From: Paraburkholderia ginsengiterrae
GTDB lineage: Bacteria > Pseudomonadota > Gammaproteobacteria > Burkholderiales > Burkholderiaceae
Direction of reading: 5' to 3'
Length of the DNA stretch: 64,000 nt
NCBI RefSeq assembly: GCF_001645125.1
Contig: NZ_LXKA01000121.1
Location: forward strand, 62,001-126,000
Numbering within the stretch: position 1 is the first letter of the stretch; every line of letters starts with the position of its first letter. Position numbers and translations under genes: made by a program. Of the stretch, positions 1 through 64,000 are shown one piece after another. The notes beneath the pieces are model-generated. The model did not search any database. It was not told the origin of the DNA and saw nothing but the letters and a program-made list of their open reading frames with translations.

Positions 1-748
1 CAAGCTTGACCAGCTCCGCATGCGGCACACAGTCGGCAATCGTGTCGATCTGCGCCATCGTTCCGTAGTTATCGTCATGGCCTTGCACCGCGAGCAACGG
101 CACGCGAATGGGCGCCAGTTCCGAGGTAATGGTCCAATCCCGGAATGCGGGATTCAGCCAGATGTCGTTCCAGCCGTAAAACGCGGAATCGACATCGGCG
201 TGATAGCGGCCGAGCTTGGCGCGCAGATCAGTGGTTTCGTAAAGTTGTTTGGTCTGCGCGATGCTTTCCACCGAAATATCTTCGACGAACACATGCGGGG
301 CAATCGCCACCGCGCCGGCCAATGCATCGGGATGGAGCGCGGCGTAGAGCAACGTGATCGAGCCGCCGTCGCTATGGCCGATCAGCCACATGCTCCGGCG
401 TTCGGGCAGGTCGATGTCGAGCGCGTCGAGCAAGGCGGGCAGAATATCGCGCGCCTGGGCCGTCATGAAATCGACAGGCCATTTCACATCATGCGGGCGC
501 GGTGTCGAAAGCCCATAGCCGGGCCGCGAATAGACGAGTCCGCGCATGCCGAGCCGCTCGCATAACGCTTGCGGCCAGTCGCGCCACATCGAAATCGAGC
601 CGAGCCCTTCATGCAGGAAGACGGCGATTGGTGCGTCGCAGGCCGTTTCGTTCACCCAACGATATTCGATGCGCAACGGCCCGTGGGACGCCGTAGCGGG
701 CAGTTCAGCGAACTCGCTGGCGGAAGTGGCGGCGGCGGGGTTCTGCAT
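1..748 (-). CDS. alpha/beta hydrolase of the box cluster (partial, 3' end outside window)
   Basis: The reading frame stays open to base 1, so the C-terminus is missing; about 249 residues are visible. An N-terminal HEGLGS segment (oxyanion-hole region) and the nucleophile elbow IGHSDGGS mark the alpha/beta hydrolase fold. It starts at ATG 748, only 8 bp after the benzoate-CoA ligase stop and on the same strand, so it is probably the last visible gene of the DUF4863-boxD-bclA operon. Hydrolases of this kind are common in box clusters, where a thioesterase or lactonase-like role has been suggested. The substrate cannot be read from the sequence. Confidence 0.85.
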   Translation of the reverse strand, partial: MQNPAAATSASEFAELPATASHGPLRIEYRWVNETACDAPIAVFLHEGLGSISMWRDWPQALCERLGMRGLVYSRPGYGLSTPRPHDVKWPVDFMTAQARDILPALLDALDIDLPERRSMWLIGHSDGGSITLLYAALHPDALAGAVAIAPHVFVEDISVESIAQTKQLYETTDLRAKLGRYHADVDSAFYGWNDIWLNPAFRDWTITSELAPIRVPLLAVQGHDDNYGTMAQIDTIADCVPHAELVKL

Positions 749-756
749 GAATCACC

Positions 757-2349
757 TTATGACTGTTCGCGCAATTTGAAGCGTTGGATCTTACCGGTAG
801 CGGTTTTCGGCAGATCGTCGACGAACACGATATCGCGTGGATACTTGTGCGGCGCGAGCCGGTCCTTGACGAAGGCTTTCAACTCTTCAGCGAGTATCTC
901 AGACGCGGCGAATTCCTGCTTCAACACGACGAATGCGCGCGTTTTGACGAGGCCGCCGTGATCGACGCCGACCACCGCCGCTTCGAGCACCGCGTTGTGC
1001 TGCACCAGGACCATTTCCACTTCGACGGGCGAGACATACTGGCCGCTCACTTTCAGCATGTCGTCGCTGCGTCCGGCATACACATAGCAGCCGTTCGGCA
1101 ACCGGCAGTACTTGTCGCCGCTGCGAATCCATTCGCCCAGGAAGGTGGCGCGCGACTTCTCCCGATTGTTCCAGTACATCACGGCCGCGCTTGGCCCCTT
1201 GATATACAGATCGCCGACGTCGCCATCGGGCACCGCGTGGCCGGCGTCGTCACGCAATTCGACTTCGTAGCCCGGCACCGGCCGGCCCGTGGTGCCGTAT
1301 TCGACGGCGCCCACGCGATTGGACAGAAAGATGTGCAGCATTTCAGTCGAACCTATGCCGTCAAGAATCTCGCAGCCGAAGTGCGCGGTGAACCGCTCGC
1401 CGATTTCACGTGGCAATGCTTCGCCGGCCGACGTGCACACGCGCATCGCGACATCGGCGCGCGCGGGCAGATTGGGCGACACCAGCATGTTCGCATAGAG
1501 CGTCGGCACGCCGTAGAACACCGTCGGCCGATGCTTCACGAGGCGCGCAAAAATCGCGTCGGCGGTAGGGCGCTCGGCCATCAGAATCGCGGTTGCGCCG
1601 ACCGAGAGCGGGAACGTCAGACCGTTGCCGAGACCGTAGGCAAAGAACAGCTTCGCGGCCGAGAACACCACATCGCTCTCGACGATCCCGAGTATCGGCT
1701 TCGCGTACAACTCCGCGGTCCAGTACAGGTTAGCGTGCGTGTGGACCGTGCCCTTCGGCTTGCCGGTCGAGCCGGACGAATACAGCCAGAAGGCGATATC
1801 GTCGCATCCGGTCGAGGCGGATTTGACGGCGGGTGCGGCGGCCTCGATCAGTGCTTCGAACACGGGCACAGTGCGCGGGTCGCCTTCGCACGGCTGCGAG
1901 ACGATCAACTGGCAACCGTCATGTTCGGCGGAATCCAACGCTTGCGTCACGTTCGGCAGCAGCGCGCCCGAAGCGATTACCGCACGCGCGTGACTGTGGG
2001 TGAGCATGTACACGTAGTCTGCGGAGGTGAGCAGCGTGTTCGCGACCACCGGCACCACACCCGCATACAGCGCGCCGAGAAAGGCGACTGGCAGCGCGAT
2101 GCTGTCGAGCATCACGAGCAGGATGCGCTCCTCGGGATGCACGCCGAGCGTGCGCAGCGCGCTCGCGAAGCGCCGCGCGCGTTCTTCGAGTTCGCCATAG
2201 GTCGTGGCGCCGTTGTCGTCGATATAGGCGGTCTTGCCGGCGCGCGTTGCGTTCAGTCGGAACAGGTGTGCCGCGAAATTGAACTGCGCGGGTGGCGCTT
2301 CGGCTGTCACCGCGGGCTGGCTCGCAGCCGTTTCCAGCGTGGCTTCCAT
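757..2349 (-). CDS. bclA: benzoate-CoA ligase
   Basis: This ATP-dependent ligase makes benzoyl-CoA from benzoate and CoA, the entry step of the box pathway. The 530-residue protein has the acyl-adenylate phosphate-binding loop YSSGSTGKPKG at about residues 190-200, the GSTEMLH adenylation motif, and the C-terminal catalytic lysine in TATGKIQ (about K520). Length and sequence fit the Burkholderia benzoate-CoA ligase group rather than long-chain acyl-CoA ligases. The start at 2349 has GGAGGAGA just upstream. It follows boxD by about 100 bp and precedes the hydrolase by 8 bp. Closely related aryl-CoA ligases cannot be excluded from sequence, but the box context makes benzoate the obvious substrate. 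Confidence 0.95.
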   Translation of the reverse strand: MEATLETAASQPAVTAEAPPAQFNFAAHLFRLNATRAGKTAYIDDNGATTYGELEERARRFASALRTLGVHPEERILLVMLDSIALPVAFLGALYAGVVPVVANTLLTSADYVYMLTHSHARAVIASGALLPNVTQALDSAEHDGCQLIVSQPCEGDPRTVPVFEALIEAAAPAVKSASTGCDDIAFWLYSSGSTGKPKGTVHTHANLYWTAELYAKPILGIVESDVVFSAAKLFFAYGLGNGLTFPLSVGATAILMAERPTADAIFARLVKHRPTVFYGVPTLYANMLVSPNLPARADVAMRVCTSAGEALPREIGERFTAHFGCEILDGIGSTEMLHIFLSNRVGAVEYGTTGRPVPGYEVELRDDAGHAVPDGDVGDLYIKGPSAAVMYWNNREKSRATFLGEWIRSGDKYCRLPNGCYVYAGRSDDMLKVSGQYVSPVEVEMVLVQHNAVLEAAVVGVDHGGLVKTRAFVVLKQEFAASEILAEELKAFVKDRLAPHKYPRDIVFVDDLPKTATGKIQRFKLREQS

Positions 2350-2450
2350 GTGTCTCCTCCATCGGGTGTGCGCGGGCCGGCTGTTTTGCGCTCGTGATCC
2401 GCTCGATGCTCGGGTGCTTGCTTATGTTTTCGTTGCTCGTGTGGCGTTTG

Positions 2451-4046
2451 CTAGGCAGTGGGCAAATGGGTCGCGGGTATCAGCGCCTCGATAGCGGCGC
2501 CCGCCGCCTGAATGGCCGAGCGTCGATGATAGAAACCCAGCGCGCGCAGGCCGCCGAGTTCTTCGCCGCCGCCGGCGCGGCCCGGTCCGCCATGCAGGGA
2601 CATCGGCATCACGTTGCCGTGGCCGGTTTGACTCTGCTGGACCGAAGGCGAGATGGCGTGCACGCGGCCGTGCGTATCGGCGAGTTCCAGCGCAAGCCGG
2701 CCGAGATGCGCTTCATCGTTCGAATAGATCGAGGCGACGAGCGATCCCTGGCCGCGCCGCGCAAGGGCGACTGCGTGTGCTTCGGGCAATGCATCGGCAG
2801 CGGTGGCGACGCGATAGGGCGCCACGCTCGCTACCGGACCGAACACTTCGACATCGTGCAGGAGCGTCGCGTTATCCGGATCGTTGACCACAAACAGATG
2901 TGGCGCGACGCAAGCCGCGATGTTCGAGTCCGCATCGACGAGCGGTACCGACGAGCCGTCGTACGCGAGCACCGCTTCCTCGCGCAACGTGGCAATACCG
3001 GCCAGCACGTTGTCGTATTGCTCGCGGCTCACGAGCGAACCCATGCGCACGGTGTCGTTGCGCGGATTGCCGACGGGGACCTTCGCGAGCTTTGCCTTGA
3101 GCGCGTCGAGCACGGCTTCGAGCATGGCCTCCGGCACGAACGCGCGGCGGATCGCCGTGCACTTCTGGCCGGATTTCACGGTCATTTCCCGCACCACCTC
3201 CTTGATGAACAGATCGAAGGCGGGTGTGTCGGGTGCCGCGTCGGCGCAGAGGATCGCGCTGTTCAGACTGTCGGCTTCGACATTCAGGCGCGCGCCGCGC
3301 TGCACGAAGGCGGGGTGCGCGCGCAAAGTGGCGGCGGTGTCGGCGGAGCCCGTGAACGACACCACGTCGTAGGCCTGAATCTGATCGAGCAGGCCCGCGG
3401 AGCTGCCGCACATCACCGACAGCGCGCCGACCGGCAGAATGCCGGCATCGACTACATCGGCGACCATGCGCTGGGTGAGCCAGGCGGTCGCCGTGGCGGG
3501 CTTGACGATCACCGGCACGCCTGAAAGCAGGGCGGGCGCGGCCTTTTCCCACAAGCCCCACGACGGGAAATTGAACGCATTGATGAAGAGCGCGACGCCG
3601 CGTGTCGGGGTGAGCACGTGCTGCACGTTGAACGTTTGGTCCTTGCTCAACGACACGGCGTTTCCGTCACGCAGCGCGTGCACGTCACCCAGCGACGTAC
3701 CGAGCTTCGCGTAGTACGACAGCGTGAAAATGCCGCCGTCGATATCGACCGCGGAATCGTTGCGGGTGGTGCCCGAGTTCGCGGTGGCGATCGCGTAGTA
3801 GTCCTCGCGTTTCGCTTGCAGCAGCTTGACGACGTCGGCGAGGCGGGCGGCGCGCGGCGCATAGGTCAACGCGCGCCACGAAGCGGCGCCCTGTTCGCGG
3901 GCAAAACTGAACGCCTGCGGAAGATCGAGGCCCTCGCTCGACACGCGTACGAGCGCCTCGCCCGTCACCGGGTCGGTGAGCGTCACACCCGCACCGGTGC
4001 CGGCGATCCACTGGCCGCCCACATAGTTCTTCAATAGTTCGGTCAT
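2451..4046 (-). CDS. boxD: 3,4-dehydroadipyl-CoA semialdehyde dehydrogenase
   Basis: BoxD oxidises the ring-opened semialdehyde made by BoxC to 3,4-dehydroadipyl-CoA, using NADP+. The 531-residue aldehyde dehydrogenase has oxyanion Asn157 (NAFNFPSWG), general-base Glu257 (NVEADSLN) and nucleophile Cys296 (KSGQKCTAIRR). These positions match those I recall for the structurally studied BoxD of B. xenovorans. The ATG at 4046 gives the canonical N-terminus MTELLKNYVGG. It starts 8 bp after the DUF4863 stop, which supports co-transcription from the 4.65-kb promoter. Confidence 0.95.
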   Translation of the reverse strand: MTELLKNYVGGQWIAGTGAGVTLTDPVTGEALVRVSSEGLDLPQAFSFAREQGAASWRALTYAPRAARLADVVKLLQAKREDYYAIATANSGTTRNDSAVDIDGGIFTLSYYAKLGTSLGDVHALRDGNAVSLSKDQTFNVQHVLTPTRGVALFINAFNFPSWGLWEKAAPALLSGVPVIVKPATATAWLTQRMVADVVDAGILPVGALSVMCGSSAGLLDQIQAYDVVSFTGSADTAATLRAHPAFVQRGARLNVEADSLNSAILCADAAPDTPAFDLFIKEVVREMTVKSGQKCTAIRRAFVPEAMLEAVLDALKAKLAKVPVGNPRNDTVRMGSLVSREQYDNVLAGIATLREEAVLAYDGSSVPLVDADSNIAACVAPHLFVVNDPDNATLLHDVEVFGPVASVAPYRVATAADALPEAHAVALARRGQGSLVASIYSNDEAHLGRLALELADTHGRVHAISPSVQQSQTGHGNVMPMSLHGGPGRAGGGEELGGLRALGFYHRRSAIQAAGAAIEALIPATHLPTA

Positions 4047-4054
4047 GGCGGATC

Positions 4055-4522
4055 TCAGGCAGGGGTGAATTCGATTGCGCCTTGCGGCAGCAGATAAAGG
4101 ACCAGGGCTTGGCCGTTCGCCACTGTCGGACGATGCGCGGAGCCGGGGCCGTACACGCACCAACCGGCCGGGTGGCCGTCGAACGTGGCGCCTTCGGTGA
4201 GCGGCATGATCAGATCGATCTCGCCGTGCGGATGAACGTGATGCGGGCCCGCAATATCTTTCATATCGACCACGTCGACGGAAAAGCCGTGGGTCTCGGG
4301 CAAGGCCTTGAAGATCCGGCCGTAGCGAATGCCGCCGCCTTCGCGGTTGCACAGCCACCCTTCGGCCACGCCGGTCCGGCATGCGTCGGCGAGATCGCGG
4401 AAAGTGTCGCCGCCGGCCGGATACGTGTCGTTCAGCCAGGACGCGAGCGTGCCGTCGAGCGGCCGGCCGGCGAGTTGGGCGGTGACACCGGCAATCAGAC
4501 GCTGGAATTCATGTGGGGACAT
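4055..4522 (-). CDS. DUF4863 family protein
   Basis: This 155-residue protein is the first gene of the leftward box operon. It has a cupin-like stretch HHVHPHGEIDLIMPL with clustered histidines that could bind a metal. The family includes proteins annotated as 4-hydroxylaminobenzoate lyase, but nothing here shows that activity, and its constant place in box operons suggests a helper role in benzoyl-CoA metabolism. I chose ATG 4522 because GGAGG lies 5 nt upstream; a longer frame to 4588 lacks such a site and would run into the promoter region. Confidence 0.85.
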   Translation of the reverse strand: MSPHEFQRLIAGVTAQLAGRPLDGTLASWLNDTYPAGGDTFRDLADACRTGVAEGWLCNREGGGIRYGRIFKALPETHGFSVDVVDMKDIAGPHHVHPHGEIDLIMPLTEGATFDGHPAGWCVYGPGSAHRPTVANGQALVLYLLPQGAIEFTPA

Positions 4523-4646
4523 GCAAACCTCCAGATCGGCGCGTTGGCAGGCCACAGGCACCTTAGTGCATGCGCGTTGTCGCGCCATCTCCGTGACGCC
4601 GCCGGAAAATCTCGACAGCGTTTGTTATTGGATCAATATTTGGCGA

Positions 4647-4675
4647 AAATTAACTGTTCACCAAGCTTGTGTCAA
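4647..4675 (-). promoter_or_regulatory. sigma-70 promoter of DUF4863-boxD-bclA operon
   Basis: On the minus strand a perfect -35 TTGACA (4675-4670) is followed after 17 nt by TAATTT (4652-4647). The -35 box directly abuts the proposed BoxR site at 4676-4687. Confidence 0.6.
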
Positions 4676-4685
4676 GCACTATAGT
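4657..4685 (+). promoter_or_regulatory. sigma-70 promoter of boxR
   Basis: TTCACC (4657-4662), 17-nt spacer, TATAGT (4680-4685), about 30 bp before the boxR ATG. It overlaps the divergent promoter, and its -10 lies inside the proposed BoxR site. Confidence 0.55.
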
Positions 4686-4687
4686 AC
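4676..4687. promoter_or_regulatory. candidate BoxR operator 1
   Basis: GCACTATAGTAC matches the motif GCACTAWWGTNC found twice more at 5711 and 5742. It covers the boxR -10 and touches the -35 of the leftward operon, so one bound repressor could close both. A half copy GCACT lies at 4695-4699. Confidence 0.5.
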
Positions 4688-4715
4688 ATCTATCGCACTC
4701 ATGAGGCGGTAAAAC

Positions 4716-5675
4716 ATGAACCAAAATTACTCTCCCGCGCCGCTGGACGATTCCGCCGACGAAGACCCAAGCCGCGCCGAGCGGACCGAGCGCGATCCGT
4801 TTCTGACGGCCATGGGCGAGCGCGTGCGGCTGCTGCGCGCGCGCCGCGGCAAGACCCGCAAGACGCTGGCGACCGAAACCGGCCTGTCGGAGCGGCATCT
4901 GGCGAATCTGGAATCCGGCGTGGGCAATGCGTCGGTGCTGGTGCTGCGGCAGATCGCGACCACCTTGAACTGTTCGCTGGCCGAGGTGATCGGCGACGAA
5001 ACTACGGCGTCCGCCGAATGGCTGCTGATCCGCGAACTGCTGCAAGGCCGCGATCAGGCGGCCTTGCAGCGTGCCCGCATGACGCTTGCCGAGATGTTCG
5101 CGCAGGCGCCGCGCGATCCGCATCGCAAGGATCGGATCGCGCTGATCGGCCTGCGCGGCGCCGGCAAGTCGACCCTCGGGCGCATGCTGGCGCAGGAGCG
5201 CAAGGTGCCGTTCGTCGAATTGACGCGCGTGATCGAGCAATTGGCCGGCTGTCCGCCGTCCGAGATTCATTCGCTGTATGGCGCGGCCGCGTACCGCCGC
5301 TATGAGCACCGCGCGCTTGAAGCGGTGATTCAGGAGCATGAGCGCGCCGTGATCGCGTCGCCGGGCGGGCTGGTATCGGAGTCGGGCACGTTCAACGCGC
5401 TGCTGTCGCACTGCTATACGGTGTGGTTGCAGGCCACGCCCGAGGAACACATGCGTCGCGTGATCGCGCAAGGCGACTTGCGGCCAATGTCGGGCAACAA
5501 GGAAGCAATGGACGACCTGAAGCGCATCCTCGCGGGGCGCGGCGAGCTGTACGGCCGCGCGGATATGACCTTCGACACCAGCGAAAAAACGCTCGCCGAC
5601 GCCTACCTGCAACTGCGCGACCGCCTTGCCGCAAGGCTGGCAGCCGAATCGCCGGAAGACACGCAGGTGAACTGA
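4716..5675 (+). CDS. boxR: BoxR/BzdR-type regulator (XRE helix-turn-helix fused to shikimate kinase-like domain)
   Basis: This 319-residue transcription factor controls box genes and is thought to respond to benzoyl-CoA. Residues about 30-95 form an XRE-type helix-turn-helix (ERVRLLRARRGKTRKTLATE, then GLSERHLANLESGVGN). Residues about 140-310 resemble shikimate kinase, with a P-loop GLRGAGKS at 145-152. This two-domain layout is diagnostic of BzdR and BoxR of Azoarcus and Burkholderia. It lies between the two box arms, diverging from boxD-bclA and reading toward boxC. GAGG sits upstream of the ATG. Autoregulation is likely because operator 1 overlaps its -10. Confidence 0.93.
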   Translation: MNQNYSPAPLDDSADEDPSRAERTERDPFLTAMGERVRLLRARRGKTRKTLATETGLSERHLANLESGVGNASVLVLRQIATTLNCSLAEVIGDETTASAEWLLIRELLQGRDQAALQRARMTLAEMFAQAPRDPHRKDRIALIGLRGAGKSTLGRMLAQERKVPFVELTRVIEQLAGCPPSEIHSLYGAAAYRRYEHRALEAVIQEHERAVIASPGGLVSESGTFNALLSHCYTVWLQATPEEHMRRVIAQGDLRPMSGNKEAMDDLKRILAGRGELYGRADMTFDTSEKTLADAYLQLRDRLAARLAAESPEDTQVN

Positions 5676-5710
5676 CCGGCGTTGCGAGGTGAGGGTTTAC
5701 ACGCAAACAT

Positions 5711-5722
5711 GCACTAAAGTGC
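5711..5722. promoter_or_regulatory. candidate BoxR operator 2
   Basis: GCACTAAAGTGC is an inverted repeat (GCACT-AA-AGTGC) directly upstream of the boxC -35. It is the most symmetric of the three copies of GCACTAWWGTNC. Confidence 0.5.
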
Positions 5723-5751
5723 TTTACATGGGTTTGACGATGCACTATTGT
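5723..5751 (+). promoter_or_regulatory. sigma-70 promoter of boxCBA
   Basis: TTTACA (5723-5728), 17-nt spacer, TATTGT (5746-5751), about 95 bp before the boxC start. Candidate operators flank the -35 and cover the -10. Confidence 0.6.
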
Positions 5752-5753
5752 TC
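5742..5753. promoter_or_regulatory. candidate BoxR operator 3
   Basis: GCACTATTGTTC covers the -10 of the boxC promoter and lies 31 bp, about three helical turns, from operator 2. A further TGCAC is at 5766-5770. Confidence 0.5.
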
Positions 5754-5846
5754 AAAAAACAGATTTGCACCGTCCATTCGCAATTTCTTTGCTTTGGATC
5801 GGAGTAAGGGCAAAGCGCCAACTCCGATCGACACAGGAGACGCCCC

Positions 5847-7517
5847 ATGTCCACAGCAGAAACCGCCGTCGCGCCGGTCGACTACCGCACCGATCCTTCG
5901 CAGTACAAGCACTGGAAACTGAGCTTCAACGGCCCCGTTGCGACGCTCGGCATTGATATCGCCGAAGACGCCGGCATTCGCGACGGCTACAAGCTGAAGC
6001 TGAATTCATACGACCTCGGCGTCGATATCGAACTGCACGACGCGATACAGCGCATCCGCTTCGAGCATCCGGAAGTCAAGACCGTGGTGCTGACCAGCCT
6101 GAAAGATCGCGTGTTCTGCTCGGGCGCCAATATTTTCATGCTGGGTCTGTCGACCCACGCGTGGAAAGTCAACTTCTGCAAGTTCACCAACGAAACCCGC
6201 AACGGCCTGGAAGACTCCTCGCGCCATTCGGGCCTGAAGTTTCTCGCCGCCGTGAATGGCGCCTGTGCGGGTGGCGGCTACGAGCTCGCGCTCGCTTGCG
6301 ACGAGATCTATCTGGTGGACGACCGCTCGTCGTCGGTCTCGCTGCCGGAAGTGCCGCTGCTGGGCGTGCTGCCTGGCACGGGCGGACTGACACGCGTGAC
6401 GGACAAGCGCAAGGTGCGCCACGATCGCGCCGACATTTTCTGCACGATCGTGGAAGGCGTGCGTGGCGAGCGCGCGAAAGCATGGCGCCTCGTGGATGAG
6501 GTCGTGAAGCCGAATCAGTTTAATCAGACCATCCAGGCGCGCGCGCTCGAACTGGCCGCGCAGAGCGATCGCCCTGCGGACGCCCAAGGCGTCATGCTCA
6601 CGCGTATCGAACGCACGGACCGCGAAGACGGCCTGACTTACGCCACACTCGACGTTACGATCGATCGCGCCAAACGTATCGCCACGTTCACCGCCAAAGC
6701 CCCGCAAACCGATCAGCCCACCGAGATCGATGCGATCGTCGCCGCCGGTGCGAAGTGGTGGCCGCTGCAATTCGCCCGCGAACTCGACGACGCGATCCTG
6801 TGCATGCGTACCAACGAACTCGCCGTCGGCACGTGGGTGTTCCGCACCGAAGGCGACGCCCGCAAGCTGCTCGCCGCGGATGCCACGTTGATGCAGCATC
6901 GCGACCACTGGTTCGTGCGCGAGACCATCGGTCTGCTGCGCCGCACGCTGGCGCGTATCGACGTCTCGTCGCGGTCGATCTTCGCGCTGATCGAGCCGGG
7001 TTCGTGTTTCGCCGGCACATTCGCGGAATTCGCGTTCGCGGCGGACCGTACGTATATGGCCGCGCTGCCGAGCAATGAGGAAGAGGAACCGGCCATCACG
7101 CTTTCCGAAGTCAACTTCGGCTTGTATCCGATGGTCACGCATCAGTCGCGCCTCGCTCGCCGTTTTTATGAGGAAACCGAACCGCTCGACGCCGTGCGCG
7201 CGCTGATCGGTCAGCCGGTCAAGCCGGTCGAAGCCGAACGCCTCGGTCTCGTGACCGCGTCGCCCGACGATATCGATTGGGCCGACGAAATCCGCATCGC
7301 GCTCGAAGAGCGTGCGGCGATGTCGCCCGATGCCTTGACCGGACTCGAAGCGAATCTGCGCTTCAACGGTCCTGAAACGATGGAGACGCGCATCTTCGGC
7401 CGTCTCACCGCATGGCAGAACTGGATTTTCAACCGGCCGAACGCAGTGGGCGAGAAGGGCGCGCTCAAGGTGTACGGCAAGGGCAGCAAGGCGCAATTCG
7501 ATGTCTCGCGCGTTTGA
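5847..7517 (+). CDS. boxC: benzoyl-CoA-dihydrodiol lyase / 2,3-epoxybenzoyl-CoA dihydrolase
   Basis: BoxC hydrolytically opens the ring of 2,3-epoxybenzoyl-CoA, giving 3,4-dehydroadipyl-CoA semialdehyde and formate. The 556-residue protein is a long member of the enoyl-CoA hydratase (crotonase) superfamily. The CoA and oxyanion elements SGANIFMLGLS and GACAGGGYELALACD lie in the first half, and a second degenerate crotonase-like domain fills the C-terminus. The length is typical of BoxC. AGGAG precedes the ATG. It is the first gene of boxC-boxB-boxA, with 129 bp before boxB. Confidence 0.96.
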   Translation: MSTAETAVAPVDYRTDPSQYKHWKLSFNGPVATLGIDIAEDAGIRDGYKLKLNSYDLGVDIELHDAIQRIRFEHPEVKTVVLTSLKDRVFCSGANIFMLGLSTHAWKVNFCKFTNETRNGLEDSSRHSGLKFLAAVNGACAGGGYELALACDEIYLVDDRSSSVSLPEVPLLGVLPGTGGLTRVTDKRKVRHDRADIFCTIVEGVRGERAKAWRLVDEVVKPNQFNQTIQARALELAAQSDRPADAQGVMLTRIERTDREDGLTYATLDVTIDRAKRIATFTAKAPQTDQPTEIDAIVAAGAKWWPLQFARELDDAILCMRTNELAVGTWVFRTEGDARKLLAADATLMQHRDHWFVRETIGLLRRTLARIDVSSRSIFALIEPGSCFAGTFAEFAFAADRTYMAALPSNEEEEPAITLSEVNFGLYPMVTHQSRLARRFYEETEPLDAVRALIGQPVKPVEAERLGLVTASPDDIDWADEIRIALEERAAMSPDALTGLEANLRFNGPETMETRIFGRLTAWQNWIFNRPNAVGEKGALKVYGKGSKAQFDVSRV

Positions 7518-7646
7518 CGCGTGCTCGATGCGCGTTTGATGCGCGTCTGAACGCCATACACGCAACGAGCGCGGAATAAGCGACGCCACCTGTCCGATAC
7601 GCGCCTCTCACCGTCAGCACTGCAGCTTCCGAACAAGGAACCGACC

Positions 7647-9074
7647 ATGTCTACGATCAACTACAGCGAAAAAATTCCGAACAACGTCAACCTCGCCGAC
7701 GACCGGGCACTGCAGCGCGCGCTCGAGCAATGGCAGCCGAATTTTCTGTCGTGGTGGGGCGACATGGGCCCGGAAGGCTCACACGGATACGACGTCTATC
7801 TGCGTACGGCAGTGAGCGTCGACGCGGGCGGGTGGGCGCACTTCGATCACGTGAAGATGCCGGACTACCGCTGGGGCATTTTCCTCACGCCTGGTGAGCA
7901 GGACCGCAAGATCCACTTCGGCGAACACAAGGGCGAGGCGGCATGGCAGGACGTGCCCGGCGAGCATCGCGCGAATCTGCGCCGCATTATCGTGACACAA
8001 GGCGACACGGAGCCGGCCTCGGTCGAGCAGCAGCGCCACCTCGGTTTAACGGCGCCTTCCATGTACGATCTGCGCAACCTGTTCCAGGTCAATGTGGAAG
8101 AAGGCCGCCACCTGTGGGCGATGGTCTATCTGCTGCATCGCTACTTTGGCCGCGACGGACGTGAGGAAGCCGAAGCATTGCTCGGCCGCCGTTCGGGCGA
8201 CGAAGACAACCCCCGCATTCTCGGCGCGTTCAACGAGAAGACACCGGACTGGCTCGCGTTCTTCATGTTCACGTACTTCACGGATCGCGACGGAAAATTC
8301 CAGTTGTCGGCACTTGCCGAGTCGGGTTTCGATCCGCTCGCGCGCACGACGAAGTTCATGCTGACGGAAGAAGCGCATCATATGTTCGTCGGCGAATCGG
8401 GTGTCTCGCGGGTGATCCAGCGCACCGCGCAGGTCATGAACGAACTGGGCACGGACGACGTCGCGAAGCTCCGCGCGGCCGGCGTGATCGACCTGCCGAC
8501 CATCCAGCGTTATCTGAACTTCCATTACTCGGTCACGATCGACCTGTTCGGCGCGGATCATTCGTCCAACGCGGCCACGTTCTACAGCTCGGGTCTGAAG
8601 GGCCGCTATGAAGAAGGCAAGCGCGACGACGACCATCAGCTGAACGGCCAGAGCTACAAGCTGCTCGACGTGCAGGACGGCAAACTGGTCGAGCGCGAAG
8701 TGCCGATGCTCAACGCGATGAACGAAGTGCTGCGCGATGACTACATCAAGGATTCCGTGGCGGGCGTGGGGCGCTGGAACAAGGTGCTCGAAAAGGCCGG
8801 CATCGATTTCCGCATGACGGTGCCGCACAAGGCGTTCAACCGCCAGATCGGCACGTTTGCGGGTACCCGCGTGTCGCCTGACGGCCGCGTGGTCAGCGAA
8901 ACCGAATGGGCTGCCAACGAAGCGAAGTGGCTCGCCACGCCGGAAGATCGCGCGTATGTGGCCTCGCTGATGGGCCGTGTCACGGAAGCCGGCAAGTTCG
9001 CCAACTGGATTTCGCCGCCGGCAATGGGCGTGAACCGCCAGCCGGTCGATTTCGAATACGTGCGCTTTAACTGA
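7647..9074 (+). CDS. boxB: benzoyl-CoA 2,3-epoxidase, di-iron oxygenase subunit
   Basis: BoxB is the class I di-iron oxygenase that epoxidises benzoyl-CoA with electrons from BoxA. The 475-residue protein has two ExxH iron-ligand motifs, EEGRH at 151-155 and EEAHH at 241-245, spaced as in four-helix di-iron enzymes. AAGGA lies upstream of the ATG. It is followed by boxA after 53 bp, matching the obligate oxygenase-reductase pair. Confidence 0.97.
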
Positions 9075-9127
9075 TCGCACGGGCGGCACGTGGCACGCTT
9101 GCGCAGCAACATCTGGTGGAGGAAGTC

Positions 9128-10381
9128 ATGAACGGCCCAGTGTCGATCGAAGTTCTCAGGCAGCATCTGATCGATCCGGAAATCTGCATTCGCTGCAATA
9201 CCTGCGAAGAGACTTGCCCGGTCGATGCGATCACGCACGACGATAACAACTACGTGGTCAAGGCGGATATCTGCAACGGCTGCATGGCGTGCGTGCCGCC
9301 GTGCCCGACTGGCGCGATCGACAACTGGCGCACGGTGCTGAAGGCCGACGCGTATCCGATCGAAGAGCAGTTCACGTGGGACGTGTTGCCGGAGCAGAAC
9401 ACGATGGCGGTGCCGGCCGCGGACGAGGCGACGGGCGCTTCGGGCGCCGCGGGCGCCGCGGGCGATGCAGCGGTGGAAGCGAGCGGCATTGAAGTCGATA
9501 CGGTGCGCGGCTCGGTCGTGCCGCCGTGGTCGGCGGCGAAGCCGTACGTCAATCTCTATACGCACAAGGACCCGACCACCGCGACGGTGGTCGGCAACTA
9601 CCGGCTGACCGACGCCTCGACCGAGAGCGACATTCATCACATCGTGCTCGATTTTGGCGCGATGCCGTTTCCGGTGCTGGAAGGCCAGTCGATCGGCATT
9701 CTTCCGCCAGGCGCGAGCGCCGATGGCCGCACGCATCACGCGCGCCAGTACTCGATTGCGAGTCCGCGTGACGGTGAACGGCCGGGCTATAACAACGTCT
9801 CGCTGACGGTCAAGCGCGTCTCGCAGCAGCACGGCGACTCGACCGACGGAGTGTGCTCGAATTACCTGTGCGACCTGAAGAAGGGCGACGTGGTCAACGT
9901 GATCGGTCCATTCGGCGGCACGTTCCTGATGCCGAACCATCCGAACTCGCACCTGCTGATGATCTGCACCGGTACGGGTTCAGCGCCGATGCGCGCGATG
10001 ACCGAGTATCGCAGGCGGCGGCGTTTGAAAGGCGCGACCGGCAAGCTGATGCTGTTCTTCGGCGCGCGCACCAAGGAGGAGTTGCCGTACTTCGGACCGC
10101 TGACCAATCTGCCGAAGGACTTCATCGATACGAATCTGGCGTTTTCGCGCACGCTCGGGCAACCCAAACGCTACGTACAGGACGCGATGCGCGAGCGCGC
10201 AGTGGACGTGGCGCAAATGCTCAAGGACGACAGCACGTACATTTACGTGTGCGGCCTGAAGGGCATGGAAGACGGCGTGCTGCAGGCACTCAAGGAGATT
10301 GCCGAGCAGCATCAGATGGATTGGGAAGCGCTGTGGGCGAAGTTGAAGAAGCAGGGGCGCTTGCATCTGGAGACGTATTGA
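9128..10381 (+). CDS. boxA: benzoyl-CoA 2,3-epoxidase, reductase subunit
   Basis: BoxA passes electrons from NADPH through FAD and two iron-sulfur clusters to BoxB. The 417-residue protein starts with two 4Fe-4S ferredoxin motifs (Cys 20, 23, 26, 30 and Cys 49, 52, 55, 59). An Ala/Gly-rich linker (about residues 98-116) leads to a ferredoxin-NADP reductase module with the FAD motif RQYSIASP and the nucleotide motif [13 protein letters not shown] chose ATG 9128 because GGAGGAAG ends 3 nt before it; an in-frame ATG at 9116 has no such site. It is the last gene of the boxCBA operon and is followed by a terminator. Confidence 0.96.
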
Positions 10382-10402
10382 GCGGCCCGCACTTCGATAA
10401 TA

Positions 10403-10437
10403 AAAGCCCTGCTGCTCATGAACGGCGGCGGGGCTTT
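10403..10437 (+). terminator. intrinsic terminator after boxA
   Basis: AAAGCCC (10403-10409) pairs with GGGCTTT (10431-10437), with a further GC-rich inner pairing, followed by CGTTTT. It lies 22 bp past the boxA stop and may be shared with the convergent TetR-family gene. Confidence 0.65.
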
Positions 10438-10447
10438 CGTTTTGCAC

Positions 10448-11161
10448 CTAACGCGCGGGGTCCGCACCGTCTTCATGCTGCGCCGGCGACACCGCCCCAC
10501 ACGCACGAATCACCAACTGCACGACTTCTTCCGTCGTCGCTTCGAACGACTTCTGCGTCAACGCGCGCTTGCCCTTAAGCGCGCGAATCTGCGCATCGAA
10601 GTCGGCATAGTGCTGGGTCGTCGCCCAGATCATGTACATCAGCGTCTGCGCATTCACCGGCGCGAGCAGGCCGCGTGCAATCCAGTCATCGATCACTTTC
10701 ACGCGGCTGTCCAGCCACGGTTTCACACGCCCCGTGAGAATGTCTTCCATGTGCTCCGCGCCGTGAATGATCTCGCTCGCCCACACTTTCGAGCCGAGCG
10801 GACGGCGGCGCGACAACTCCATTTTCGCGCGCACGTATCCGCCGATCGCTTCGACCGGGTCGTCGCTGCATTCGAACGTATCCGCCGCGCGATGCCAGTC
10901 TTCGAACAGGTCTTCCAGTACGCGCCGGTATAGCGCGAGCTTCGTCGGGAAGTAGTAATGCACGTTGGCTTTTGGTAAGCCTGCACGCTCCGCGATCATC
11001 GCGGTGCTGGTGCCGTCGAGTCCCCGTTCGGCGAAAACCGCCTCCGCGCACGCCAGCAGATGCGCTTCATTCGACTCGCGAATGTGCGCCTTGCGCCGCC
11101 GCAAAGGGGGGCGTGTTTCGTCGTTTTCCGTGATGCCGGCCGCCACGTCGTCGTCTCTCAT
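10448..11161 (-). CDS. RutR-like TetR family repressor of pyrimidine catabolism
   Basis: This 237-residue TetR-family regulator has an N-terminal helix-turn-helix ending in GLPKANVHYYFPTKLALYRRVL. Its ligand domain closely follows E. coli RutR, including RAKMELSRRRPLGSKVW and IWATTQHYADFDAQIRAL. RutR senses uracil or thymine. The gene diverges from a complete reductive pyrimidine-degradation operon, and the intergenic region carries a RutR-like palindrome, so repression of that operon relieved by pyrimidine is the likely job. The start is uncertain: ATG 11161 has GAAGG upstream, while in-frame ATGs at 11179 and 11200 do not. Confidence 0.88.
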   Translation of the reverse strand: MRDDDVAAGITENDETRPPLRRRKAHIRESNEAHLLACAEAVFAERGLDGTSTAMIAERAGLPKANVHYYFPTKLALYRRVLEDLFEDWHRAADTFECSDDPVEAIGGYVRAKMELSRRRPLGSKVWASEIIHGAEHMEDILTGRVKPWLDSRVKVIDDWIARGLLAPVNAQTLMYMIWATTQHYADFDAQIRALKGKRALTQKSFEATTEEVVQLVIRACGAVSPAQHEDGADPAR

Positions 11162-11307
11162 GTTCGCCTTCGTCGGCATGTGTGCCGCGTCGCGCTTCAT
11201 TCTAGTCGTTTGGCGCGCGACTCACACGCGCATTCTCCACACGCGGCCGATTCATGCTGCGCTGCAATGGCACGCTTCTCGCTATGTATTCGACCGTACG
11301 AAAAGCA

Positions 11308-11336
11308 TTGATTTGGCGGGCTTAATCAGCTACAAC
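11308..11336 (+). promoter_or_regulatory. promoter of pyrimidine-degradation operon
   Basis: TTGATT (11308-11313), 17-nt spacer, TACAAC (11331-11336). The operator palindrome begins at its last base, covering the expected transcription start. The rest of the 341-bp divergent spacer (11162-11502) shows no gene. Confidence 0.5.
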
Positions 11337-11353
11337 CTGTCCAACTGGACAGG
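11336..11353. promoter_or_regulatory. candidate RutR-type operator palindrome
   Basis: CCTGTCCA-AC-TGGACAGG is an 18-bp perfect inverted repeat around a 2-nt centre. The E. coli RutR consensus as I recall it is TTGACCANNTGGTCAA; the core CCA-NN-TGG and the outer TG/CA pairs are the same. Its position over the start site fits a repressor. Confidence 0.6.
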
Positions 11354-11502
11354 ATCTGAAGAGCGGGCGAGGCCCCAGGGTTTGCCCTTTGTTCAAGGGA
11401 CGATCGAAGGCCCCGAGTGTGCACCGCCGTCGTGCGGGCGCGCCCCAGAAGCCGCCATCAATGCACCAGTTTCATTGCGGTTCACCGAAAGGAGCGAGAC
11501 GA

Positions 11503-12792
11503 ATGAACGTGGTATCCGAAGCGCTGAAGCAGGTCCCGAAAGAAGGCCTCTCGACCTCGATCAAGGTCGACGGCAAGCGCCTGTGGGACAGCCTGATGAC
11601 GATGGCGAAGATCGGCGCGACGCCCAAAGGCGGTGTCTGCCGCCTGGCGCTCACCGACCTCGACAAGCAGGGGCGCGACCTGATCGTCAGTTGGGCGAAG
11701 GAAGCCGGCTGCACGGTCAGTGTCGACCAGATGGGCAATGTGTTCATGCGCCGAGCCGGACGCAATCCCAATGCGCTGCCGGTCATGACCGGCTCGCATG
11801 CGGACTCGCAGCCGACCGGCGGCCGTTTTGACGGCATCTACGGTGTGCTGGGCGGTCTTGAAGTAATTCGCAGTCTGAACGATCACGGCATCGAAACCGA
11901 GCACCCGGTCGAAGTGGTGATCTGGACCAACGAGGAAGGCTCGCGCTTCGCGCCGGCCATGGTCGCCTCGGGTGTGTTTGCCGGCGTGTTCACGCTCGAC
12001 TATGGCCTGTCGCGCAAGGACGTGGACGGCAAGACCATCGGCGAGGAACTGAAGCGCATTGGCTATGCGGGCGATATTCCGTGCGGCGGGCGGCCGGTGC
12101 ACGCGGCGTTCGAATTGCACATCGAACAGGGGCCGATTCTCGAAGCCGAACAGAAAACCATCGGTGTCGTGACCGACGCGCAAGGTCAGCGCTGGTACGA
12201 GATCACGCTGACAGGGCAGGAGGCGCATGCGGGTCCGACGCCGATGCCACGCCGCCGCGACGCGCTGCTCGGCGCCGCGCGCGTGGTGGATCTGGTCAAC
12301 CGGATCGGCCTCGACAACGCGCCGTTCGGCTGCGCGACGGTCGGCATGATGCAGGTCTATCCGAACTCGCGCAACGTGATTCCGGGGCGGGTGTTCTTCA
12401 CCGTTGATTTCCGCCACCCCGACAACGCGGTGCTCGCAAAAATGGATGCCGCGTTGCGCAAGGGCGTAGCGGAGATCGCGGACGGTATTGGACTCGCGAC
12501 CGAGCTCGAGCAGATTTTTTACTACGAGCCGGTGGCGTTCAACGAGGCCTGCGTGCAGTCCGTGCGTGCCGCGGCCGAACGCTTCGGTTATTCGCATCGC
12601 AACATGGTCTCCGGTGCGGGGCACGATGCCTGTTATCTGGCGCAGGTCGCGCCGACCTCGATGGTGTTCGTGCCGTGCGTCGACGGGATCAGTCACAACG
12701 AGATTGAGGACGCCACCTTCGAATGGATCGAAGCCGGCGCCAACGTGTTGCTGCACGCCATGCTGGAGCGTGCGTGCGAGCCGGCTTCATAG
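11503..12792 (+). CDS. Zn-dependent N-carbamoyl amidohydrolase (beta-ureidopropionase, M20 family)
   Basis: It probably hydrolyses N-carbamoyl-beta-alanine to beta-alanine, CO2 and ammonia, the last reductive pyrimidine step. The 429-residue protein has the M20/HyuC metal ligands: His99 in MTGSHADSQPTGGRFDG, Asp110, the NEEGSRF acidic pair near 144-145, and the late GAGHDACYLA and GISHNEIE histidines. AAGGAG precedes ATG 11503. It is the first gene of the operon that also holds PreT, PreA and dihydropyrimidinase. Members of this family also take N-carbamoyl-L-amino acids or allantoate, but the neighbours favour the pyrimidine product. Confidence 0.9.
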   Translation: MNVVSEALKQVPKEGLSTSIKVDGKRLWDSLMTMAKIGATPKGGVCRLALTDLDKQGRDLIVSWAKEAGCTVSVDQMGNVFMRRAGRNPNALPVMTGSHADSQPTGGRFDGIYGVLGGLEVIRSLNDHGIETEHPVEVVIWTNEEGSRFAPAMVASGVFAGVFTLDYGLSRKDVDGKTIGEELKRIGYAGDIPCGGRPVHAAFELHIEQGPILEAEQKTIGVVTDAQGQRWYEITLTGQEAHAGPTPMPRRRDALLGAARVVDLVNRIGLDNAPFGCATVGMMQVYPNSRNVIPGRVFFTVDFRHPDNAVLAKMDAALRKGVAEIADGIGLATELEQIFYYEPVAFNEACVQSVRAAAERFGYSHRNMVSGAGHDACYLAQVAPTSMVFVPCVDGISHNEIEDATFEWIEAGANVLLHAMLERACEPAS

Positions 12793-12927
12793 CGCGGCTC
12801 AGCACAGTTTAGCGGTTGCGGTCGTTTCACCCGCCTTACCGTCGTGCCCATAAAACAAGCCGTCCCGGCTGCGCTCCTGCGCAGCCGGCGGGACCGGCTA
12901 CGTCCTCACATTGAAGAAGGAACGTGT

Positions 12928-14277
12928 ATGGCCATCAAGCAAACCGGCGACATTGCCGCCCAGCGCCTGTCGCCCGAGCAGCTTTCCTGCGAGTTCTCCG
13001 ATATCGCGCCGTTGCTCGACGCGAGCGCCGCGGCCGCGGCGGCGAGCCGCTGTCACTACTGTTACGACGCGCCGTGCGTGAACGCTTGCCCGACGCAGAT
13101 CGACATTCCGAGCTTTATCCGCAAGATCAGCAACGGCAATCTCAAAGGCGCGGCCGTGGATATTCTGTCGGCCAACCCGATGGGCGGCATGTGTGCGCGC
13201 GTGTGCCCAACCGAGATTCTTTGCGAAGGTGCTTGCGTGCGTAACCATCAGGATGCGAAGCCGGTGGCGATCGGCGCGCTGCAACGTCATGCGACCGATT
13301 GGGCGATGGCGCGCGGCGAGGTGCTGTTCACGCGCGCGGCTCCGACCGGACGGCGCGTCGCCGTCGTCGGCGCGGGTCCGGCGGGACTCGCCTGCGCGCA
13401 CCGGCTGGCGCTGGCCGGTCACGACGTCACGATTTACGACGCGCATGAAAAAGCGGGCGGCCTGAATGAATACGGCATTGCCGCCTATAAGACCGTCGAC
13501 GATTTTGCGCAGCGCGAGGTGGAATGGCTGTGCTCGGTCGGCGGGATCGAGATCAAGCACGGTGTCGCGCTTGGGAGCGATGTCGACCTCGACACGCTGC
13601 GCAAGCAATACGACGCCGTATTCCTAGCGATCGGCCTGACGGGCGTGCGTGCGCTCGCCATGGAAGGCGAGGACCTGAGCGGCGTGATGAACGCGGTGGA
13701 CTTCATCGAAGAGGTCCGCAGCGCGCGCGATCTGGGCACGGTAGCGGTGGGCCGCCGGGTGGTGGTGATCGGCGGCGGCAATACGGCGGTGGACGCCGCG
13801 GTGCAAAGCCGCAAGCTCGGCTCGACGTCGGTGACGATGGTGTACCGCCGTGGCGTCGAGTCGATGAGCGCCACCTGGGCGGAACGCGAGTTCGCGCAGA
13901 CCAACGGCGTCACGCTTGTCACGCATGCGAAGCCGCATCGTTTGATCGGTGAGGGCGGCGTAGTCACGGGTGTCGAATTCGAGCGCACGTTGGGCGACGG
14001 CAGTCAGGAGCGCTTTGTGGTCGAAGCCGACATGGTGCTCAAGGCAATCGGCCAAACGTTGGTGCCGGTCGGCATGGAGCGTGAGTTGTTGACGGTGGAC
14101 GGCAGCCGCATCGCGGTGGATGCGAATGGCCAGACCTCGCTAGCCGGCGTATGGGCCGGCGGCGATTGCGCGGCGACCGGCGGCATCGACCTCACGGTGC
14201 AGGCGGTGCAGGACGGCAAGATCGCGGCCGCCGCGATCGACGCAACGTTCGCCCGCACGGCAGTGAAGGCCGCATAG
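12928..14277 (+). CDS. preT: NAD-dependent dihydropyrimidine dehydrogenase, flavoprotein subunit
   Basis: PreT supplies NADH electrons through FAD and iron-sulfur clusters to PreA. The 449-residue protein has N-terminal cysteine motifs (CHYCYDAPCVNACP and GMCARVCPTEILCEGAC), then GAGPAGLACAHRLA for FAD, GGGNTAVDAA for NADH, and the C-terminal FAD motif GGDCAATGG. This is the layout of the N-terminal half of mammalian dihydropyrimidine dehydrogenase and of the GltD family. The start at 12928 has GAAGGAA upstream. It is followed by preA after 70 bp. Confidence 0.93.
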   Translation: MAIKQTGDIAAQRLSPEQLSCEFSDIAPLLDASAAAAAASRCHYCYDAPCVNACPTQIDIPSFIRKISNGNLKGAAVDILSANPMGGMCARVCPTEILCEGACVRNHQDAKPVAIGALQRHATDWAMARGEVLFTRAAPTGRRVAVVGAGPAGLACAHRLALAGHDVTIYDAHEKAGGLNEYGIAAYKTVDDFAQREVEWLCSVGGIEIKHGVALGSDVDLDTLRKQYDAVFLAIGLTGVRALAMEGEDLSGVMNAVDFIEEVRSARDLGTVAVGRRVVVIGGGNTAVDAAVQSRKLGSTSVTMVYRRGVESMSATWAEREFAQTNGVTLVTHAKPHRLIGEGGVVTGVEFERTLGDGSQERFVVEADMVLKAIGQTLVPVGMERELLTVDGSRIAVDANGQTSLAGVWAGGDCAATGGIDLTVQAVQDGKIAAAAIDATFARTAVKAA

Positions 14278-14347
14278 CGCCGGACAGGTCATCCATCGAA
14301 CCCGTCAACGAACCCGACAAAAATCAGCAGTCCCCAAGGAGCCGAAC

Positions 14348-15676
14348 ATGGCCGATCTGCGCTGTACGATTGCCGGCATTACCTCGCCGAACCCTTTCTG
14401 GCTCGCTTCCGCGCCGCCGACAGACAAAGCCTATAACGTGAACCGCGCGTTCGAAGCGGGCTGGGGCGGCGTGGTGTGGAAGACACTGGGCCTCGACCCG
14501 CATGTGGTGAACGTCAGCTCGCGCTACGGCGCGGTGCAATGGAACGGCCAGCGCATCGCGGGCCTGAACAACATCGAGTTGATCACCGACCGTCCGCTCG
14601 ACGTCAATCTGCGCGAAATCGCTCAGGTCAAACGCGACTGGCCGGACCGCGCGATGATCGTCTCGCTGATGGTGCCGTGCAACGAGCGCGACTGGAAGTG
14701 GATCCTGCCGCTCGTCGAAGACACCGGCGCGGATGCCGTGGAGCTGAATTTCGGCTGCCCGCACGGCATGAGCGAGCGCGGCATGGGCGCGGCGGTCGGC
14801 CAGGTGCCCGAGTACATCGAGATGGTGACGCGCTGGGTCAAGGAAGGCAGCAAGCTGCCGTGCCTCGTCAAGCTTACGCCGAACATCACCGACATTCGCC
14901 TTGGTTCGCGCGCGGCCTATAAGGGCGGCGCGGACGGCGTGTCGCTGATCAACACGATCAACTCGATCGTCGCAGTCGATCTCGACGCGATGTCGCCGTT
15001 GCCGATGGTCGACGGCAAAGGCACGCACGGCGGCTACTGCGGTCCGGCGGTGAAGCCGATTGCGCTGAACATGGTCGCGGAAATCGCGCGCGACGTGGAA
15101 ACGCCGGGCCTGCCCATCTCCGGCATCGGCGGCATTTCCACATGGCGCGATGCGGCGGAGTTCATGGTGCTCGGCGCGGGCAGCGTACAGGTATGCACGG
15201 CGGCGATGCACTACGGATTCCGGATCGTTTCTGATCTCGCCGACGGCCTGTCGAACTGGATGGACGAAAAAGGCTACGCGACGCTCGACGATATTCGCGG
15301 CCGCGCCGTGCCGAACGTCACCGACTGGAAGTACCTGAACCTCAAATACGACATCAAGGCGCGCATCGATCAGGACAAGTGCATTCAGTGCGGTCTGTGC
15401 CATATCGCCTGCGAAGACACGGCGCACCAGGCGATCATGAAAGAAAAAGATGGCGTCCGGCATTTTGAAGTGGTGGACTCCGAATGTGTCGGCTGCAATC
15501 TGTGCATGCACGTGTGTCCGGTCGAGCAGTGCATCACGATGGAACGCGTGGACAACGGCGAATACGCCAACTGGACCACGCATCCGAACAACCCGGCACG
15601 GGTGGGCGAAAGCAGCAGCGCAACGGCGGCCGCGTCTGAAACGGCCGATGCCGCGCACGCCGCCAAAGCCGCCTGA
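14348..15676 (+). CDS. preA: NAD-dependent dihydropyrimidine dehydrogenase, FMN catalytic subunit
   Basis: PreA reduces uracil and thymine to the 5,6-dihydro forms. The 442-residue protein has a dihydroorotate dehydrogenase-like FMN barrel (substrate loop CPHGMSERGMG at about 138-148) and two C-terminal 4Fe-4S motifs (CIQCGLCHIACE and CVGCNLCMHVCP). The tail is Ala/Ser-rich. In mammalian DPD a catalytic cysteine follows this loop; here the comparable stretch reads MGAAVGQ with Val. I recall bacterial PreA also differing at this place, so activity is not in doubt on that ground. AAGGAG precedes the ATG. Confidence 0.93.
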   Translation: MADLRCTIAGITSPNPFWLASAPPTDKAYNVNRAFEAGWGGVVWKTLGLDPHVVNVSSRYGAVQWNGQRIAGLNNIELITDRPLDVNLREIAQVKRDWPDRAMIVSLMVPCNERDWKWILPLVEDTGADAVELNFGCPHGMSERGMGAAVGQVPEYIEMVTRWVKEGSKLPCLVKLTPNITDIRLGSRAAYKGGADGVSLINTINSIVAVDLDAMSPLPMVDGKGTHGGYCGPAVKPIALNMVAEIARDVETPGLPISGIGGISTWRDAAEFMVLGAGSVQVCTAAMHYGFRIVSDLADGLSNWMDEKGYATLDDIRGRAVPNVTDWKYLNLKYDIKARIDQDKCIQCGLCHIACEDTAHQAIMKEKDGVRHFEVVDSECVGCNLCMHVCPVEQCITMERVDNGEYANWTTHPNNPARVGESSSATAAASETADAAHAAKAA

Positions 15677-15789
15677 AACACGATGTAGCAGGAGAACACG
15701 CAGCGCTTGAACCGAACCTGTCATTCCCCAACGGCCCGACGCGCCGCCAGAAGCCGCGCGGGCCTCAACGACACAGTGGAGAGCTTTCG

Positions 15790-17301
15790 ATGAAGCAGAC
15801 AGCGCAACCCGCCGAGCCGCATTTCGCGGCCGGTGCGCAAGGCAGCAGTCTTTACAACGACGACCTTGCGCCGACCGGCACCGCGCAGCGCACGTGGAAG
15901 TGGTATCACTTCGCCGCGCTCTGGGTTGGGATGGTGATGAACATCGCGTCGTACATGCTCGCGGCCGGTTTGACGGAAGAGGGCATGTCGCCGTGGCAAG
16001 CGGTGGTAACGGTGCTGCTCGGCAACCTGATCGTGCTGGTGCCGATGCTGCTGATCGGCCATGCAGGCGCGAAACACGGCATTCCGTATGCAGTGCTCGT
16101 GCGTTCCTCGTTCGGCACGCAGGGAGCAAAACTGCCGGCCATGCTGCGGGCCATCGTCGCATGTGGCTGGTACGGGATTCAGACTTGGCTCGGCGGCAGT
16201 GCGATCTACACGCTGTTGAACATTCTTACCGGCAACGCGCTGCATGGCGCGGCCTTGCCGTTTCTCGACATATCAGCCGCGCAACTGGCGTGCTTCCTGG
16301 TGTTCTGGGCGCTGCAGATTTACTTTATCGTGCACGGCACCGATTCGATCCGCTGGCTCGAAAGCTGGTCCGCACCGATCAAGATCGTGATGTGTATCGC
16401 GCTGGTGTGGTGGGCGACATCGAAGGCGGGTGGACTGGGCTCGATGCTGTCGGCGCCGTCGCAATTCGTGCCGGGCGGCAAGAAGGAAGGCCTGTTCTGG
16501 GTCACGTTCTGGCCGGGCCTCACCGCGATGGTCGGCTTCTGGGCGACGCTCGCGCTGAATATCCCCGATTTCACGCGTTTTGCGCGCACGCAGCGCGATC
16601 AGATCATCGGCCAGTCGATCGGTTTGCCGGTGCCGATGGCTTTGCTGTCGGTGATCTCGGTGGTGGTGACGTCGGCCACCGTGGTGATCTACGGCAAGGC
16701 GATCTGGGATCCGATCGACCTGACGAGCCGCATGACCGGCATCGGCGTGGGCGTCGCGCTGATCATCCTGACGCTCGACACCATGTGCTGCAATCTCGCG
16801 GCGAATCTCGTCGGACCGGCCTACGATTTTTCGAGCCTGTGGCCCAAGGGCATTTCGTATCGCGCGGGCGGCATGATGACCGCGACCATCGCGATCGTGA
16901 TGATGCCGTGGAAGATTCTCGCCACCACGCAGGGCTACATCTTCACGTGGCTTGTCGGCTACTCGGCCTTGCTCGGTCCGGTGGCGGGCATTCTGATGGT
17001 CGACTATTTCCTGATCCGCGGCACGCGGCTCAATACGCGCGAACTGTTCGACGAACGCGGCGAGTACAGCTACACCGGCGGCTGGAATATCGGTGCGGTG
17101 GTCGCGCTCGTAGTCGGCGTGCTGCCGAATCTGCCGGGCTTTTTGCATACCGCGTTTCCGGCGTCGTTCCCGAACGTGCCGGCGTTCTTCAATACGCTCT
17201 ATACGTATGCGTGGTTCGTCGGACTCGCGTTGGCGTCGATCGTATACAGCGCGTGGATGAAGCTGAGCAAGGGGCCGAGCGCGCGCGTGGCGAGTGCCTG
17301 A
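15790..17301 (+). CDS. NCS1 family nucleobase/hydantoin permease
   Basis: This 503-residue inner-membrane protein has the hydrophobicity of a 12-helix NCS1 symporter. Family signatures are visible: the first helix region WKWYHFAALWVGM, the GLTEEGMSPWQA segment, GWYGIQTWLGG in the third helix region, and LNIPDFTRFART. Located between preA and dihydropyrimidinase, it most likely imports uracil, thymine or a related ring compound. The exact substrate (uracil, hydantoin or allantoin) cannot be told by eye. The start at 15790 has a GTGGAGAG region upstream. Confidence 0.9.
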   Translation: MKQTAQPAEPHFAAGAQGSSLYNDDLAPTGTAQRTWKWYHFAALWVGMVMNIASYMLAAGLTEEGMSPWQAVVTVLLGNLIVLVPMLLIGHAGAKHGIPYAVLVRSSFGTQGAKLPAMLRAIVACGWYGIQTWLGGSAIYTLLNILTGNALHGAALPFLDISAAQLACFLVFWALQIYFIVHGTDSIRWLESWSAPIKIVMCIALVWWATSKAGGLGSMLSAPSQFVPGGKKEGLFWVTFWPGLTAMVGFWATLALNIPDFTRFARTQRDQIIGQSIGLPVPMALLSVISVVVTSATVVIYGKAIWDPIDLTSRMTGIGVGVALIILTLDTMCCNLAANLVGPAYDFSSLWPKGISYRAGGMMTATIAIVMMPWKILATTQGYIFTWLVGYSALLGPVAGILMVDYFLIRGTRLNTRELFDERGEYSYTGGWNIGAVVALVVGVLPNLPGFLHTAFPASFPNVPAFFNTLYTYAWFVGLALASIVYSAWMKLSKGPSARVASA

Positions 17302-17337
17302 AACAAACCTACAAGACGCAACAATGCGCATGAATGA

Positions 17338-18831
<1,494 letters not shown>

Positions 18832-18846
18832 GCGAATCGCAATCTC

Positions 18847-18886
18847 ACGGGCGGCGCCGCGGGCCAACGCGGCGCCGCCCGTTTTT
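18847..18886 (+). terminator. strong intrinsic terminator of pyrimidine operon
   Basis: A perfect 14-bp stem (18847-18860 with 18869-18882) around GGGCCAAC runs into TTTTT. The rest of the 356-bp gap to 19188 holds one promoter and no gene that I can see. Confidence 0.92.
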
Positions 18887-19070
18887 CATGCCGCGCGGCC
18901 GCCGCGGCAGCACCCCTCTCGCGTTTTCCCCGATGGCGTTAGGCATAGGTTCCGTGTTGCGATGCATGCCGCGTCTGTCCTATCTGCTGTAGCGTCACAA
19001 TCCACGTCTGATCGGAGGCGGTGGCTGTTCCCTTAGCACGCAAGCGCATATCGATCGGAAACCTGATCCT

Positions 19071-19099
19071 TTGTAAAAACGCAGTCCGTTTGCTACAGT
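19071..19099 (+). promoter_or_regulatory. promoter of amino-acid ABC operon
   Basis: TTGTAA (19071-19076), 17-nt spacer, TACAGT (19094-19099), about 90 bp before the binding-protein gene. Confidence 0.5.
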
Positions 19100-19187
19100 C
19101 CGCCCACTCTGCCGGGCGCACAGGCCGGCGGGAACTGCCCAACACAAGACCCAGTCACCGACGTAGCACATTTGACGGAGCCCACTC

Positions 19188-19970
19188 ATGAAATCGATTC
19201 GTTCCATTCTGCTGATCGCGTTGTTCCAGGCGGTGACCGTGAGCACCGCCTTCGCCGCCGACGAGCTCGCGGCAATCAAATCCGCCGGCGTGTTCAGGAT
19301 CGGCACCGAAGGCACTTATGCACCGTTCACGTTCCACGACGAGTCCGGCAAGCTGACCGGCTTCGACGTGGAGATCGGCACGGCGATTGCGCAGCGCCTC
19401 GGCGTCAAGCCGCAATTCGTGGAAGGCAAATGGGATGGTCTGATCGCGGGCCTCGATGTGAACCGCTACGACGCGGTGATCAACGAGGTGGCCGTGACCG
19501 ACGCGCGCAAGGTCAAATATGATTTCTCGGACCCGTACATCACGTCGCATGCCGCGCTGATCGTGCAGTCGAACAACACCGCGATCAAGACCTTCGACGA
19601 CCTGAAGGGCAAGAAGTCGGCCAATACGCTGACCAGCAACTTCGGCAAGATCGCGGCGGCGCACGGCGCGGAAGTGATCCCCGTGCAGGGCTTCAATGAA
19701 TCGATCGATCTGCTGACCTCCGGCCGCGTCGATGCCACCGTCAACGATTCGCTGTCGTTCCTCGACTTCAAGAAGCACAAGCCGGACGCGAAGGTGAAGA
19801 TCGCGGCGATCGATACCGCCGCGGACAGCAGCGACAAGTCCGCTGTGCTGATCCGCAAGGGCAGCCCGGAGTTGCAGGCGGCGATCAACAAGGCGCTCGC
19901 CGATATGAAGAAAGACGGCACCTATGAGAAGATCTCGCAGAAGTATTTTGGCAAAGACGTCTCCCAATAA
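19188..19970 (+). CDS. cystine-type amino-acid ABC transporter, periplasmic binding protein
   Basis: This 260-residue solute-binding protein has a Sec signal peptide (MKSIRSILLIALFQAVTVST, cut near AFA-AD) and the family 3 features GTEGTYAPFTFHDESGKLTGFDVE and the arginine-containing VTDARKVKYDFSDPY. Overall it follows E. coli cystine-binding FliY/TcyJ closely, so cystine or a related polar amino acid is likely. It is the first gene of a three-gene operon with permease and ATPase. Confidence 0.88.
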   Translation: MKSIRSILLIALFQAVTVSTAFAADELAAIKSAGVFRIGTEGTYAPFTFHDESGKLTGFDVEIGTAIAQRLGVKPQFVEGKWDGLIAGLDVNRYDAVINEVAVTDARKVKYDFSDPYITSHAALIVQSNNTAIKTFDDLKGKKSANTLTSNFGKIAAAHGAEVIPVQGFNESIDLLTSGRVDATVNDSLSFLDFKKHKPDAKVKIAAIDTAADSSDKSAVLIRKGSPELQAAINKALADMKKDGTYEKISQKYFGKDVSQ

Positions 19971-19993
19971 AAAGCCTTCCGCGAGTCTGACTC

Positions 19994-20671
19994 ATGCCTG
20001 CATGGTTGCATCTGATGGCGCAGTCGCTGTGGCCCCTGCTGTATGCGGGGCTGCTGTTCACTGTGCCGCTGACACTGGCCTCGTTTGCGATCGGCCTCGC
20101 GCTCGCGTTTATCGTGGCGCTGGTCAGGCTGTTCGGGCCGAAGTGGGCAGTCGTGGTCGTGCGATTCTACGTGTGGCTGTTTCGCGGTTCGCCGTTGCTC
20201 GTGCAACTGTTCGTGATCTTCTACGGACTCCCGAACGTGGGTATCGTGCTCGATCCGTTGACGGCGGCGATCATCGGCTTTTCGCTGAACGTGGGCGCGT
20301 ACAACTCCGAGGTGATACGCGGGGTGATCGAGTCGATTCCGAAAGGTCAGTGGGAGGCCGCGTATTCAATGGGGATGACGCGCGAGCAGGCCTTGCGCCG
20401 CGCAATCCTGCCGCAGGCGGCGCGCGTGGCGCTGCCGCCGCTGTCGAACTCGTTTATTGCGCTGGTGAAGGACACCTCGCTGGCGGCGGTGCTGACGGTG
20501 CCGGAAGTGTTTCAGGCGGCGCAGCGCATCGCGTCGGTGACTTACGAGCCGCTCATCCTGTACACCGAGGCGGCACTGGTCTATCTGATCTTCAGTTCGG
20601 TGTTGTCATCCGCGCAAGTCAGGCTCGAGCGTAAGTTCGGCCGTCACGCACTTTTCCAGGCAGGCAACTGA
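19994..20671 (+). CDS. polar amino-acid ABC transporter permease
   Basis: This 225-residue inner-membrane permease has the HisM/TcyL-type motif WEAAYSMGMTREQALRRAILPQAARVALPPL, which contacts the ATPase. It lies 23 bp after the binding protein. Its TGA overlaps the ATG of the next gene (TGATG at 20669-20673), so translation is coupled. Confidence 0.92.
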   Translation: MPAWLHLMAQSLWPLLYAGLLFTVPLTLASFAIGLALAFIVALVRLFGPKWAVVVVRFYVWLFRGSPLLVQLFVIFYGLPNVGIVLDPLTAAIIGFSLNVGAYNSEVIRGVIESIPKGQWEAAYSMGMTREQALRRAILPQAARVALPPLSNSFIALVKDTSLAAVLTVPEVFQAAQRIASVTYEPLILYTEAALVYLIFSSVLSSAQVRLERKFGRHALFQAGN

Positions 20672-21459
20672 TGATCCGACTGGAAAAAATCGACAAGTAC
20701 TTCGGCGGTCAACGGGTGCTCAACTCGGTCGATCTGCAGCTCGCCCAGGGCAACGTGACTGCCCTGATCGGTCCGTCAGGCAGCGGCAAGAGCACGTTGC
20801 TGCGTTGCGTAAATCTGCTGGAAATTCCCGAGTCGGGTTCGCTCGAACTCGGCGACCAGCGGATGAAATTCAGCCCCGACCACAAGCCCTCGCGCGACGA
20901 GGTGCTGACGATACGCCGCCGCACCGGCATGGTGTTTCAGAACTTCCAGCTGTTTCCGCATCTGACGGTGCGGCAGAACGTGATGGAAGGCTTGCTGACC
21001 GTGCAGAAGTGGGACAAGGACCGTGCGCGGGTGCGCGCGGACGAGCTGCTGGACAAGGTCGGCATCGCGCACAAGGCGGACGCGTGGCCCTCGACGCTGT
21101 CCGGTGGTCAACAGCAGCGCGTGGCGATTGCGCGGGCGTTGGCGCCGTCGCCGGAGGTGCTGTTGTGCGACGAGCCCACCTCGGCGCTCGACCCGGGTCT
21201 TGCCGCGGAAGTGGTGGATGTGCTCAAGCAACTCGCCACGGAAGGCATGACGATGCTGATGGCGACGCACGATTTGCGGCTCGCCGCGACGATCGCGCGT
21301 GACGTGGTGTTTCTGAATAACGGCGTGGTGGTGGAGGCGGGGCCGTCGCGCAATGTGTTCATGGAGCCGCGCGAGCCGGAAACGGAGCGTTTCGTGTCGA
21401 CGCTGACGCACAGCCTGCCGGAAGCGTGGACCGAATCGGGCGGCGCCAAAAAACCGTAG
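20671..21459 (+). CDS. polar amino-acid ABC transporter ATP-binding protein
   Basis: This 262-residue ATPase has Walker A GPSGSGKS, Q-loop VFQNFQLFPHLT, signature LSGGQQQR, Walker B VLLCDEPTSALDP and the switch histidine in MATHDLR. It belongs to the GlnQ/TcyN class and completes the binding protein-permease-ATPase operon. The downstream hairpin at 21504-21528 has its U-run on the other strand and serves leuA, so no separate terminator is seen for this operon. Confidence 0.93.
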   Translation: MIRLEKIDKYFGGQRVLNSVDLQLAQGNVTALIGPSGSGKSTLLRCVNLLEIPESGSLELGDQRMKFSPDHKPSRDEVLTIRRRTGMVFQNFQLFPHLTVRQNVMEGLLTVQKWDKDRARVRADELLDKVGIAHKADAWPSTLSGGQQQRVAIARALAPSPEVLLCDEPTSALDPGLAAEVVDVLKQLATEGMTMLMATHDLRLAATIARDVVFLNNGVVVEAGPSRNVFMEPREPETERFVSTLTHSLPEAWTESGGAKKP

Positions 21460-21503
21460 GCGGGCGGGCCAGAACGATAGAGGTCCGCCAACGTAGCGGG
21501 CGC

Positions 21504-21528
21504 AAAAAGGGGGCGTCGAAACGCCCCC
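21504..21528 (-). terminator. intrinsic terminator of leuA
   Basis: GGGGGCGT (21509-21516), loop CGAA, ACGCCCCC (21521-21528). Read on the minus strand the stem is followed by TTTTT, which assigns it to leuA, 45 bp past its stop. Confidence 0.85.
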
Positions 21529-21573
21529 CTCGAATCAAGCTGCTACGAAGCCGTCATCAGCTTCATCAAAGCC

Positions 21574-23301
21574 TCAAACGCCCACACTTTCCGTCGCGTC
21601 GTTCATTGCCGTATCGAAGAAGCGCTCCTTTGCCTCAGCATTGACACGGGCATAAGCGCGATTCACGCCGCTGATCACCGCGCGAATGGACGCCGTCACC
21701 AGATCGGCGTCGATGCCGACGCCGAACGCGCTGCCCGTCACATCCACACCGGCCATTTCAGCGATCGCCACCGCGCGGGCATCCGCACCTTGCGTCAACG
21801 CGCGCTCTTCGTAATGTTGAATGCGCACCGGCGCGCCGATTGCGTGCATCAACGCGTCGAGCGGGCCATTGCCTTCGCCGCTCAGCACGCGCCGCGTGCC
21901 GTTGATGTCGACCGTGAGCTTGATGTGCTCGCGTCCGTCGCGCTCGGCCAGGCTGTGGCCGACGTAATGGATCGGCGCGGTGTTCTGCACGTATTCCTGC
22001 TGGAACAATGTCCAGATCTGCGAGGAGGTCACTTCCTGGCCGCTGTCGTCGGTAAAGCGCTGCACGGCCGAGCTGAAGTCCACCTGCAGGCGGCGCGGCA
22101 ACACGACGCCATAGCCCTGCTCAAGCAGATAGGCAATGCCGCCTTTGCCCGACTGGCTGTTCACGCGAATCACCGAGTCGTAGGTGCGGCCGAGATCGGC
22201 CGGATCGTTCGGCATGTACGGCACTTCCCAGATCGCGTCCGGTTTCTGCACGGCAAAACCCTTCTTGATCGCGTCCTGATGCGAGCCCGAGAAGGCAGTG
22301 AACACCAGGTCACCGACATACGGATGACGCGGATGCACCGGCAACTGCGTACATTCCTCGGCCGTGCGCGCGACTTCATTGATGTTCGAGAAGTCGAGCC
22401 CCGGATCGATGCCCTGCGTGTACAGATTCAACGCGAGCGTGACGAGATCCACGTTGCCGGTGCGCTCGCCGTTGCCGAACAGACACCCTTCGATACGATC
22501 AGCGCCGGCCATCACCGCGAGCTCGGCCGCCGCCACCGCGGTGCCGCGGTCGTTATGCGGATGCACGGACACGATCAGCGAATCGCGGCGCGCGAGGTTG
22601 CGGTGCATCCATTCGATCTGGTCCGCGTAGACGTTCGGCGTGGCCATTTCGACGGTGGCCGGCAAGTTGACGATCGCTTTGTGCTCCGGCGTCGGCTGCC
22701 AGATGTCGAACACGGCGTCGCACACTTCCTTGGCGAATTCGAGTTCGGTGCCGCTGAACACTTCCGGGCTGTATTGCAGCGTGAAGTGCGTTTCCGGCGC
22801 GGCGTCGGCGAGACGCTTCATGGTGCGCGCGGCGTTCTGCGCGAGCTCTTTCACGCCGCTCTTTTCCAGCCCGAACACGATCTTGCGGAATTCCGGCGCG
22901 GTCGCGTTGTACAGGTGGACGATGGCGCGCGGCACGCCACGCAACGATTCGAAAGTGCGTTCGATCAGGTCGTCGCGCGCTTGCGTCAACACTTCGATGG
23001 TGACGTCGTCGGGGATATGGCCGCCTTCGATCAACTCGCGCACGAAATTGAAGTCGGTTTGCGAGGCGGACGGAAACGCCACTTCGATTTCCTTGAAACC
23101 GATCTGCACCAGCGTCTTGAACATGCGCATCTTGCGCTGCGCGTCCATCGGCTCGAACAGGGCCTGGTTGCCGTCGCGCAGGTCGGTGCTCATCCAGATC
23201 GGCGCATGCGTGATGGTGCGCGACGGCCATTGGCGGTCCGTCAAGTTGATGGGCTTGAACGAGCGGTATTTGGTAGCAGGGTTTTTCAACATTTTCATCA
23301 T
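21574..23301 (-). CDS. leuA: 2-isopropylmalate synthase (long form)
   Basis: It condenses 2-oxoisovalerate and acetyl-CoA to 2-isopropylmalate, the first committed leucine step. The 575-residue protein is of the longer yeast-like LeuA type, with the HMG-CoA lyase-like barrel start [15 protein letters not shown], the metal site [15 protein letters not shown] and a C-terminal regulatory domain. No other leu gene is nearby. The start may be ATG 23301 or the in-frame ATG 23292; both have weak ribosome sites. Upstream lie a leucine-codon leader peptide and an attenuator hairpin. Confidence 0.95.
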
Positions 23302-23342
23302 CCGAGGGTGAGACCAGAAACCTGGGCGTCGACCGGACGACG

Positions 23343-23389
23343 AAAAGACATAACTGGGCCGCCGGTCGGAAACCGGGGCTGGGTCAGTT
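23343..23389 (-). terminator. putative leu attenuator hairpin
   Basis: On the minus strand AACTG...CCGGT-TTCCG-ACCGG...CAGTT (23389-23352) folds into a long interrupted stem followed by ATGTCTTTT (23351-23343). It lies between the leader peptide stop and leuA, as expected for a transcription attenuator. Confidence 0.55.
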
Positions 23390-23419
23390 ACTGGGGAATC
23401 AAGCGATGCTTCGGGAGAA

Positions 23420-23500
23420 TCAGACGGAAGCGCGCAGCAGCAGACCTAGCCCGGTAGAGCGGGCTAGTAGTAGCGATAGGGTGGTCTGGGCGCGGTACAT
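23420..23500 (-). CDS. leu leader peptide (26 aa, leucine-rich)
   Basis: The frame reads [20 protein letters not shown] followed by LLRASV: eight leucines in 26 residues. Five of them use CTA, normally a rare codon in this GC-rich genome, and three are consecutive CTA at codons 10-12. E. coli leuL uses the same trick. A perfect 8-bp hairpin (23446-23453 with 23460-23467) lies within the coding sequence, and the attenuator hairpin follows 30 nt after the stop. No Shine-Dalgarno is visible. The best promoter guess would place the transcript start almost at the ATG, so translation may be leaderless. Confidence 0.72.
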
Positions 23501-23508
23501 AGTGCGCC

Positions 23509-23537
23509 ATAGGAACACATTATCGAGACGGCGTCAA
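23509..23537 (-). promoter_or_regulatory. weak candidate promoter of leu leader-leuA
   Basis: TTGACG (23537-23532), 17-nt spacer, TCCTAT (23514-23509). The -35 is good and the -10 poor. The implied start is near 23502, immediately before the leader ATG at 23500. Confidence 0.35.
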
Positions 23538-23561
23538 GCGCCGTCCCGGTGCGGCGCGAGA

Positions 23562-24431
23562 TCAGTGCGCCGGTTTCACGAAGCGCAAGGTCATGCGATC
23601 GGATTCGCCGATGGCCGCATATTTCGCCCGGTCGACCTCGCCGCCCCGGTAGGTGGGCGGCAGCGACCATACGCCGTTAGGGTAGTTCTTCGTGTCGCGC
23701 GGGTTGCTGTTCACCTCGCTCTGGCCGGCCAGTTCGAAGCCGGCCGCCCGCGCGTGTTCGATTACGTACGCTTCGGTCACGTAGCCGGAGTCGATGGTCT
23801 GTTGCAGCGAAGTGCCAGGCGCCGCGCGATGTTCCTCCACGCCGAGCATGCCGCCCGGTTTGAGCGCGGCATAAAACGCGCGCAGGTTCGCGTCGATCTG
23901 GCCGTCCTTGATCCAGTTGTGGATATTGCGGAAGGTCAGCACCCGGTCGACGCTGGCATCGGCCGGAAAGCCGCTGAACTGGCCCGCGTGCAACGTGCCG
24001 ACCACGACATTGCCGTAGATGGCGGGCGTGGCGGCCAGCTTGCGCGCGAATGCCGCGCGGCTGGATTGCTCCTCGGCCGATGGCGCTCCCTGCGGGCCGT
24101 CGTATTGCGCCTCGTAGAGCTTGCCGTGGTCGTGCAGGTAGGGCGCGAGAATGTCCGTGTACCAGCCGCCGCCCGGCTCGATCTCCAGCACGCTTTGCGA
24201 CGGCGCGAGTTCGAAGAATTGCAGCGTCTCTTCGGGATGGCGGTAGACATCGCGCACGCGGGCCTTGTCGCCGCGCTGAGGCCCGGAAACGGCGGCCTCG
24301 AGCAGCGCCGGATCGGCGGATGCCGTTACCGATGCCGATGGACCGGCGCAGGCGGCCAGCAACAGCGCCGCGCTCCATGCCGTGAGTGTGGCGCGAAGCG
24401 CGCGGGCGTGGCGATTCGAGGGCGTGTTCAT
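23562..24431 (-). CDS. lipoprotein-type SAM-dependent methyltransferase (COG4798-like)
   Basis: This 289-residue protein has an N-terminal signal with lipobox LLAACAG, so it is probably exported and lipidated. It carries a class I methyltransferase core: VLEIEPGGGWYTDILAPYL as motif I and LTFRNIHNW as a later motif. The family is known as a 'predicted methyltransferase' with no assigned substrate. An exported SAM enzyme is odd because SAM is cytoplasmic, so either the fold binds something else or the N-terminus is misread. I chose ATG 24431 for the signal peptide; an upstream ATG at 24440 is possible. Confidence 0.8.
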   Translation of the reverse strand: MNTPSNRHARALRATLTAWSAALLLAACAGPSASVTASADPALLEAAVSGPQRGDKARVRDVYRHPEETLQFFELAPSQSVLEIEPGGGWYTDILAPYLHDHGKLYEAQYDGPQGAPSAEEQSSRAAFARKLAATPAIYGNVVVGTLHAGQFSGFPADASVDRVLTFRNIHNWIKDGQIDANLRAFYAALKPGGMLGVEEHRAAPGTSLQQTIDSGYVTEAYVIEHARAAGFELAGQSEVNSNPRDTKNYPNGVWSLPPTYRGGEVDRAKYAAIGESDRMTLRFVKPAH

Positions 24432-24681
24432 GGCGTCCATTATCGGGTTCGATCGGGCCGGAAGGAAATCGTCAATCGGCATAAGGATAGACGTTTGCCG
24501 TATTTGCGTTGCAGGCATGCCGTGGAATAAAGCACTGCCGCGGCCGGTTTCGCCATGTAGGGCCGCGGTTGTCGCGATGACTGAATCCGCAGCGCACGGC
24601 GGCGCGTATAACGTAGGGAGTCAGCGTTTGCGGATGCGCGCGGACCTGATCCCCTTCATGTTCATTTTGCCGGAGGCAGGT

Positions 24682-25011
24682 ATGAAACGAGCACCGAAGA
24701 AGTGGTGGGGCGCGACAATCGCGCTGTGCGTCGCCGCGTGCGGCGTCGTCACGCAGGCGGGCGCGCAGGGCCTGAGTCCGCAGGACGACATGAACGCGCC
24801 GCAAAACAGCACGAGTCTGATGCCGAACTCGGCCCGCGGCAGCGAATATCCGACACACGGCAATCAGCAAGCCGGGGAAATGAATCTGAATCCGACCGAC
24901 CCGCGCGCGCAACTGGTCAACGGTTTGCCGAACAACGCGACGGCCGGCGGCTATGGCGCACCGCTCGCCGGTGTGCGGACCTACGTGCAGCCGTCCATGC
25001 CGTCGAATTGA
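24682..25011 (+). CDS. small exported protein of unknown function
   Basis: This 109-residue protein has a signal peptide (KRAPKKWWGATIALCVAACG, cut near AQA/GAQG) and a Pro/Asn/Gln-rich, probably disordered mature part. The start at 24682 has GGAGG upstream. I do not recognise a family. It is followed on the same strand by a lipoprotein gene. The 250-bp stretch before it holds no other gene. Confidence 0.7.
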   Translation: MKRAPKKWWGATIALCVAACGVVTQAGAQGLSPQDDMNAPQNSTSLMPNSARGSEYPTHGNQQAGEMNLNPTDPRAQLVNGLPNNATAGGYGAPLAGVRTYVQPSMPSN

Positions 25012-25090
25012 GCGCCGGCGCGAACGGCTCCCGCGCCGGCCGCGCGGCCCGTAAGCTACAATTGCCGACGGCTTGAAAAACGGAATATCA

Positions 25091-25618
25091 ATGAAGATTC
25101 GGATTCTCTCTATCGCCTGCGTCACGGCCGCCGCTGCACTGCTGGCGGCCTGCACGACCGTCTACAAGAACTCGGACGCATGCGAGCAGATGATGCGAAG
25201 CCAACTGGCGCAGAAGTCGACGGATTCGCCGACGGACACGCTAAAGATTACCCATACGGGCGCCGGTATCGACGGCTCGCGGGTGGTGGTCGAAGGATCG
25301 ATCGTGCGTATTGTGCCGCCGGCTGCGCCGGCTTCCGGTGCGCAGGTTGCGTCGTCGGCTTCGGCGGCCTCGGGTGTGTTCGCGAATGCCGCGAGTGCTT
25401 CGGGCGCGGTTGCCGCTTCCGGTGCTTCCGCCGCAGCGGTTGCGTCAGCCGCTTCCGCCTCCTCGGGCGCCGCTGCGCTCGCGCTCAAATCCGCCAAACC
25501 GCAGAAGGTGAACATCCCGGCGGCCGCCGAGTGCACGTTCCACGGCCAGACGCTAAGCGCCTTCAACTGGCTGGCGCCGGAAAAATTCTTGCCCCCGGCC
25601 GACACCGCCACCGAATAA
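25091..25618 (+). CDS. Ala/Ser-rich lipoprotein of unknown function
   Basis: This 175-residue protein starts with a lipoprotein signal whose lipobox is LLAAC (Cys21). Conserved-looking head and tail segments (NSDACEQMMRSQLA; AECTFHGQTLSAFNWLAPEKFLPPA) flank a low-complexity Ala/Ser/Val run at about residues 80-140. The layout suggests an outer-membrane-anchored protein with a flexible linker. I chose ATG 25091, preceded by GGA; a TTG at 25073 is possible. Family unknown. Confidence 0.72.
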   Translation: MKIRILSIACVTAAAALLAACTTVYKNSDACEQMMRSQLAQKSTDSPTDTLKITHTGAGIDGSRVVVEGSIVRIVPPAAPASGAQVASSASAASGVFANAASASGAVAASGASAAAVASAASASSGAAALALKSAKPQKVNIPAAAECTFHGQTLSAFNWLAPEKFLPPADTATE

Positions 25619-25637
25619 CCGTGCGGGCCGGGGAGCC

Positions 25638-25769
25638 CCGCGGTTGCCTGGGGCCTGGCGGAGTGCGCCCGCGCCGGGCTGCACACCCGGCGAGCCTCAA
25701 ACCCCACGGCTGCGCGGGGCCTGATTGGGTCCGCGTGCGTCTGACTCGCACACCCTGCGAGCCTCAAAC
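25638..25769. repeat. degenerate direct repeat, two units of about 65 bp
   Basis: Units at 25638-25702 and 25704-25769 both begin CC(g/a)CGG(t/c)TGC, share GGGGCCTG and end GCGAGCCTCAAAC. They fill the gap between the convergent lipoprotein and glycosyltransferase genes. Confidence 0.55.
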
Positions 25770-25771
25770 GC

Positions 25772-27622
25772 TCACATGCCGTTTCCCCGCTTTTCCCGCA
25801 TCAGCTTCAGCACGCATTCGCCGAATGCCTGCGGCCGTCCTTCGAAGCAACGTTCCACCGCCCGCGTGCCGATCAGACGCTGCCGCAAGGCCGTGCGTTC
25901 GGCGTGCGCGTCGATCATCCGTACGGCGGCGGAGATGTAGTCCTCGACGCTGTCCGCCGTGGTCCATGACGGCATGCCCACGCGCTCGAACAGCGCGCCG
26001 TCGATCCGCTCGAACACTTCCGGTCCGCGCTTGCAGACACCCGGCAGACCGAGCGTGAGCGCATCGACAATGCCGTTGGTATTGCCGAACGGAAACGGAC
26101 TCAGAAACAGATTGGCTCGATTGACGCGCGCCAGATAGCTCGCATAGTCGTGAAAGCCGTGCACGATCGCGTGCGGCAGTGCACGGCCGATCACCTCGCG
26201 CATCCGTTCGAGCGGCAAGCCGGCGTGCACGCCGCTCATGAAGTGAAACTCCACCGGCGTCGTGGCGCGCTCGCCGATCTCGCGGCACGCTTGCAGGAAG
26301 CCCGGATTGAGCTTCATCGCGCTCGCCGTTACAACCACCTCCAGTGTTTCGCGTGACAGCGGAATCTCGGCAACGATGTCCGGCAGCGCCACCGACGGCC
26401 GGTACGGCTGACCGTCTTTCGGCAGCATCATCAGGCGTTCGCTGAAGCAGGCCGGATCGCCGACGTAGTCTTCCTCCACGCTCACGTAATCGATCTTGTC
26501 GGAGTGCGTGGTGGCGGGGTGGCCGAGACCGGCAATCTGCAGAGGCGCGATGCGCAGGTTCGACATGAACACGGTCAGCGCGAACATGCCGACGCTCGGC
26601 ATATACAGCACGTCCGGCTGTTCGGCAGCGGCAAAGTCGCGGATCGTTTTCAGGCATTCGCCAAGGTAGTCCGGCGCTTCCAGTTCGATGCAACGGTCGA
26701 ATACCGCGCGCCCGATATTGTCGATGGCGTAACCGAAGCTGAAGGCCACCACCTCGAAATGCTCGCGCGCGGCTTCGACCGTGCGCGAGTGCGTGCGGTA
26801 GATCGAATGGGCGCCGCCGAACCATTCGAGCACCACCACCATCAGCGGCTTCCCGCCATGCCGCTTGCGTGGCCCCGCCGTCACGGGCAGGTCGGTCAGC
26901 CCCAATTGATGCAGTTTGCGGCGCACCAATGCGTTGATATCCCGCTTGATCTCGTGCCGACGAGGCGTGTCCGCGTAGCTGCAGAACATATACGCGTTAT
27001 GCAGCAGCGCAGTCGGCAAGTCGTCGAGGTCGTCGATCTGCCGCAGTTTGCCGGGCAGCCATTCGATCAGCGCTTCGCGTTTCAGGTGCGCGCTCGCCGA
27101 ACCCTTGAACACGGGCGCCAGCAGAACGAGGGCGAGGCACGCGGCGAGCGTCTTGTCGTACGCCCATAACGCGGCGAAGTCGAGCTCCAGTTCGGACTCG
27201 GTCGAATAGAGCACGCAGAGTTTTTCGATAAAGCTGTCGCCAGGCAGAAACTGCGCGTCGTTCCTGCCGCGCGGATTCAGATGATGAGTGACATGGTCCG
27301 CATTGCCGAAGGGGGTGGAGGCGAACACCAGTCCGACCCATTCGTGCAAGGTCAGAAGCAACCGGAAGCATTCACGCGGCAGATTGAATTCCGGGTCGGC
27401 GAACAAGGTCGAGGCCGCGCTCGCGAGGCGTGTGCAGAAGCGCTTGCGTTGCTCGGCGGGCGGCAGGTCGGCGATGCCTGAGGCGCGGAAGCTGTCGTCC
27501 AGCGCGCCGCGCTTTTGCTGCAGCAGCGCCAGCGCGGCAATGAACTGGATAGCCGCCTTCACATGCTGCCGCGTATAAACGAGCTGCTCGAAGTGATCGA
27601 GCGAAAAAGTGGGTTCTTCCAT
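25772..27622 (-). CDS. HMW1C-family cytoplasmic N-glycosyltransferase (GT41)
   Basis: Proteins of this family transfer glucose from UDP-glucose to asparagines in the cytoplasm. The 616-residue protein matches Haemophilus HMW1C along its length. It has an N-terminal all-alpha domain with LHEWVGLVFASTPFGNADH (92-110), the core MVVVLEWFGGAHSIYRTHS (261-279), GLGHPATTHSDKIDYVSVEEDYVG (366-388), the lysine in AMKLNPGFL (435-443), and SPFPFGNTNGIVD (508-520) then GVCKRGPEVFERIDG. No adhesin or two-partner secretion gene is next to it, unlike the HMW loci. Upstream on the same strand are DUF3443 and DUF2844 genes. Confidence 0.88.
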   Translation of the reverse strand: MEEPTFSLDHFEQLVYTRQHVKAAIQFIAALALLQQKRGALDDSFRASGIADLPPAEQRKRFCTRLASAASTLFADPEFNLPRECFRLLLTLHEWVGLVFASTPFGNADHVTHHLNPRGRNDAQFLPGDSFIEKLCVLYSTESELELDFAALWAYDKTLAACLALVLLAPVFKGSASAHLKREALIEWLPGKLRQIDDLDDLPTALLHNAYMFCSYADTPRRHEIKRDINALVRRKLHQLGLTDLPVTAGPRKRHGGKPLMVVVLEWFGGAHSIYRTHSRTVEAAREHFEVVAFSFGYAIDNIGRAVFDRCIELEAPDYLGECLKTIRDFAAAEQPDVLYMPSVGMFALTVFMSNLRIAPLQIAGLGHPATTHSDKIDYVSVEEDYVGDPACFSERLMMLPKDGQPYRPSVALPDIVAEIPLSRETLEVVVTASAMKLNPGFLQACREIGERATTPVEFHFMSGVHAGLPLERMREVIGRALPHAIVHGFHDYASYLARVNRANLFLSPFPFGNTNGIVDALTLGLPGVCKRGPEVFERIDGALFERVGMPSWTTADSVEDYISAAVRMIDAHAERTALRQRLIGTRAVERCFEGRPQAFGECVLKLMREKRGNGM

Positions 27623-27775
27623 CAGCCGATAATTCCAAGATACGCAGGACTAACGAATTGGATATGCAGAGTTGCAAGCGCGTTAGCCGGAGGCGCGGAT
27701 TATGTCAGCCTGGAGATACCAAATTTGCCGTTCGGGTGGATTGATGAATTTTCTGCGCGCAAATAAGCTGCGCGC

Positions 27776-29056
27776 TCAGAACGCGTAATACGGGCCCGGT
27801 CCCGCCGATGTCTCGCGCGCTGCAATCGCTGTGTAGACGCGTCGTCCGAAGAAGAACGGCAAGCCCCAGCCGAAACCGCTGCTGGCCACGCCGGCGAGGT
27901 TGTCGAAGGCGTTATTGGCCGACGCGAACAGCACGTTCGCATTGCCGATCGCAAACGACACCATGCTCGACGTGCCGTCCGTGCCGGTGATCGCGGCGCT
28001 CGCGGCCTGGGTCGATGTTGGGCAGTACCAGAAGCCGCATTCCGGCAGCTGGGCACTGCTGAAGAAGAGTCCGTTCGAGCCGCTGTCGAGATAGCTTTGC
28101 GCATAACTCTGGCCGCCGCTGGCGGTGCTCACGTAGCCCGTGACCGGGTTGGCCCTGAGGACGCTGGCATTGCCGAGCGTGTTGTTGGCCTGGGTGCCGA
28201 TGCCGAAGATCATCGACCCCGACACGCTCGGCGCACCGGCATCGGCGATCGCCGGCAGGTCGATCACCACGCCGTTGTTGTCGAGCGCGAAGCGGCTGAC
28301 CGGATTGGTCACCTGCTGGGCGAGCGCCTGGGAACTTGCGACGCAGGCGCCGCTGGAATCGCAACTGTAGTACCAGCGCGGCAGCGCGGCGCTGACGCAG
28401 ACGGCGCCGCAGTCGGCGTCGAACAGACCGACGCCGAGAATGCCGTTGGCGCGCAGGCCGGCCACCGTCTGCATCGCGCGGCCGGAGCCCGCGCAGTCGG
28501 CGGGCACGGTCGGCACCGCCGGGTCGGCGATGGTCTGGATCGGGATCGACGCGGCAAGCTGGCCGGCCATGCGCACGTCCGCGCTGCGCACCGCGCCCCA
28601 CGTGTAGCCGCCGCCGAACACGGCGCACTCGCCCGCGACTCCGCTGCCGGAGGCTTGGGCCGCGAGCGGCAGGCCGGCCGGCAGCGCGGAGGCGAGAATC
28701 CGCAAACCGTGTGAGCCGGTGTCGACCTGAATATTGTCGATCGTCGCGCAGTTGCTGGTGCCGGGCTGGCACACGGTGACGCTCGTCGTCAGCATATTGC
28801 GTGTCAGGCCCGGCGCGGTCGTGACGACGATCGGCTGGACGTTCGGTATGGTCGACTGCGGCACGGCGGCGCTCGGCGTGGGGCTCGAGGCGGCCGGCGG
28901 GGTGGCGGCGACCGGTGCGCTGGCAGCCGCCGGACTGCTGGCCGGGGCGGCGCCGCCGTTTTGGCCGGTGGCGGCCGGTGCGCTGCCGCCACCGCCGCAA
29001 CCCGTCAGGGCGGCGCAAACGAGGAGCAGGGCGTGAAGGTGGAGCGAAGTTCTCAT
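27776..29056 (-). CDS. DUF3443 lipoprotein, resembling a pepsin-type aspartic protease
   Basis: This 426-residue protein has a lipobox ALTGC (Cys20) and a Gly/Ala/Pro-rich linker to about residue 75. The core holds two aspartic-protease-like motifs, VDTGSHGLRIL (Asp112) and LDSGSNGLFF (Asp324), 212 residues apart, close to the pepsin spacing. The first is followed by GILGVGLF (205-212), which looks like a hydrophobic-hydrophobic-Gly psi loop. A C-terminal GLPFFFGRRVYTAI resembles the pepsin second psi loop. The family has no assigned function as far as I know. Start 29056 gives a clean lipoprotein signal. It follows DUF2844 by 46 bp. Confidence 0.82.
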   Translation of the reverse strand: MRTSLHLHALLLVCAALTGCGGGGSAPAATGQNGGAAPASSPAAASAPVAATPPAASSPTPSAAVPQSTIPNVQPIVVTTAPGLTRNMLTTSVTVCQPGTSNCATIDNIQVDTGSHGLRILASALPAGLPLAAQASGSGVAGECAVFGGGYTWGAVRSADVRMAGQLAASIPIQTIADPAVPTVPADCAGSGRAMQTVAGLRANGILGVGLFDADCGAVCVSAALPRWYYSCDSSGACVASSQALAQQVTNPVSRFALDNNGVVIDLPAIADAGAPSVSGSMIFGIGTQANNTLGNASVLRANPVTGYVSTASGGQSYAQSYLDSGSNGLFFSSAQLPECGFWYCPTSTQAASAAITGTDGTSSMVSFAIGNANVLFASANNAFDNLAGVASSGFGWGLPFFFGRRVYTAIAARETSAGPGPYYAF

Positions 29057-29102
29057 GGCGTGGCGGGCACTCGTCGAAGCAGGGGCGCGATGCGGAATCG
29101 CG

Positions 29103-29570
29103 TTACTGGAAATCGTCGGCCGAGATGCCGGCCGGCAACGCCGCGGGCAGCCAGGCGCGTCCCGCATAGCCGCGCATCGGGCCGCCCGATTCCACGATCA
29201 CGTCCGGCCGTGCCACCCGCGAGACGTGCAGATTGCCGTCCGACGGCGCCGCAGCGACGCCCGCCTGGTAGGAGTCCGCGTGCTTGCCGAGCAGCGTGCG
29301 CAGGTCCGGCATGGTCGGGCCTTGCCACGCGTAGGCGATGATCTGGCCGGTGCTGGTCGCGTACTCGTTGATGGTCGTAGTGCCCGCGTCGGTTAGCGTG
29401 CGCACGCGCAGCGCGCCGTTGAGCAGGGTGCGGCGCGGTGCGCTCGCGGTGGAATCGGGCTGATCCGGCATGGCGCCGCCCAGTTCGGCGTGGGCGGCGG
29501 CGCTGGCGCAGAGCATCGCAAGCGCGGTCGTGGAGGCTGCAAGGGCGGCGGGGAAGGCGTGCATCGGCAT
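29103..29570 (-). CDS. DUF2844 exported protein
   Basis: This 155-residue protein has a signal peptide ending AAAHA and a mature domain with TLTDAGTTTINEYATSTGQI and QGPTMPDLRTLLG, typical of DUF2844 as I recall it. The family regularly sits next to DUF3443, as here, so the two probably work together in the envelope, perhaps as substrate or chaperone and protease. I chose ATG 29570; ATG 29564 is equally good and an upstream TTG at 29624 is unlikely. Two inverted repeats lie just upstream. Confidence 0.78.
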   Translation of the reverse strand: MPMHAFPAALAASTTALAMLCASAAAHAELGGAMPDQPDSTASAPRRTLLNGALRVRTLTDAGTTTINEYATSTGQIIAYAWQGPTMPDLRTLLGKHADSYQAGVAAAPSDGNLHVSRVARPDVIVESGGPMRGYAGRAWLPAALPAGISADDFQ

Positions 29571-29605
29571 GGCGCTCGGTCTCGTGGCTGGGCGGTTGAA
29601 GTCGT

Positions 29606-29625
29606 CTTGAAATGTCGATTTCAAG
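29606..29625. promoter_or_regulatory. inverted repeat upstream of DUF2844
   Basis: CTTGAAAT-GTCG-ATTTCAAG is a perfect 8-bp dyad 36 bp before the DUF2844 start; a possible operator. Confidence 0.4.
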
Positions 29626-29672
29626 ATAGCACCCGTCTTTTTTGACCGTTATCGCAGGCGCTTTCCGGCGGA

Positions 29673-29688
29673 TTTTGAAATATCAAAA
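29673..29688. promoter_or_regulatory. second inverted repeat upstream of DUF2844
   Basis: TTTTGA-AATA-TCAAAA is a perfect 6-bp dyad sharing TGAAAT with the repeat 67 bp away. The 459-bp gap 29571-30029 otherwise holds a GC hairpin (29881-29903) and the bamC promoter. Confidence 0.35.
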
Positions 29689-29946
29689 TTGCGGCGGGAC
29701 CGAGCCGGAAAGTCGTGTTGAATCAATGATCTGACAGACTCGTGGATGCCCCCGACAGGCAGTTGGGAAGTGTGTGCGATTGTTAAATCTGGCTCCGCGG
29801 CAGGCCATGTCCGCAACTGGGGGCGGGGGCTGGCGCTTGACCCGGAACGTCACGATGCAGGACCGATTTCGCAGTGCTCGCACGGGCCCAGTGCGGGCCC
29901 GTGACGGGCCTCTCACGCTGCTCAATACATAGGCAAACCCGGGTTT

Positions 29947-29976
29947 TTGCACACGGCCCGCCGGGATCGGTAAAAT
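29947..29976 (+). promoter_or_regulatory. candidate bamC promoter
   Basis: TTGCAC (29947-29952), 18-nt spacer, TAAAAT (29971-29976), 53 bp before the bamC ATG. Confidence 0.45.
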
Positions 29977-30029
29977 GTTGGGTTGATCCACGGAAACTTG
30001 CCGTGGCGTAGCGGAAGGATTCCCCGAAC

Positions 30030-31262
30030 ATGACTGATCTTCGTCTTACCAAGCGGTTTGCAGTAATGCTGATGGCAGGCGGTCTGGTCGCCGGCTGCGG
30101 CACCTCGTCGCCGACCAAAATCGACTACAAGAGCGACTCGAAATCGAAGCAGGTTTCACTCGCTGTACCGCCGAACATGATCGATGAGACGGCCGATCAG
30201 CGTTCGTTGCCCCCGCAGGGCGGCGAAACCTCGTTGTCCACGCTCCAGCGGGTCCAGGCGCAAGCGCCGTCGGCCAATTCCGTGGTCGTGGTGCCGCAGG
30301 TCACCGGTATGCATATCCAGCGCGACGGCACGGAAAGCTGGCTCGTGATCGACAACAAGTCGCCCGATCAGGCATGGGCGCAGATTCGCCGCTTCTGGCA
30401 GGAACAGGGCTTCCTACTGGTGGTCGACCAGCGCGACAAGGGCGTGATGGAAACGGACTGGAACGAAACGCACGCGCAGATCAGCGACGGCCTGATCCGC
30501 AACACGATTTCCAAGGCCATGGGCAACAGCTATGTGACCTCGGAGCGCAACAAGTACCGCACGCGCCTCGAAACCGCGCCGAATGGCGGCACCTACGTGT
30601 TCATCAGCCAGAAGGGCATGCGCGAGGCGCTCACCGGCACCAACAACGATTCGAGCACCTGGGTGGCGAAGCCGAACGATCCGGGCCTCGAGCAGGAATA
30701 TCTGAAGCGGCTGATGGCGACGCTGGCGCTGGCCGATTCGCGCGCCAAGCCGGCTGATACGCAAAACGCCGCGCTGTCGCCGGCTGGTACGCAAACCGCG
30801 CCGAACGCGGCAACGGCAGGCGCCAAGTCGGCGGCCGCTGCCACCGCGGCGCAAAACGTCGCGCTGTCCGCCCAGCAGCCCATGCCGGACGACGCGTCCA
30901 GCAACACCGCGGCGCAGTTCTCTTCCACGGAGCTCACGCTCGGCGAGTCGTACGACCGCGCGTGGCTGCGCGTGGGCCTCGCGCTCGACCGCAGCAACTT
31001 CACCGTCGACGACCGCGATCAGAGCCGTGGCCTGTACTTCGTGCGCTACGTCGATCCGAAGGATCTGACGTCGGCGGAACAGGGCTTCTGGAGCCAGGTG
31101 TTCCACGGCAAGAAGGAAAAGGTCGCCAAGCAGTACCTCGTGAACGTGCGCGCGGTGACGCCTAACCAGACGCGCGTGGCCGTTGTCGACGACAAGGGCG
31201 CGATCGACGAAAGCCAGCAGGCCAAGCAGATCATGAGTCTGATGGTCGACCAGCTGCACTGA
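30030..31262 (+). CDS. bamC: outer-membrane assembly lipoprotein BamC
   Basis: BamC is a lipoprotein partner of the BamABCDE complex that folds outer-membrane beta-barrels. The 410-residue protein has a lipobox GLVAGC followed by the long unstructured BamC N-terminus, a first helix-grip domain (about 90-235, with AWAQIRRFWQEQGFLLVVDQRDKGVMETDW), a low-complexity Ala/Gln/Thr linker (about 240-295) and a second helix-grip domain (SYDRAWLRVGLALDRSNFTVDDRDQS). In many Proteobacteria it follows dapA; here it has its own promoter and no dapA. A strong terminator follows. Confidence 0.92.
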   Translation: MTDLRLTKRFAVMLMAGGLVAGCGTSSPTKIDYKSDSKSKQVSLAVPPNMIDETADQRSLPPQGGETSLSTLQRVQAQAPSANSVVVVPQVTGMHIQRDGTESWLVIDNKSPDQAWAQIRRFWQEQGFLLVVDQRDKGVMETDWNETHAQISDGLIRNTISKAMGNSYVTSERNKYRTRLETAPNGGTYVFISQKGMREALTGTNNDSSTWVAKPNDPGLEQEYLKRLMATLALADSRAKPADTQNAALSPAGTQTAPNAATAGAKSAAAATAAQNVALSAQQPMPDDASSNTAAQFSSTELTLGESYDRAWLRVGLALDRSNFTVDDRDQSRGLYFVRYVDPKDLTSAEQGFWSQVFHGKKEKVAKQYLVNVRAVTPNQTRVAVVDDKGAIDESQQAKQIMSLMVDQLH

Positions 31263-31291
31263 CGCCGCAGCCGGCTGCAACGCAGTCCGCA

Positions 31292-31326
31292 AACCCGCCC
31301 GGAATGAACCCCGGGCGGGTTTTTTT
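31292..31326 (+). terminator. intrinsic terminator of bamC
   Basis: AACCCGCCCGG (31292-31302) pairs with CCGGGCGGGTT (31311-31321) and runs into seven T (31320-31326), 30 bp past the stop. Confidence 0.93.
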
Positions 31327-31410
31327 ATGCCCGCGCGTCCCGTCAACGCGCATGTGTTTTGCTTTACCCCGGATCTACCGGTATCAACCGGAAATCAACG
31401 GGGGTTGGCC

Positions 31411-31566
31411 ATGTTCGATGTGATTCCTTACTGGATGTGGGCGGCGAGCTTGCTCGCCCTGGCAATTGTGTGCGGCGCGGCCTTGGGCCGGCGGGAATCG
31501 CGCTGGCCTAGTGTCCCGCCGGTCCGGCGTGCGGCGGCGCCGCGCGCGAGGTGGCTGACGCGTTGA
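31411..31566 (+). CDS. possible small membrane protein (51 aa)
   Basis: One hydrophobic helix (YWMWAASLLALAIVCGAALG, residues 7-26) is followed by an Arg/Pro-rich basic tail. GGGG lies about 10 nt before the ATG. It sits alone between the bamC terminator and the sigma-54-type promoter. I do not recognise a family, so it could be a chance frame. Confidence 0.4.
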   Translation: MFDVIPYWMWAASLLALAIVCGAALGRRESRWPSVPPVRRAAAPRARWLTR

Positions 31567-31625
31567 ACGCGGGCACGCGTTCGCGTGTGCCGACTGTCCG
31601 AAGGCGGCCGCCCATGCGGCCGCAT

Positions 31626-31654
31626 GTAACGTGACGTTACCCCGGTGACGTAAC
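31626..31654. promoter_or_regulatory. dyad upstream of sigma-54-type promoter
   Basis: GTAACG-TGA-CGTTAC (31626-31640) is a perfect dyad. A related half, GTGACGTAAC, follows at 31645-31654. It lies about 115 bp before the -24 element, where sigma-54 activators usually bind. Confidence 0.4.
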
Positions 31655-31755
31655 TTTCCAGATATTGCTCTCCGCCCCTCCCCAGCTTCCTGCGACCGGG
31701 AAAAATTCAATAAGAATCAATCGGTTGTGCTCAATTTCAAATGGATTGTCGAAGC

Positions 31756-31770
31756 TGGCACGCAAGCTGC
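31756..31770 (+). promoter_or_regulatory. sigma-54-type promoter
   Basis: TGGCAC-GCAAG-CTGC fits the -24/-12 consensus TGGCAC-N5-TTGC with one mismatch. The invariant GG (31757-31758) and GC (31769-31770) are exactly 10 nt apart. The expected start is near 31782, with no coding frame behind it. Confidence 0.55.
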
Positions 31771-31781
31771 TTTTATAGACT

Positions 31782-31980
31782 CATGGGGACGGATGGATTG
31801 CCCGGCGCGAGTCTGTAGTGCGGGTTCGATCCACGATTCCAGACCATTCCGGCACCGGCGCATGAACCGGTGCTGAACCCAATGACGGCCTGCGCATGGC
31901 GCGCGGCCTCGGTGGCCCCGTCGCCTATCCTCGTAGGGCGACGGTTTTGCCCGCACTCCGACGGAGTGCGGGCTATTTTT
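31782..31980 (+). ncRNA. candidate sigma-54-driven small RNA, about 200 nt
   Basis: Between the sigma-54-type promoter and a strong terminator there is no convincing open frame but a run of stable hairpins. These are GCACCGG/CCGGTGC (31852-31873), a GGCC...GCGC ATG GCGC...GGCC stem (about 31887-31908), CCGTCGCC/GGCGACGG (31918-31944) and the terminator stem. The third hairpin exposes UAUCCUCGUAG; its CCUC could pair with Shine-Dalgarno sequences. I know of no named RNA that it matches. It fills most of the 501-bp gap 31567-32067. Confidence 0.5.
31949..31980 (+). terminator. strong intrinsic terminator of the candidate small RNA
   Basis: GCCCGCACTCC (31949-31959), loop GAC, GGAGTGCGGGC (31963-31973), then TATTTTTTT. 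There is no U-run on the minus strand, so it ends a rightward transcript that no annotated gene explains. Confidence 0.9.
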
Positions 31981-32067
31981 TTGCCTGCGGGATTCGTGAC
32001 AGCTGACGGGGGGAGAGACGTATAAGCGCCGGCGACGCCAGGAAGCGTCGCGCGAAACGGGGCCTTC

Positions 32068-32994
32068 TCAGGTATCCGCGCGGCGCGTGCCGATCCACGG
32101 CATGCGCTTGACCACGCCGGTAGCCAGCGCGGTGCCGACGAGTATCACGCCGCAGCCTCCCAGCATGCCTGGCGATACGCCTTCGCCGAGAAATAGCGCG
32201 CCCCACAGGATGCCGAAGATCGGAATCACGAAGGTCACCGTGATCGCACGCGCCGGCCCGGCCACCGCGATCAGATGGAAGAACAGCATATAGGCCACAC
32301 CGGTACAGGCGACACCCAGCGCGATCACCGCGCTCCATGCGTGCAGCGAGATCGGCGCCGCCGGCCAGTAGATCACGGCGAGCGGCAGCAGCACGATGGT
32401 GGCGCCCGTCATCGTGCCGGTCGCGACGGTCAGCGCGTCGACGCCGGTCAGGTGGCGCTTGGTGTAGTTGGCCGCGATGCCGTACAGCAGCGTGGCGCCG
32501 AGCGGCGCGCCGGCTGCGAGCGCGGTGGTCAGCGGCGTCGCCGCCGTGCCGTTGGGGGTGGCGATCTGATCCCACACCAGCATCAGCACGCCGAGAAAGC
32601 CGATCACCAGACCGAGCGTGCGCATGGCGCTCAGCCGATCGCGCAACCAGAGAAAGGCGACAAGCGCGCCCCACAGCGGCGTGCTCGCGTTGATCACGGA
32701 TGTTACGCCTGCGGACAGCGTCAGCTCGGCATAGGCAAACAGGCAGAACGGCGCGGCCGAATTCAGAATGCCGACCACCAGCAGCGGGAAGGCTCGCGTG
32801 CGCAGGATCGCCGCTGACTCGCGCAGCGGCCGCCGCGCGATCAGCACGATCGCGAGGAAGGCCGCGCCGATGCCGACGCGCAGCGCCATCAGCGGGGCCA
32901 CGCCGAAATCGGTGACGCCGACGCGGATAAACAGGAACGAGGCGCCCCATAGGGCGGCGAGTATCAGCAGCTGCAGCAGGTTTTTTGTGTTCAT
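32068..32994 (-). CDS. EamA/DMT family transporter
   Basis: This 308-residue inner-membrane protein has two EamA repeats and about ten helices (first repeat from LLQLLILAALWGASFLFIRV, second with AYMLFFHLIAVAGPARAITV and LFLGEGVSPGMLGGCGVIL). The family exports metabolites or takes up small molecules, and the substrate is unknown. I chose ATG 32994 because it begins just before the first helix; upstream ATGs at 33036 and 33030 would add a poorly hydrophobic stretch. Confidence 0.85.
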   Translation of the reverse strand: MNTKNLLQLLILAALWGASFLFIRVGVTDFGVAPLMALRVGIGAAFLAIVLIARRPLRESAAILRTRAFPLLVVGILNSAAPFCLFAYAELTLSAGVTSVINASTPLWGALVAFLWLRDRLSAMRTLGLVIGFLGVLMLVWDQIATPNGTAATPLTTALAAGAPLGATLLYGIAANYTKRHLTGVDALTVATGTMTGATIVLLPLAVIYWPAAPISLHAWSAVIALGVACTGVAYMLFFHLIAVAGPARAITVTFVIPIFGILWGALFLGEGVSPGMLGGCGVILVGTALATGVVKRMPWIGTRRADT

Positions 32995-33367
32995 GGGAGT
33001 CGCGCCACGCGCGGTTGAGTCGGGACGCATGATCATCGTAGCAGCGCAATCATGCGAAACGTTTCAGGCTGGAATGAAACGGCAAGATTCGGGAAATGGA
33101 CCGCGCCGGATAGTAGCGATCGTAAGCGCGGCGGCGCCGCGCGCATAACGAGCAATTCTCACGCTGATGTGAGAAAAATTGCGATGAAAGCAGTGGATGG
33201 AATCGAAGTCGGGCAGACGCGACAGCCCGCGCGCGTAAAGAGCGTGAATTATATTGCGGCAACGCAGCAGTCCGCCAGCCCGCCGAGTCGGAAGAGTGAG
33301 ATGAGCCGGCCGCGGCGCCCGCGAACCGGCACGCCGCGCTCGACACGCCCGAAAAGCGCCGCCGCAC
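32995..33367. other. 373-bp intergenic region with two dyads
   Basis: It lies upstream of the EamA gene and downstream of lldP. It holds GAAACGTTTC (33056-33065), part of GTTTCA...TGAAAC, and TTCTCAC-GCTGAT-GTGAGAA (33156-33175), either of which could be an operator. I see no gene and no clear lldP terminator. Confidence 0.4.
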
Positions 33368-34966
33368 TCAGTGCGGAATCATCCCCTGCAGGACATTTTG
33401 TTGCAGCCACACCAGCACGCCGAGCAGCACCGTCAGCAGAATCGAGTGCTTGAAGGTCTTGGCGAACACCACGCCTTCCTTGCCTTTGAGTTCGGTGGTC
33501 GCCACGCCCGTCGAGATGTTTTGCGGCGAGATCATCTTGCCCATCACGCCGCCCGACGAGTTGGTCGCCGCCATCAGCACCGGGTTGAGATTCAATTGAT
33601 GGGCCGCCACCACCTGCAGGTTGCCGAACAGCGCGTTGCCCGACGTGTCGCTGCCGGACAGGAACACCGCGACCCAGCCGAGGAACGCCGACACCAGCGG
33701 AAAGAACGGCCCGACCGAGGCGACGCCGAGGCCGAGCGTGTACGTGAGCCCGGAGTAGTTCATCAGATACGCGAGCCCGACGATGGTCGCCACGGTCAGA
33801 ATGGCGATGCGCGTCTGGATCCAGGTATCGACGACCGCCGCACCGAATTCCCTTGCGCCCAGTCCGACCACGGCGGTGGTGATCAGCGCGGCGAACAGAA
33901 TCGCCGTGCCGGTGGCGAGCGGCTGGAAGTCCCACACCGCGCCATACGGCGTGTTGTACAGCGTGATGAACACGGCCTTGTCGAGCCCCGGCCACGGCAC
34001 CTTGACGTCGCCGATCAGGAAGATCTTCGCGATGGTCCAGATAATCACCACCACCGAGACGATGATCCACGGGTACCAGCCCTTGCCGCCGCCAATCTTG
34101 CCGCGCTCCTCGCCGACCCGGTCGATGTTGATCGCGAAGCGGGGATCGGCGGCGGGTTGCCAGACGCGCAGGAATGCAATCGTCACGATGAGCGACACCA
34201 TCGACGACAGCACATCGGTCAGGCTGTAGTTCACAAAGTTCGACGAGACGAACTGCGTGAGCGCGAAGCTCGCGCCCGATACCAGCAGCACCGGCCACAC
34301 CTTCAGCATGTTGCGAAAGCCCGCATAGACGCCGATCACATAGAACGGCAGCAAGAGCGCGAAGAACGGCAACTGGCGGCCGACCATCTTGGCGAGCGAA
34401 TCGGCCGGCAGGTGCGTCACCGCGCCAAGCACGGTGATCGGCACGCCGAGGGCGCCGAAGGCCACCGGTGCGGTGTTGAAGATCAGCGTGAAGGTCAGCG
34501 CTTCGAGCGTGGGAAACCCGAACAGGATCAACAGCGAACTGGTGATGGCGACCGGCGTGCCGAACCCGGAAATGCCTTCGAGCAGCGCGCCGAACGAAAA
34601 CCCGACCACCACCAGCACGATGCGGCGGTCGTTGGGCAGGTTGTCGATCATCCACATGCGAAAGGCCGCGAAGCGGCCCGAGCGCAACGCGATGTTGTAG
34701 AGCAGGATCGCCGCGAACACGATCCACATGACCGGCCAGCAGGCGAACACCACGCCGTTGGCTACCGACGCGGCGGCGAGCCGTATCGGAAATTGCCAGA
34801 CGAAGATTGCCACGATCAGGCCGACGATCAGGCCCGCGAGCGACGCCTGCCAGGCCGGCCGGCGCGCCCAGCCGAGCAGAAGCAGCACGACGATGATCGG
34901 CAAGGCGGCGACGAGGAACGACGGCAGCAGCGAATTGCCGACGGGGGTGAGTAGTTGGTGAAACAT
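33368..34966 (-). CDS. lldP: L-lactate permease
   Basis: This 532-residue inner-membrane permease is of the LctP/LldP family and takes up L-lactate (and often glycolate) with protons. Many hydrophobic helices are seen, with family-typical stretches SGFGTPVAITSSLLILFGFP, AVFLSGSDTSGNALFGNLQ and ATNSSGGVMGKMISPQNIS. The start at 34966 has AAGGAG upstream, which rules out the longer frame. No lactate dehydrogenase genes are adjacent, so glycolate or another 2-hydroxy acid is also possible. Confidence 0.93.
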   Translation of the reverse strand: MFHQLLTPVGNSLLPSFLVAALPIIVVLLLLGWARRPAWQASLAGLIVGLIVAIFVWQFPIRLAAASVANGVVFACWPVMWIVFAAILLYNIALRSGRFAAFRMWMIDNLPNDRRIVLVVVGFSFGALLEGISGFGTPVAITSSLLILFGFPTLEALTFTLIFNTAPVAFGALGVPITVLGAVTHLPADSLAKMVGRQLPFFALLLPFYVIGVYAGFRNMLKVWPVLLVSGASFALTQFVSSNFVNYSLTDVLSSMVSLIVTIAFLRVWQPAADPRFAINIDRVGEERGKIGGGKGWYPWIIVSVVVIIWTIAKIFLIGDVKVPWPGLDKAVFITLYNTPYGAVWDFQPLATGTAILFAALITTAVVGLGAREFGAAVVDTWIQTRIAILTVATIVGLAYLMNYSGLTYTLGLGVASVGPFFPLVSAFLGWVAVFLSGSDTSGNALFGNLQVVAAHQLNLNPVLMAATNSSGGVMGKMISPQNISTGVATTELKGKEGVVFAKTFKHSILLTVLLGVLVWLQQNVLQGMIPH

Positions 34967-35325
34967 CACGTCTCCTTCGTTGTTGTTAGGACGCGACGTG
35001 CAGCTACGCACAACGGGGCGCGTCGCTCTGGCAGGACGGATGGGCGTCGGCGGCGTGTGGAGGCACGCCGGGTCGCTTATTTAAACAGGTACTGCGTGTG
35101 GCTTACCCAAGCATAGGGCCCGGCGGTGGCGCGTCAAGAAGGGAAACTACGGGCAAAGCGGGGACAAAGCAGGCGCGAGCCGGACGCGCATCTGGTGAGG
35201 GTCAGCCCGGCGCATGTGATGAGGTGCCAGCGAGGTGGAGGCGGGGAGCAGGCGCCGCGCGGCAAGAGTTGGGATGCGCGCCTGCGTGATGTGAGGGCCG
35301 AACGGTGTGAAGCGGCGTGCCTGGC
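34967..35325. other. 359-bp intergenic region upstream of lldP
   Basis: It should hold the lldP promoter (an AT-rich TATTTAAACA lies at 35080-35095) and the 3' end of the next leftward gene. I find no gene, no clear terminator and no convincing operator. Confidence 0.35.
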
Positions 35326-35814
35326 TCAGTGCCAGTGGCCACGGCCTCCCCAGTAGCCACGGCCGCCCCAGTAGCCACGGCCGCCCCAGTAGCCGCCAAA
35401 GCCAAAGCCGATGGAGACCGACGGGCCATACCAGCCGGGATATCCGTAGTAAGCGGGGTAGACCGGCGGGTAGTACGCCGGATAGGCCGGCGCCACGTAT
35501 ACGGGCGGGGCGGCAACCGCATAGGTGGGGGGCGGGCTGGCCGGCGCGCCTTGCGTCTGCGGCTGGCCGACCGACGCATCGGCCTGCCCGACGGGCACGG
35601 CCTGCTGGGTAGCGCCGGCAGGGACCGTGGCGTAGTAAGGGTAATAGCCTGCCGGATAATAGCCGTACGGGTAGTAGCAGCCGGAGAGCGTCAGAACGCA
35701 GGCCGCGCCACCCAGCGCGACGCCGGCTCGCGAAAGACGCGGAAATCCCGATAGGCGGCGCAGCGGCAAACGCTGGCCGATCGCGCGGATCGTGTTGATG
35801 ATGCGGGACTGCAT
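35326..35814 (-). CDS. Tyr/Pro/Gly-rich exported lipoprotein
   Basis: This 162-residue protein has a long basic N-terminus, a hydrophobic stretch with lipobox LTLSGC, and a mature part rich in Tyr, Pro and Gly (YYPYGYYPAGYYPYY). It ends in three GYWGGR-type hexapeptides encoded by an 18-bp tandem repeat. GAGGAG precedes ATG 35814. Such proteins are usually surface or envelope proteins of unknown role, and I cannot name a family. Repeat number may vary between strains. Confidence 0.72.
   Translation of the reverse strand: MQSRIINTIRAIGQRLPLRRLSGFPRLSRAGVALGGAACVLTLSGCYYPYGYYPAGYYPYYATVPAGATQQAVPVGQADASVGQPQTQGAPASPPPTYAVAAPPVYVAPAYPAYYPPVYPAYYGYPGWYGPSVSIGFGFGGYWGGRGYWGGRGYWGGRGHWH
35339..35392. 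repeat. 18-bp tandem repeat, three copies, inside the Tyr/Gly-rich gene
   Basis: CCACGGCC(t/g)CCCCAGTAG repeats at 35339, 35357 and 35375; the last two are identical. It encodes the C-terminal GYWGGR repeats. Confidence 0.9.
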
Positions 35815-35983
35815 GACGCGCTCCTCGTTGATTCGAACGCCGCTATTTAGGGCGTCATTCTTTGAGCTTACGCCGCCGCCGCGCGAGAAGGATTGCAAAA
35901 CCGTAACGGCTTATTTCACGTCATTGCAGTAACCAGAGCGAATGCCATGCAGGCCGGTATGTCACGTCGACTCCCCGCGCGAT

Positions 35984-36196
35984 TTACTTGCCCACCTGGT
36001 TGCCGATGATGCCGCCAGCCGCCGCGCCACCCAGCGTCGACAGCGCATTGCCGCCGAGCGCCGCGCCTGCCACGCCGCCCACACCCGCGCCGATTGCCGT
36101 ATCGCGTTGCCGCGTGGTCATGTTGTCGCACGCGCACAGACTCGCAACCACGGCAAGGAGGGCGGCGAGCTTACCTATCTGACGAATCGAGTTCAT
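35984..36196 (-). CDS. glycine-zipper lipoprotein (OsmB-like)
   Basis: This 70-residue protein has a signal peptide with a lipobox-like VASLCAC and a glycine zipper (AIGAGVGGVAGAALGG...GGAAAGGIIGNQVGK) typical of OsmB and related outer-membrane stress lipoproteins. GGAGG precedes ATG 36196; the frame continues upstream to 36274 but lacks a signal there. The gene stands alone on the minus strand between thiC and the Tyr-rich gene. Confidence 0.82.
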   Translation of the reverse strand: MNSIRQIGKLAALLAVVASLCACDNMTTRQRDTAIGAGVGGVAGAALGGNALSTLGGAAAGGIIGNQVGK

Positions 36197-36277
36197 GATG
36201 CTGCCTCCAATAGTTGTTACTGGAGGCTCAGCACGCCGTGTGCCCGGTGTCTGCAAAGGTAAAAGGTCGAACAAATG

Positions 36278-36300
36278 AAAAAGCCCGCCAATGGCGGGCT
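36278..36300 (-). terminator. intrinsic terminator of thiC
   Basis: AGCCCGCC (36282-36289), loop AAT, GGCGGGCT (36293-36300). Read leftward it is followed by TTTTT, about 95 bp past the thiC stop. Confidence 0.88.
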
Positions 36301-36395
36301 GTGATGCTGCAAGGCGGGTTGATAGCGGATCGGCCCGTGCTGCGTGAGCGCTGCTGCGCCGCTCACCGCATCACACCCGCTCCGCGATCCTCGCG

Positions 36396-38399
<2,004 letters not shown>

Positions 38400-38471
38400 C
38401 TAAGCAGGAGACGAGACGGAAGTAGTCGGAAATCGCAAGAAGTGAGGCAATGGAGCTGGAGTGCGAATTCC

Positions 38472-38574
38472 GCACGCTTCCCTGCGCTGGCATTATCCAG
38501 ATCAGGTTCAAAGGGTATTTCTCACCCACGCAACACGGACCTCCAACCTCCGTGCGACGCAGGACCCCCGCGTT
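38472..38574 (-). promoter_or_regulatory. TPP riboswitch (THI element)
   Basis: On the minus strand the core is clear: GGGGGTCC, GTGGGTGAGAAATACCC (the CTGAGA-like bulge), CCCTTTGAACCTGATCTGG and ATAATGCCAGCGCAGGGA. It ends about 145 nt before thiC. The remaining gap up to 38741 shows no gene. Confidence 0.95.
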
Positions 38575-38741
38575 AGCAGCGCACACGATACACCGGGCGG
38601 CCGCTGCTTGGCAACCCATCTCGATAAGTCAGATGATGGATATAGCACCTGCCGGCAAGGGCTATTCCTGCGCTATTCCCATTCGGGCGGCGTTGCAAGG
38701 CGTCATGCGGCGCAACATGCCGCGACGCCGCCGTGCCGCGC

Positions 38742-39152
38742 TTACAGCGTGAAATCGTCGGCGGCTTCGGGCTGAAACAGGATCTTTTCGAGCTTCAGCA
38801 CTTTCTCGGCGCCACTCGGCGGCGTGAAGCGGACACGCTCGCCGCGTTTGGCGCCCAGCAAGGCGATGCCGGCCGGCGAAAACACGTTCAGGCGGCCGTG
38901 CGCGAAGTCGGCGTTCGGCGGATAGACGACGGTCCACGTCAGGTGCTCACCGCTGCTTTCGTCGACCAGGGTGGCCTGCGAATTCATCGTGACGACGTTG
39001 GCGGGAATCTCGCGCGAATCGACGATCACGGCGCGCTCGAGCAGGTCGTCGAGCATGTCCTGGCGGTGGGCGTCGGCGCCGGGTGCACTGGCGTGCTTTT
39101 CGAGGCGGGCGACGTCGAGTTCGGTGAGATAACAGGTTTTGGCTTTTTTCAT
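38742..39152 (-). CDS. rnk: regulator of nucleoside diphosphate kinase (GreA/B-like)
   Basis: This 136-residue protein has the Rnk layout: a short N-terminal helical part (TELDVARLEKHASAP) and a GreA/GreB C-terminal FKBP-like domain (GRLNVFSPAGIALLGAKRGERVRFTPPSGAEKVLKLEKI). Rnk binds RNA polymerase in the secondary channel and affects NDK levels. GGAG precedes ATG 39152. The N-terminal coiled coil is short, as in Rnk and unlike GreA. Confidence 0.87.
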   Translation of the reverse strand: MKKAKTCYLTELDVARLEKHASAPGADAHRQDMLDDLLERAVIVDSREIPANVVTMNSQATLVDESSGEHLTWTVVYPPNADFAHGRLNVFSPAGIALLGAKRGERVRFTPPSGAEKVLKLEKILFQPEAADDFTL

Positions 39153-39669
39153 GACGGGTACTCCAATTCGATCTGCGTATAGGGAAACGGCGAGGGAACG
39201 CTGTGCGGATGAGATCAGCCCGGAGCCCGATGACGCGGCCGGGGCATTGGAGCAGGCAGCGTTAGATCGGACGCCGGGCGGCGTGGAGCGGGAGCGTTCG
39301 GGACAGCTGGCCGGCAAGGCATGCTGCGAATTCCGCGCGCGCGCAACCGGTTGCGCGGCGGGGGCGCAAGCGGGTGAGGGCGGGGAAATTCGGATAGCGC
39401 ATCGGAGCAGCCGGCAGTAAGCGTAAGGAGGTGAATTGGGCGCCGCGAGCAACGTGAACCGGCGTCATTGAAAGGGGAATGTTAGCACGGCGACGTGCGT
39501 CGTCCAGTGCGGCGACGTCGGCCCGGATCGCACGACCATGGAAGCGCCGCGGTGACCTACGATTGAATCGACGGGGCGCGATCCGGAGTTTGATCAAAAA
39601 AAATCAGAAAGGTCTGTCATAACCCGCCGTGCGGTTCGACAAACGTGCAGAACCTGATGGGAGCACGTC
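39153..39669. other. 517-bp divergent intergenic region
   Basis: It holds the promoters of rnk (left) and the DUF1223 operon (right). The only strong structure is an 18-bp perfect palindrome, CGCGCAACCGGTTGCGCG, at 39340-39357. I see no gene; an A/T stretch with TTTGATCAAAAAAAATCA lies near 39590-39607. Confidence 0.4.
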
Positions 39670-40521
39670 ATGCATAGCCCTCTTAATCGCCAAAGCTGCC
39701 GGCCCTTCACCCGAGTCATCGCGCTCTCGCTTGCAGTGACGATGCTCGCGGCGAGCGGCTTAGCCTCCGCGGCAAGCGCCGTGTGCAGCGCGCATAGCCC
39801 GGCGCATCGCGTGGCGCTGGTGGAGCTTTACAGCAGCGAAGGCTGCAATAGCTGTCCGCCCGCTGACCAGTGGCTCAGCCAATGGAAAAACAGCGGCGCG
39901 GCGCAAAGCATCGTGCCGTTGGCGTTGCATGTCGACTACTGGAACAGCCTCGGCTGGACCGACCGCTTCTCGCAACATCGCTTCACCGAACGTCAGCAGG
40001 CGCTCACTGATCTGGCCGGCGGCCACACCATCTACACGCCGGAAATCTTCGTGTCGGGACGTGAGCTGCGCAGCTGGTCGCAACGCGACAGTTTCCAGAG
40101 CCGCATCGGCAAGGTCGTTGCCGAACCGGCGCAGGCGAACGTCGCGCTGGAACTGACGCCGCAGTCGCTGGGCGCGTTCAGCGTCGCCGCGCAATTCACC
40201 AGCCAGGCTGCTGGTACGGCGGGGGCAGCGGGCGCGTTGAATGCGTACCTTGCCGTTTATGAAAACACGCTGAGCTCGCAGGTCGGCGCCGGTGAAAACA
40301 GCGGCGTTACTTTGCATCACGAAAGAGTTGTACGGCAGTGGATCGGCCCCGTGCCGCTCGTGGCCGGCAACGCGCAAATCCGCCGCGAGATCCGCATTCA
40401 GGATACGGGCGCCGATGTCATGGCCAATGCGCCCGCCGACCGGTTCGGTGTGGTCGCCTTCGTCGAGAACGATGCAACCGGCGACGTCCTGCAAGTAGCC
40501 GAACTGGCCGCTTGCCATTGA
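39670..40521 (+). CDS. DUF1223 exported thioredoxin-like protein
   Basis: This 283-residue protein has a signal peptide (cut near SAASA) and the family signature VELYSSEGCNSCPPADQWL, a CxxC in a thioredoxin-like setting (Cys59-Cys62 region). Then comes LALHVDYWNSLGWTDRFS and TIYTPEIFVSGREL, the cis-proline-like loop. It probably acts in periplasmic thiol redox or metal handling. It heads a same-strand run with cytochrome b, a molybdopterin enzyme and an MXKDX peptide gene. Confidence 0.85.
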   Translation: MHSPLNRQSCRPFTRVIALSLAVTMLAASGLASAASAVCSAHSPAHRVALVELYSSEGCNSCPPADQWLSQWKNSGAAQSIVPLALHVDYWNSLGWTDRFSQHRFTERQQALTDLAGGHTIYTPEIFVSGRELRSWSQRDSFQSRIGKVVAEPAQANVALELTPQSLGAFSVAAQFTSQAAGTAGAAGALNAYLAVYENTLSSQVGAGENSGVTLHHERVVRQWIGPVPLVAGNAQIRREIRIQDTGADVMANAPADRFGVVAFVENDATGDVLQVAELAACH

Positions 40522-40553
40522 TTACGCCGCGGCTTCATTCACAGGAGATTCTC

Positions 40554-41192
40554 ATGGCAACCCCTCATGCAATACGCGACAGCGCACCGCCCGCCAAGCC
40601 GCAAACCGGTGTGATCCATCCGGTGTGGGTGCGTGTCACGCATTGGCTCAACGCGCTCGCGGCCATCGTGATGATGCTCTCAGGCTGGCGCATCTACGAT
40701 GCCTCGCCGATCTTCAAGTCGTTCACTTTTCCGCCGTCCATCACGCTCGGCGGCTGGCTCGGCGGCGCGCTGCAATGGCATTTCGCCGCGATGTGGCTGC
40801 TGGTTTTCAACGGGCTCGTGTACCTCGCGCTGAATCTTGCGAGCGGTCGCTTCGTGCGCAAGTTTTTGCCGGTGTCGCCGCGCGCCGTGCTGCATGACTT
40901 TATCGCCGCGTTGACGGGCAAGCTCTCGCACGCCGATCTGCGGGTCTACAACGCGGTGCAGAAATTCGCCTACCTGTTCGTCATCTGCGATCTGATCGTG
41001 CTGGTGCTGTCGGGTCTTGCGATCTGGAAGTCGGTGCAGTTTCCGCTGCTGCGCGAACTGATGGGCGGCTACGACAACGCACGCATCGTGCACTTCTGCG
41101 CGATGTCGCTGATGGCCGCGTTCATCGCCGTGCACCTCGTGATGGTGGCGCTCGTGCCACGCTCGCTCCTCGCCATGTTGCGCGGACGCTGA
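40554..41192 (+). CDS. cytochrome b561-type membrane protein
   Basis: This 212-residue protein has four to five membrane helices and paired histidines (RVTHWLNAL, ALQWHFAAMWLL, RIVHFCAMSLMAAFIAVHLVMV) that could hold two b hemes. It is the likely electron donor from the quinone pool to the next gene's molybdopterin enzyme, much as MsrQ serves MsrP. AGGAG precedes the ATG at 40554, 32 bp after DUF1223. Confidence 0.88.
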   Translation: MATPHAIRDSAPPAKPQTGVIHPVWVRVTHWLNALAAIVMMLSGWRIYDASPIFKSFTFPPSITLGGWLGGALQWHFAAMWLLVFNGLVYLALNLASGRFVRKFLPVSPRAVLHDFIAALTGKLSHADLRVYNAVQKFAYLFVICDLIVLVLSGLAIWKSVQFPLLRELMGGYDNARIVHFCAMSLMAAFIAVHLVMVALVPRSLLAMLRGR

Positions 41193-41226
41193 GCCAACTC
41201 TACGCGAACGTTCTGGATACCGAATC

Positions 41227-42018
41227 ATGACCAAGCTCATTGGAAAATCTGCCTCGCAAACCGGTCAGACGCTCGACCGTGAGTCGATTCTGATCGACGC
41301 CCGGCGCGAACTCGCCATGCCGTCGCGGCGCCTGTTCGGCAAACGGCTTCTGACGCTAGGAGGCCTCTCGATGCTGACCGGCTGCTCGCTCACCGATAAC
41401 GACTCGGTCAACAAGTTTCTGACCGCCGTGTCGCGCCTGAACGACCGCGCGCAGGCCGCGCTGTTCGATCCGAAGCAGCTGGCGCCTACCTACACCGAAG
41501 CGCAAATCACGCGGCCGTTCCCGTTCAACGCGTTCTACGGCATCGACGACGTGCCCGAGGTGGACGGCTCCGACTACCGCCTGAAGATCAGCGGACTCGT
41601 GACCGGCCAGCGTGTGTGGACCCTGCCCGAGTTGTACGCGCTGCCGCATGCCGAGCAGATCACGCGGCATATCTGCGTGGAAGGGTGGAGTGCGATTGGC
41701 CGCTGGGGCGGCACGCCGTTCAGCGACTTTCTGCGACGCATCGGCGCGGACACCACCGCGAAGTACGTCGGTTTCCGCTGCGCCGACGACTACTACGAAA
41801 GCATCGACATGCCGACGGCGTTGCATCCGCAAACGCTGCTCACGTTCTCCTACGACGGCGAGCAGCTGCCCGCGAAATACGGGTTCCCGATGAAGCTGCG
41901 CATGCCGACCAAGCTCGGCTACAAGAACCCGAAGCACATCGTCGAGATGTTCGTCACCAACACGTTCCCGGGCGGCTATTGGGTCGACCAGGGCTACAAC
42001 TGGTTCGGAGGCTCCTGA
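41227..42018 (+). CDS. Tat-exported molybdopterin oxidoreductase (sulfite oxidase/MsrP-like)
   Basis: This 263-residue protein has a twin-arginine-like signal (SRRLFGKRLLTLGG) and also a lipobox-like LTGC. The catalytic domain has the molybdenum-ligating cysteine in RHICVEGWSAIGRWGG (Cys150) and FRCADDYYESIDMPTALHPQTLL, as in the sulfite oxidase family of the YedY type. The C-terminus ends GYWVDQGYNWFGGS. It likely reduces an oxidised substrate such as methionine sulfoxide in the periplasm with electrons from the cytochrome b next door. The true substrate is unknown. Confidence 0.88.
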   Translation: MTKLIGKSASQTGQTLDRESILIDARRELAMPSRRLFGKRLLTLGGLSMLTGCSLTDNDSVNKFLTAVSRLNDRAQAALFDPKQLAPTYTEAQITRPFPFNAFYGIDDVPEVDGSDYRLKISGLVTGQRVWTLPELYALPHAEQITRHICVEGWSAIGRWGGTPFSDFLRRIGADTTAKYVGFRCADDYYESIDMPTALHPQTLLTFSYDGEQLPAKYGFPMKLRMPTKLGYKNPKHIVEMFVTNTFPGGYWVDQGYNWFGGS

Positions 42019-42025
42019 CGCGCGT

Positions 42026-42057
42026 GGGTCGCCGCAATTGCATCGGATGCGCGACCC
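42026..42057 (+). other. hairpin between oxidoreductase and MXKDX gene
   Basis: GGGTCGC (42026-42032) pairs with GCGACCC (42051-42057), with an inner GCAT/ATGC. There is no U-run, so it may stabilise or process the message rather than end it. Confidence 0.4.
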
Positions 42058-42130
42058 CAGGCGGCAGAAGCTTCGGAAGTACGCCGGCTAGAGCCGGTCC
42101 TGATTTATCAACAACACTCGGAGTCATCCC

Positions 42131-42370
42131 ATGAAAAAGTTCGCAATCGCAGCAGTGGCCGTCGCTCTCCTCACCAGCGGCGGCGCCGCGTTCGCCCAGG
42201 CAAGCGGCGCGATGTCCAACGACGCCATGTCGAAAGACACGATGTCGAAGGATTCCATGTCCAAAGACAGCATGTCGAAGGACAGCATGAAAAAGGACAC
42301 GATGAAGCACGACAAGATGAAAAAGGGCGACGCGATGAAGCACGAAGCCTCGGGCGCGATGGCCAACTGA
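42131..42370 (+). CDS. pentapeptide MXKDX repeat protein
   Basis: This 79-residue protein has a signal peptide (cut after AFA) and then tandem M(S/K)KD(S/T) pentapeptides: seven or more in a row, changing to MKHDKMKKGDAMKHE. The repeats are rich in Met and His and could bind copper or serve as a methionine-sulfoxide sink. The family is named for this repeat, and no function is established to my knowledge. Its place after an MsrP-like reductase makes a redox link attractive. Confidence 0.92.
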   Translation: MKKFAIAAVAVALLTSGGAAFAQASGAMSNDAMSKDTMSKDSMSKDSMSKDSMKKDTMKHDKMKKGDAMKHEASGAMAN

Positions 42371-42428
42371 GCCGCTGTGCTAATGCACTTCGCATAACTC
42401 GAACGCGCCGGTTTGGCGCGCGTCGGCG

Positions 42429-42453
42429 AGCCGGGGCGGGGCCCCGGCTTTTT
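42429..42453 (+). terminator. intrinsic terminator after MXKDX gene
   Basis: AGCCGGGGC (42429-42437), loop GGG, GCCCCGGCT (42441-42449), then TTTT. The rest of the 365-bp gap to 42736 shows no gene. Confidence 0.9.
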
Positions 42454-42735
42454 GTTGCAAGTTCGCCAAAAAGTTACGATTCTTTCAACCGATGCGGTGG
42501 GCGCTTACTGCATAATGCGATGCGCGCCGAGCATCTCGGCGCGTGTTCGCCGCGGATGGTTCGTTTTCGAGCGCTGCGGCGTTGTGGCCCCTTTGGCCAT
42601 CTCCCGTCTCCCGTTCCACCACCATGTCCGCCAGCCTCGCCAGTCCGACCGCATCGCCGATGCGGTGTCCGCCACCCCGCCAACGGGGCAATAGCGGGGG
42701 CGCGGCGCCTCGAACGGCATGGGCGGGGTGAACGC

Positions 42736-43665
42736 ATGCCGTCACCACTCTCAAGCCGTTTTTCCCGTGGTTTTCCGCTCCGTTTGCCGCAGTCGCGCAA
42801 CGGCCAGATCGCGCTCGCGCTCGGCGTCGTCTATCTCGTGTGGGGTTCGACGTATCTCGCCGTGCACGTCGCCCTCGGATCGTTTCCGCCGCTGCTGCTC
42901 TCGGGCATGCGCAACCTGTTTGCCGGGGTAGGGCTGTTCTTTTTCGCGGCGCGCCGCAAGCCGGTCTGGCCGAGCTTTGCCGAAATCCGCAATGCGGGAC
43001 TGGTGGGCACCATGCTGGTCGGCTTGTCGAGCGGCATGCTGGCCTTTGGCATGCGCACCGTCGGCACCGGCACGGCGGCGGTCATGGTGGCGACCGTGCC
43101 GCTCTTCGCGACCGTGATCGCGGCGGTGGCGGGGCGCAAGATCGGCCGGGGCGAGTGGTTCGCGGTCGGCCTTGGCCTGGTGGGCATTGCGATTCTGAGC
43201 CACGGCGACAACACCGCGGGTTCAGCGGGCGGCAGCCTTGCGATCTTGTGCGGGGCGCTTTTCTGGGCGGGCGGCGCGCATCTGGCCGGGCGCCTGAAGC
43301 TGCCTTCGGACCTGTTTCTGTCGACGTCGCTGCAAATTGGGCTGGGCGGCGCCATGTCGACCATGGTCGCGCTGGTCTCGGGCGAACGCATGCTCGAGGT
43401 GCATTTTCTGCCGGTGCTGGCCTTTATTTACCTGATGCTGGTCGGCACGATGACCGCCTACGTCGCGTACGGTTTTCTGATCCGCCATACCAGCCCGATC
43501 ATTGCCAGCAGTTGCATGTACGTCAATCCGGTGGTGGCGGTGGCGCTCGGCGCGCTGCTGCTTGGCGAGCCGGTCACGCGCTCCACCGTGATTGCGACCA
43601 TTGTGATTCTGGCGAGCGTGGGATTGTCTTTCTGGTTCGATTACAGGAAGAAGGGGCTCACCTGA
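42736..43665 (+). CDS. EamA/DMT family transporter
   Basis: This 309-residue membrane protein of the YedA type has ten predicted helices: NGQIALALGVVYLVWGSTYLAV in helix 1, a second EamA repeat from SLAILCGALFWAGGAHLAG, and SPIIASSCMYVNPVVAVALGALLLGEPVT near the end. It is an inner-membrane exporter of unknown substrate. GGGGTG precedes ATG 42736; the frame continues far upstream but with no hydrophobic or family sequence. It is not closely similar to the EamA gene at 32 kb. Confidence 0.87.
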   Translation: MPSPLSSRFSRGFPLRLPQSRNGQIALALGVVYLVWGSTYLAVHVALGSFPPLLLSGMRNLFAGVGLFFFAARRKPVWPSFAEIRNAGLVGTMLVGLSSGMLAFGMRTVGTGTAAVMVATVPLFATVIAAVAGRKIGRGEWFAVGLGLVGIAILSHGDNTAGSAGGSLAILCGALFWAGGAHLAGRLKLPSDLFLSTSLQIGLGGAMSTMVALVSGERMLEVHFLPVLAFIYLMLVGTMTAYVAYGFLIRHTSPIIASSCMYVNPVVAVALGALLLGEPVTRSTVIATIVILASVGLSFWFDYRKKGLT

Positions 43666-43732
43666 GGCCGTTTGCGAGTTGCCTCAGGCTCCGCTCAGGT
43701 TTTGCTGCGTGCCTCGCAGCGGTCTGCCGTCT

Positions 43733-45787
43733 TCACAGCGCCGCCGCCACTTCCGCGCCTTCGCGTATCGCACGTTTCGCATCCAGCTCGGTTGCGACCT
43801 TGGCGCCGCCGATCAGGTGATACCGCGGACCGCTGGTCTGAGTCGCCTGGTTTGCCTGGTTTGCCGCCGCCTGCGGTAGCAGATCGCGCAGCGATTCCTG
43901 CCCCGCGCAGACGACGATCGTGTCCACCTCGAGCCATTCCTCGGCGCCTTCACGCTCGATCTTCAATCCGCGCGCGCTGATTTCCCGATACGACACGCCG
44001 CCCAGCATCTTCACGCCGTTTCTCGCCAGCGTGGCGCGATGCACCCAGCCGGAGGTCTTGCCGAGTCCCATGCCGAGCTTGCCGGCCTTGCGCTGCAGCA
44101 GCCAGATCTGCCGTGGCGGTTGTGCCGGCGCCGGCGGTTTCAGGCCGCCGCGTTCCCGCACGGTCAGATCGACACCCCATTCGTCGAGCCATGCATCGCG
44201 CGGCGCTGGCAGCGGCTCTCCGGCGCGGTGCAGCAGAAACTCGCTGACGTCGAAGCCGATCCCGCCCGCGCCGATCACGGCGACGCGCTGCCCCACCGGC
44301 GCGCCGCGCAGCACGTCGACATAAGAGAGCACATTTGGCCCGTCGATGCCGGCGATCGCCGGCTTGCGCGGGACGATGCCGGTGGCGATGATCACATCGT
44401 CGTAAGCTCCGGCGGCGAGCAGGGCGGGCTCGACCCGCGTGCCGAGCCGGACATCGACGCGATGGCGCTGCAACTGGCTCTGGAAGTAGCGGATCGTTTC
44501 GCTGAACTCTTCCTTGCCCGGCACGCGCATCGCCAGGTTGAACTGACCACCAATCGTTGCGCTCGCATCGAACAACGTCACGCGATGCCCGCGCGCGGCC
44601 GCGACGGTCGCCGCCGACAAGCCCGCCGGACCCGCGCCGACCACCGCCACCGAACGCACCGCCGGGGTTCCCGACACCGGCCGGTACAGCAGTTCGGTCT
44701 CACGGCCCGCGCGCGGATTCACGAGGCAGCTGGCGCGCTGGTTCTTGAACGTGTGATCGAGACAGGCCTGATTGCAGGCGATGCAGGTGTTGATTTCGTC
44801 CGTGCGTCCCTCGGCCGTCTTCAGGACGAACTCGGGGTCGGCCAGCAGCGGCCGCGCCATGGAAACCAGATCGCCCGCGCCTTGCGCGAGCAGTGCTTCG
44901 GCGACGTCGGGGGTATTGATCCGGTTCGACACGATCACCGGCACCTTGACGGCGGCCTTCAGGCGCGCGCTCAACTCGGCGAAGGCCGCGCGCGGCACAG
45001 AGGTGACGATGGTCGGCACCCGCGCCTCGTGCCAGCCGATCCCGGTGTTGAACATGGTCACGCCGGCCGCTTCGAGCGCCTTGGCGACCTGCACAGTCTC
45101 GTCCCACGTGTTGCCGCCTTCCACCAGATCGATCAGGGAGAGCCGGTACACGACGATAAAGCGTTCGCCGCACACCGCGCGCACCCGTTCGACGATCTCG
45201 CGCGCGAGCCGCATGCGGTTCTCGATGCTGCCGCCGTACGCGTCGGTGCGCCGGTTGGTGCGCGGGCACAGGAACTGGTTGAGCAGATAGCCCTCGCTGC
45301 CCATGATCTCGATGCCGTCATAACCCGCGCGTTGCGCGAGACGCGCGCAGCGCGCGTAGTCGCGCACGGTCTTCTCAATTCCTGCGATGCTCAGCGCGCG
45401 TGGCTTGAACTTCGAGATCGGCGATTTGATCGCGGAGGCGGACACCACGAACGGCTGATAGCCGTAGCGGCCCGCATGCAGGATCTGCAGCGCGATCTTG
45501 CCGCCTTCGGCGTGCACGGCCTCGGTCAGGCGCCGATGATTGCGCAGATCGAACACGGAATTCAGCGTGCCGCCGAACGGCAGGAGCCATCCTTCGCGAT
45601 TCGGCGAGATGCCGCCCGTAACGATCAGCCCGACACCGCCCTTGGCGCGTTCGCGGAAATACGCGGCCAGCTTCGGGTAATTCCAGAAGCGGTCTTCCAT
45701 GCCCGTATGCATCGAACCCATCACCACGCGGTTGCGCAGGCGGGTGAAGCCGAGGTCGAGTTCGGCCAGCAAGTGTTGGTAGGGCAT
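43733..45787 (-). CDS. fadH: NADPH-dependent 2,4-dienoyl-CoA reductase (old yellow enzyme family)
   Basis: It reduces 2,4-dienoyl-CoA esters in beta-oxidation of unsaturated fatty acids. The 684-residue protein has an N-terminal FMN barrel (VVMGSMHTGMEDRFW; GSEGYLLNQFLCPRTNRRTD), a 4Fe-4S motif (CIACNQACL then CLVNPRAG), FAD motif VVGAGPAGLSAATVA and an NADPH motif AVIGAGGIGFDVSEFL. Length and order match FadH. The C-terminal stretch before the stop has several NQANQAT repeats. I chose ATG 45787. Related flavoenzymes (trimethylamine dehydrogenase type) share the fold. Confidence 0.9.
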   Translation of the reverse strand: MPYQHLLAELDLGFTRLRNRVVMGSMHTGMEDRFWNYPKLAAYFRERAKGGVGLIVTGGISPNREGWLLPFGGTLNSVFDLRNHRRLTEAVHAEGGKIALQILHAGRYGYQPFVVSASAIKSPISKFKPRALSIAGIEKTVRDYARCARLAQRAGYDGIEIMGSEGYLLNQFLCPRTNRRTDAYGGSIENRMRLAREIVERVRAVCGERFIVVYRLSLIDLVEGGNTWDETVQVAKALEAAGVTMFNTGIGWHEARVPTIVTSVPRAAFAELSARLKAAVKVPVIVSNRINTPDVAEALLAQGAGDLVSMARPLLADPEFVLKTAEGRTDEINTCIACNQACLDHTFKNQRASCLVNPRAGRETELLYRPVSGTPAVRSVAVVGAGPAGLSAATVAAARGHRVTLFDASATIGGQFNLAMRVPGKEEFSETIRYFQSQLQRHRVDVRLGTRVEPALLAAGAYDDVIIATGIVPRKPAIAGIDGPNVLSYVDVLRGAPVGQRVAVIGAGGIGFDVSEFLLHRAGEPLPAPRDAWLDEWGVDLTVRERGGLKPPAPAQPPRQIWLLQRKAGKLGMGLGKTSGWVHRATLARNGVKMLGGVSYREISARGLKIEREGAEEWLEVDTIVVCAGQESLRDLLPQAAANQANQATQTSGPRYHLIGGAKVATELDAKRAIREGAEVAAAL

Positions 45788-46077
45788 GCGGGAGTCCGTG
45801 TAAGTATGGGGTGCGCACGAAAGATACACCGCGCGCCGCGCCAATCCTCCGAGGAAAAATTCTAATCCTCGCCGCGGGTTGCTCCGTCAGCCCCCTTTAG
45901 CCGCGATCAACCATGGCGAAGCCCGCGGCACACGCATTGCTGGATGCAAGCCATTCGTGCTGATCGTGCAGAACGGCAATACGCAAACGCCGGGTGTCGA
46001 GCAGGCGAATACGCAGACGGGTCAAAAGCTCGCCGAGACAGCGGCCCACGCAGATACCACCTGGAGGGACATTCGCC

Positions 46078-46239
46078 ATGCTTCATTACGCCATTGTATT
46101 TTTCGTGATTGCGATCATCGCGGCCGTGTTCGGTTTTACCGGCATCGCGGCGGGGGCCGCCGAGATCGCGAAGATCCTGTTCTACATCTTCCTTGTCGTC
46201 TTCGTGGTGACGCTGCTGCTCGGCGTGATCCGAACGTAG
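46078..46239 (+). CDS. DUF1328 small membrane protein
   Basis: This 53-residue protein has two hydrophobic helices ([20 protein letters not shown] and [19 protein letters not shown]) around [11 protein letters not shown], the standard DUF1328/YtjA pattern. GGAGG precedes the ATG. It is probably an inner-membrane stress-related protein of unknown function. The stretch 45788-46077 before it shows no other gene. Confidence 0.9.
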
Positions 46240-46279
46240 ATGCGGTAGATGCGCCGAACGTACACGCAACGGCAAGGCG

Positions 46280-47479
46280 CTAGGGCCTGGCGCGCGCGGG
46301 AAGGCTCAGATGATTCCACGCCGCCAGCCCCGCGAATACGAGTCCGGCGATGCTCACGCCGAGCCATCCGAACGCGGGCCAGACTATCGCGCCGACGCCG
46401 GAGCCGGTCGCGCCGCCGATGAAATACGCCACCATATACACCGTATTCACGCGGCTGCGCGCCTCCGGCTTGAGCGCGTAGATGCGCGACTGATTGGAAA
46501 TCTGCGCCGCTTGCACGCCGATATCGAGAATGATCACGCCCACCACGAGGCCCGCAATACTCCGCGCCGACGCGCCGAACACGACAAAGGAAATGGCCAC
46601 CAGCACGATCGAGACGGTGATGATCGCGGCCGGTCCGCGCCGGTCGGCGAACTTGCCGGCCAGCGGCGCGGCCATGGCGCCCGCCGCGCCGACGATGCCG
46701 AATAGCCCGGCCGCCTGCGGCCCGAGATGAAACGGCGCGCCCGCCAGCAGCAATGCGAGCACCGACCAGAAGATGCTGAACGCCGCGAACATCGCCGCGC
46801 CGGTGAGCGACGCCTCACGCAGCGCGCGATGCTCTACCACCAGATGCCACATCGACACCATCAGCTTGCCGTAGGGCAACGTGGAGGTCGGCTGGCTCCT
46901 GGGCAGCCGCAGAATGATGACGACGGCCAGCACCAGCAACGCGACCACGGATGCGCCGAACACCGCGCGCCAGCCGAAATATTCGCCCACCGCGCCCGCC
47001 GCGGTGCGCGCCAGCAGAATGCCGAGCAGCAAGCCGCTCATCACCGTGCCGACCGCATGGCCGCGCGCCGAGGGCGGCGCGAGTTCCGCCGCGAACGGCA
47101 CCGCTTGTTGCGCGATGGTGGCGAGCACACCGATCGCCAGGCTCGCGCCGATCAGCACCGGCAGCGTCGGCGCCGCGGCGGCCACCACCAGTGCGACGCA
47201 GATGGCCGCGATCTGGAGCAGGATCAGACGGCGCCGGTCGAAGCGGTCGCCAAGCGGCGCCAGCAACAGCATGCCGGCCGCGTAGCCGAGCTGCGTGATC
47301 GCCGGCACCACGCCGACCCACGACGCGCTGCCCGGAAACGATTGGCGGAAACCGTCGAGCAACGGCTGGTTGTAGTAGATGTTGGCGACCGAGACGCCGG
47401 CGATGGTGGCGAGCAGAAGCAGCAGGCCGCGCAACGACCGGTCGGCGGTAGCGGGAGTGGACGCGTCGGAGGTGGACAT
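46280..47479 (-). CDS. MFS transporter
   Basis: This 399-residue protein has twelve helices and the MFS loop motif LAPLGDRFDRRRLILLQ between helices 2 and 3, then APLAGKFADRRGPAAIITV between helices 8 and 9. The N-terminus SVANIYYNQPLLDGFRQSF is typical of a group of drug or metabolite efflux proteins. Substrate unknown. ATG 47479 is chosen because the helices start soon after it; no good ribosome site is visible. Confidence 0.87.
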   Translation of the reverse strand: MSTSDASTPATADRSLRGLLLLLATIAGVSVANIYYNQPLLDGFRQSFPGSASWVGVVPAITQLGYAAGMLLLAPLGDRFDRRRLILLQIAAICVALVVAAAAPTLPVLIGASLAIGVLATIAQQAVPFAAELAPPSARGHAVGTVMSGLLLGILLARTAAGAVGEYFGWRAVFGASVVALLVLAVVIILRLPRSQPTSTLPYGKLMVSMWHLVVEHRALREASLTGAAMFAAFSIFWSVLALLLAGAPFHLGPQAAGLFGIVGAAGAMAAPLAGKFADRRGPAAIITVSIVLVAISFVVFGASARSIAGLVVGVIILDIGVQAAQISNQSRIYALKPEARSRVNTVYMVAYFIGGATGSGVGAIVWPAFGWLGVSIAGLVFAGLAAWNHLSLPARARP

Positions 47480-47621
47480 GAGAGGGGGCGATCGGCGGAC
47501 CGGCCCATGCGCGGTCCTCAAGCGTGCCGATCATACCGGAGCAGGGCGGATGCTGCTGGCGTGAGGGCAGGCGCAATGCAGGCGCTCACGCAGGCGGCCA
47601 CGCCAATGGCCGCCTGCTGCC

Positions 47622-48449
47622 TCAATCGATCAGATCTCCCTCGGGCTCGTAGAACGGATACGGCCCGTCGGCGGCATCCACATACGCATGATGCGTGACG
47701 ATGCCGGTGGCCGGATCGTAGCGATGCAGCGCATACGCAGGCGGCTCCATCACGAACGCGGACGGCCCATCCTCGGTCAGATCGAGTCCGACCTGGTGTG
47801 CGGGCGCCGGCACCGCGGAGGCGATCGTGCCGCCAAAGCGCACGAACATGGGCCGGTGCACATGCCCGCAGATCACCCGTTCCACATTCGGATAGCGCGC
47901 GATCAGGGCCGCGAGTTTGTCGGCGGCGGCGGGGTCGAGGCGCAGTTCATCCATATGGGCGATGCCGCAGACGAACGGCGGATGATGCAACGCGACCACC
48001 GTCGGCTTGTCTTTGGCCGCATCGAGTTGCTGTTCCAGCCAGGCGAGCCGCGAGTCGCACAGATTGCCGGCACTCTCGCCCGGCACCATCGAATCGAGCG
48101 CGATTATGCGCAGGGGGCCGACATCCACGGCGTATTGCACGAACTCGCCGCCGCTGCGCAATTCCGCGCGCTCGGGAAACGCCGCGCGCAACGCGGTGCG
48201 TTCATCGTGATTGCCGACCATCAGGAAGTAAGGAATCTCGAGCGGCGCGAGCAGCGTCTTGAGGTGCTCATACTGAGCGGGATCGCCTTGATCGACGAGG
48301 TCGCCGGTCATGATCACGGCGTCCGGACGCGGGTCGAGCGCATTGAGCGCGGCGACGCAGCGGGCCAGATAGGCGCCGGTGTCGACCCGGCGGTAAGCCA
48401 GCGCGCCGGGCCGTTTGATATGCAGGTCGCTAATTTGAGCCAGCAGCAT
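47622..48449 (-). CDS. class III metallophosphodiesterase (CpdA/GpdQ-like)
   Basis: This 275-residue calcineurin-like phosphoesterase has all metal motifs: QISDLHIK (residues 5-12), MTGDLVDQG, MVGNHDERTAL, ALHHPPFVCG and CGHVHRPMF. The family splits cyclic nucleotides or glycerophosphodiesters. It follows the ABC importer genes on the same strand (46 bp after the ATPase stop) and probably belongs to their operon. That would fit an imported phosphodiester being cleaved in the cytoplasm. Confidence 0.87.
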   Translation of the reverse strand: MLLAQISDLHIKRPGALAYRRVDTGAYLARCVAALNALDPRPDAVIMTGDLVDQGDPAQYEHLKTLLAPLEIPYFLMVGNHDERTALRAAFPERAELRSGGEFVQYAVDVGPLRIIALDSMVPGESAGNLCDSRLAWLEQQLDAAKDKPTVVALHHPPFVCGIAHMDELRLDPAAADKLAALIARYPNVERVICGHVHRPMFVRFGGTIASAVPAPAHQVGLDLTEDGPSAFVMEPPAYALHRYDPATGIVTHHAYVDAADGPYPFYEPEGDLID

Positions 48450-48495
48450 GGGGAAGTCCTTTTCTATAGCGCGCTAAAAGACAGCGCTGCATTAA

Positions 48496-49542
48496 TTACG
48501 ATAGCGCAATCAGCGCGTCCTGCGCGATTGAAATGCCCACGGGTGTGCCGCGTGCCAGTTCGACGCGGCCCGCCACGTCGATCAGCAAGGCGTCCGGCGC
48601 GGCGCCCGCAATCGTCAGACGCGTGCGTTCACCGAGAAACGCACTGCTTTCGATACGGCCACGCAGTTGCGCCTGAGCCGGATCGGCCAGCCAGGCATCT
48701 TCGGGACGGAAGAAAATTTCTTGCGCCGAGGCCGCATGAGCGGCGCCCTCGGGCAGCGGCACGGCGCCGCCGGTGGTCGTCAGCATGCCGCCGCGCCGCT
48801 CGCCCGCCAGCCGGTTGATGGTGCCGACGAACTGCGCGACCGTCCGGTTGGCAGGGCGGTAATAGATGTCGCGCGGCGAACCGATCTGCTCGATACGCCC
48901 GGCGCTCATCACGACGATGCGGTCGCCCAGTTCCATCGCTTCAGCCTGATCGTGCGTCACGTAAACGGTCGTGATGCCCAGTTCGCGCAACAGCGTGTTC
49001 ATCTCGCTGCGCAATGCGTCGCGCAAACGCGCGTCGAGCGCCGTGAGCGGTTCGTCGAGCAGCAGCACGCGCGGCTGCACCGCGAGCGCGCGCGCCAGCG
49101 CCACCCGTTGCCGCTGGCCGCCGGAGAGCTGGTCGATGGGTTTGTCGGCATGCGCGGTGAGCCGCATCATGCCGAGCAATTCGTCGATGCGTTGCCGCGC
49201 GGTGTCGGCCGGCACGCGTTTGATCTTCAGGCCATAGCCGATGTTGCCGCGCACCGTCAGGTTCGGAAACAGCGCGTAGCTCTGGAACACCATGCCGACC
49301 TGGCGCTTCTCGATGGGCAGGGCGGTGACGTCGTCGTCGCCGAAGGCGATGGTGCCGCCGGCGTCCGGTGTCTCGAGCCCGGCGATCATCCGCAAGGTGG
49401 TGGTCTTGCCGCAACCGGACGGGCCGAGCAGCACGAGGGTCTCACCGGCTTCGATACGCAGATCGAGCGGTTCGAGCACGCGGGTGCCGCGAAACGTTTT
49501 CGCGCATTGCGTCAGCGTAATGGGAACGGAAGCGAGTTTCAT
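48496..49542 (-). CDS. ABC importer ATP-binding protein (Fe3+/phosphonate/polyamine class)
   Basis: This 348-residue ATPase has Walker A GPSGCGKTT, Q-loop VFQSYALFPNLTV, signature LSGGQRQR, Walker B VLLLDEPLTALDA and THDQAEAMELGDRI, followed by a C-terminal TOBE-type domain (about 250-348, GEIFFRPEDA-like). It starts by an ATGA overlap with the upstream permease. It resembles PhnT-type and FbpC-type ATPases; the substrate is not fixed by sequence. Confidence 0.88.
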   Translation of the reverse strand: MKLASVPITLTQCAKTFRGTRVLEPLDLRIEAGETLVLLGPSGCGKTTTLRMIAGLETPDAGGTIAFGDDDVTALPIEKRQVGMVFQSYALFPNLTVRGNIGYGLKIKRVPADTARQRIDELLGMMRLTAHADKPIDQLSGGQRQRVALARALAVQPRVLLLDEPLTALDARLRDALRSEMNTLLRELGITTVYVTHDQAEAMELGDRIVVMSAGRIEQIGSPRDIYYRPANRTVAQFVGTINRLAGERRGGMLTTTGGAVPLPEGAAHAASAQEIFFRPEDAWLADPAQAQLRGRIESSAFLGERTRLTIAGAAPDALLIDVAGRVELARGTPVGISIAQDALIALS

Positions 49543-50495
49543 GGCGTCTTGACGGACTTCGAGGGAGAGACGGAACTGCGGTTTTTCGCCGCGCTGCGCT
49601 GGCCGGTTGCATCGACGCCCAGCCACTGCATGGCGACGAGCAAAGGCATCGTCATGATGAAAAACAGGATCGTGTAGGCGCTGCCGATCGCGGTGCGCAA
49701 CGACGCGTAGGTGTCGGCGAGACCGACCGGCAGCGTCTTCGTATCGGGCGTGTGCAGCATCCACGTGAGATTGAATTCGCCGATGGAGAGCGTCAGCACC
49801 GCCAGCGCGCCCGCAACGATGCCTGGCCGCGCGTTCGGCAGCACGATCGTCACGAAGCGCTGAACGAAGCTCGCGCCGAGACTCGCCGCGCCTTCTTCGA
49901 GCGTGCGCAGATCGCTGCTCGCGCACACCGCGGCCACCGCGCGCACCATGAAGGGCAGGGTGAACACCACGTGTCCCACGACAATGAACGCCACGCTCAT
50001 GCGGAACATCGTGAAGCCGCCGTACACCACCAGCAGCGCGAGCGCGGAGGCGAGACCGGGCAGGGCGATCGGCAGCACCAGGAATTCCTCGATGATGCGC
50101 GAGAGCCGCGTCTTGCTGCGCGCGAGCACATAGCCCGCGGGCACGCCGGTTACGAGCGTGATGAAGAGAGTGGCCGCCGCGACTTCGAGCGAAAGAAAAA
50201 CCGAGCCGTGATACTGCGTCCACACCTCGCCGAGCCAGCGCAGCGTGAGTCCACTCGAGACGCCCTTGAAGTAGTTGACCGTAAGCCCGGCCATGATCGA
50301 CATGATCACGGGCACGATGAGAAAGGCGCAGAGCAGCAGCGTGACGGCCCACTGACCGGCGGCGAGCCAGCTTCGTGAAGCCGGCCACCGGAACCGAGCG
50401 CGCTGCGCCGCGGCCGGCCGTAAAGGGGCGGTCGGGGAATGCATGGAAGTCCTGTCGTCCGCTTGAGAAGCGCCGGGTTTGGAGAGGCCGCTCAT
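49539..50495 (-). CDS. ABC importer permease 2
   Basis: This 318-residue membrane protein has six helices and the ATPase-contact motif EEGAASLGASFVQRFVTIVLPNARPGI. About 40 extra polar residues precede helix 1. It overlaps both neighbours by ATGA (50492-50495 and 49539-49542), so four genes are translationally coupled. It is of the PhnV/FbpB type. Confidence 0.87.
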   Translation of the reverse strand: MSGLSKPGASQADDRTSMHSPTAPLRPAAAQRARFRWPASRSWLAAGQWAVTLLLCAFLIVPVIMSIMAGLTVNYFKGVSSGLTLRWLGEVWTQYHGSVFLSLEVAAATLFITLVTGVPAGYVLARSKTRLSRIIEEFLVLPIALPGLASALALLVVYGGFTMFRMSVAFIVVGHVVFTLPFMVRAVAAVCASSDLRTLEEGAASLGASFVQRFVTIVLPNARPGIVAGALAVLTLSIGEFNLTWMLHTPDTKTLPVGLADTYASLRTAIGSAYTILFFIMTMPLLVAMQWLGVDATGQRSAAKNRSSVSPSKSVKTP

Positions 50496-51316
50496 GCGCT
50501 GGCCGCCACGGCTGAGCCGCTTACACTGCGCGCCAACGCCAGAACGGCCCACGTGACGATGCCGAGCACGATCGACAGACCCGCGGCCGTCACCATGTTT
50601 GCGTTGAGCGTGAACTCGGTGTAGATGGTCATCGGCAAGACGTCGATGTCGGTGGCGAGCGTGAACGCCGTGCCGAACGCGCCCATCGCGGTGGCGAAGC
50701 ACACTGCGCCCGCTGCGATCAGACCCGGCGAGAGCGCGGGCAGCACGATGTCGCGCATGATGCGCCACGGCGACGCGCCGAGCGACCGCGCCGCTTCTTC
50801 GAGCGAGGCGTCGAGCTTGGTCGCCGAGGCCATCACGGTGACGATCACGCGCGGAATCGAGAAGTACAGGTAGCCGAGAAAGAGGCCGCTCATCGAATAC
50901 GCGAACACCCAGCGGTCGCCCGTGAGTTTCAGCGAGAGCGCGCCGATCAGCCCCTGGCGTCCCGCCAGCATGATGACCATGAAGCCGACCACCACGCCGG
51001 GAAACGCCAGCGGGAAGGTGAGCAGCGCGAGCAGCGTGCGCTTGAGCGCAAACTCGCGGCGCGCCAGCAGCAACCCCGCGATCACCGACAGCACCAGCGT
51101 GGTGGCGGTGACCGCCGCGGACAACAGCACGGTCGCGCCGAGGCTCGTCATATAGCGCGGGTTCGTGAGCATGGCGCGATAGGTGGCGAACGCGTGGCCA
51201 TCGCCGCTCAGCTGCGCGAGCGCGACCATCGGCAAGAGCCAGAAGGCGATGAACACCGCCAGCGCCGGCGCGATCAACGCGATGCGCCAGCGCAGCGGGA
51301 ACGTGATGTCGTTCAA
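50492..51316 (-). CDS. ABC importer permease 1 (TTG start)
   Basis: This 274-residue membrane protein has six helices and the motif EEAARSLGASPWRIMRDIVLPALSPGL. The start codon is TTG at 51316, overlapping the binding-protein stop (TTGA). AGGTG of the preceding codons serves as ribosome site, and no ATG is available near. It is of the PhnU type and partners permease 2. Confidence 0.85.
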   Translation of the reverse strand: MNDITFPLRWRIALIAPALAVFIAFWLLPMVALAQLSGDGHAFATYRAMLTNPRYMTSLGATVLLSAAVTATTLVLSVIAGLLLARREFALKRTLLALLTFPLAFPGVVVGFMVIMLAGRQGLIGALSLKLTGDRWVFAYSMSGLFLGYLYFSIPRVIVTVMASATKLDASLEEAARSLGASPWRIMRDIVLPALSPGLIAAGAVCFATAMGAFGTAFTLATDIDVLPMTIYTEFTLNANMVTAAGLSIVLGIVTWAVLALARSVSGSAVAASA

Positions 51317-52392
51317 TGCATCACCTGCAGATAACGCTCGCCGAAGCTCGCCTGCTTCTCCGCCATCTTGCCGAAGTCGACCGGTTTGGCGCGAGCGTAG
51401 TCGCTCGCCGGCAGGAATTTCGCGGCGGTGTCAGGGCTCATCGCATTCGCGCGCACCGGGCGCAGATAGGCGTCGGCCCAGAGCTTCTGGCCTTCGTCGG
51501 AGAGCACGAAATCGAGCACCTTCTTGCCGTTCGCTTCATGCGGCGCGCCCTTCACGAGGCTCATCACGTACGGCACCGAGATCGTGCCTTCCTTCGGAAT
51601 CACGAACTCGACGTTGGCGTGATCCTTGTACTTCGCGCGGTAGGCGTCGAAATCGTAGTCCAGCAGGATGGGAATTTCACCGGACATTACGCGGGCATAG
51701 GCCGTCTGCTTCGGCACGATCGGCGCGTTCGCCTTGAGCTTGCGGAACCAGTCGAGGCCCGGCTCGAAGTTGTCGAGCGTGCCGCCGAGCGCCTGATTCA
51801 CCGCCACCGCGCCCGCATAGCCGACAAACGCGCTCGACGGATCGAGATAGCCGATCATGCCTTTGTATTCAGGCTTGAGCAGGTCGGCCCAGGAACGTGG
51901 CACCGGCTTGCCTTCGAGTGCATCCTTGTTGACGAAAAAGCCCAGCGTGCCCGAATGAATCGCAAACCAGTAGCCTTGCGGATCCTTCAGATTGGCGGGA
52001 ATGTCGTCCCAGTGCGCGGGCTTGTACGTCTGAATCACGCCTTTGTCTTTCGCCTGGAAGGCCGACGATACGCCGAGATACACCACGTCGGCGACCGGGC
52101 TCTTCTGCTCGGCCATCAGTTGTGCGATGGATTGTCCGGAGTTCTTGTTGTCGAACGGCACGCGAATGCCGGTCTTCTGCTGGATCGCCTTGATCTGGCT
52201 TGCCCAGTCGGCCCATTCAGGCGGGCAGTTGTAGCAGATTGCGGTTTCGTCGGCGTGCGCCGTTTGCGCACTGAGCGAGGTCAGCGCGGCGGTGACGATC
52301 ATGCCGGCCGACAGCGCGGCAGCGGTGGAGCGCGCAAGGCGGCGCCAGAGCGGTTGGGCCGGTGAGGCGAAACGTGTGGCTAAGCGGATCAC
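51313..52392 (-). CDS. ABC importer periplasmic binding protein (family 1; GTG start)
   Basis: This 359-residue binding protein has a long signal peptide (hydrophobic TAAALSAGMIVTAALTSLSA, cut near AHA-DE). The mature part begins ICYNCPPEWADWASQIKAIQ and has segments HSGTLGFFVNKDALEG and IPILLDYDFDAYRAKY, like iron(III), putrescine and 2-aminoethylphosphonate binders. I chose GTG 52392 because AGGAGA lies 6-8 nt upstream; an ATG at 52500 would add 36 residues with no signal character. The substrate is unknown. With the downstream phosphodiesterase, a phosphorus compound is a reasonable guess. Confidence 0.85.
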   Translation of the reverse strand: MIRLATRFASPAQPLWRRLARSTAAALSAGMIVTAALTSLSAQTAHADETAICYNCPPEWADWASQIKAIQQKTGIRVPFDNKNSGQSIAQLMAEQKSPVADVVYLGVSSAFQAKDKGVIQTYKPAHWDDIPANLKDPQGYWFAIHSGTLGFFVNKDALEGKPVPRSWADLLKPEYKGMIGYLDPSSAFVGYAGAVAVNQALGGTLDNFEPGLDWFRKLKANAPIVPKQTAYARVMSGEIPILLDYDFDAYRAKYKDHANVEFVIPKEGTISVPYVMSLVKGAPHEANGKKVLDFVLSDEGQKLWADAYLRPVRANAMSPDTAAKFLPASDYARAKPVDFGKMAEKQASFGERYLQVMH

Positions 52393-52486
52393 TTCAGGTC
52401 TCCTGGTCAGGAAGAGAGCGGGTGGTTTGGAGTGAGGCGTGGGTGCGGCAAAGTCGTGCTGCGGTGTCTGTCTTGCCGGGCAGCGT

Positions 52487-52499
52487 GTTAACGTTTTCA
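52487..52499. promoter_or_regulatory. candidate LacI-family operator before the ABC operon
   Basis: GTTAACGTTTTCA matches the reverse complement of the site before the LacI-type gene (GTAAACGGTTTCA) at 11 of 13 positions. It lies about 95 bp before the binding-protein start. Confidence 0.5.
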
Positions 52500-52556
52500 T
52501 ACGGGCACGTGCGAATGCATGGCGCGGGCTGACGACTGGCTCATGTGACGGACGCT

Positions 52557-53627
52557 TCAGGCAAACGGCCGCTCGGCGGCCGCCAGATCATGCGCCGGCG
52601 CCGCTTCGTCGCGGTTGGGAAACGCCGCGATGGTGGCGCCTTCACGCAGGCTGTGCGGCAAGGTCAGCGCGAGCGACGTCTGATTCAGGGATTCGTAGTT
52701 GCGGGTGACGCGCGCCAGCAAACTGCGCCAGGCCGCGCAGCCGATCTCGCGATTCGGCGCGCAAATGCTGGCGAGCGGCGGCGACAGCAGCTCGCCCATC
52801 GCGAGGCCGTCGAAACCGAGAATGGACATGTCGTGCGGAATCCGCAGACGCGCGCGGCGCAGGCCGCGCATGACCACCATCGCGAGCAGGTCGTTGCTGC
52901 AGAAGAGGGCACTTGGTCGATTCGGGCCGCTGGTCAGATGGGCGAGCACGGAGGGGGAGAGTTCCTCCGCGTTGAAGTCGACTTCGAGCGCCGGCGCCGG
53001 TGTCAGACCGGCCTGCTGCATGGCCTGCGCATAGCCGAGATGACGCTGGCGGGCGCGATCCGAGGCGGCGAGCGAACCGGCCAGCATCAGGATGCGGCGA
53101 TGGCCGCGGGCGATCAGCATGCGCACGCCGTCGTAGGCGGCGAGACGGTTGTCGACCGAGACCGATGGGCGGCGCACGGTGTCGTTATGCATCAGCACGT
53201 AGAGCAGGCCGGCGCGGTCGAGTTCGTCGAGCAGCGGATGCGTGTCGGCATCGGCGACGGTCAGGATCAGGCCTTCGACGCGCTGTTCGCGCAGCGTTTC
53301 GATCGCGTGGCGTTCGCGGTCAGCGTCGTACTGCGTGGTCATCAGCATGAGCCGGTAGCCTTGCGCCGAGGCGAGCTCGTCGATGCCTTGCAGGCATTCG
53401 GCGAACACGGGATTGGCGAGCGTCGGCAGAATCACGCCGATTAGGCGCGTGCGCTCACCGCGCAGTTGCCGGCCAAGCGGGCTGGGGCGGAAGTTCAGGG
53501 CGTCGATGGATTGACGCACTTTCTCAAGCGTGACCGGATTGACGGTGTGCGGCGCGTTGATCGCGCGCGACACGGTGGCGATGGAGAAGCCCGCGTGGGC
53601 GGCCACATCCTTGATCGTCGGGGTCAT
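52557..53627 (-). CDS. LacI-family transcriptional regulator
   Basis: This 356-residue regulator has the LacI helix-turn-helix TIKDVAAHAGFSIATVSRAIN (residues 4-24), the hinge SPLGRQLRGERTRLIGVILP and a periplasmic-binding-protein-like sensor with FCSNDLLAMVVMRGLRRARLRIP. It lies just upstream of the ABC importer operon on the same strand. Two similar operators, one before each, suggest local control by the imported compound. It is not of PurR or GalR type by any motif I can see. Confidence 0.9.
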   Translation of the reverse strand: MTPTIKDVAAHAGFSIATVSRAINAPHTVNPVTLEKVRQSIDALNFRPSPLGRQLRGERTRLIGVILPTLANPVFAECLQGIDELASAQGYRLMLMTTQYDADRERHAIETLREQRVEGLILTVADADTHPLLDELDRAGLLYVLMHNDTVRRPSVSVDNRLAAYDGVRMLIARGHRRILMLAGSLAASDRARQRHLGYAQAMQQAGLTPAPALEVDFNAEELSPSVLAHLTSGPNRPSALFCSNDLLAMVVMRGLRRARLRIPHDMSILGFDGLAMGELLSPPLASICAPNREIGCAAWRSLLARVTRNYESLNQTSLALTLPHSLREGATIAAFPNRDEAAPAHDLAAAERPFA

Positions 53628-53643
53628 TAAATTCCGCTCCGTG

Positions 53644-53656
53644 TGAAACCGTTTAC
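53644..53656. promoter_or_regulatory. candidate LacI-family auto-operator
   Basis: TGAAACCGTTTAC, with an AAAC-C-GTTT core, lies 17 bp before the regulator ATG; see the matching site at 52487. Confidence 0.5.
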
Positions 53657-53809
53657 GGGAGCGGATTATCGGGAACGTTTGTGCCTGGCGGATGACTTCG
53701 AATTTTGCTGTGGCGGTGTCCGGGAGGGGGCGGGCGGGGCGGCGCTGCCGCCGTTTGGAGCGCTCGCCAGGCAATGGTAGAATTCGCCTCCACACGCAGT
53801 TCGACCCCC

Positions 53810-53894
53810 GCCGGGGTGATGAAATTGGTAAACATAGCGGACTTAAAATCCGCCGCTTCACGGCTTGCCGGTTCGAGTCCGGTCCCCGGCACCA
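53810..53894 (+). tRNA. tRNA-Leu (anticodon TAA)
   Basis: The 85-nt sequence folds as a long-variable-arm tRNA. The acceptor GCCGGGG pairs with CCCCGGC, and the anticodon stem-loop GCGGACTTAAAATCCGC carries TAA. The T-arm GCCGGTTCGAGTCCGGT is normal, and CCA is encoded (53892-53894). Confidence 0.96.
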
Positions 53895-54043
53895 GGAAGT
53901 ATTCCAACCAGTTCCGCTGAAATATCCGAAGTCGCCGCGCCACAAGGCTCTGCGTTTTCTTTGTGCGTGCGTGCCGCGGGAATGTCGACGTGCAGCCGGC
54001 GATCAATGATGGATAATCGGCCAGACCGAACCTGGCCTGCGCA

Positions 54044-54448
54044 TCACGGACCGTAGTAATTCAATTCATCGATCCTTGCGCGGATCGCGTCCACGTTGAG
54101 CGCCTCGATATCGGCGCTCGCCATCGATCCCCGGTCGGCTCGCCATGGACCATTATCGGCTTGACGCTGCGCCTCGCGATAGGCCAGCCACTGACGTTGG
54201 GCGTTGCGGATCAGCGTGCGCGTTTGCGGATCGGCGTTGCGCATGATCCGTTGATACACGTCGTTCATGCGTTTGTCGTACGCAAGGTAGGCCTGGTGCG
54301 AACAGTCGGTCATGCCCTCCGTAGTCTGCCCGGCCGGCGTGCCGAGACAGGCCTCGGCCTGAGCCTCGATCGGATCGACTTTCTTTTGCGCCGACGCGAC
54401 GGGCACGGCAAGAATCATCAGGATCAGAAAACTAGCCGTTCGTGTCAT
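54044..54448 (-). CDS. exported LprI-like protein (DUF1311)
   Basis: This 134-residue protein has a signal peptide ending VASA and the LprI-type four-helix pattern with paired cysteines (EACLGTPAGQTTEGMTDCSHQAYLAYDKRMNDVYQ...RNAQRQWLAYREAQ). Members can inhibit lysozyme or act in the envelope. I chose ATG 54448 for the signal peptide; GGCGGAC sits upstream. Confidence 0.85.
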   Translation of the reverse strand: MTRTASFLILMILAVPVASAQKKVDPIEAQAEACLGTPAGQTTEGMTDCSHQAYLAYDKRMNDVYQRIMRNADPQTRTLIRNAQRQWLAYREAQRQADNGPWRADRGSMASADIEALNVDAIRARIDELNYYGP

Positions 54449-54749
54449 CGTCCGCCCCCGTCCGTTGATAGCTGTCAAACCGCAATGACACATGTTGCCA
54501 GTGGCGGGGCATAGCGGCGCCGTCTACATGCGCACGGATCGCCTCGCAGGCGAAGCGCACCACTCACGCGAACACATTGGCGACCAGCGCTTCACCAAGG
54601 CGGCCTCAACCGCGACCCTACCCAGGAATAGCGCTACCTGTCTTTTCCCGCCAGCTCCGCTATAAATCAGAGTAGGCGAGAGTCACGCTTTTTCGCACCG
54701 GCGCGCTACGCACCCGGCGCGGGCAAAACACCTGCTACGGAGGCGCACT
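54449..54749. other. 301-bp divergent intergenic region
   Basis: It holds promoters for the LprI-like gene (left) and the HtrA gene (right). TATAAA (54661-54666) is a good -10 with a poor -35 (CTGTCT). Nothing else was seen. Confidence 0.35.
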
Positions 54750-56210
54750 GTGTTCGATCGGACGCTTGCTCGCACCCTGTTCCACGCTGCCGTGACAGCG
54801 GTGCTTATCACGTGCTATGCCTGTCTGCCGCCGACGGCGAACGCCGTGGGCGCGGCCCCGCTGTCGGCGAAGGAAAAGCGGGTTTCAGCGGCTAACGCTT
54901 CAGCGCCGGTCGACTTCCCGACCATCGTCGAGCGATACGGGCCCGCCGTCGTGAATATCAGCACGACTACCCCGCAGCAGCAATCGCCGCAGACGGCCCC
55001 CGTGCCAATCGACGCCGACGACCCGCTTCTGGCGTTCGTCACGCGTATGGTGCCGCGATCGACGGCATCCCAGGACAGTTCGCCACGCGCCATCACAGGT
55101 ACCGGGTCCGGTTTCATTGTCAGCCCCGATGGCCTCATTCTGACTACCGCTCATGTGGTGGATCAAGCCACCGAATTGACGGTCAGACTGACCGATCGAC
55201 GCGAGTTCAAAGCGAGGGTGCTGGCCGTCGACACGCAGAGCGACGTCGCGGTCATTCAGGTCGATGCCACGAAGCTTCCTACCGTCAAACTTGGGGACTC
55301 GTCGCGGGTGCGCGTCGGCGAATCGGTTCTGACGATCGGCTCGCCCGACAGCTTCGAGAATACGGTGAGCGCCGGCATTGTCAGCGCCACCTCTCGCACG
55401 TTGCCGGACGGGAGCAGTTTTCCGTTTTTTCAAACCGATGTTTCGAACAATCCGGACAATTCCGGTGGCCCGCTGTTCAACCGTGCAGGCGAGGTGGTAG
55501 GCATCGACGTGCAGATTTATGCAGACTCGGAGCGGTTTCCCAGCCTGACCTTCGCCATCCCGATCAACCTGACGGCCAAGGTGCGATCGCAGGTGCTAGC
55601 CTCGCGCGCGCCACCGCCGGGCGGACTTGGTGTGGAGGTTCAGGACGTCGGCCCCGGCTTGGCGGTGGCCTTTGGCCTGCCGCGACCGGCGGGCGCGCTG
55701 ATCAATTCCGTCGCGCCAGGCACACCGGCGGCCTCGAGCGGCCTCAAGCCAGGCGACGTCATCCTGCAGATCGGCGACAAAACGATTGATCACTCGGCCG
55801 AACTCGGCGCGGCTGCCGCTGAACTGCCGCCCGGGACGAAAACCACACTCCGGCTGGTCCGGAATCGAAAACCGATGACGGCGACGGTCATGATCGGCGC
55901 GTCCGCGGAAAACCCGCAGGCCCGGCCCGGCGAAGGCGGCGCAACGGAACGCCTCGGCTTGACCCTGCATCCGTTGAGCGAGGACGAGCGGCGCGCCCGC
56001 GACCTTCCCGTTGGCTTGATGGTGGACAAGGTCGATGGGCCCGCCGCAAGCGCAGGCATTCAGCCCGGCGACATCGTTCTTTCGCTCAATGGCACGCTGG
56101 TCGAAACGCAGGCGGACGTGGCAGCGCTGGAAGCAAAGGCCGGCAAGGAGATCGCGGTGCTCATACAGCGCGACAACGCGCGCAGCTTTGTTTCCGTCAA
56201 ACCTAGATGA
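54750..56210 (+). CDS. periplasmic HtrA/DegP-type serine protease with two PDZ domains
   Basis: This 486-residue protein has an N-terminal signal (HAAVTAVLITCYACLPPTANA), a trypsin-like domain with His135 (LTTAHVVD), Asp165 (TQSDVAVIQVD) and Ser238 (SNNPDNSGGPLFN), then PDZ domains at about 285-375 and 395-480. The residue two before the serine is Asp where the family normally has Gly. The GTG start at 54750 has GGAGG 6 nt upstream. It may degrade or hold misfolded envelope proteins. It is not in an operon with mucD, rseA or rpoE-type genes here. Confidence 0.87.
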   Translation: MFDRTLARTLFHAAVTAVLITCYACLPPTANAVGAAPLSAKEKRVSAANASAPVDFPTIVERYGPAVVNISTTTPQQQSPQTAPVPIDADDPLLAFVTRMVPRSTASQDSSPRAITGTGSGFIVSPDGLILTTAHVVDQATELTVRLTDRREFKARVLAVDTQSDVAVIQVDATKLPTVKLGDSSRVRVGESVLTIGSPDSFENTVSAGIVSATSRTLPDGSSFPFFQTDVSNNPDNSGGPLFNRAGEVVGIDVQIYADSERFPSLTFAIPINLTAKVRSQVLASRAPPPGGLGVEVQDVGPGLAVAFGLPRPAGALINSVAPGTPAASSGLKPGDVILQIGDKTIDHSAELGAAAAELPPGTKTTLRLVRNRKPMTATVMIGASAENPQARPGEGGATERLGLTLHPLSEDERRARDLPVGLMVDKVDGPAASAGIQPGDIVLSLNGTLVETQADVAALEAKAGKEIAVLIQRDNARSFVSVKPR

Positions 56211-56249
56211 GCATCCCGGCGCGGGCAGCAGGGGTGCCGCGAGAAATCG

Positions 56250-59027
56250 CTACCGGGCCATGGCTGCTGCGGCGTGTTTGGCTACCGGCGTAACTTCGGG
56301 CGTTGCCTCGGACTCAAACTCTAACGCATCCTCAGCCGCATCCTCAGGCGCTACATGGGATAACTTCATCAGGCGCGGCTGGAGCAGCAGCGCGACGAGC
56401 CCGCTCCAGCCGGTCTGATGCGAAGCGCCGACGCCGCGCCCGTTGTCGCCGTGAAAGTACTCGTGAAACAGGATGAGATCCCGCGAACGCGGGTCGGCTT
56501 GCAGCATCGGATAGGCCGTCATCACGGGCCGCACGCCTTGTGCATCTTTCAGAAAGAGCCTGGTGACGCGCCGCGCAAGGTCGTCGGCAATCTCGCTCAG
56601 CGACAGACTGTTGCCCGATCCGGTCGGATAGTCGACACGAAACTCATCGCCGTAATAGCGATAGAACTCATACAGCGATTCGATCAGCAGGTAGTTGACC
56701 GGTATCCAGACCGGCCCGCGCCAGTTCGAATTGCCGCCGAACACACGCGAGTCCGATTCGGCCGGCTGATACTCAACGCGAACGCTCACGCCGTCATGGT
56801 CGAACACGTACGGCGCATCGCGATGCACACGGGACAGGGCCCGCACGCCGTAGTCGGAAAGAAACTCGTTTTCACAGAGTGCGCGGCGCAACAGCGATTT
56901 CATCCGGTGTCCGCGCAACAGCGAGAGCAGGGTGGTGTTGCCCTTGCCGGGTTCGGTCCAGCGTGACACCAGCTTGGCCAGATTCGGCCGATGATCGAGA
57001 AACCACGCCAGCCGCTCACGCAATCCCGGCAGATGGCCGTACACCCGTTCCTCCAGCACATGAACGGCGATCAACGGAATCAGCCCGACGATCGAACGGA
57101 TGCGCATCGGCACACGCGTGCCGTCGGGCAGGTGCAGCACGTCGTAGAAAAACTCGTCGCTTCTGTCCCATAGCCCTGTGCTGCAGCCTTCGCTGCAACC
57201 GACCGCTTCCGCGATATACAGAAAGTGCTCGAAGAACTTCACCGCGATTTCGACGTAGGCGTTGTTCGTCATCGCCACTTCGAGGCCGATCTGCATCAGG
57301 TCGAGCGCGTAGGAGGCCATCCACGCGGTGCCGTCGGCCTGATCGATGCGGCCGCCGGTCGGCAGCGGCGAAGAGCGGTCGAAGATGCCGACGTTGTCGA
57401 GCCCAAGAAAACCGCCCTGAAAGATGTTGCGGTCGTCCGCGTCCTTGCGGTTGACCCACCACGAGAAATTGAGCAGCAGCTTGTGGAACATGACTTCGAG
57501 AAACTCGTGATCGCCGACGCCCGTTACCTCGCGGTCGAGTTCATATACACGCCAGGTTGCCCACGCATGAACGGGGGGATTCGCATCGCCGAACGCCCAC
57601 TCGTAGGCGGGCAATTGCCCGTTGGGATGCATATAGCGCTCCTTCACGAGCAGCAGCAATTGCTTCTTCGCGAAGTCGGGATCGATCATGGCGAACGCGA
57701 CCGCATGAAACGCGAGATCCCACGACGCGTACCACGGGTACTCCCACTTGTCCGGCATCGACACGATGTCGCCGTTGCACATGTGCCGCCAGTCCGCGTT
57801 GCGGCCGTGCCTGCGCCCTTTCGGCGGCTGCGGTTGGCCGGGGTCGCCGTCGTGCCAGCGCGTCACATCGAACTGGTAGTACTGCTTCGACCACAGCATG
57901 CCGGCGAGCGCCTGACGCTGCACGAGCCGCGCATCGGCGTCGGGGATGTCGTGCTGAAGCGCCGCATAGAATTCGTCGGCTTCCGCTAGCCGGCGCGCGA
58001 AGAGGTCTTCCATGTCGAGCGGCGCGTCACCTGAAGACGCTTCGGGACGCCAGCGCAGATACAGCACCGAGCACTCGTGAGGCGCGAGTTGAAGAACCAC
58101 ATGCGCGGCGGCGCGGGTGCCTTTGTCGCGCCGGATTGCCTGCTCGTCGCCGTCGACGAGGTAGTCATTGAAGCCGTCCTTGAACGGCCCGGCTCCATCC
58201 ACGCCGAAGATGCGGCGCACATTCGTTTCGTTTTCGCAGAAGAGCCACTCGATCGGCGCTTGCGCCGACGCGGTCACGATCATCGTGCCGAGCGCGGGAT
58301 TGTGCGCGACGACGCACGCGCCTTCCTCCGGATTCGACGCCAGCGTGAGCGACGGCTTGCCGGGCTTGCCCGACCACGCCCATCGGTTGCGCGCCCAGAA
58401 TTGCGGCAACACATGGAGCGCCGCGCACTGATCCGCGCGATTCTCGACGGTGACGCGCATGACGATATCGTCTGGGGTGTGCTTCGCATACTCGACGCAC
58501 ACGTCGAAGTAGCGGTTGTCGTCGAACACGCCCGTATCGAGGATTTCATATTCGGGTTGTTCAGCGCCGCGCCGCCGGTTCTCGTCGATCAGATCCTGAT
58601 ACGGGTACGCGTCATGGGGATATTTGTACAGCATCTTCATGTACGAATGCGTCGGCGTGCCGTCGAGATAGAAGTAAAGCTCCTTCACGTCCTCGCCGTG
58701 ATTGCCTTGTTCATTCGTCAGGCCGAAGAGCCGTTCCTTGATGATCGGATCGTGCCCGTTCCAGAGAGCGAGCGAGATACACCAGTCGAGCGGATCGTTG
58801 CCGAATCCCGCAATGCCGTCCTCACCCCAGCGGTACATGCGGCTGCGCGCGTGATCGTGTGGAAAGTAGTCCCAGGCGGTGCCGTATTCGCTGTAGTCTT
58901 CGCGAACCGTGCCCCACTGGCGTTCGCTCAGATACGGTCCCCAGCGGCGCCAGCGGTCGAGGTCCGGGCCATGGAGACGGGCACCTTCCTTCGACTGGAG
59001 CAGATTGATTGCGCGTAGCGGTGGCAT
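56250..59027 (-). CDS. GH63-like glucosidase
   Basis: This 925-residue protein resembles the bacterial GH63 (YgjK / mannosylglycerate hydrolase-like) group. The N-terminal half is beta-rich (GTAWDYFPHDHARSRMYRWGEDGIAG), and the C-terminal (alpha/alpha)6 catalytic half has WEYPWYASWDLAFHAVAFA, QLPAYEWAFGDANPPVHAW and GGNSNWRGPVWIPVNYLLIE. No signal peptide is seen, so it acts in the cytoplasm. A likely substrate is a compatible-solute or trehalose-related sugar, but this is not shown. ATG 59027 has GGGAGG upstream. Confidence 0.85.
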   Translation of the reverse strand: MPPLRAINLLQSKEGARLHGPDLDRWRRWGPYLSERQWGTVREDYSEYGTAWDYFPHDHARSRMYRWGEDGIAGFGNDPLDWCISLALWNGHDPIIKERLFGLTNEQGNHGEDVKELYFYLDGTPTHSYMKMLYKYPHDAYPYQDLIDENRRRGAEQPEYEILDTGVFDDNRYFDVCVEYAKHTPDDIVMRVTVENRADQCAALHVLPQFWARNRWAWSGKPGKPSLTLASNPEEGACVVAHNPALGTMIVTASAQAPIEWLFCENETNVRRIFGVDGAGPFKDGFNDYLVDGDEQAIRRDKGTRAAAHVVLQLAPHECSVLYLRWRPEASSGDAPLDMEDLFARRLAEADEFYAALQHDIPDADARLVQRQALAGMLWSKQYYQFDVTRWHDGDPGQPQPPKGRRHGRNADWRHMCNGDIVSMPDKWEYPWYASWDLAFHAVAFAMIDPDFAKKQLLLLVKERYMHPNGQLPAYEWAFGDANPPVHAWATWRVYELDREVTGVGDHEFLEVMFHKLLLNFSWWVNRKDADDRNIFQGGFLGLDNVGIFDRSSPLPTGGRIDQADGTAWMASYALDLMQIGLEVAMTNNAYVEIAVKFFEHFLYIAEAVGCSEGCSTGLWDRSDEFFYDVLHLPDGTRVPMRIRSIVGLIPLIAVHVLEERVYGHLPGLRERLAWFLDHRPNLAKLVSRWTEPGKGNTTLLSLLRGHRMKSLLRRALCENEFLSDYGVRALSRVHRDAPYVFDHDGVSVRVEYQPAESDSRVFGGNSNWRGPVWIPVNYLLIESLYEFYRYYGDEFRVDYPTGSGNSLSLSEIADDLARRVTRLFLKDAQGVRPVMTAYPMLQADPRSRDLILFHEYFHGDNGRGVGASHQTGWSGLVALLLQPRLMKLSHVAPEDAAEDALEFESEATPEVTPVAKHAAAAMAR

Positions 59028-59237
59028 GAGACCTCCCGACCCGACGTCGACCATCCAGTGCGCTCGGTGCGCGGATGTCGCTCCTCGCCATCATGAGCGC
59101 CGTATGCGCGGTGGACATAGGGCACTCAACGTCACCTCGGCAGTATCTGAATGATAGGCGCCATTGCTGTGGCGCGCGACCCGTGAACCCGCCTTGTGTT
59201 GCATACTTGTGCGAATCACATCACCGGATACCTCGAC

Positions 59238-60185
59238 ATGGCCGCGGACCTCGCACACTCGTGGTTGACCTACAGCGCACCGGTGGCCGCCGCACACGCT
59301 GCCGGCCGCCCGCTGGTTGCGCTGGAATCGACCATCATCGCTCACGGCATGCCTTATCCGGAGAACGTTCGCACCGCGCGAGAAGTGGAAGCCCTGATCC
59401 GTGACCTGGGCGCCGAGCCCGCGACTATCGCGCTGATCGGCGGGCGAATCCGCATCGGACTTTCTGACGACGAACTGGAACTGCTCGGCCGCTCCGACCA
59501 GGTACACAAAGTCAGCCGCCGCGACTTGCCGGCGGTGCTGGCCGGCGGCGGGCTTGGCGCCACCACAGTGGCGGGCACGATGATCTGTGCCGCTCTCGCC
59601 GGCATCGAGGTGTTCGTGACCGGCGGCATTGGCGGCGTGCATCGGGGTGCGCCGGAAACCTTCGACATTTCGGCCGACCTGCAAGAGCTGGCGAGGACCT
59701 CGGTGGCGGTGGTGTGTGCCGGTGCGAAGTCGATCCTGGACATCGGGCTCACGCTGGAATACCTGGAAACGCACGGCGTGCCGGTGCTCAGTTGCGAGCA
59801 GGACAATTTCGCGGCGTTTTACACGCGCGACAGCGGCTTTCGCGCGGACTTCAGGCTGGACGACGCGGCGCAGCAGGCGCGCTTCATCCGTACCAAGTGG
59901 GACCTCAGCCTCGCGGGCGGCGTGGTGTTGAGCACGCCGGTGCCGGAAGCGGCCGCGATGCGAGTCGAAGAGATCGACGCGCTGACTCGGCAGGCGCTCA
60001 CCGAGGCCACGGAGCAGGGCATCACCGGTAAGGCGGTGACTCCGTTCCTGCTGGCTCGCATCAAGGCACTGACGGGTGGACGGAGCCTCGCGACGAATAT
60101 CGCGCTCGTGAAACACAACGCCGAGGTGGGGGCGAGGCTGGCGCTGGCGTTGGCACATGCGAGGCAGGGGGCAGGCGCGGCGTAG
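59238..60185 (+). CDS. psuG: pseudouridine-5'-phosphate glycosidase
   Basis: PsuG splits pseudouridine-5'-phosphate to uracil and ribose-5-phosphate. The 315-residue protein shows the family features ALESTIIAHGMPYPEN, GGIGGVHRGAPETFDISADL (metal and phosphate region), SVAVVCAGAKSILDIG and KWDLSLAGGVVLSTPVP. No psuK kinase is adjacent. The product uracil could feed the pyrimidine pathway at 11-19 kb. I chose ATG 59238; a TTG at 59196 would add 14 residues. Confidence 0.92.
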   Translation: MAADLAHSWLTYSAPVAAAHAAGRPLVALESTIIAHGMPYPENVRTAREVEALIRDLGAEPATIALIGGRIRIGLSDDELELLGRSDQVHKVSRRDLPAVLAGGGLGATTVAGTMICAALAGIEVFVTGGIGGVHRGAPETFDISADLQELARTSVAVVCAGAKSILDIGLTLEYLETHGVPVLSCEQDNFAAFYTRDSGFRADFRLDDAAQQARFIRTKWDLSLAGGVVLSTPVPEAAAMRVEEIDALTRQALTEATEQGITGKAVTPFLLARIKALTGGRSLATNIALVKHNAEVGARLALALAHARQGAGAA

Positions 60186-60390
60186 GCGCGTGCCGTAATC
60201 AAAGCTACCGCGCCACTGCTGTCAGCGTGCGCAACTATTCGAGCAGTTGCACAGCGGGACTTGGCAGGATGCCGTGCCGCCGGCGGAAGACCTCGACCTG
60301 AGTAGGGGCGCTATTGCCGATTCTTAAGCGATCAAGCTAGCTCGAAATTTCCGGTAAGATTCGGAAACTTTTTGAGCGGCAGGGTCCGGG

Positions 60391-61416
60391 ATGGGCAATA
60401 AAAACAGCGGAATCCAAGGGCTGCGGGCGTTTGCCGCCTGCCTGGTCGTGCTTCAGCATGCGATCTATTTCGGATGTTCGGCCAAGGGCGTCGGCTTTAT
60501 GCAATATCTGCCGATTGGATTCGGTCAGGTTGGCACCGGCATTTTCTTTGTGATTTCCGGGTATGTCATGACTATGTGCCTGCCTCAGGGCGCGATGTTC
60601 ATGCCTCAACGGATCGCCCGTATCTACCCTGCGTTCTGGGCTGCCGTCGCCCTGAGCGGTCTTGCCATTCCGCTGATCGGCCATGAATGGCACTTCGATT
60701 TTTACTCGATCACACTGCTGCCGGCTTCCGCGTTCAACGAATACTACGCCGTGCCGTACTGGACGCTGGTCTACGAAATGGTGTTCTACGCCATCATGTA
60801 CGCGTTGATTATGTGCCGCCTGTCGCGTCGTCATGTTGCCATGGCGCTCGGACTGTGGGCCGTGGTCATTGCCATTGTTTGCCAGGCGGGAATCCATCCG
60901 TTTCCCGATGACGTGAGCGCGATGGTGGCCGGCAAGTGGATCTTCGTATCGCCTGCCAACTTCGAATTTATCGCGGGCGCGTTGTATGGTCTGGTGGGGC
61001 GCGAAGCGTTGAAGACCGCTAATCCGCTGACGATTGCGATCCAGTCGCTCACTCTGTTCATCATCGCGCAGACGCTGGCGCCGATGCCTTACTACGTGCG
61101 TTACGCTTTGTGGGGAATGTCCTTCATGCTCTTGCTGAATCTGGTGCAAGGCATGCGCGCTCCCCGTTTCCTGGAACGCGCGGGCGATTACTCGTACGGC
61201 CTGTATCTGGTCCAGTCGATATTCTGTCAAGTCGGCGCATATTGCATGGCGCGGTTTTTCCCCTCCGCGTCGACGTTCATGTTTGTCGCTGTAACGATCG
61301 CCACGGCACTGGCCGCCGGATTCTGTTTCGGCGCACTCGAGTTTGGCTTCCATGGGAAGCTCGTCAAACCGATGCTGCGTCGGCTAACGCCGTCGGCGAC
61401 ACTGAAACCTGTTTAA
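60391..61416 (+). CDS. acyltransferase family 3 (OafA-like) membrane protein
   Basis: This 341-residue protein has about ten membrane helices and the family start GIQGLRAFAACLVVLQHAI (Arg-His pair) with FFVISGYVMTMCLPQG next. Such proteins O-acylate sugars of exopolysaccharide, LPS or antibiotics. No glycan cluster surrounds it. The ATG at 60391 is preceded by a weak site. The 205-bp gap before it shows nothing else. Confidence 0.88.
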   Translation: MGNKNSGIQGLRAFAACLVVLQHAIYFGCSAKGVGFMQYLPIGFGQVGTGIFFVISGYVMTMCLPQGAMFMPQRIARIYPAFWAAVALSGLAIPLIGHEWHFDFYSITLLPASAFNEYYAVPYWTLVYEMVFYAIMYALIMCRLSRRHVAMALGLWAVVIAIVCQAGIHPFPDDVSAMVAGKWIFVSPANFEFIAGALYGLVGREALKTANPLTIAIQSLTLFIIAQTLAPMPYYVRYALWGMSFMLLLNLVQGMRAPRFLERAGDYSYGLYLVQSIFCQVGAYCMARFFPSASTFMFVAVTIATALAAGFCFGALEFGFHGKLVKPMLRRLTPSATLKPV

Positions 61417-61449
61417 ACAGACCGCGCCATCGGCAGTTCGAAATCCTGA

Positions 61450-61860
61450 TCAATCGGCCGTGCATTCAGCCCGCACGGCCGCGCGATGAAAATGAACATC
61501 GAGCTGCGGGTAGGGAATCCCGATCTTGTGCTTATCCAGTGCGGTTTTGATACCTTCCATCATGTCGTAATAGACGTCCCAGTAATCCGCATTGTTCGCC
61601 CACACGCGCACCACGTAGTTGAGGGAAGATGCGGCCATTTCGTTCAACCGGATCGTGTTGCCCAGGTGATGCAGAATGCGCGAGTCGCTCTCCACGACAC
61701 GGGACAGAACGGCCTTCACATGGCTGACTTCGGAGTCGTAGGCCACGCCGACGATGATCTCGATGCGGCGGTGCGGATGGCGCGTGTAATTGATAATGTT
61801 GCCGCCGATGATCTTGCCGTTGGGGACGACGACCACCTCGCCACGCGCGCGGCGTCCATT
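61450..61860 (-). pseudogene. truncated mechanosensitive channel (MscS C-terminal domain)
   Basis: The last ~120 codons read VVVVPNGKIIGGNIINYTRH, then a region close to MscS: IEIIVGVAYDSEVSHVKAVL, LNYVVRVWANNADYWDVYYD and IPYPQLDVHFHR. The membrane helices and pore are missing. Upstream, from about 61860, the sequence becomes AT-richer and unrelated, so the 5' half has been lost. The frame can be opened to 62061 but that extension has no MscS sequence. It is a gene remnant. Confidence 0.8.
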
Positions 61861-62082
61861 TGTAATCGAATAGCTAGGGCGAATGTAAGCAAAAACGTAA
61901 CCATTACGTCTAAAAAGTAAAAGCTCGTAAATGGCGCCGTATCGCTTCAGGTGATGTGGTATTACTCGGTGCCCTGATTGAGAAGGGTAATGACAGGATG
62001 CGCGCGCCTGGCTGACCGACCTGCTGCAACTGCCGCACATGCCGCATTTCACGCGCGCCAATCTTTTATTCGAGAATAAGTC

Positions 62083-62325
62083 ATGAAGAAGACGATCATT
62101 GTGTTTGTGCTAGCCGCGCTTAGCCCGCTGGCCCATGCGAGCTTCTCCAGTGGTGCTCACAAGTTCAAGAGCGACGTCAAGACGGCAGGAAAGAACACCG
62201 GGCACGCCGTGCACAATGCCGCGGTGGCGGTCGGCCACGGTGCGAAAGCCGCCGGCCATGCCGTTGCGGATACAACCAAGCACGGTTACCACGCAACGAA
62301 GAAGTTCGTAACCGGGCACGCATAA
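62083..62325 (+). CDS. small exported His/Lys/Ala-rich protein
   Basis: This 80-residue protein has a signal peptide (cut after AHA) and a mature part of repeating amphipathic units such as GHAVHNAAVAVGHGAKAAGHAV. The even spacing of Gly, His and Ala resembles stress-related LEA-type or coiled proteins. I do not recognise a family. It lies just right of the AT-richer stretch beside the MscS remnant. Confidence 0.72.
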   Translation: MKKTIIVFVLAALSPLAHASFSSGAHKFKSDVKTAGKNTGHAVHNAAVAVGHGAKAAGHAVADTTKHGYHATKKFVTGHA

Positions 62326-62419
62326 ACGGACACGCACCGAGTTCGTTCTCGACGCGGCCCTGCAATCGCCACAAGCCGCCGCATGGGGCTGAGTGGTCGC
62401 CTCCTTGTGCGTATCCCGG

Positions 62420-63178
62420 CTAGCCCTGAACGGAATAGCCGCCGTCGACCGGAATGACTGCGCCGGTCACGAAATCGCATTCACTCGAGCACAGCGCCAC
62501 GGCAATGCCGGCCAGATCCTGCGGCTTGCCCCAGCGGCGCTGAGGTGTGCGGCTCAGAACGCTTGCCTCGAGATCGGGAAAGAGCCGCTTGGCTTCGGCC
62601 GTCAGTTCGGTTTCGATCCAGCCCGGCAGCAGCGTGTTGACCTGAATGTTCTCGGGTGCCCACTCTACGGCCCACGCTTTGCCGAGTTGCACGATCCCGC
62701 CTTTGCTCGCCGCATAGGCCGATCCATAGGTCGTGCCGAACAGCGAGAGCATCGAGCCGATATTGATGATCTTGCCGCCGCCGGCGCGCACAAACGCAGC
62801 ATGGATCGCCTGGGCGCAGAAGTGCGCACCGCTCAGGTTCGTATCGACGATGCGATGCCACTCTTCGGCGTTCAGCTCATGCCCCGGTTTCCGGATATTC
62901 ATCCCGGCGTTGTTCACGAGGATGCTTAGGCTGCCGAAATGATGTTCAGCCTGTTCGATCGCCTCGACACACTCGCCGTGCTTTGTGATGTCGGCCTGGA
63001 TAAACATGCCGTTGCCGCTGCCGCCCGGCAATGACGCAAGCGCAGCGTGTCCCTTGTCAGCGTCGCGACCGATTAGTGCGACACGCGCGCCGGCCGCGAC
63101 CATGCCCTGGGCAATGCCTAGCCCAATGCCGCTCGCACCGCCCGTGACAACGGCGATTTTTCCCGAAAGATTGAACAT
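62420..63178 (-). CDS. SDR family oxidoreductase (gluconate 5-dehydrogenase/KduD-like)
   Basis: This 252-residue classical short-chain dehydrogenase has the cofactor motif TGGASGIG (12-19), NNAG, the catalytic Ser in NIGSMLSLFG and YAASKGG. It ends GAVIPVDGGYSVQG. It resembles KduD and gluconate 5-dehydrogenases, so a sugar-acid keto group is a likely substrate. CGGAGCGAG precedes ATG 63178; the frame continues upstream to 63235 without a signal. Confidence 0.9.
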   Translation of the reverse strand: MFNLSGKIAVVTGGASGIGLGIAQGMVAAGARVALIGRDADKGHAALASLPGGSGNGMFIQADITKHGECVEAIEQAEHHFGSLSILVNNAGMNIRKPGHELNAEEWHRIVDTNLSGAHFCAQAIHAAFVRAGGGKIINIGSMLSLFGTTYGSAYAASKGGIVQLGKAWAVEWAPENIQVNTLLPGWIETELTAEAKRLFPDLEASVLSRTPQRRWGKPQDLAGIAVALCSSECDFVTGAVIPVDGGYSVQG

Positions 63179-63397
63179 GTCTCGCTCCGATTGAGCTTGG
63201 AGATAGGAATCGGACGTCAGCTTAGCTTGATCCAACCCGATATATGACGGGCGTCGCGCACGATTTTTTCGGCGGCAGATGATGTGTTTTGGGAATGATC
63301 AAGACTGAGCGCCCTGTTGTGCGACAGCCGGGCGTCACGCCCAGCGATCCATAATTGGTATAGACTCCCGCGAAAAGAGGACTGAAAGGGGGAGGCC

Positions 63398-64000
63398 ATG
63401 GCAACGACAGCAGTCGCGCGCCTTAGTGCGCCACGCGTTCGCTTCTACGCTGTTGTCTTTCTGACGATCCAATGCATCTATCTTGCGATATCGGCGATCC
63501 GCTACTACGGATTCGCAGACCGAGCCGCACCCATGGTCGGCGCGGACTTCGTCATATTCTGGTCAGCGGCAAGGGTCGCGCTTGAGCACGGCGCGCCGGC
63601 CGTGTTCTCGGCACACTGGATGGGCCCGATTGAATCGGCGCTTTGGCGGCACGATTCGTTTGCCCCGTGGCCTTATCCGCCCACTTTCCTTTTAGCTGTA
63701 ATCCCGTTCGGACTGCTCTCGTTCGGCGGCGCATTGCTAGCGTTTCTCGGCATCGGCATCGCGGCCTATGGGGCGATGCTGTCAAGAATCGTGCGAGAGG
63801 CAGGTAGTGGGGCATTCCTGTTGATGGTCGCTTTTCCAGGTGCAGCAATTGCCATCGTCACCGGCCAGAATTCGCTGCTCACTGCTGCGGCCGCGGGAGG
63901 CGCGCTTGTGCTGCTTCCATCTAGCCCGTTACTTGCCGGTGCGTGCATTGCGGTGCTTGCCATCAAACCGCAGTTCGGCGTTCTGGTTCCCGTCGCATTG
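63398..64000 (+). CDS. GT87/DUF2029-like membrane glycosyltransferase (partial, 3' end outside window)
   Basis: The frame is open to the window end; 201 codons are visible. The start at 63398 has GGGGGAGG. Helix 1 is FYAVVFLTIQCIYLAISAI, followed by VGADFVIFWSAARVALEHG, whose aspartate fits the catalytic loop of GT-C enzymes such as GT87. More helices follow, and a loop PWPYPPTFLL as in DUF2029. It probably uses a polyprenyl-linked sugar. The C-terminus is not visible. Confidence 0.82.
   Translation, partial: MATTAVARLSAPRVRFYAVVFLTIQCIYLAISAIRYYGFADRAAPMVGADFVIFWSAARVALEHGAPAVFSAHWMGPIESALWRHDSFAPWPYPPTFLLAVIPFGLLSFGGALLAFLGIGIAAYGAMLSRIVREAGSGAFLLMVAFPGAAIAIVTGQNSLLTAAAAGGALVLLPSSPLLAGACIAVLAIKPQFGVLVPVAL

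Follow-up and report, generated by a model that had tools for sequence, protein, structure and literature searches.

A putative sigma-54-dependent small RNA gene conserved in Burkholderiaceae, with a Tad/Flp-locus enhancer-binding protein as its likeliest activator

In Paraburkholderia ginsengiterrae, a sigma-54-type -24/-12 element stands between a BamC-like lipoprotein gene and a convergent transporter gene. What is transcribed from this promoter, and which regulator would switch it on? A sequence-only reading of the 64,000-nucleotide stretch of DNA analysed here (the window) had taken the element for an orphan promoter driving a structured small RNA, perhaps tied to nitrogen or lactate control. 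Our sequence comparisons give good support to a structured RNA driven by sigma-54, and they make it probable that the locus is a sigma-54-dependent gene for a trans-acting small RNA (sRNA) whose likeliest activator is an enhancer-binding protein of the Tad/Flp pilus locus. Four things go beyond the earlier reading: conservation across the family, the palindromes of the enhancer, an IHF-like site and a connection to a distant regulator gene.

The sigma-54 unit and its predicted transcript

The complete sigma-54 unit spans 31626-31982 and comprises an enhancer, an IHF-like site, the -24/-12 element and an RNA of about 200 nt. Its parts and neighbours are as follows.

30030-31262, + strand: BamC-like lipoprotein gene (Pfam Lipoprotein_18), upstream of the RNA
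31626-31654, + strand: enhancer (upstream activating) region, with palindromes GTAACGTGACGTTAC (31626-31640) and GTGACGTAAC (31645-31654)
31715-31727, + strand: IHF-like site AATCAATCGGTTG, judged against WATCAANNNNTTR, which we take to be the IHF consensus
31756-31770, + strand: sigma-54 -24/-12 element TGGCACGCAAGCTGC, from pattern match and conservation
31782-31981, + strand: putative small RNA of about 200 nt, its start placed by the -12 spacing and its end by the terminator
31850-31875, + strand: hairpin 1, from the fold; paired stem changes between some loci, by eye
31879-31915, + strand: hairpin 2, from the fold; double changes in 7/7 pairs
31918-31944, + strand: hairpin 3, loop UAUCCUCGUA, near-invariant; presumed seed for ribosome sites
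31949-31981, + strand: terminator hairpin and T tract; double changes in 5/9 pairs
32068-33036, convergent: DMT-type transporter gene, downstream of the RNA
33368-35011, convergent: LctP-family permease gene, 1.4 kb downstream of the RNA

The -24/-12 element was found with the exact GG-N10-GC spacing claimed for it (GG at 31757-31758, ten bases, GC at 31769-31770) and is conserved in relatives. It is the sole zero-mismatch match to TGGCACNNNNNYTGC within the 64-kb window. Matches with at most one mismatch number 8 in the window against 12.4 expected, so that taken by itself the element could be a chance match; the support for this predicted promoter is its conservation. The enhancer lies about 105-125 bp 5' of the -24 box, within the 80-150 bp looked for, and the IHF-like site falls between the two. 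Sigma-54-dependent genes usually show the layout enhancer, IHF bend and -24/-12 element, which is the order of the predicted elements at 31626-31770. The sRNA enhancer is the only cluster of at least three GTWACG half-sites in the window; a shuffled half-site word gives two clusters of three there, and such clusters are not rare. With this enhancer and the candidate activator described below, the promoter no longer looks like an orphan.

From the -12 spacing, the RNA is expected to start at about 31782. The earlier description of some 200 nt with four hairpins and a strong terminator agrees with the fold of 31780-31982 (-100.8 kcal/mol, z -3.23; one shuffle in 200 reached so low an energy) and with the terminator hairpin (31949-31973), whose 11 pairs are followed by TATTTTTTT. 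The CCUC reported for the third hairpin is likewise present in its loop. Reading frames of at least 50 aa on the + strand between 31567 and 31981 amount to a single 51-aa GTG frame (31870-32025), and the - strand holds one 79-aa frame there.

That the RNA is not independent, and is instead an untranslated leader, the mRNA of a short protein or part of the bamC-like transcript, appears very unlikely. By eye, some Burkholderia copies have, close to the 5' end, a short frame and a GGGAGG stretch resembling a ribosome site, but the start codon of this frame varies between the Burkholderia rows, again by eye. The BamC-like gene ends in its own terminator-like site at 31291-31322; a second terminator therefore needs another transcript. 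Among the matches listed, the gene downstream could be recognised in 42 loci and is convergent in all of them, and the covariation and terminator conservation described below also speak against a leader or short-protein mRNA. The predicted transcript is thus a structured RNA with an intrinsic terminator, independent of the flanking genes, as is looked for in a trans-acting sRNA.

The window offered some further observations. A 51-aa frame beginning MFDVIPYWMW (31411-31566, + strand), between the BamC-like gene and the enhancer, resembles a small membrane protein; among the matches listed, its motif was seen again in 27 of 119 related loci. Of 18 genomes searched, 17 contain, in addition to the BamC-like gene, a more distant relative of it at about 35% identity. 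An ordinary TPP riboswitch precedes thiC (38461-38579, - strand; 61 bits).

Conservation, covariation and relation to known RNAs

A 251-nt query found a match in 80 of 145 genus genomes, and a structure model gave a strong match in 77 of 143. In 30 aligned loci, conservation is concentrated in the enhancer (near-invariant), an AATCA word, the -24/-12 element, hairpin 3 and the terminator, and the stretches between these blocks drift. When named genomes were scanned for an exact pattern, at least 119 loci were retrieved, from Burkholderia, Paraburkholderia, Caballeronia and Trinickia. Among the matches listed, the RNA lies 3' of a same-strand BamC-like lipoprotein gene in 105 of the 106 loci that could be evaluated, the 13 others having too little sequence. 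Of 112 named loci among these matches, 84 have the enhancer word no more than 160 bp from the promoter (7 of the 119 listed were left out for too little upstream sequence). Promoter and enhancer are both kept in 42/42 Paraburkholderia, 33/34 Burkholderia and 4/4 Trinickia loci among the matches listed, some records named 'Burkholderia sp.' having been placed in Paraburkholderia or Caballeronia on judgement. The IHF-like word, which like the enhancer word was scored solely at loci with the promoter word, stands 5' of the promoter in 40/42 Paraburkholderia, 18/34 Burkholderia, 2/4 Trinickia and 9/32 Caballeronia loci among the matches listed. As background, 15 of 1752 segments contained the promoter word, and none of these 15 had the enhancer or IHF word. 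The locus of P. xenovorans LB400 (L160) shows all three of promoter, IHF word and enhancer, and G143, taken as the LB400 genome, has the activator gene discussed below.

Of the 32 Caballeronia loci among the matches listed, 10 have the promoter word, 5 the enhancer and 14 a different GG-N10-GC word. Loci such as L102, L111 and L149 lack the enhancer and carry GGACAG....TTGC nearer the RNA, with TGCGCA repeats upstream; there the RNA may have switched activator.

Beyond the genus, an order-wide model search matched 10 of 300 genomes under strict filters that may have lost weak matches, and all four strong matches fall within Burkholderiaceae. In the six weak ones (29-36 bits) we saw no shared promoter, and none matched an Rfam family at its cut-off. 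Of 59 genus genomes, 27 matched a pattern that combined enhancer and promoter, mostly at the sRNA locus. The same pattern has a recurring second site in seven genomes, where its letters resemble the end of a gene on the other strand. Six loci with two-mismatch enhancer matches elsewhere in the genome were inspected, one further match being without a locus; a single one of the six showed a word resembling GG-N10-GC less than 300 bp away, on one strand, which was judged to be chance.

Where relatives lack the RNA, we inspected the region 3' of the lipoprotein gene in 18 genomes with a failed or weak RNA search. In 11 of them the permease gene follows the lipoprotein gene closely, with no trace of the unit. 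The enhancer and IHF site are kept in one genome (G008) that has lost promoter and RNA; decayed hairpins remain without the promoter in two (G059, G077); neither hairpins nor promoter are present in three (G011, G039, G081); and one genome of another genus (G146) has a different gene beside the lipoprotein gene. Taken over the 18, these patterns indicate that promoter and hairpin tend to vanish jointly.

The compensatory changes that would mark a functional fold were sought in 66 distinct 3' halves, drawn from the listed loci, at least 119 in number. Among these matches, 12 of 25 consensus pairs show double changes, and the double-change cells number 115; shuffles gave 41.5, none of 500 reaching 115, and slid controls gave no more than 26. 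They sit in hairpin 2 and the terminator; hairpin 3 hardly varies. Its invariance in this alignment is partly imposed, 23 of its letters being the search pattern, but in the loci found by similarity, which are free of that bias, hairpin 3 is exact in 30 of 30. Its inner 23 letters are likewise within one edit in 65 of the 67 genomes that hold the activator gene discussed below. Two genomes of 4.1 Mb, G015 and G044 (L394, L393), keep promoter and enhancer with an altered hairpin 3 stem, and in G044 the stem change is paired.

Rfam 15 gave no match to the RNA at its cut-offs. Below threshold, the 3' 64 nt matched RF02837 best (anti-hemB, ncS04; 31.5 bits against a cut-off of 49.5, E 3.4e-6), a family that likewise has a hairpin with a UCCUC loop followed by a terminator. 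A Streptomyces RNA family scored about as high (30.9 bits, E 0.01), also below cut-off, so GC-rich hairpins can score by chance. RF02278, a toxic sRNA of Betaproteobacteria, reached 25.5 bits against a cut-off of 50 (E 0.0011), short of membership. Its double-hairpin RNAs (ncS27) and Bordetella S17 share with our RNA a hairpin with a CU-rich loop followed by a terminator hairpin, and both are reported also to occur as a longer form that is shortened (PMC5688073, PMC11722255). S17, which is likened there to the toxic RNAs, is described as made at about 190 nt from a sigma-A-type promoter and mostly found as 67 nt (PMC11722255). Unlike RF02278 and S17, the RNA described here has one CCUC loop, a predicted length of about 200 nt and a putative sigma-54 promoter.

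We also rejected identity with ncS11 of B. cenocepacia J2315, compared by description and position only, because the position of the RNA in a relative, Burkholderia sp. MS389, speaks against it. In MS389 the RNA lies at 1.599 Mb and hemP, which we take to be BCAL2297, at 2.529 Mb (Pfam search); no hemP motif occurs in the listed loci, at least 119 in number. As described in the text of PMC5688073, ncS11 resembles our RNA in its 208 nt, terminator, convergent downstream gene and co-directional upstream gene, and lies at 2.545 Mb between BCAL2293 and BCAL2294, 3 kb from ncS63/BCAL2297. The RNA was matched to none of the 15 candidates in that paper, whose text gives no sequences, and to no row of two tables in PMC4603805, whose text likewise gives none. 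Main-text literature outside subscription journals, covered mostly by title, yielded nothing on a sigma-54-driven Burkholderia sRNA or on a sigma-54 activator of Burkholderia Tad pili, and of five papers searched by word (PMC3521395, PMC5719362, PMC5979394, PMC5748707, PMC4371752), the two on sigma-54 in P. phymatum do not mention Flp/Tad pili in their main text. The earlier description of the RNA as previously undescribed therefore stands for Rfam 15 and these main texts; it does not extend to supplementary sRNA tables, which hold 148 small-RNA starts, and the RNA may already bear a name there.

A candidate activator at the Tad/Flp locus

The suggestion that nitrogen or lactate controls the RNA, through NtrC or a lactate regulator, draws on the sigma-54 promoter and on the lactate-permease gene 1.4 kb downstream. 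It now seems scarcely credible. Sites resembling TGCACC-N4-TGGTGCA, presumably the NtrC consensus, were limited in the 3.35-kb locus to two three-mismatch matches far upstream, at chance level, with none near the promoter. Among the matches listed, the permease gene is a neighbour solely at Paraburkholderia-type loci; it is not beside the copies in Burkholderia, Caballeronia or Trinickia, in many of which the sequence runs on for several kb downstream. The gene that by eye encodes NtrC (L188) is, moreover, also present in genomes without the unit. The sequence evidence points instead to a regulator of the Tad/Flp pilus.

The genome of the window encodes 22 full-size sigma-54 activators, one of which is the candidate:

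G000:C339:86375-87806: gene L205, enhancer-binding protein with AAA+ domain PF00158 and Fis-type HTH PF02954

When eight genomes were compared, L205 was present in 4/4 that bear the unit and 1/4 that lack it, and no other activator was so distributed. It was the one activator scored across the 143 genus genomes, where it occurs in 67 of the 77 that matched the RNA strongly and in 20 of the 66 that did not (Fisher 3.5e-12, kinship ignored; the RNA-match and L205-presence lists are taken as the same 143 genomes). Among genomes that have it, promoter and enhancer are kept in 67/67, compared with 2/13 among genomes without it, in a count that used a stricter promoter pattern than the genus counts and left out 2 of 5 weak-match genomes; with a laxer pattern one more genome (G047) is intact, making 3/13.

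Ten genomes with a strong RNA match lack L205. Five (G110, G141, G136, G120, G063) have lost enhancer and promoter, their hairpin carrying 1-4 edits, and three related ones (G135, G047, G107) have an altered -24 box, with hairpins that differ from those of the intact sisters G021 and G053 by 1, 1 and 0 letters, respectively. The unit is kept without L205 in G131 and G030. The former, taken as the symbiont MAG of locus L110, has a broken terminator, and the latter is a 350-contig assembly with 10% contamination.

Kinship was taken into account on a tree of the lipoprotein, built from 75 of 77 genomes selected for it (one had no match, and G016 was dropped as in neither 143-genome set), the selection including 17 hand-picked genomes without the unit; the tree came from a short search, and 28 of its 72 inner branches are weak. 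On this tree the unit changes at least 12 times. In seven independent pairs on well-supported branches, the difference in L205 agreed with that in the unit in a mean of 5.6, there was no difference in L205 in 1.4, and the two were opposed in none (p between 0.031 and 0.125, with a median of 0.031).

L205 closes a Tad/Flp locus with genes for Flp, TadE, RcpC/CpaB, a secretin, a TadZ-like protein, a T2SSE ATPase and a Tad_C protein, and is followed by a DUF2968 gene. The half-sites of the sRNA enhancer recur in this locus. An array of 7-9 GTWACG half-sites within 120 nt stands 406-483 bp 5' of flp in seven of nine other genomes with a recognised flp, and is absent within 700 bp of the recognised flp in G044 and G015. 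Over whole stretches, a cluster of at least six half-sites is found in 14 of 15 fetched loci and in the window's genome; it is absent from G008, in whose fetched locus flp was not recognised. A strict spaced half-site pattern occurs in 8 of 16 loci. In 430,210 bases of background, there was no cluster of six or more and one of five. By eye, a sigma-70-like promoter (TTGCTT-N17-TATAAA) and no -24/-12 element was found near flp, which speaks against a simple picture of L205 action there. Five GTWACG half-sites were also noticed beside an L209-related activator gene in G003, a genome without the RNA (L337, about 2306).

It is conceivable, if unlikely, that the sRNA is sigma-54-dependent under a different enhancer-binding protein and that the Tad-locus gene merely travels along with it, for example because the RNA targets Tad mRNAs and both are useless once the pilus is lost. 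There are 22 full-size activators to choose from. Six of them (L188, L192, L193, L197, L202, L209) are present in all eight compared genomes and so cannot be excluded by their profiles, and no enhancer-like site was found in the fetched flanks of any of the 22 genes, L205 included. Against this, the enhancer half-sites recur before flp, in the very locus that encodes L205, and only L205 is found in the four unit-bearing genomes and missing from three of the four others. The Tad-locus activator is the best-supported new claim of our sequence comparisons, with the caveat that absence of L205 may stand for loss of the whole Tad locus.

Proposed mechanism and targets

GlmY/GlmZ, Qrr and CrcZ/CrcY are examples of small RNAs that are transcribed from sigma-54 promoters, have activator sites upstream and act on other RNAs; they belong to other bacteria and use other activators than the one considered here. 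For the present locus we propose that an enhancer-binding protein, most likely L205, would bind the GTWACG-type palindromes about 105-125 bp 5' of the -24 box, and in the case of L205 also the half-site array 5' of flp. IHF would bend the DNA between enhancer and promoter, and sigma-54 RNA polymerase at 31756-31770 would make an RNA of about 200 nt ending near 31981.

Since its 3' module resembles, below the Rfam cut-offs, anti-hemB and the double-hairpin RNAs, the RNA probably covers ribosome sites through its CCUC loop. Acting in trans, and probably assisted by Hfq, the loop UAUCCUCGUA would occupy GAGG-type sites, candidate targets being those that pair with UAUCCUCGU. By analogy with S17, it may perhaps be trimmed to a 3' module of about 69 nt. 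Translation would in this way be adjusted while the pilus and attachment programme is on.

Target prediction with the CCUC loop, which the sequence-only reading had suggested, gave a divided answer. The loop can pair with the flp start region in 10/10 genomes, with shuffles as good in 2-27%; yet 5 of 63 other gene starts equal the pairing energy of flp in the window's genome, and flp is not exceptional. The two best of the 63 starts fall around the Tad locus, one of them being tadE, with start codons there guessed. For B. dolosa, a fixLJ mutant with increased biofilm is reported to show higher expression of rpoN, hfq, the flp-tad genes and a CheY-like response regulator encoded nearby (PMC5234846). 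These data fit the proposed wiring without testing it.

We tentatively suggest that a sigma-54 activator belonging to the Tad/Flp locus itself would have, as its second target, a dedicated, distant trans-acting sRNA, with activator, enhancer, promoter and RNA being kept or lost together. A conserved Burkholderiaceae sRNA family without a match at an Rfam cut-off would come here with a candidate activator, which sRNA finds usually lack. If the suggestion is true, sigma-54, Tad/Flp pili and translation control would be linked: the surface-attachment programme would reshape translation via one near-invariant anti-ribosome-site hairpin, and the RNA would possibly feed back on flp and tadE.
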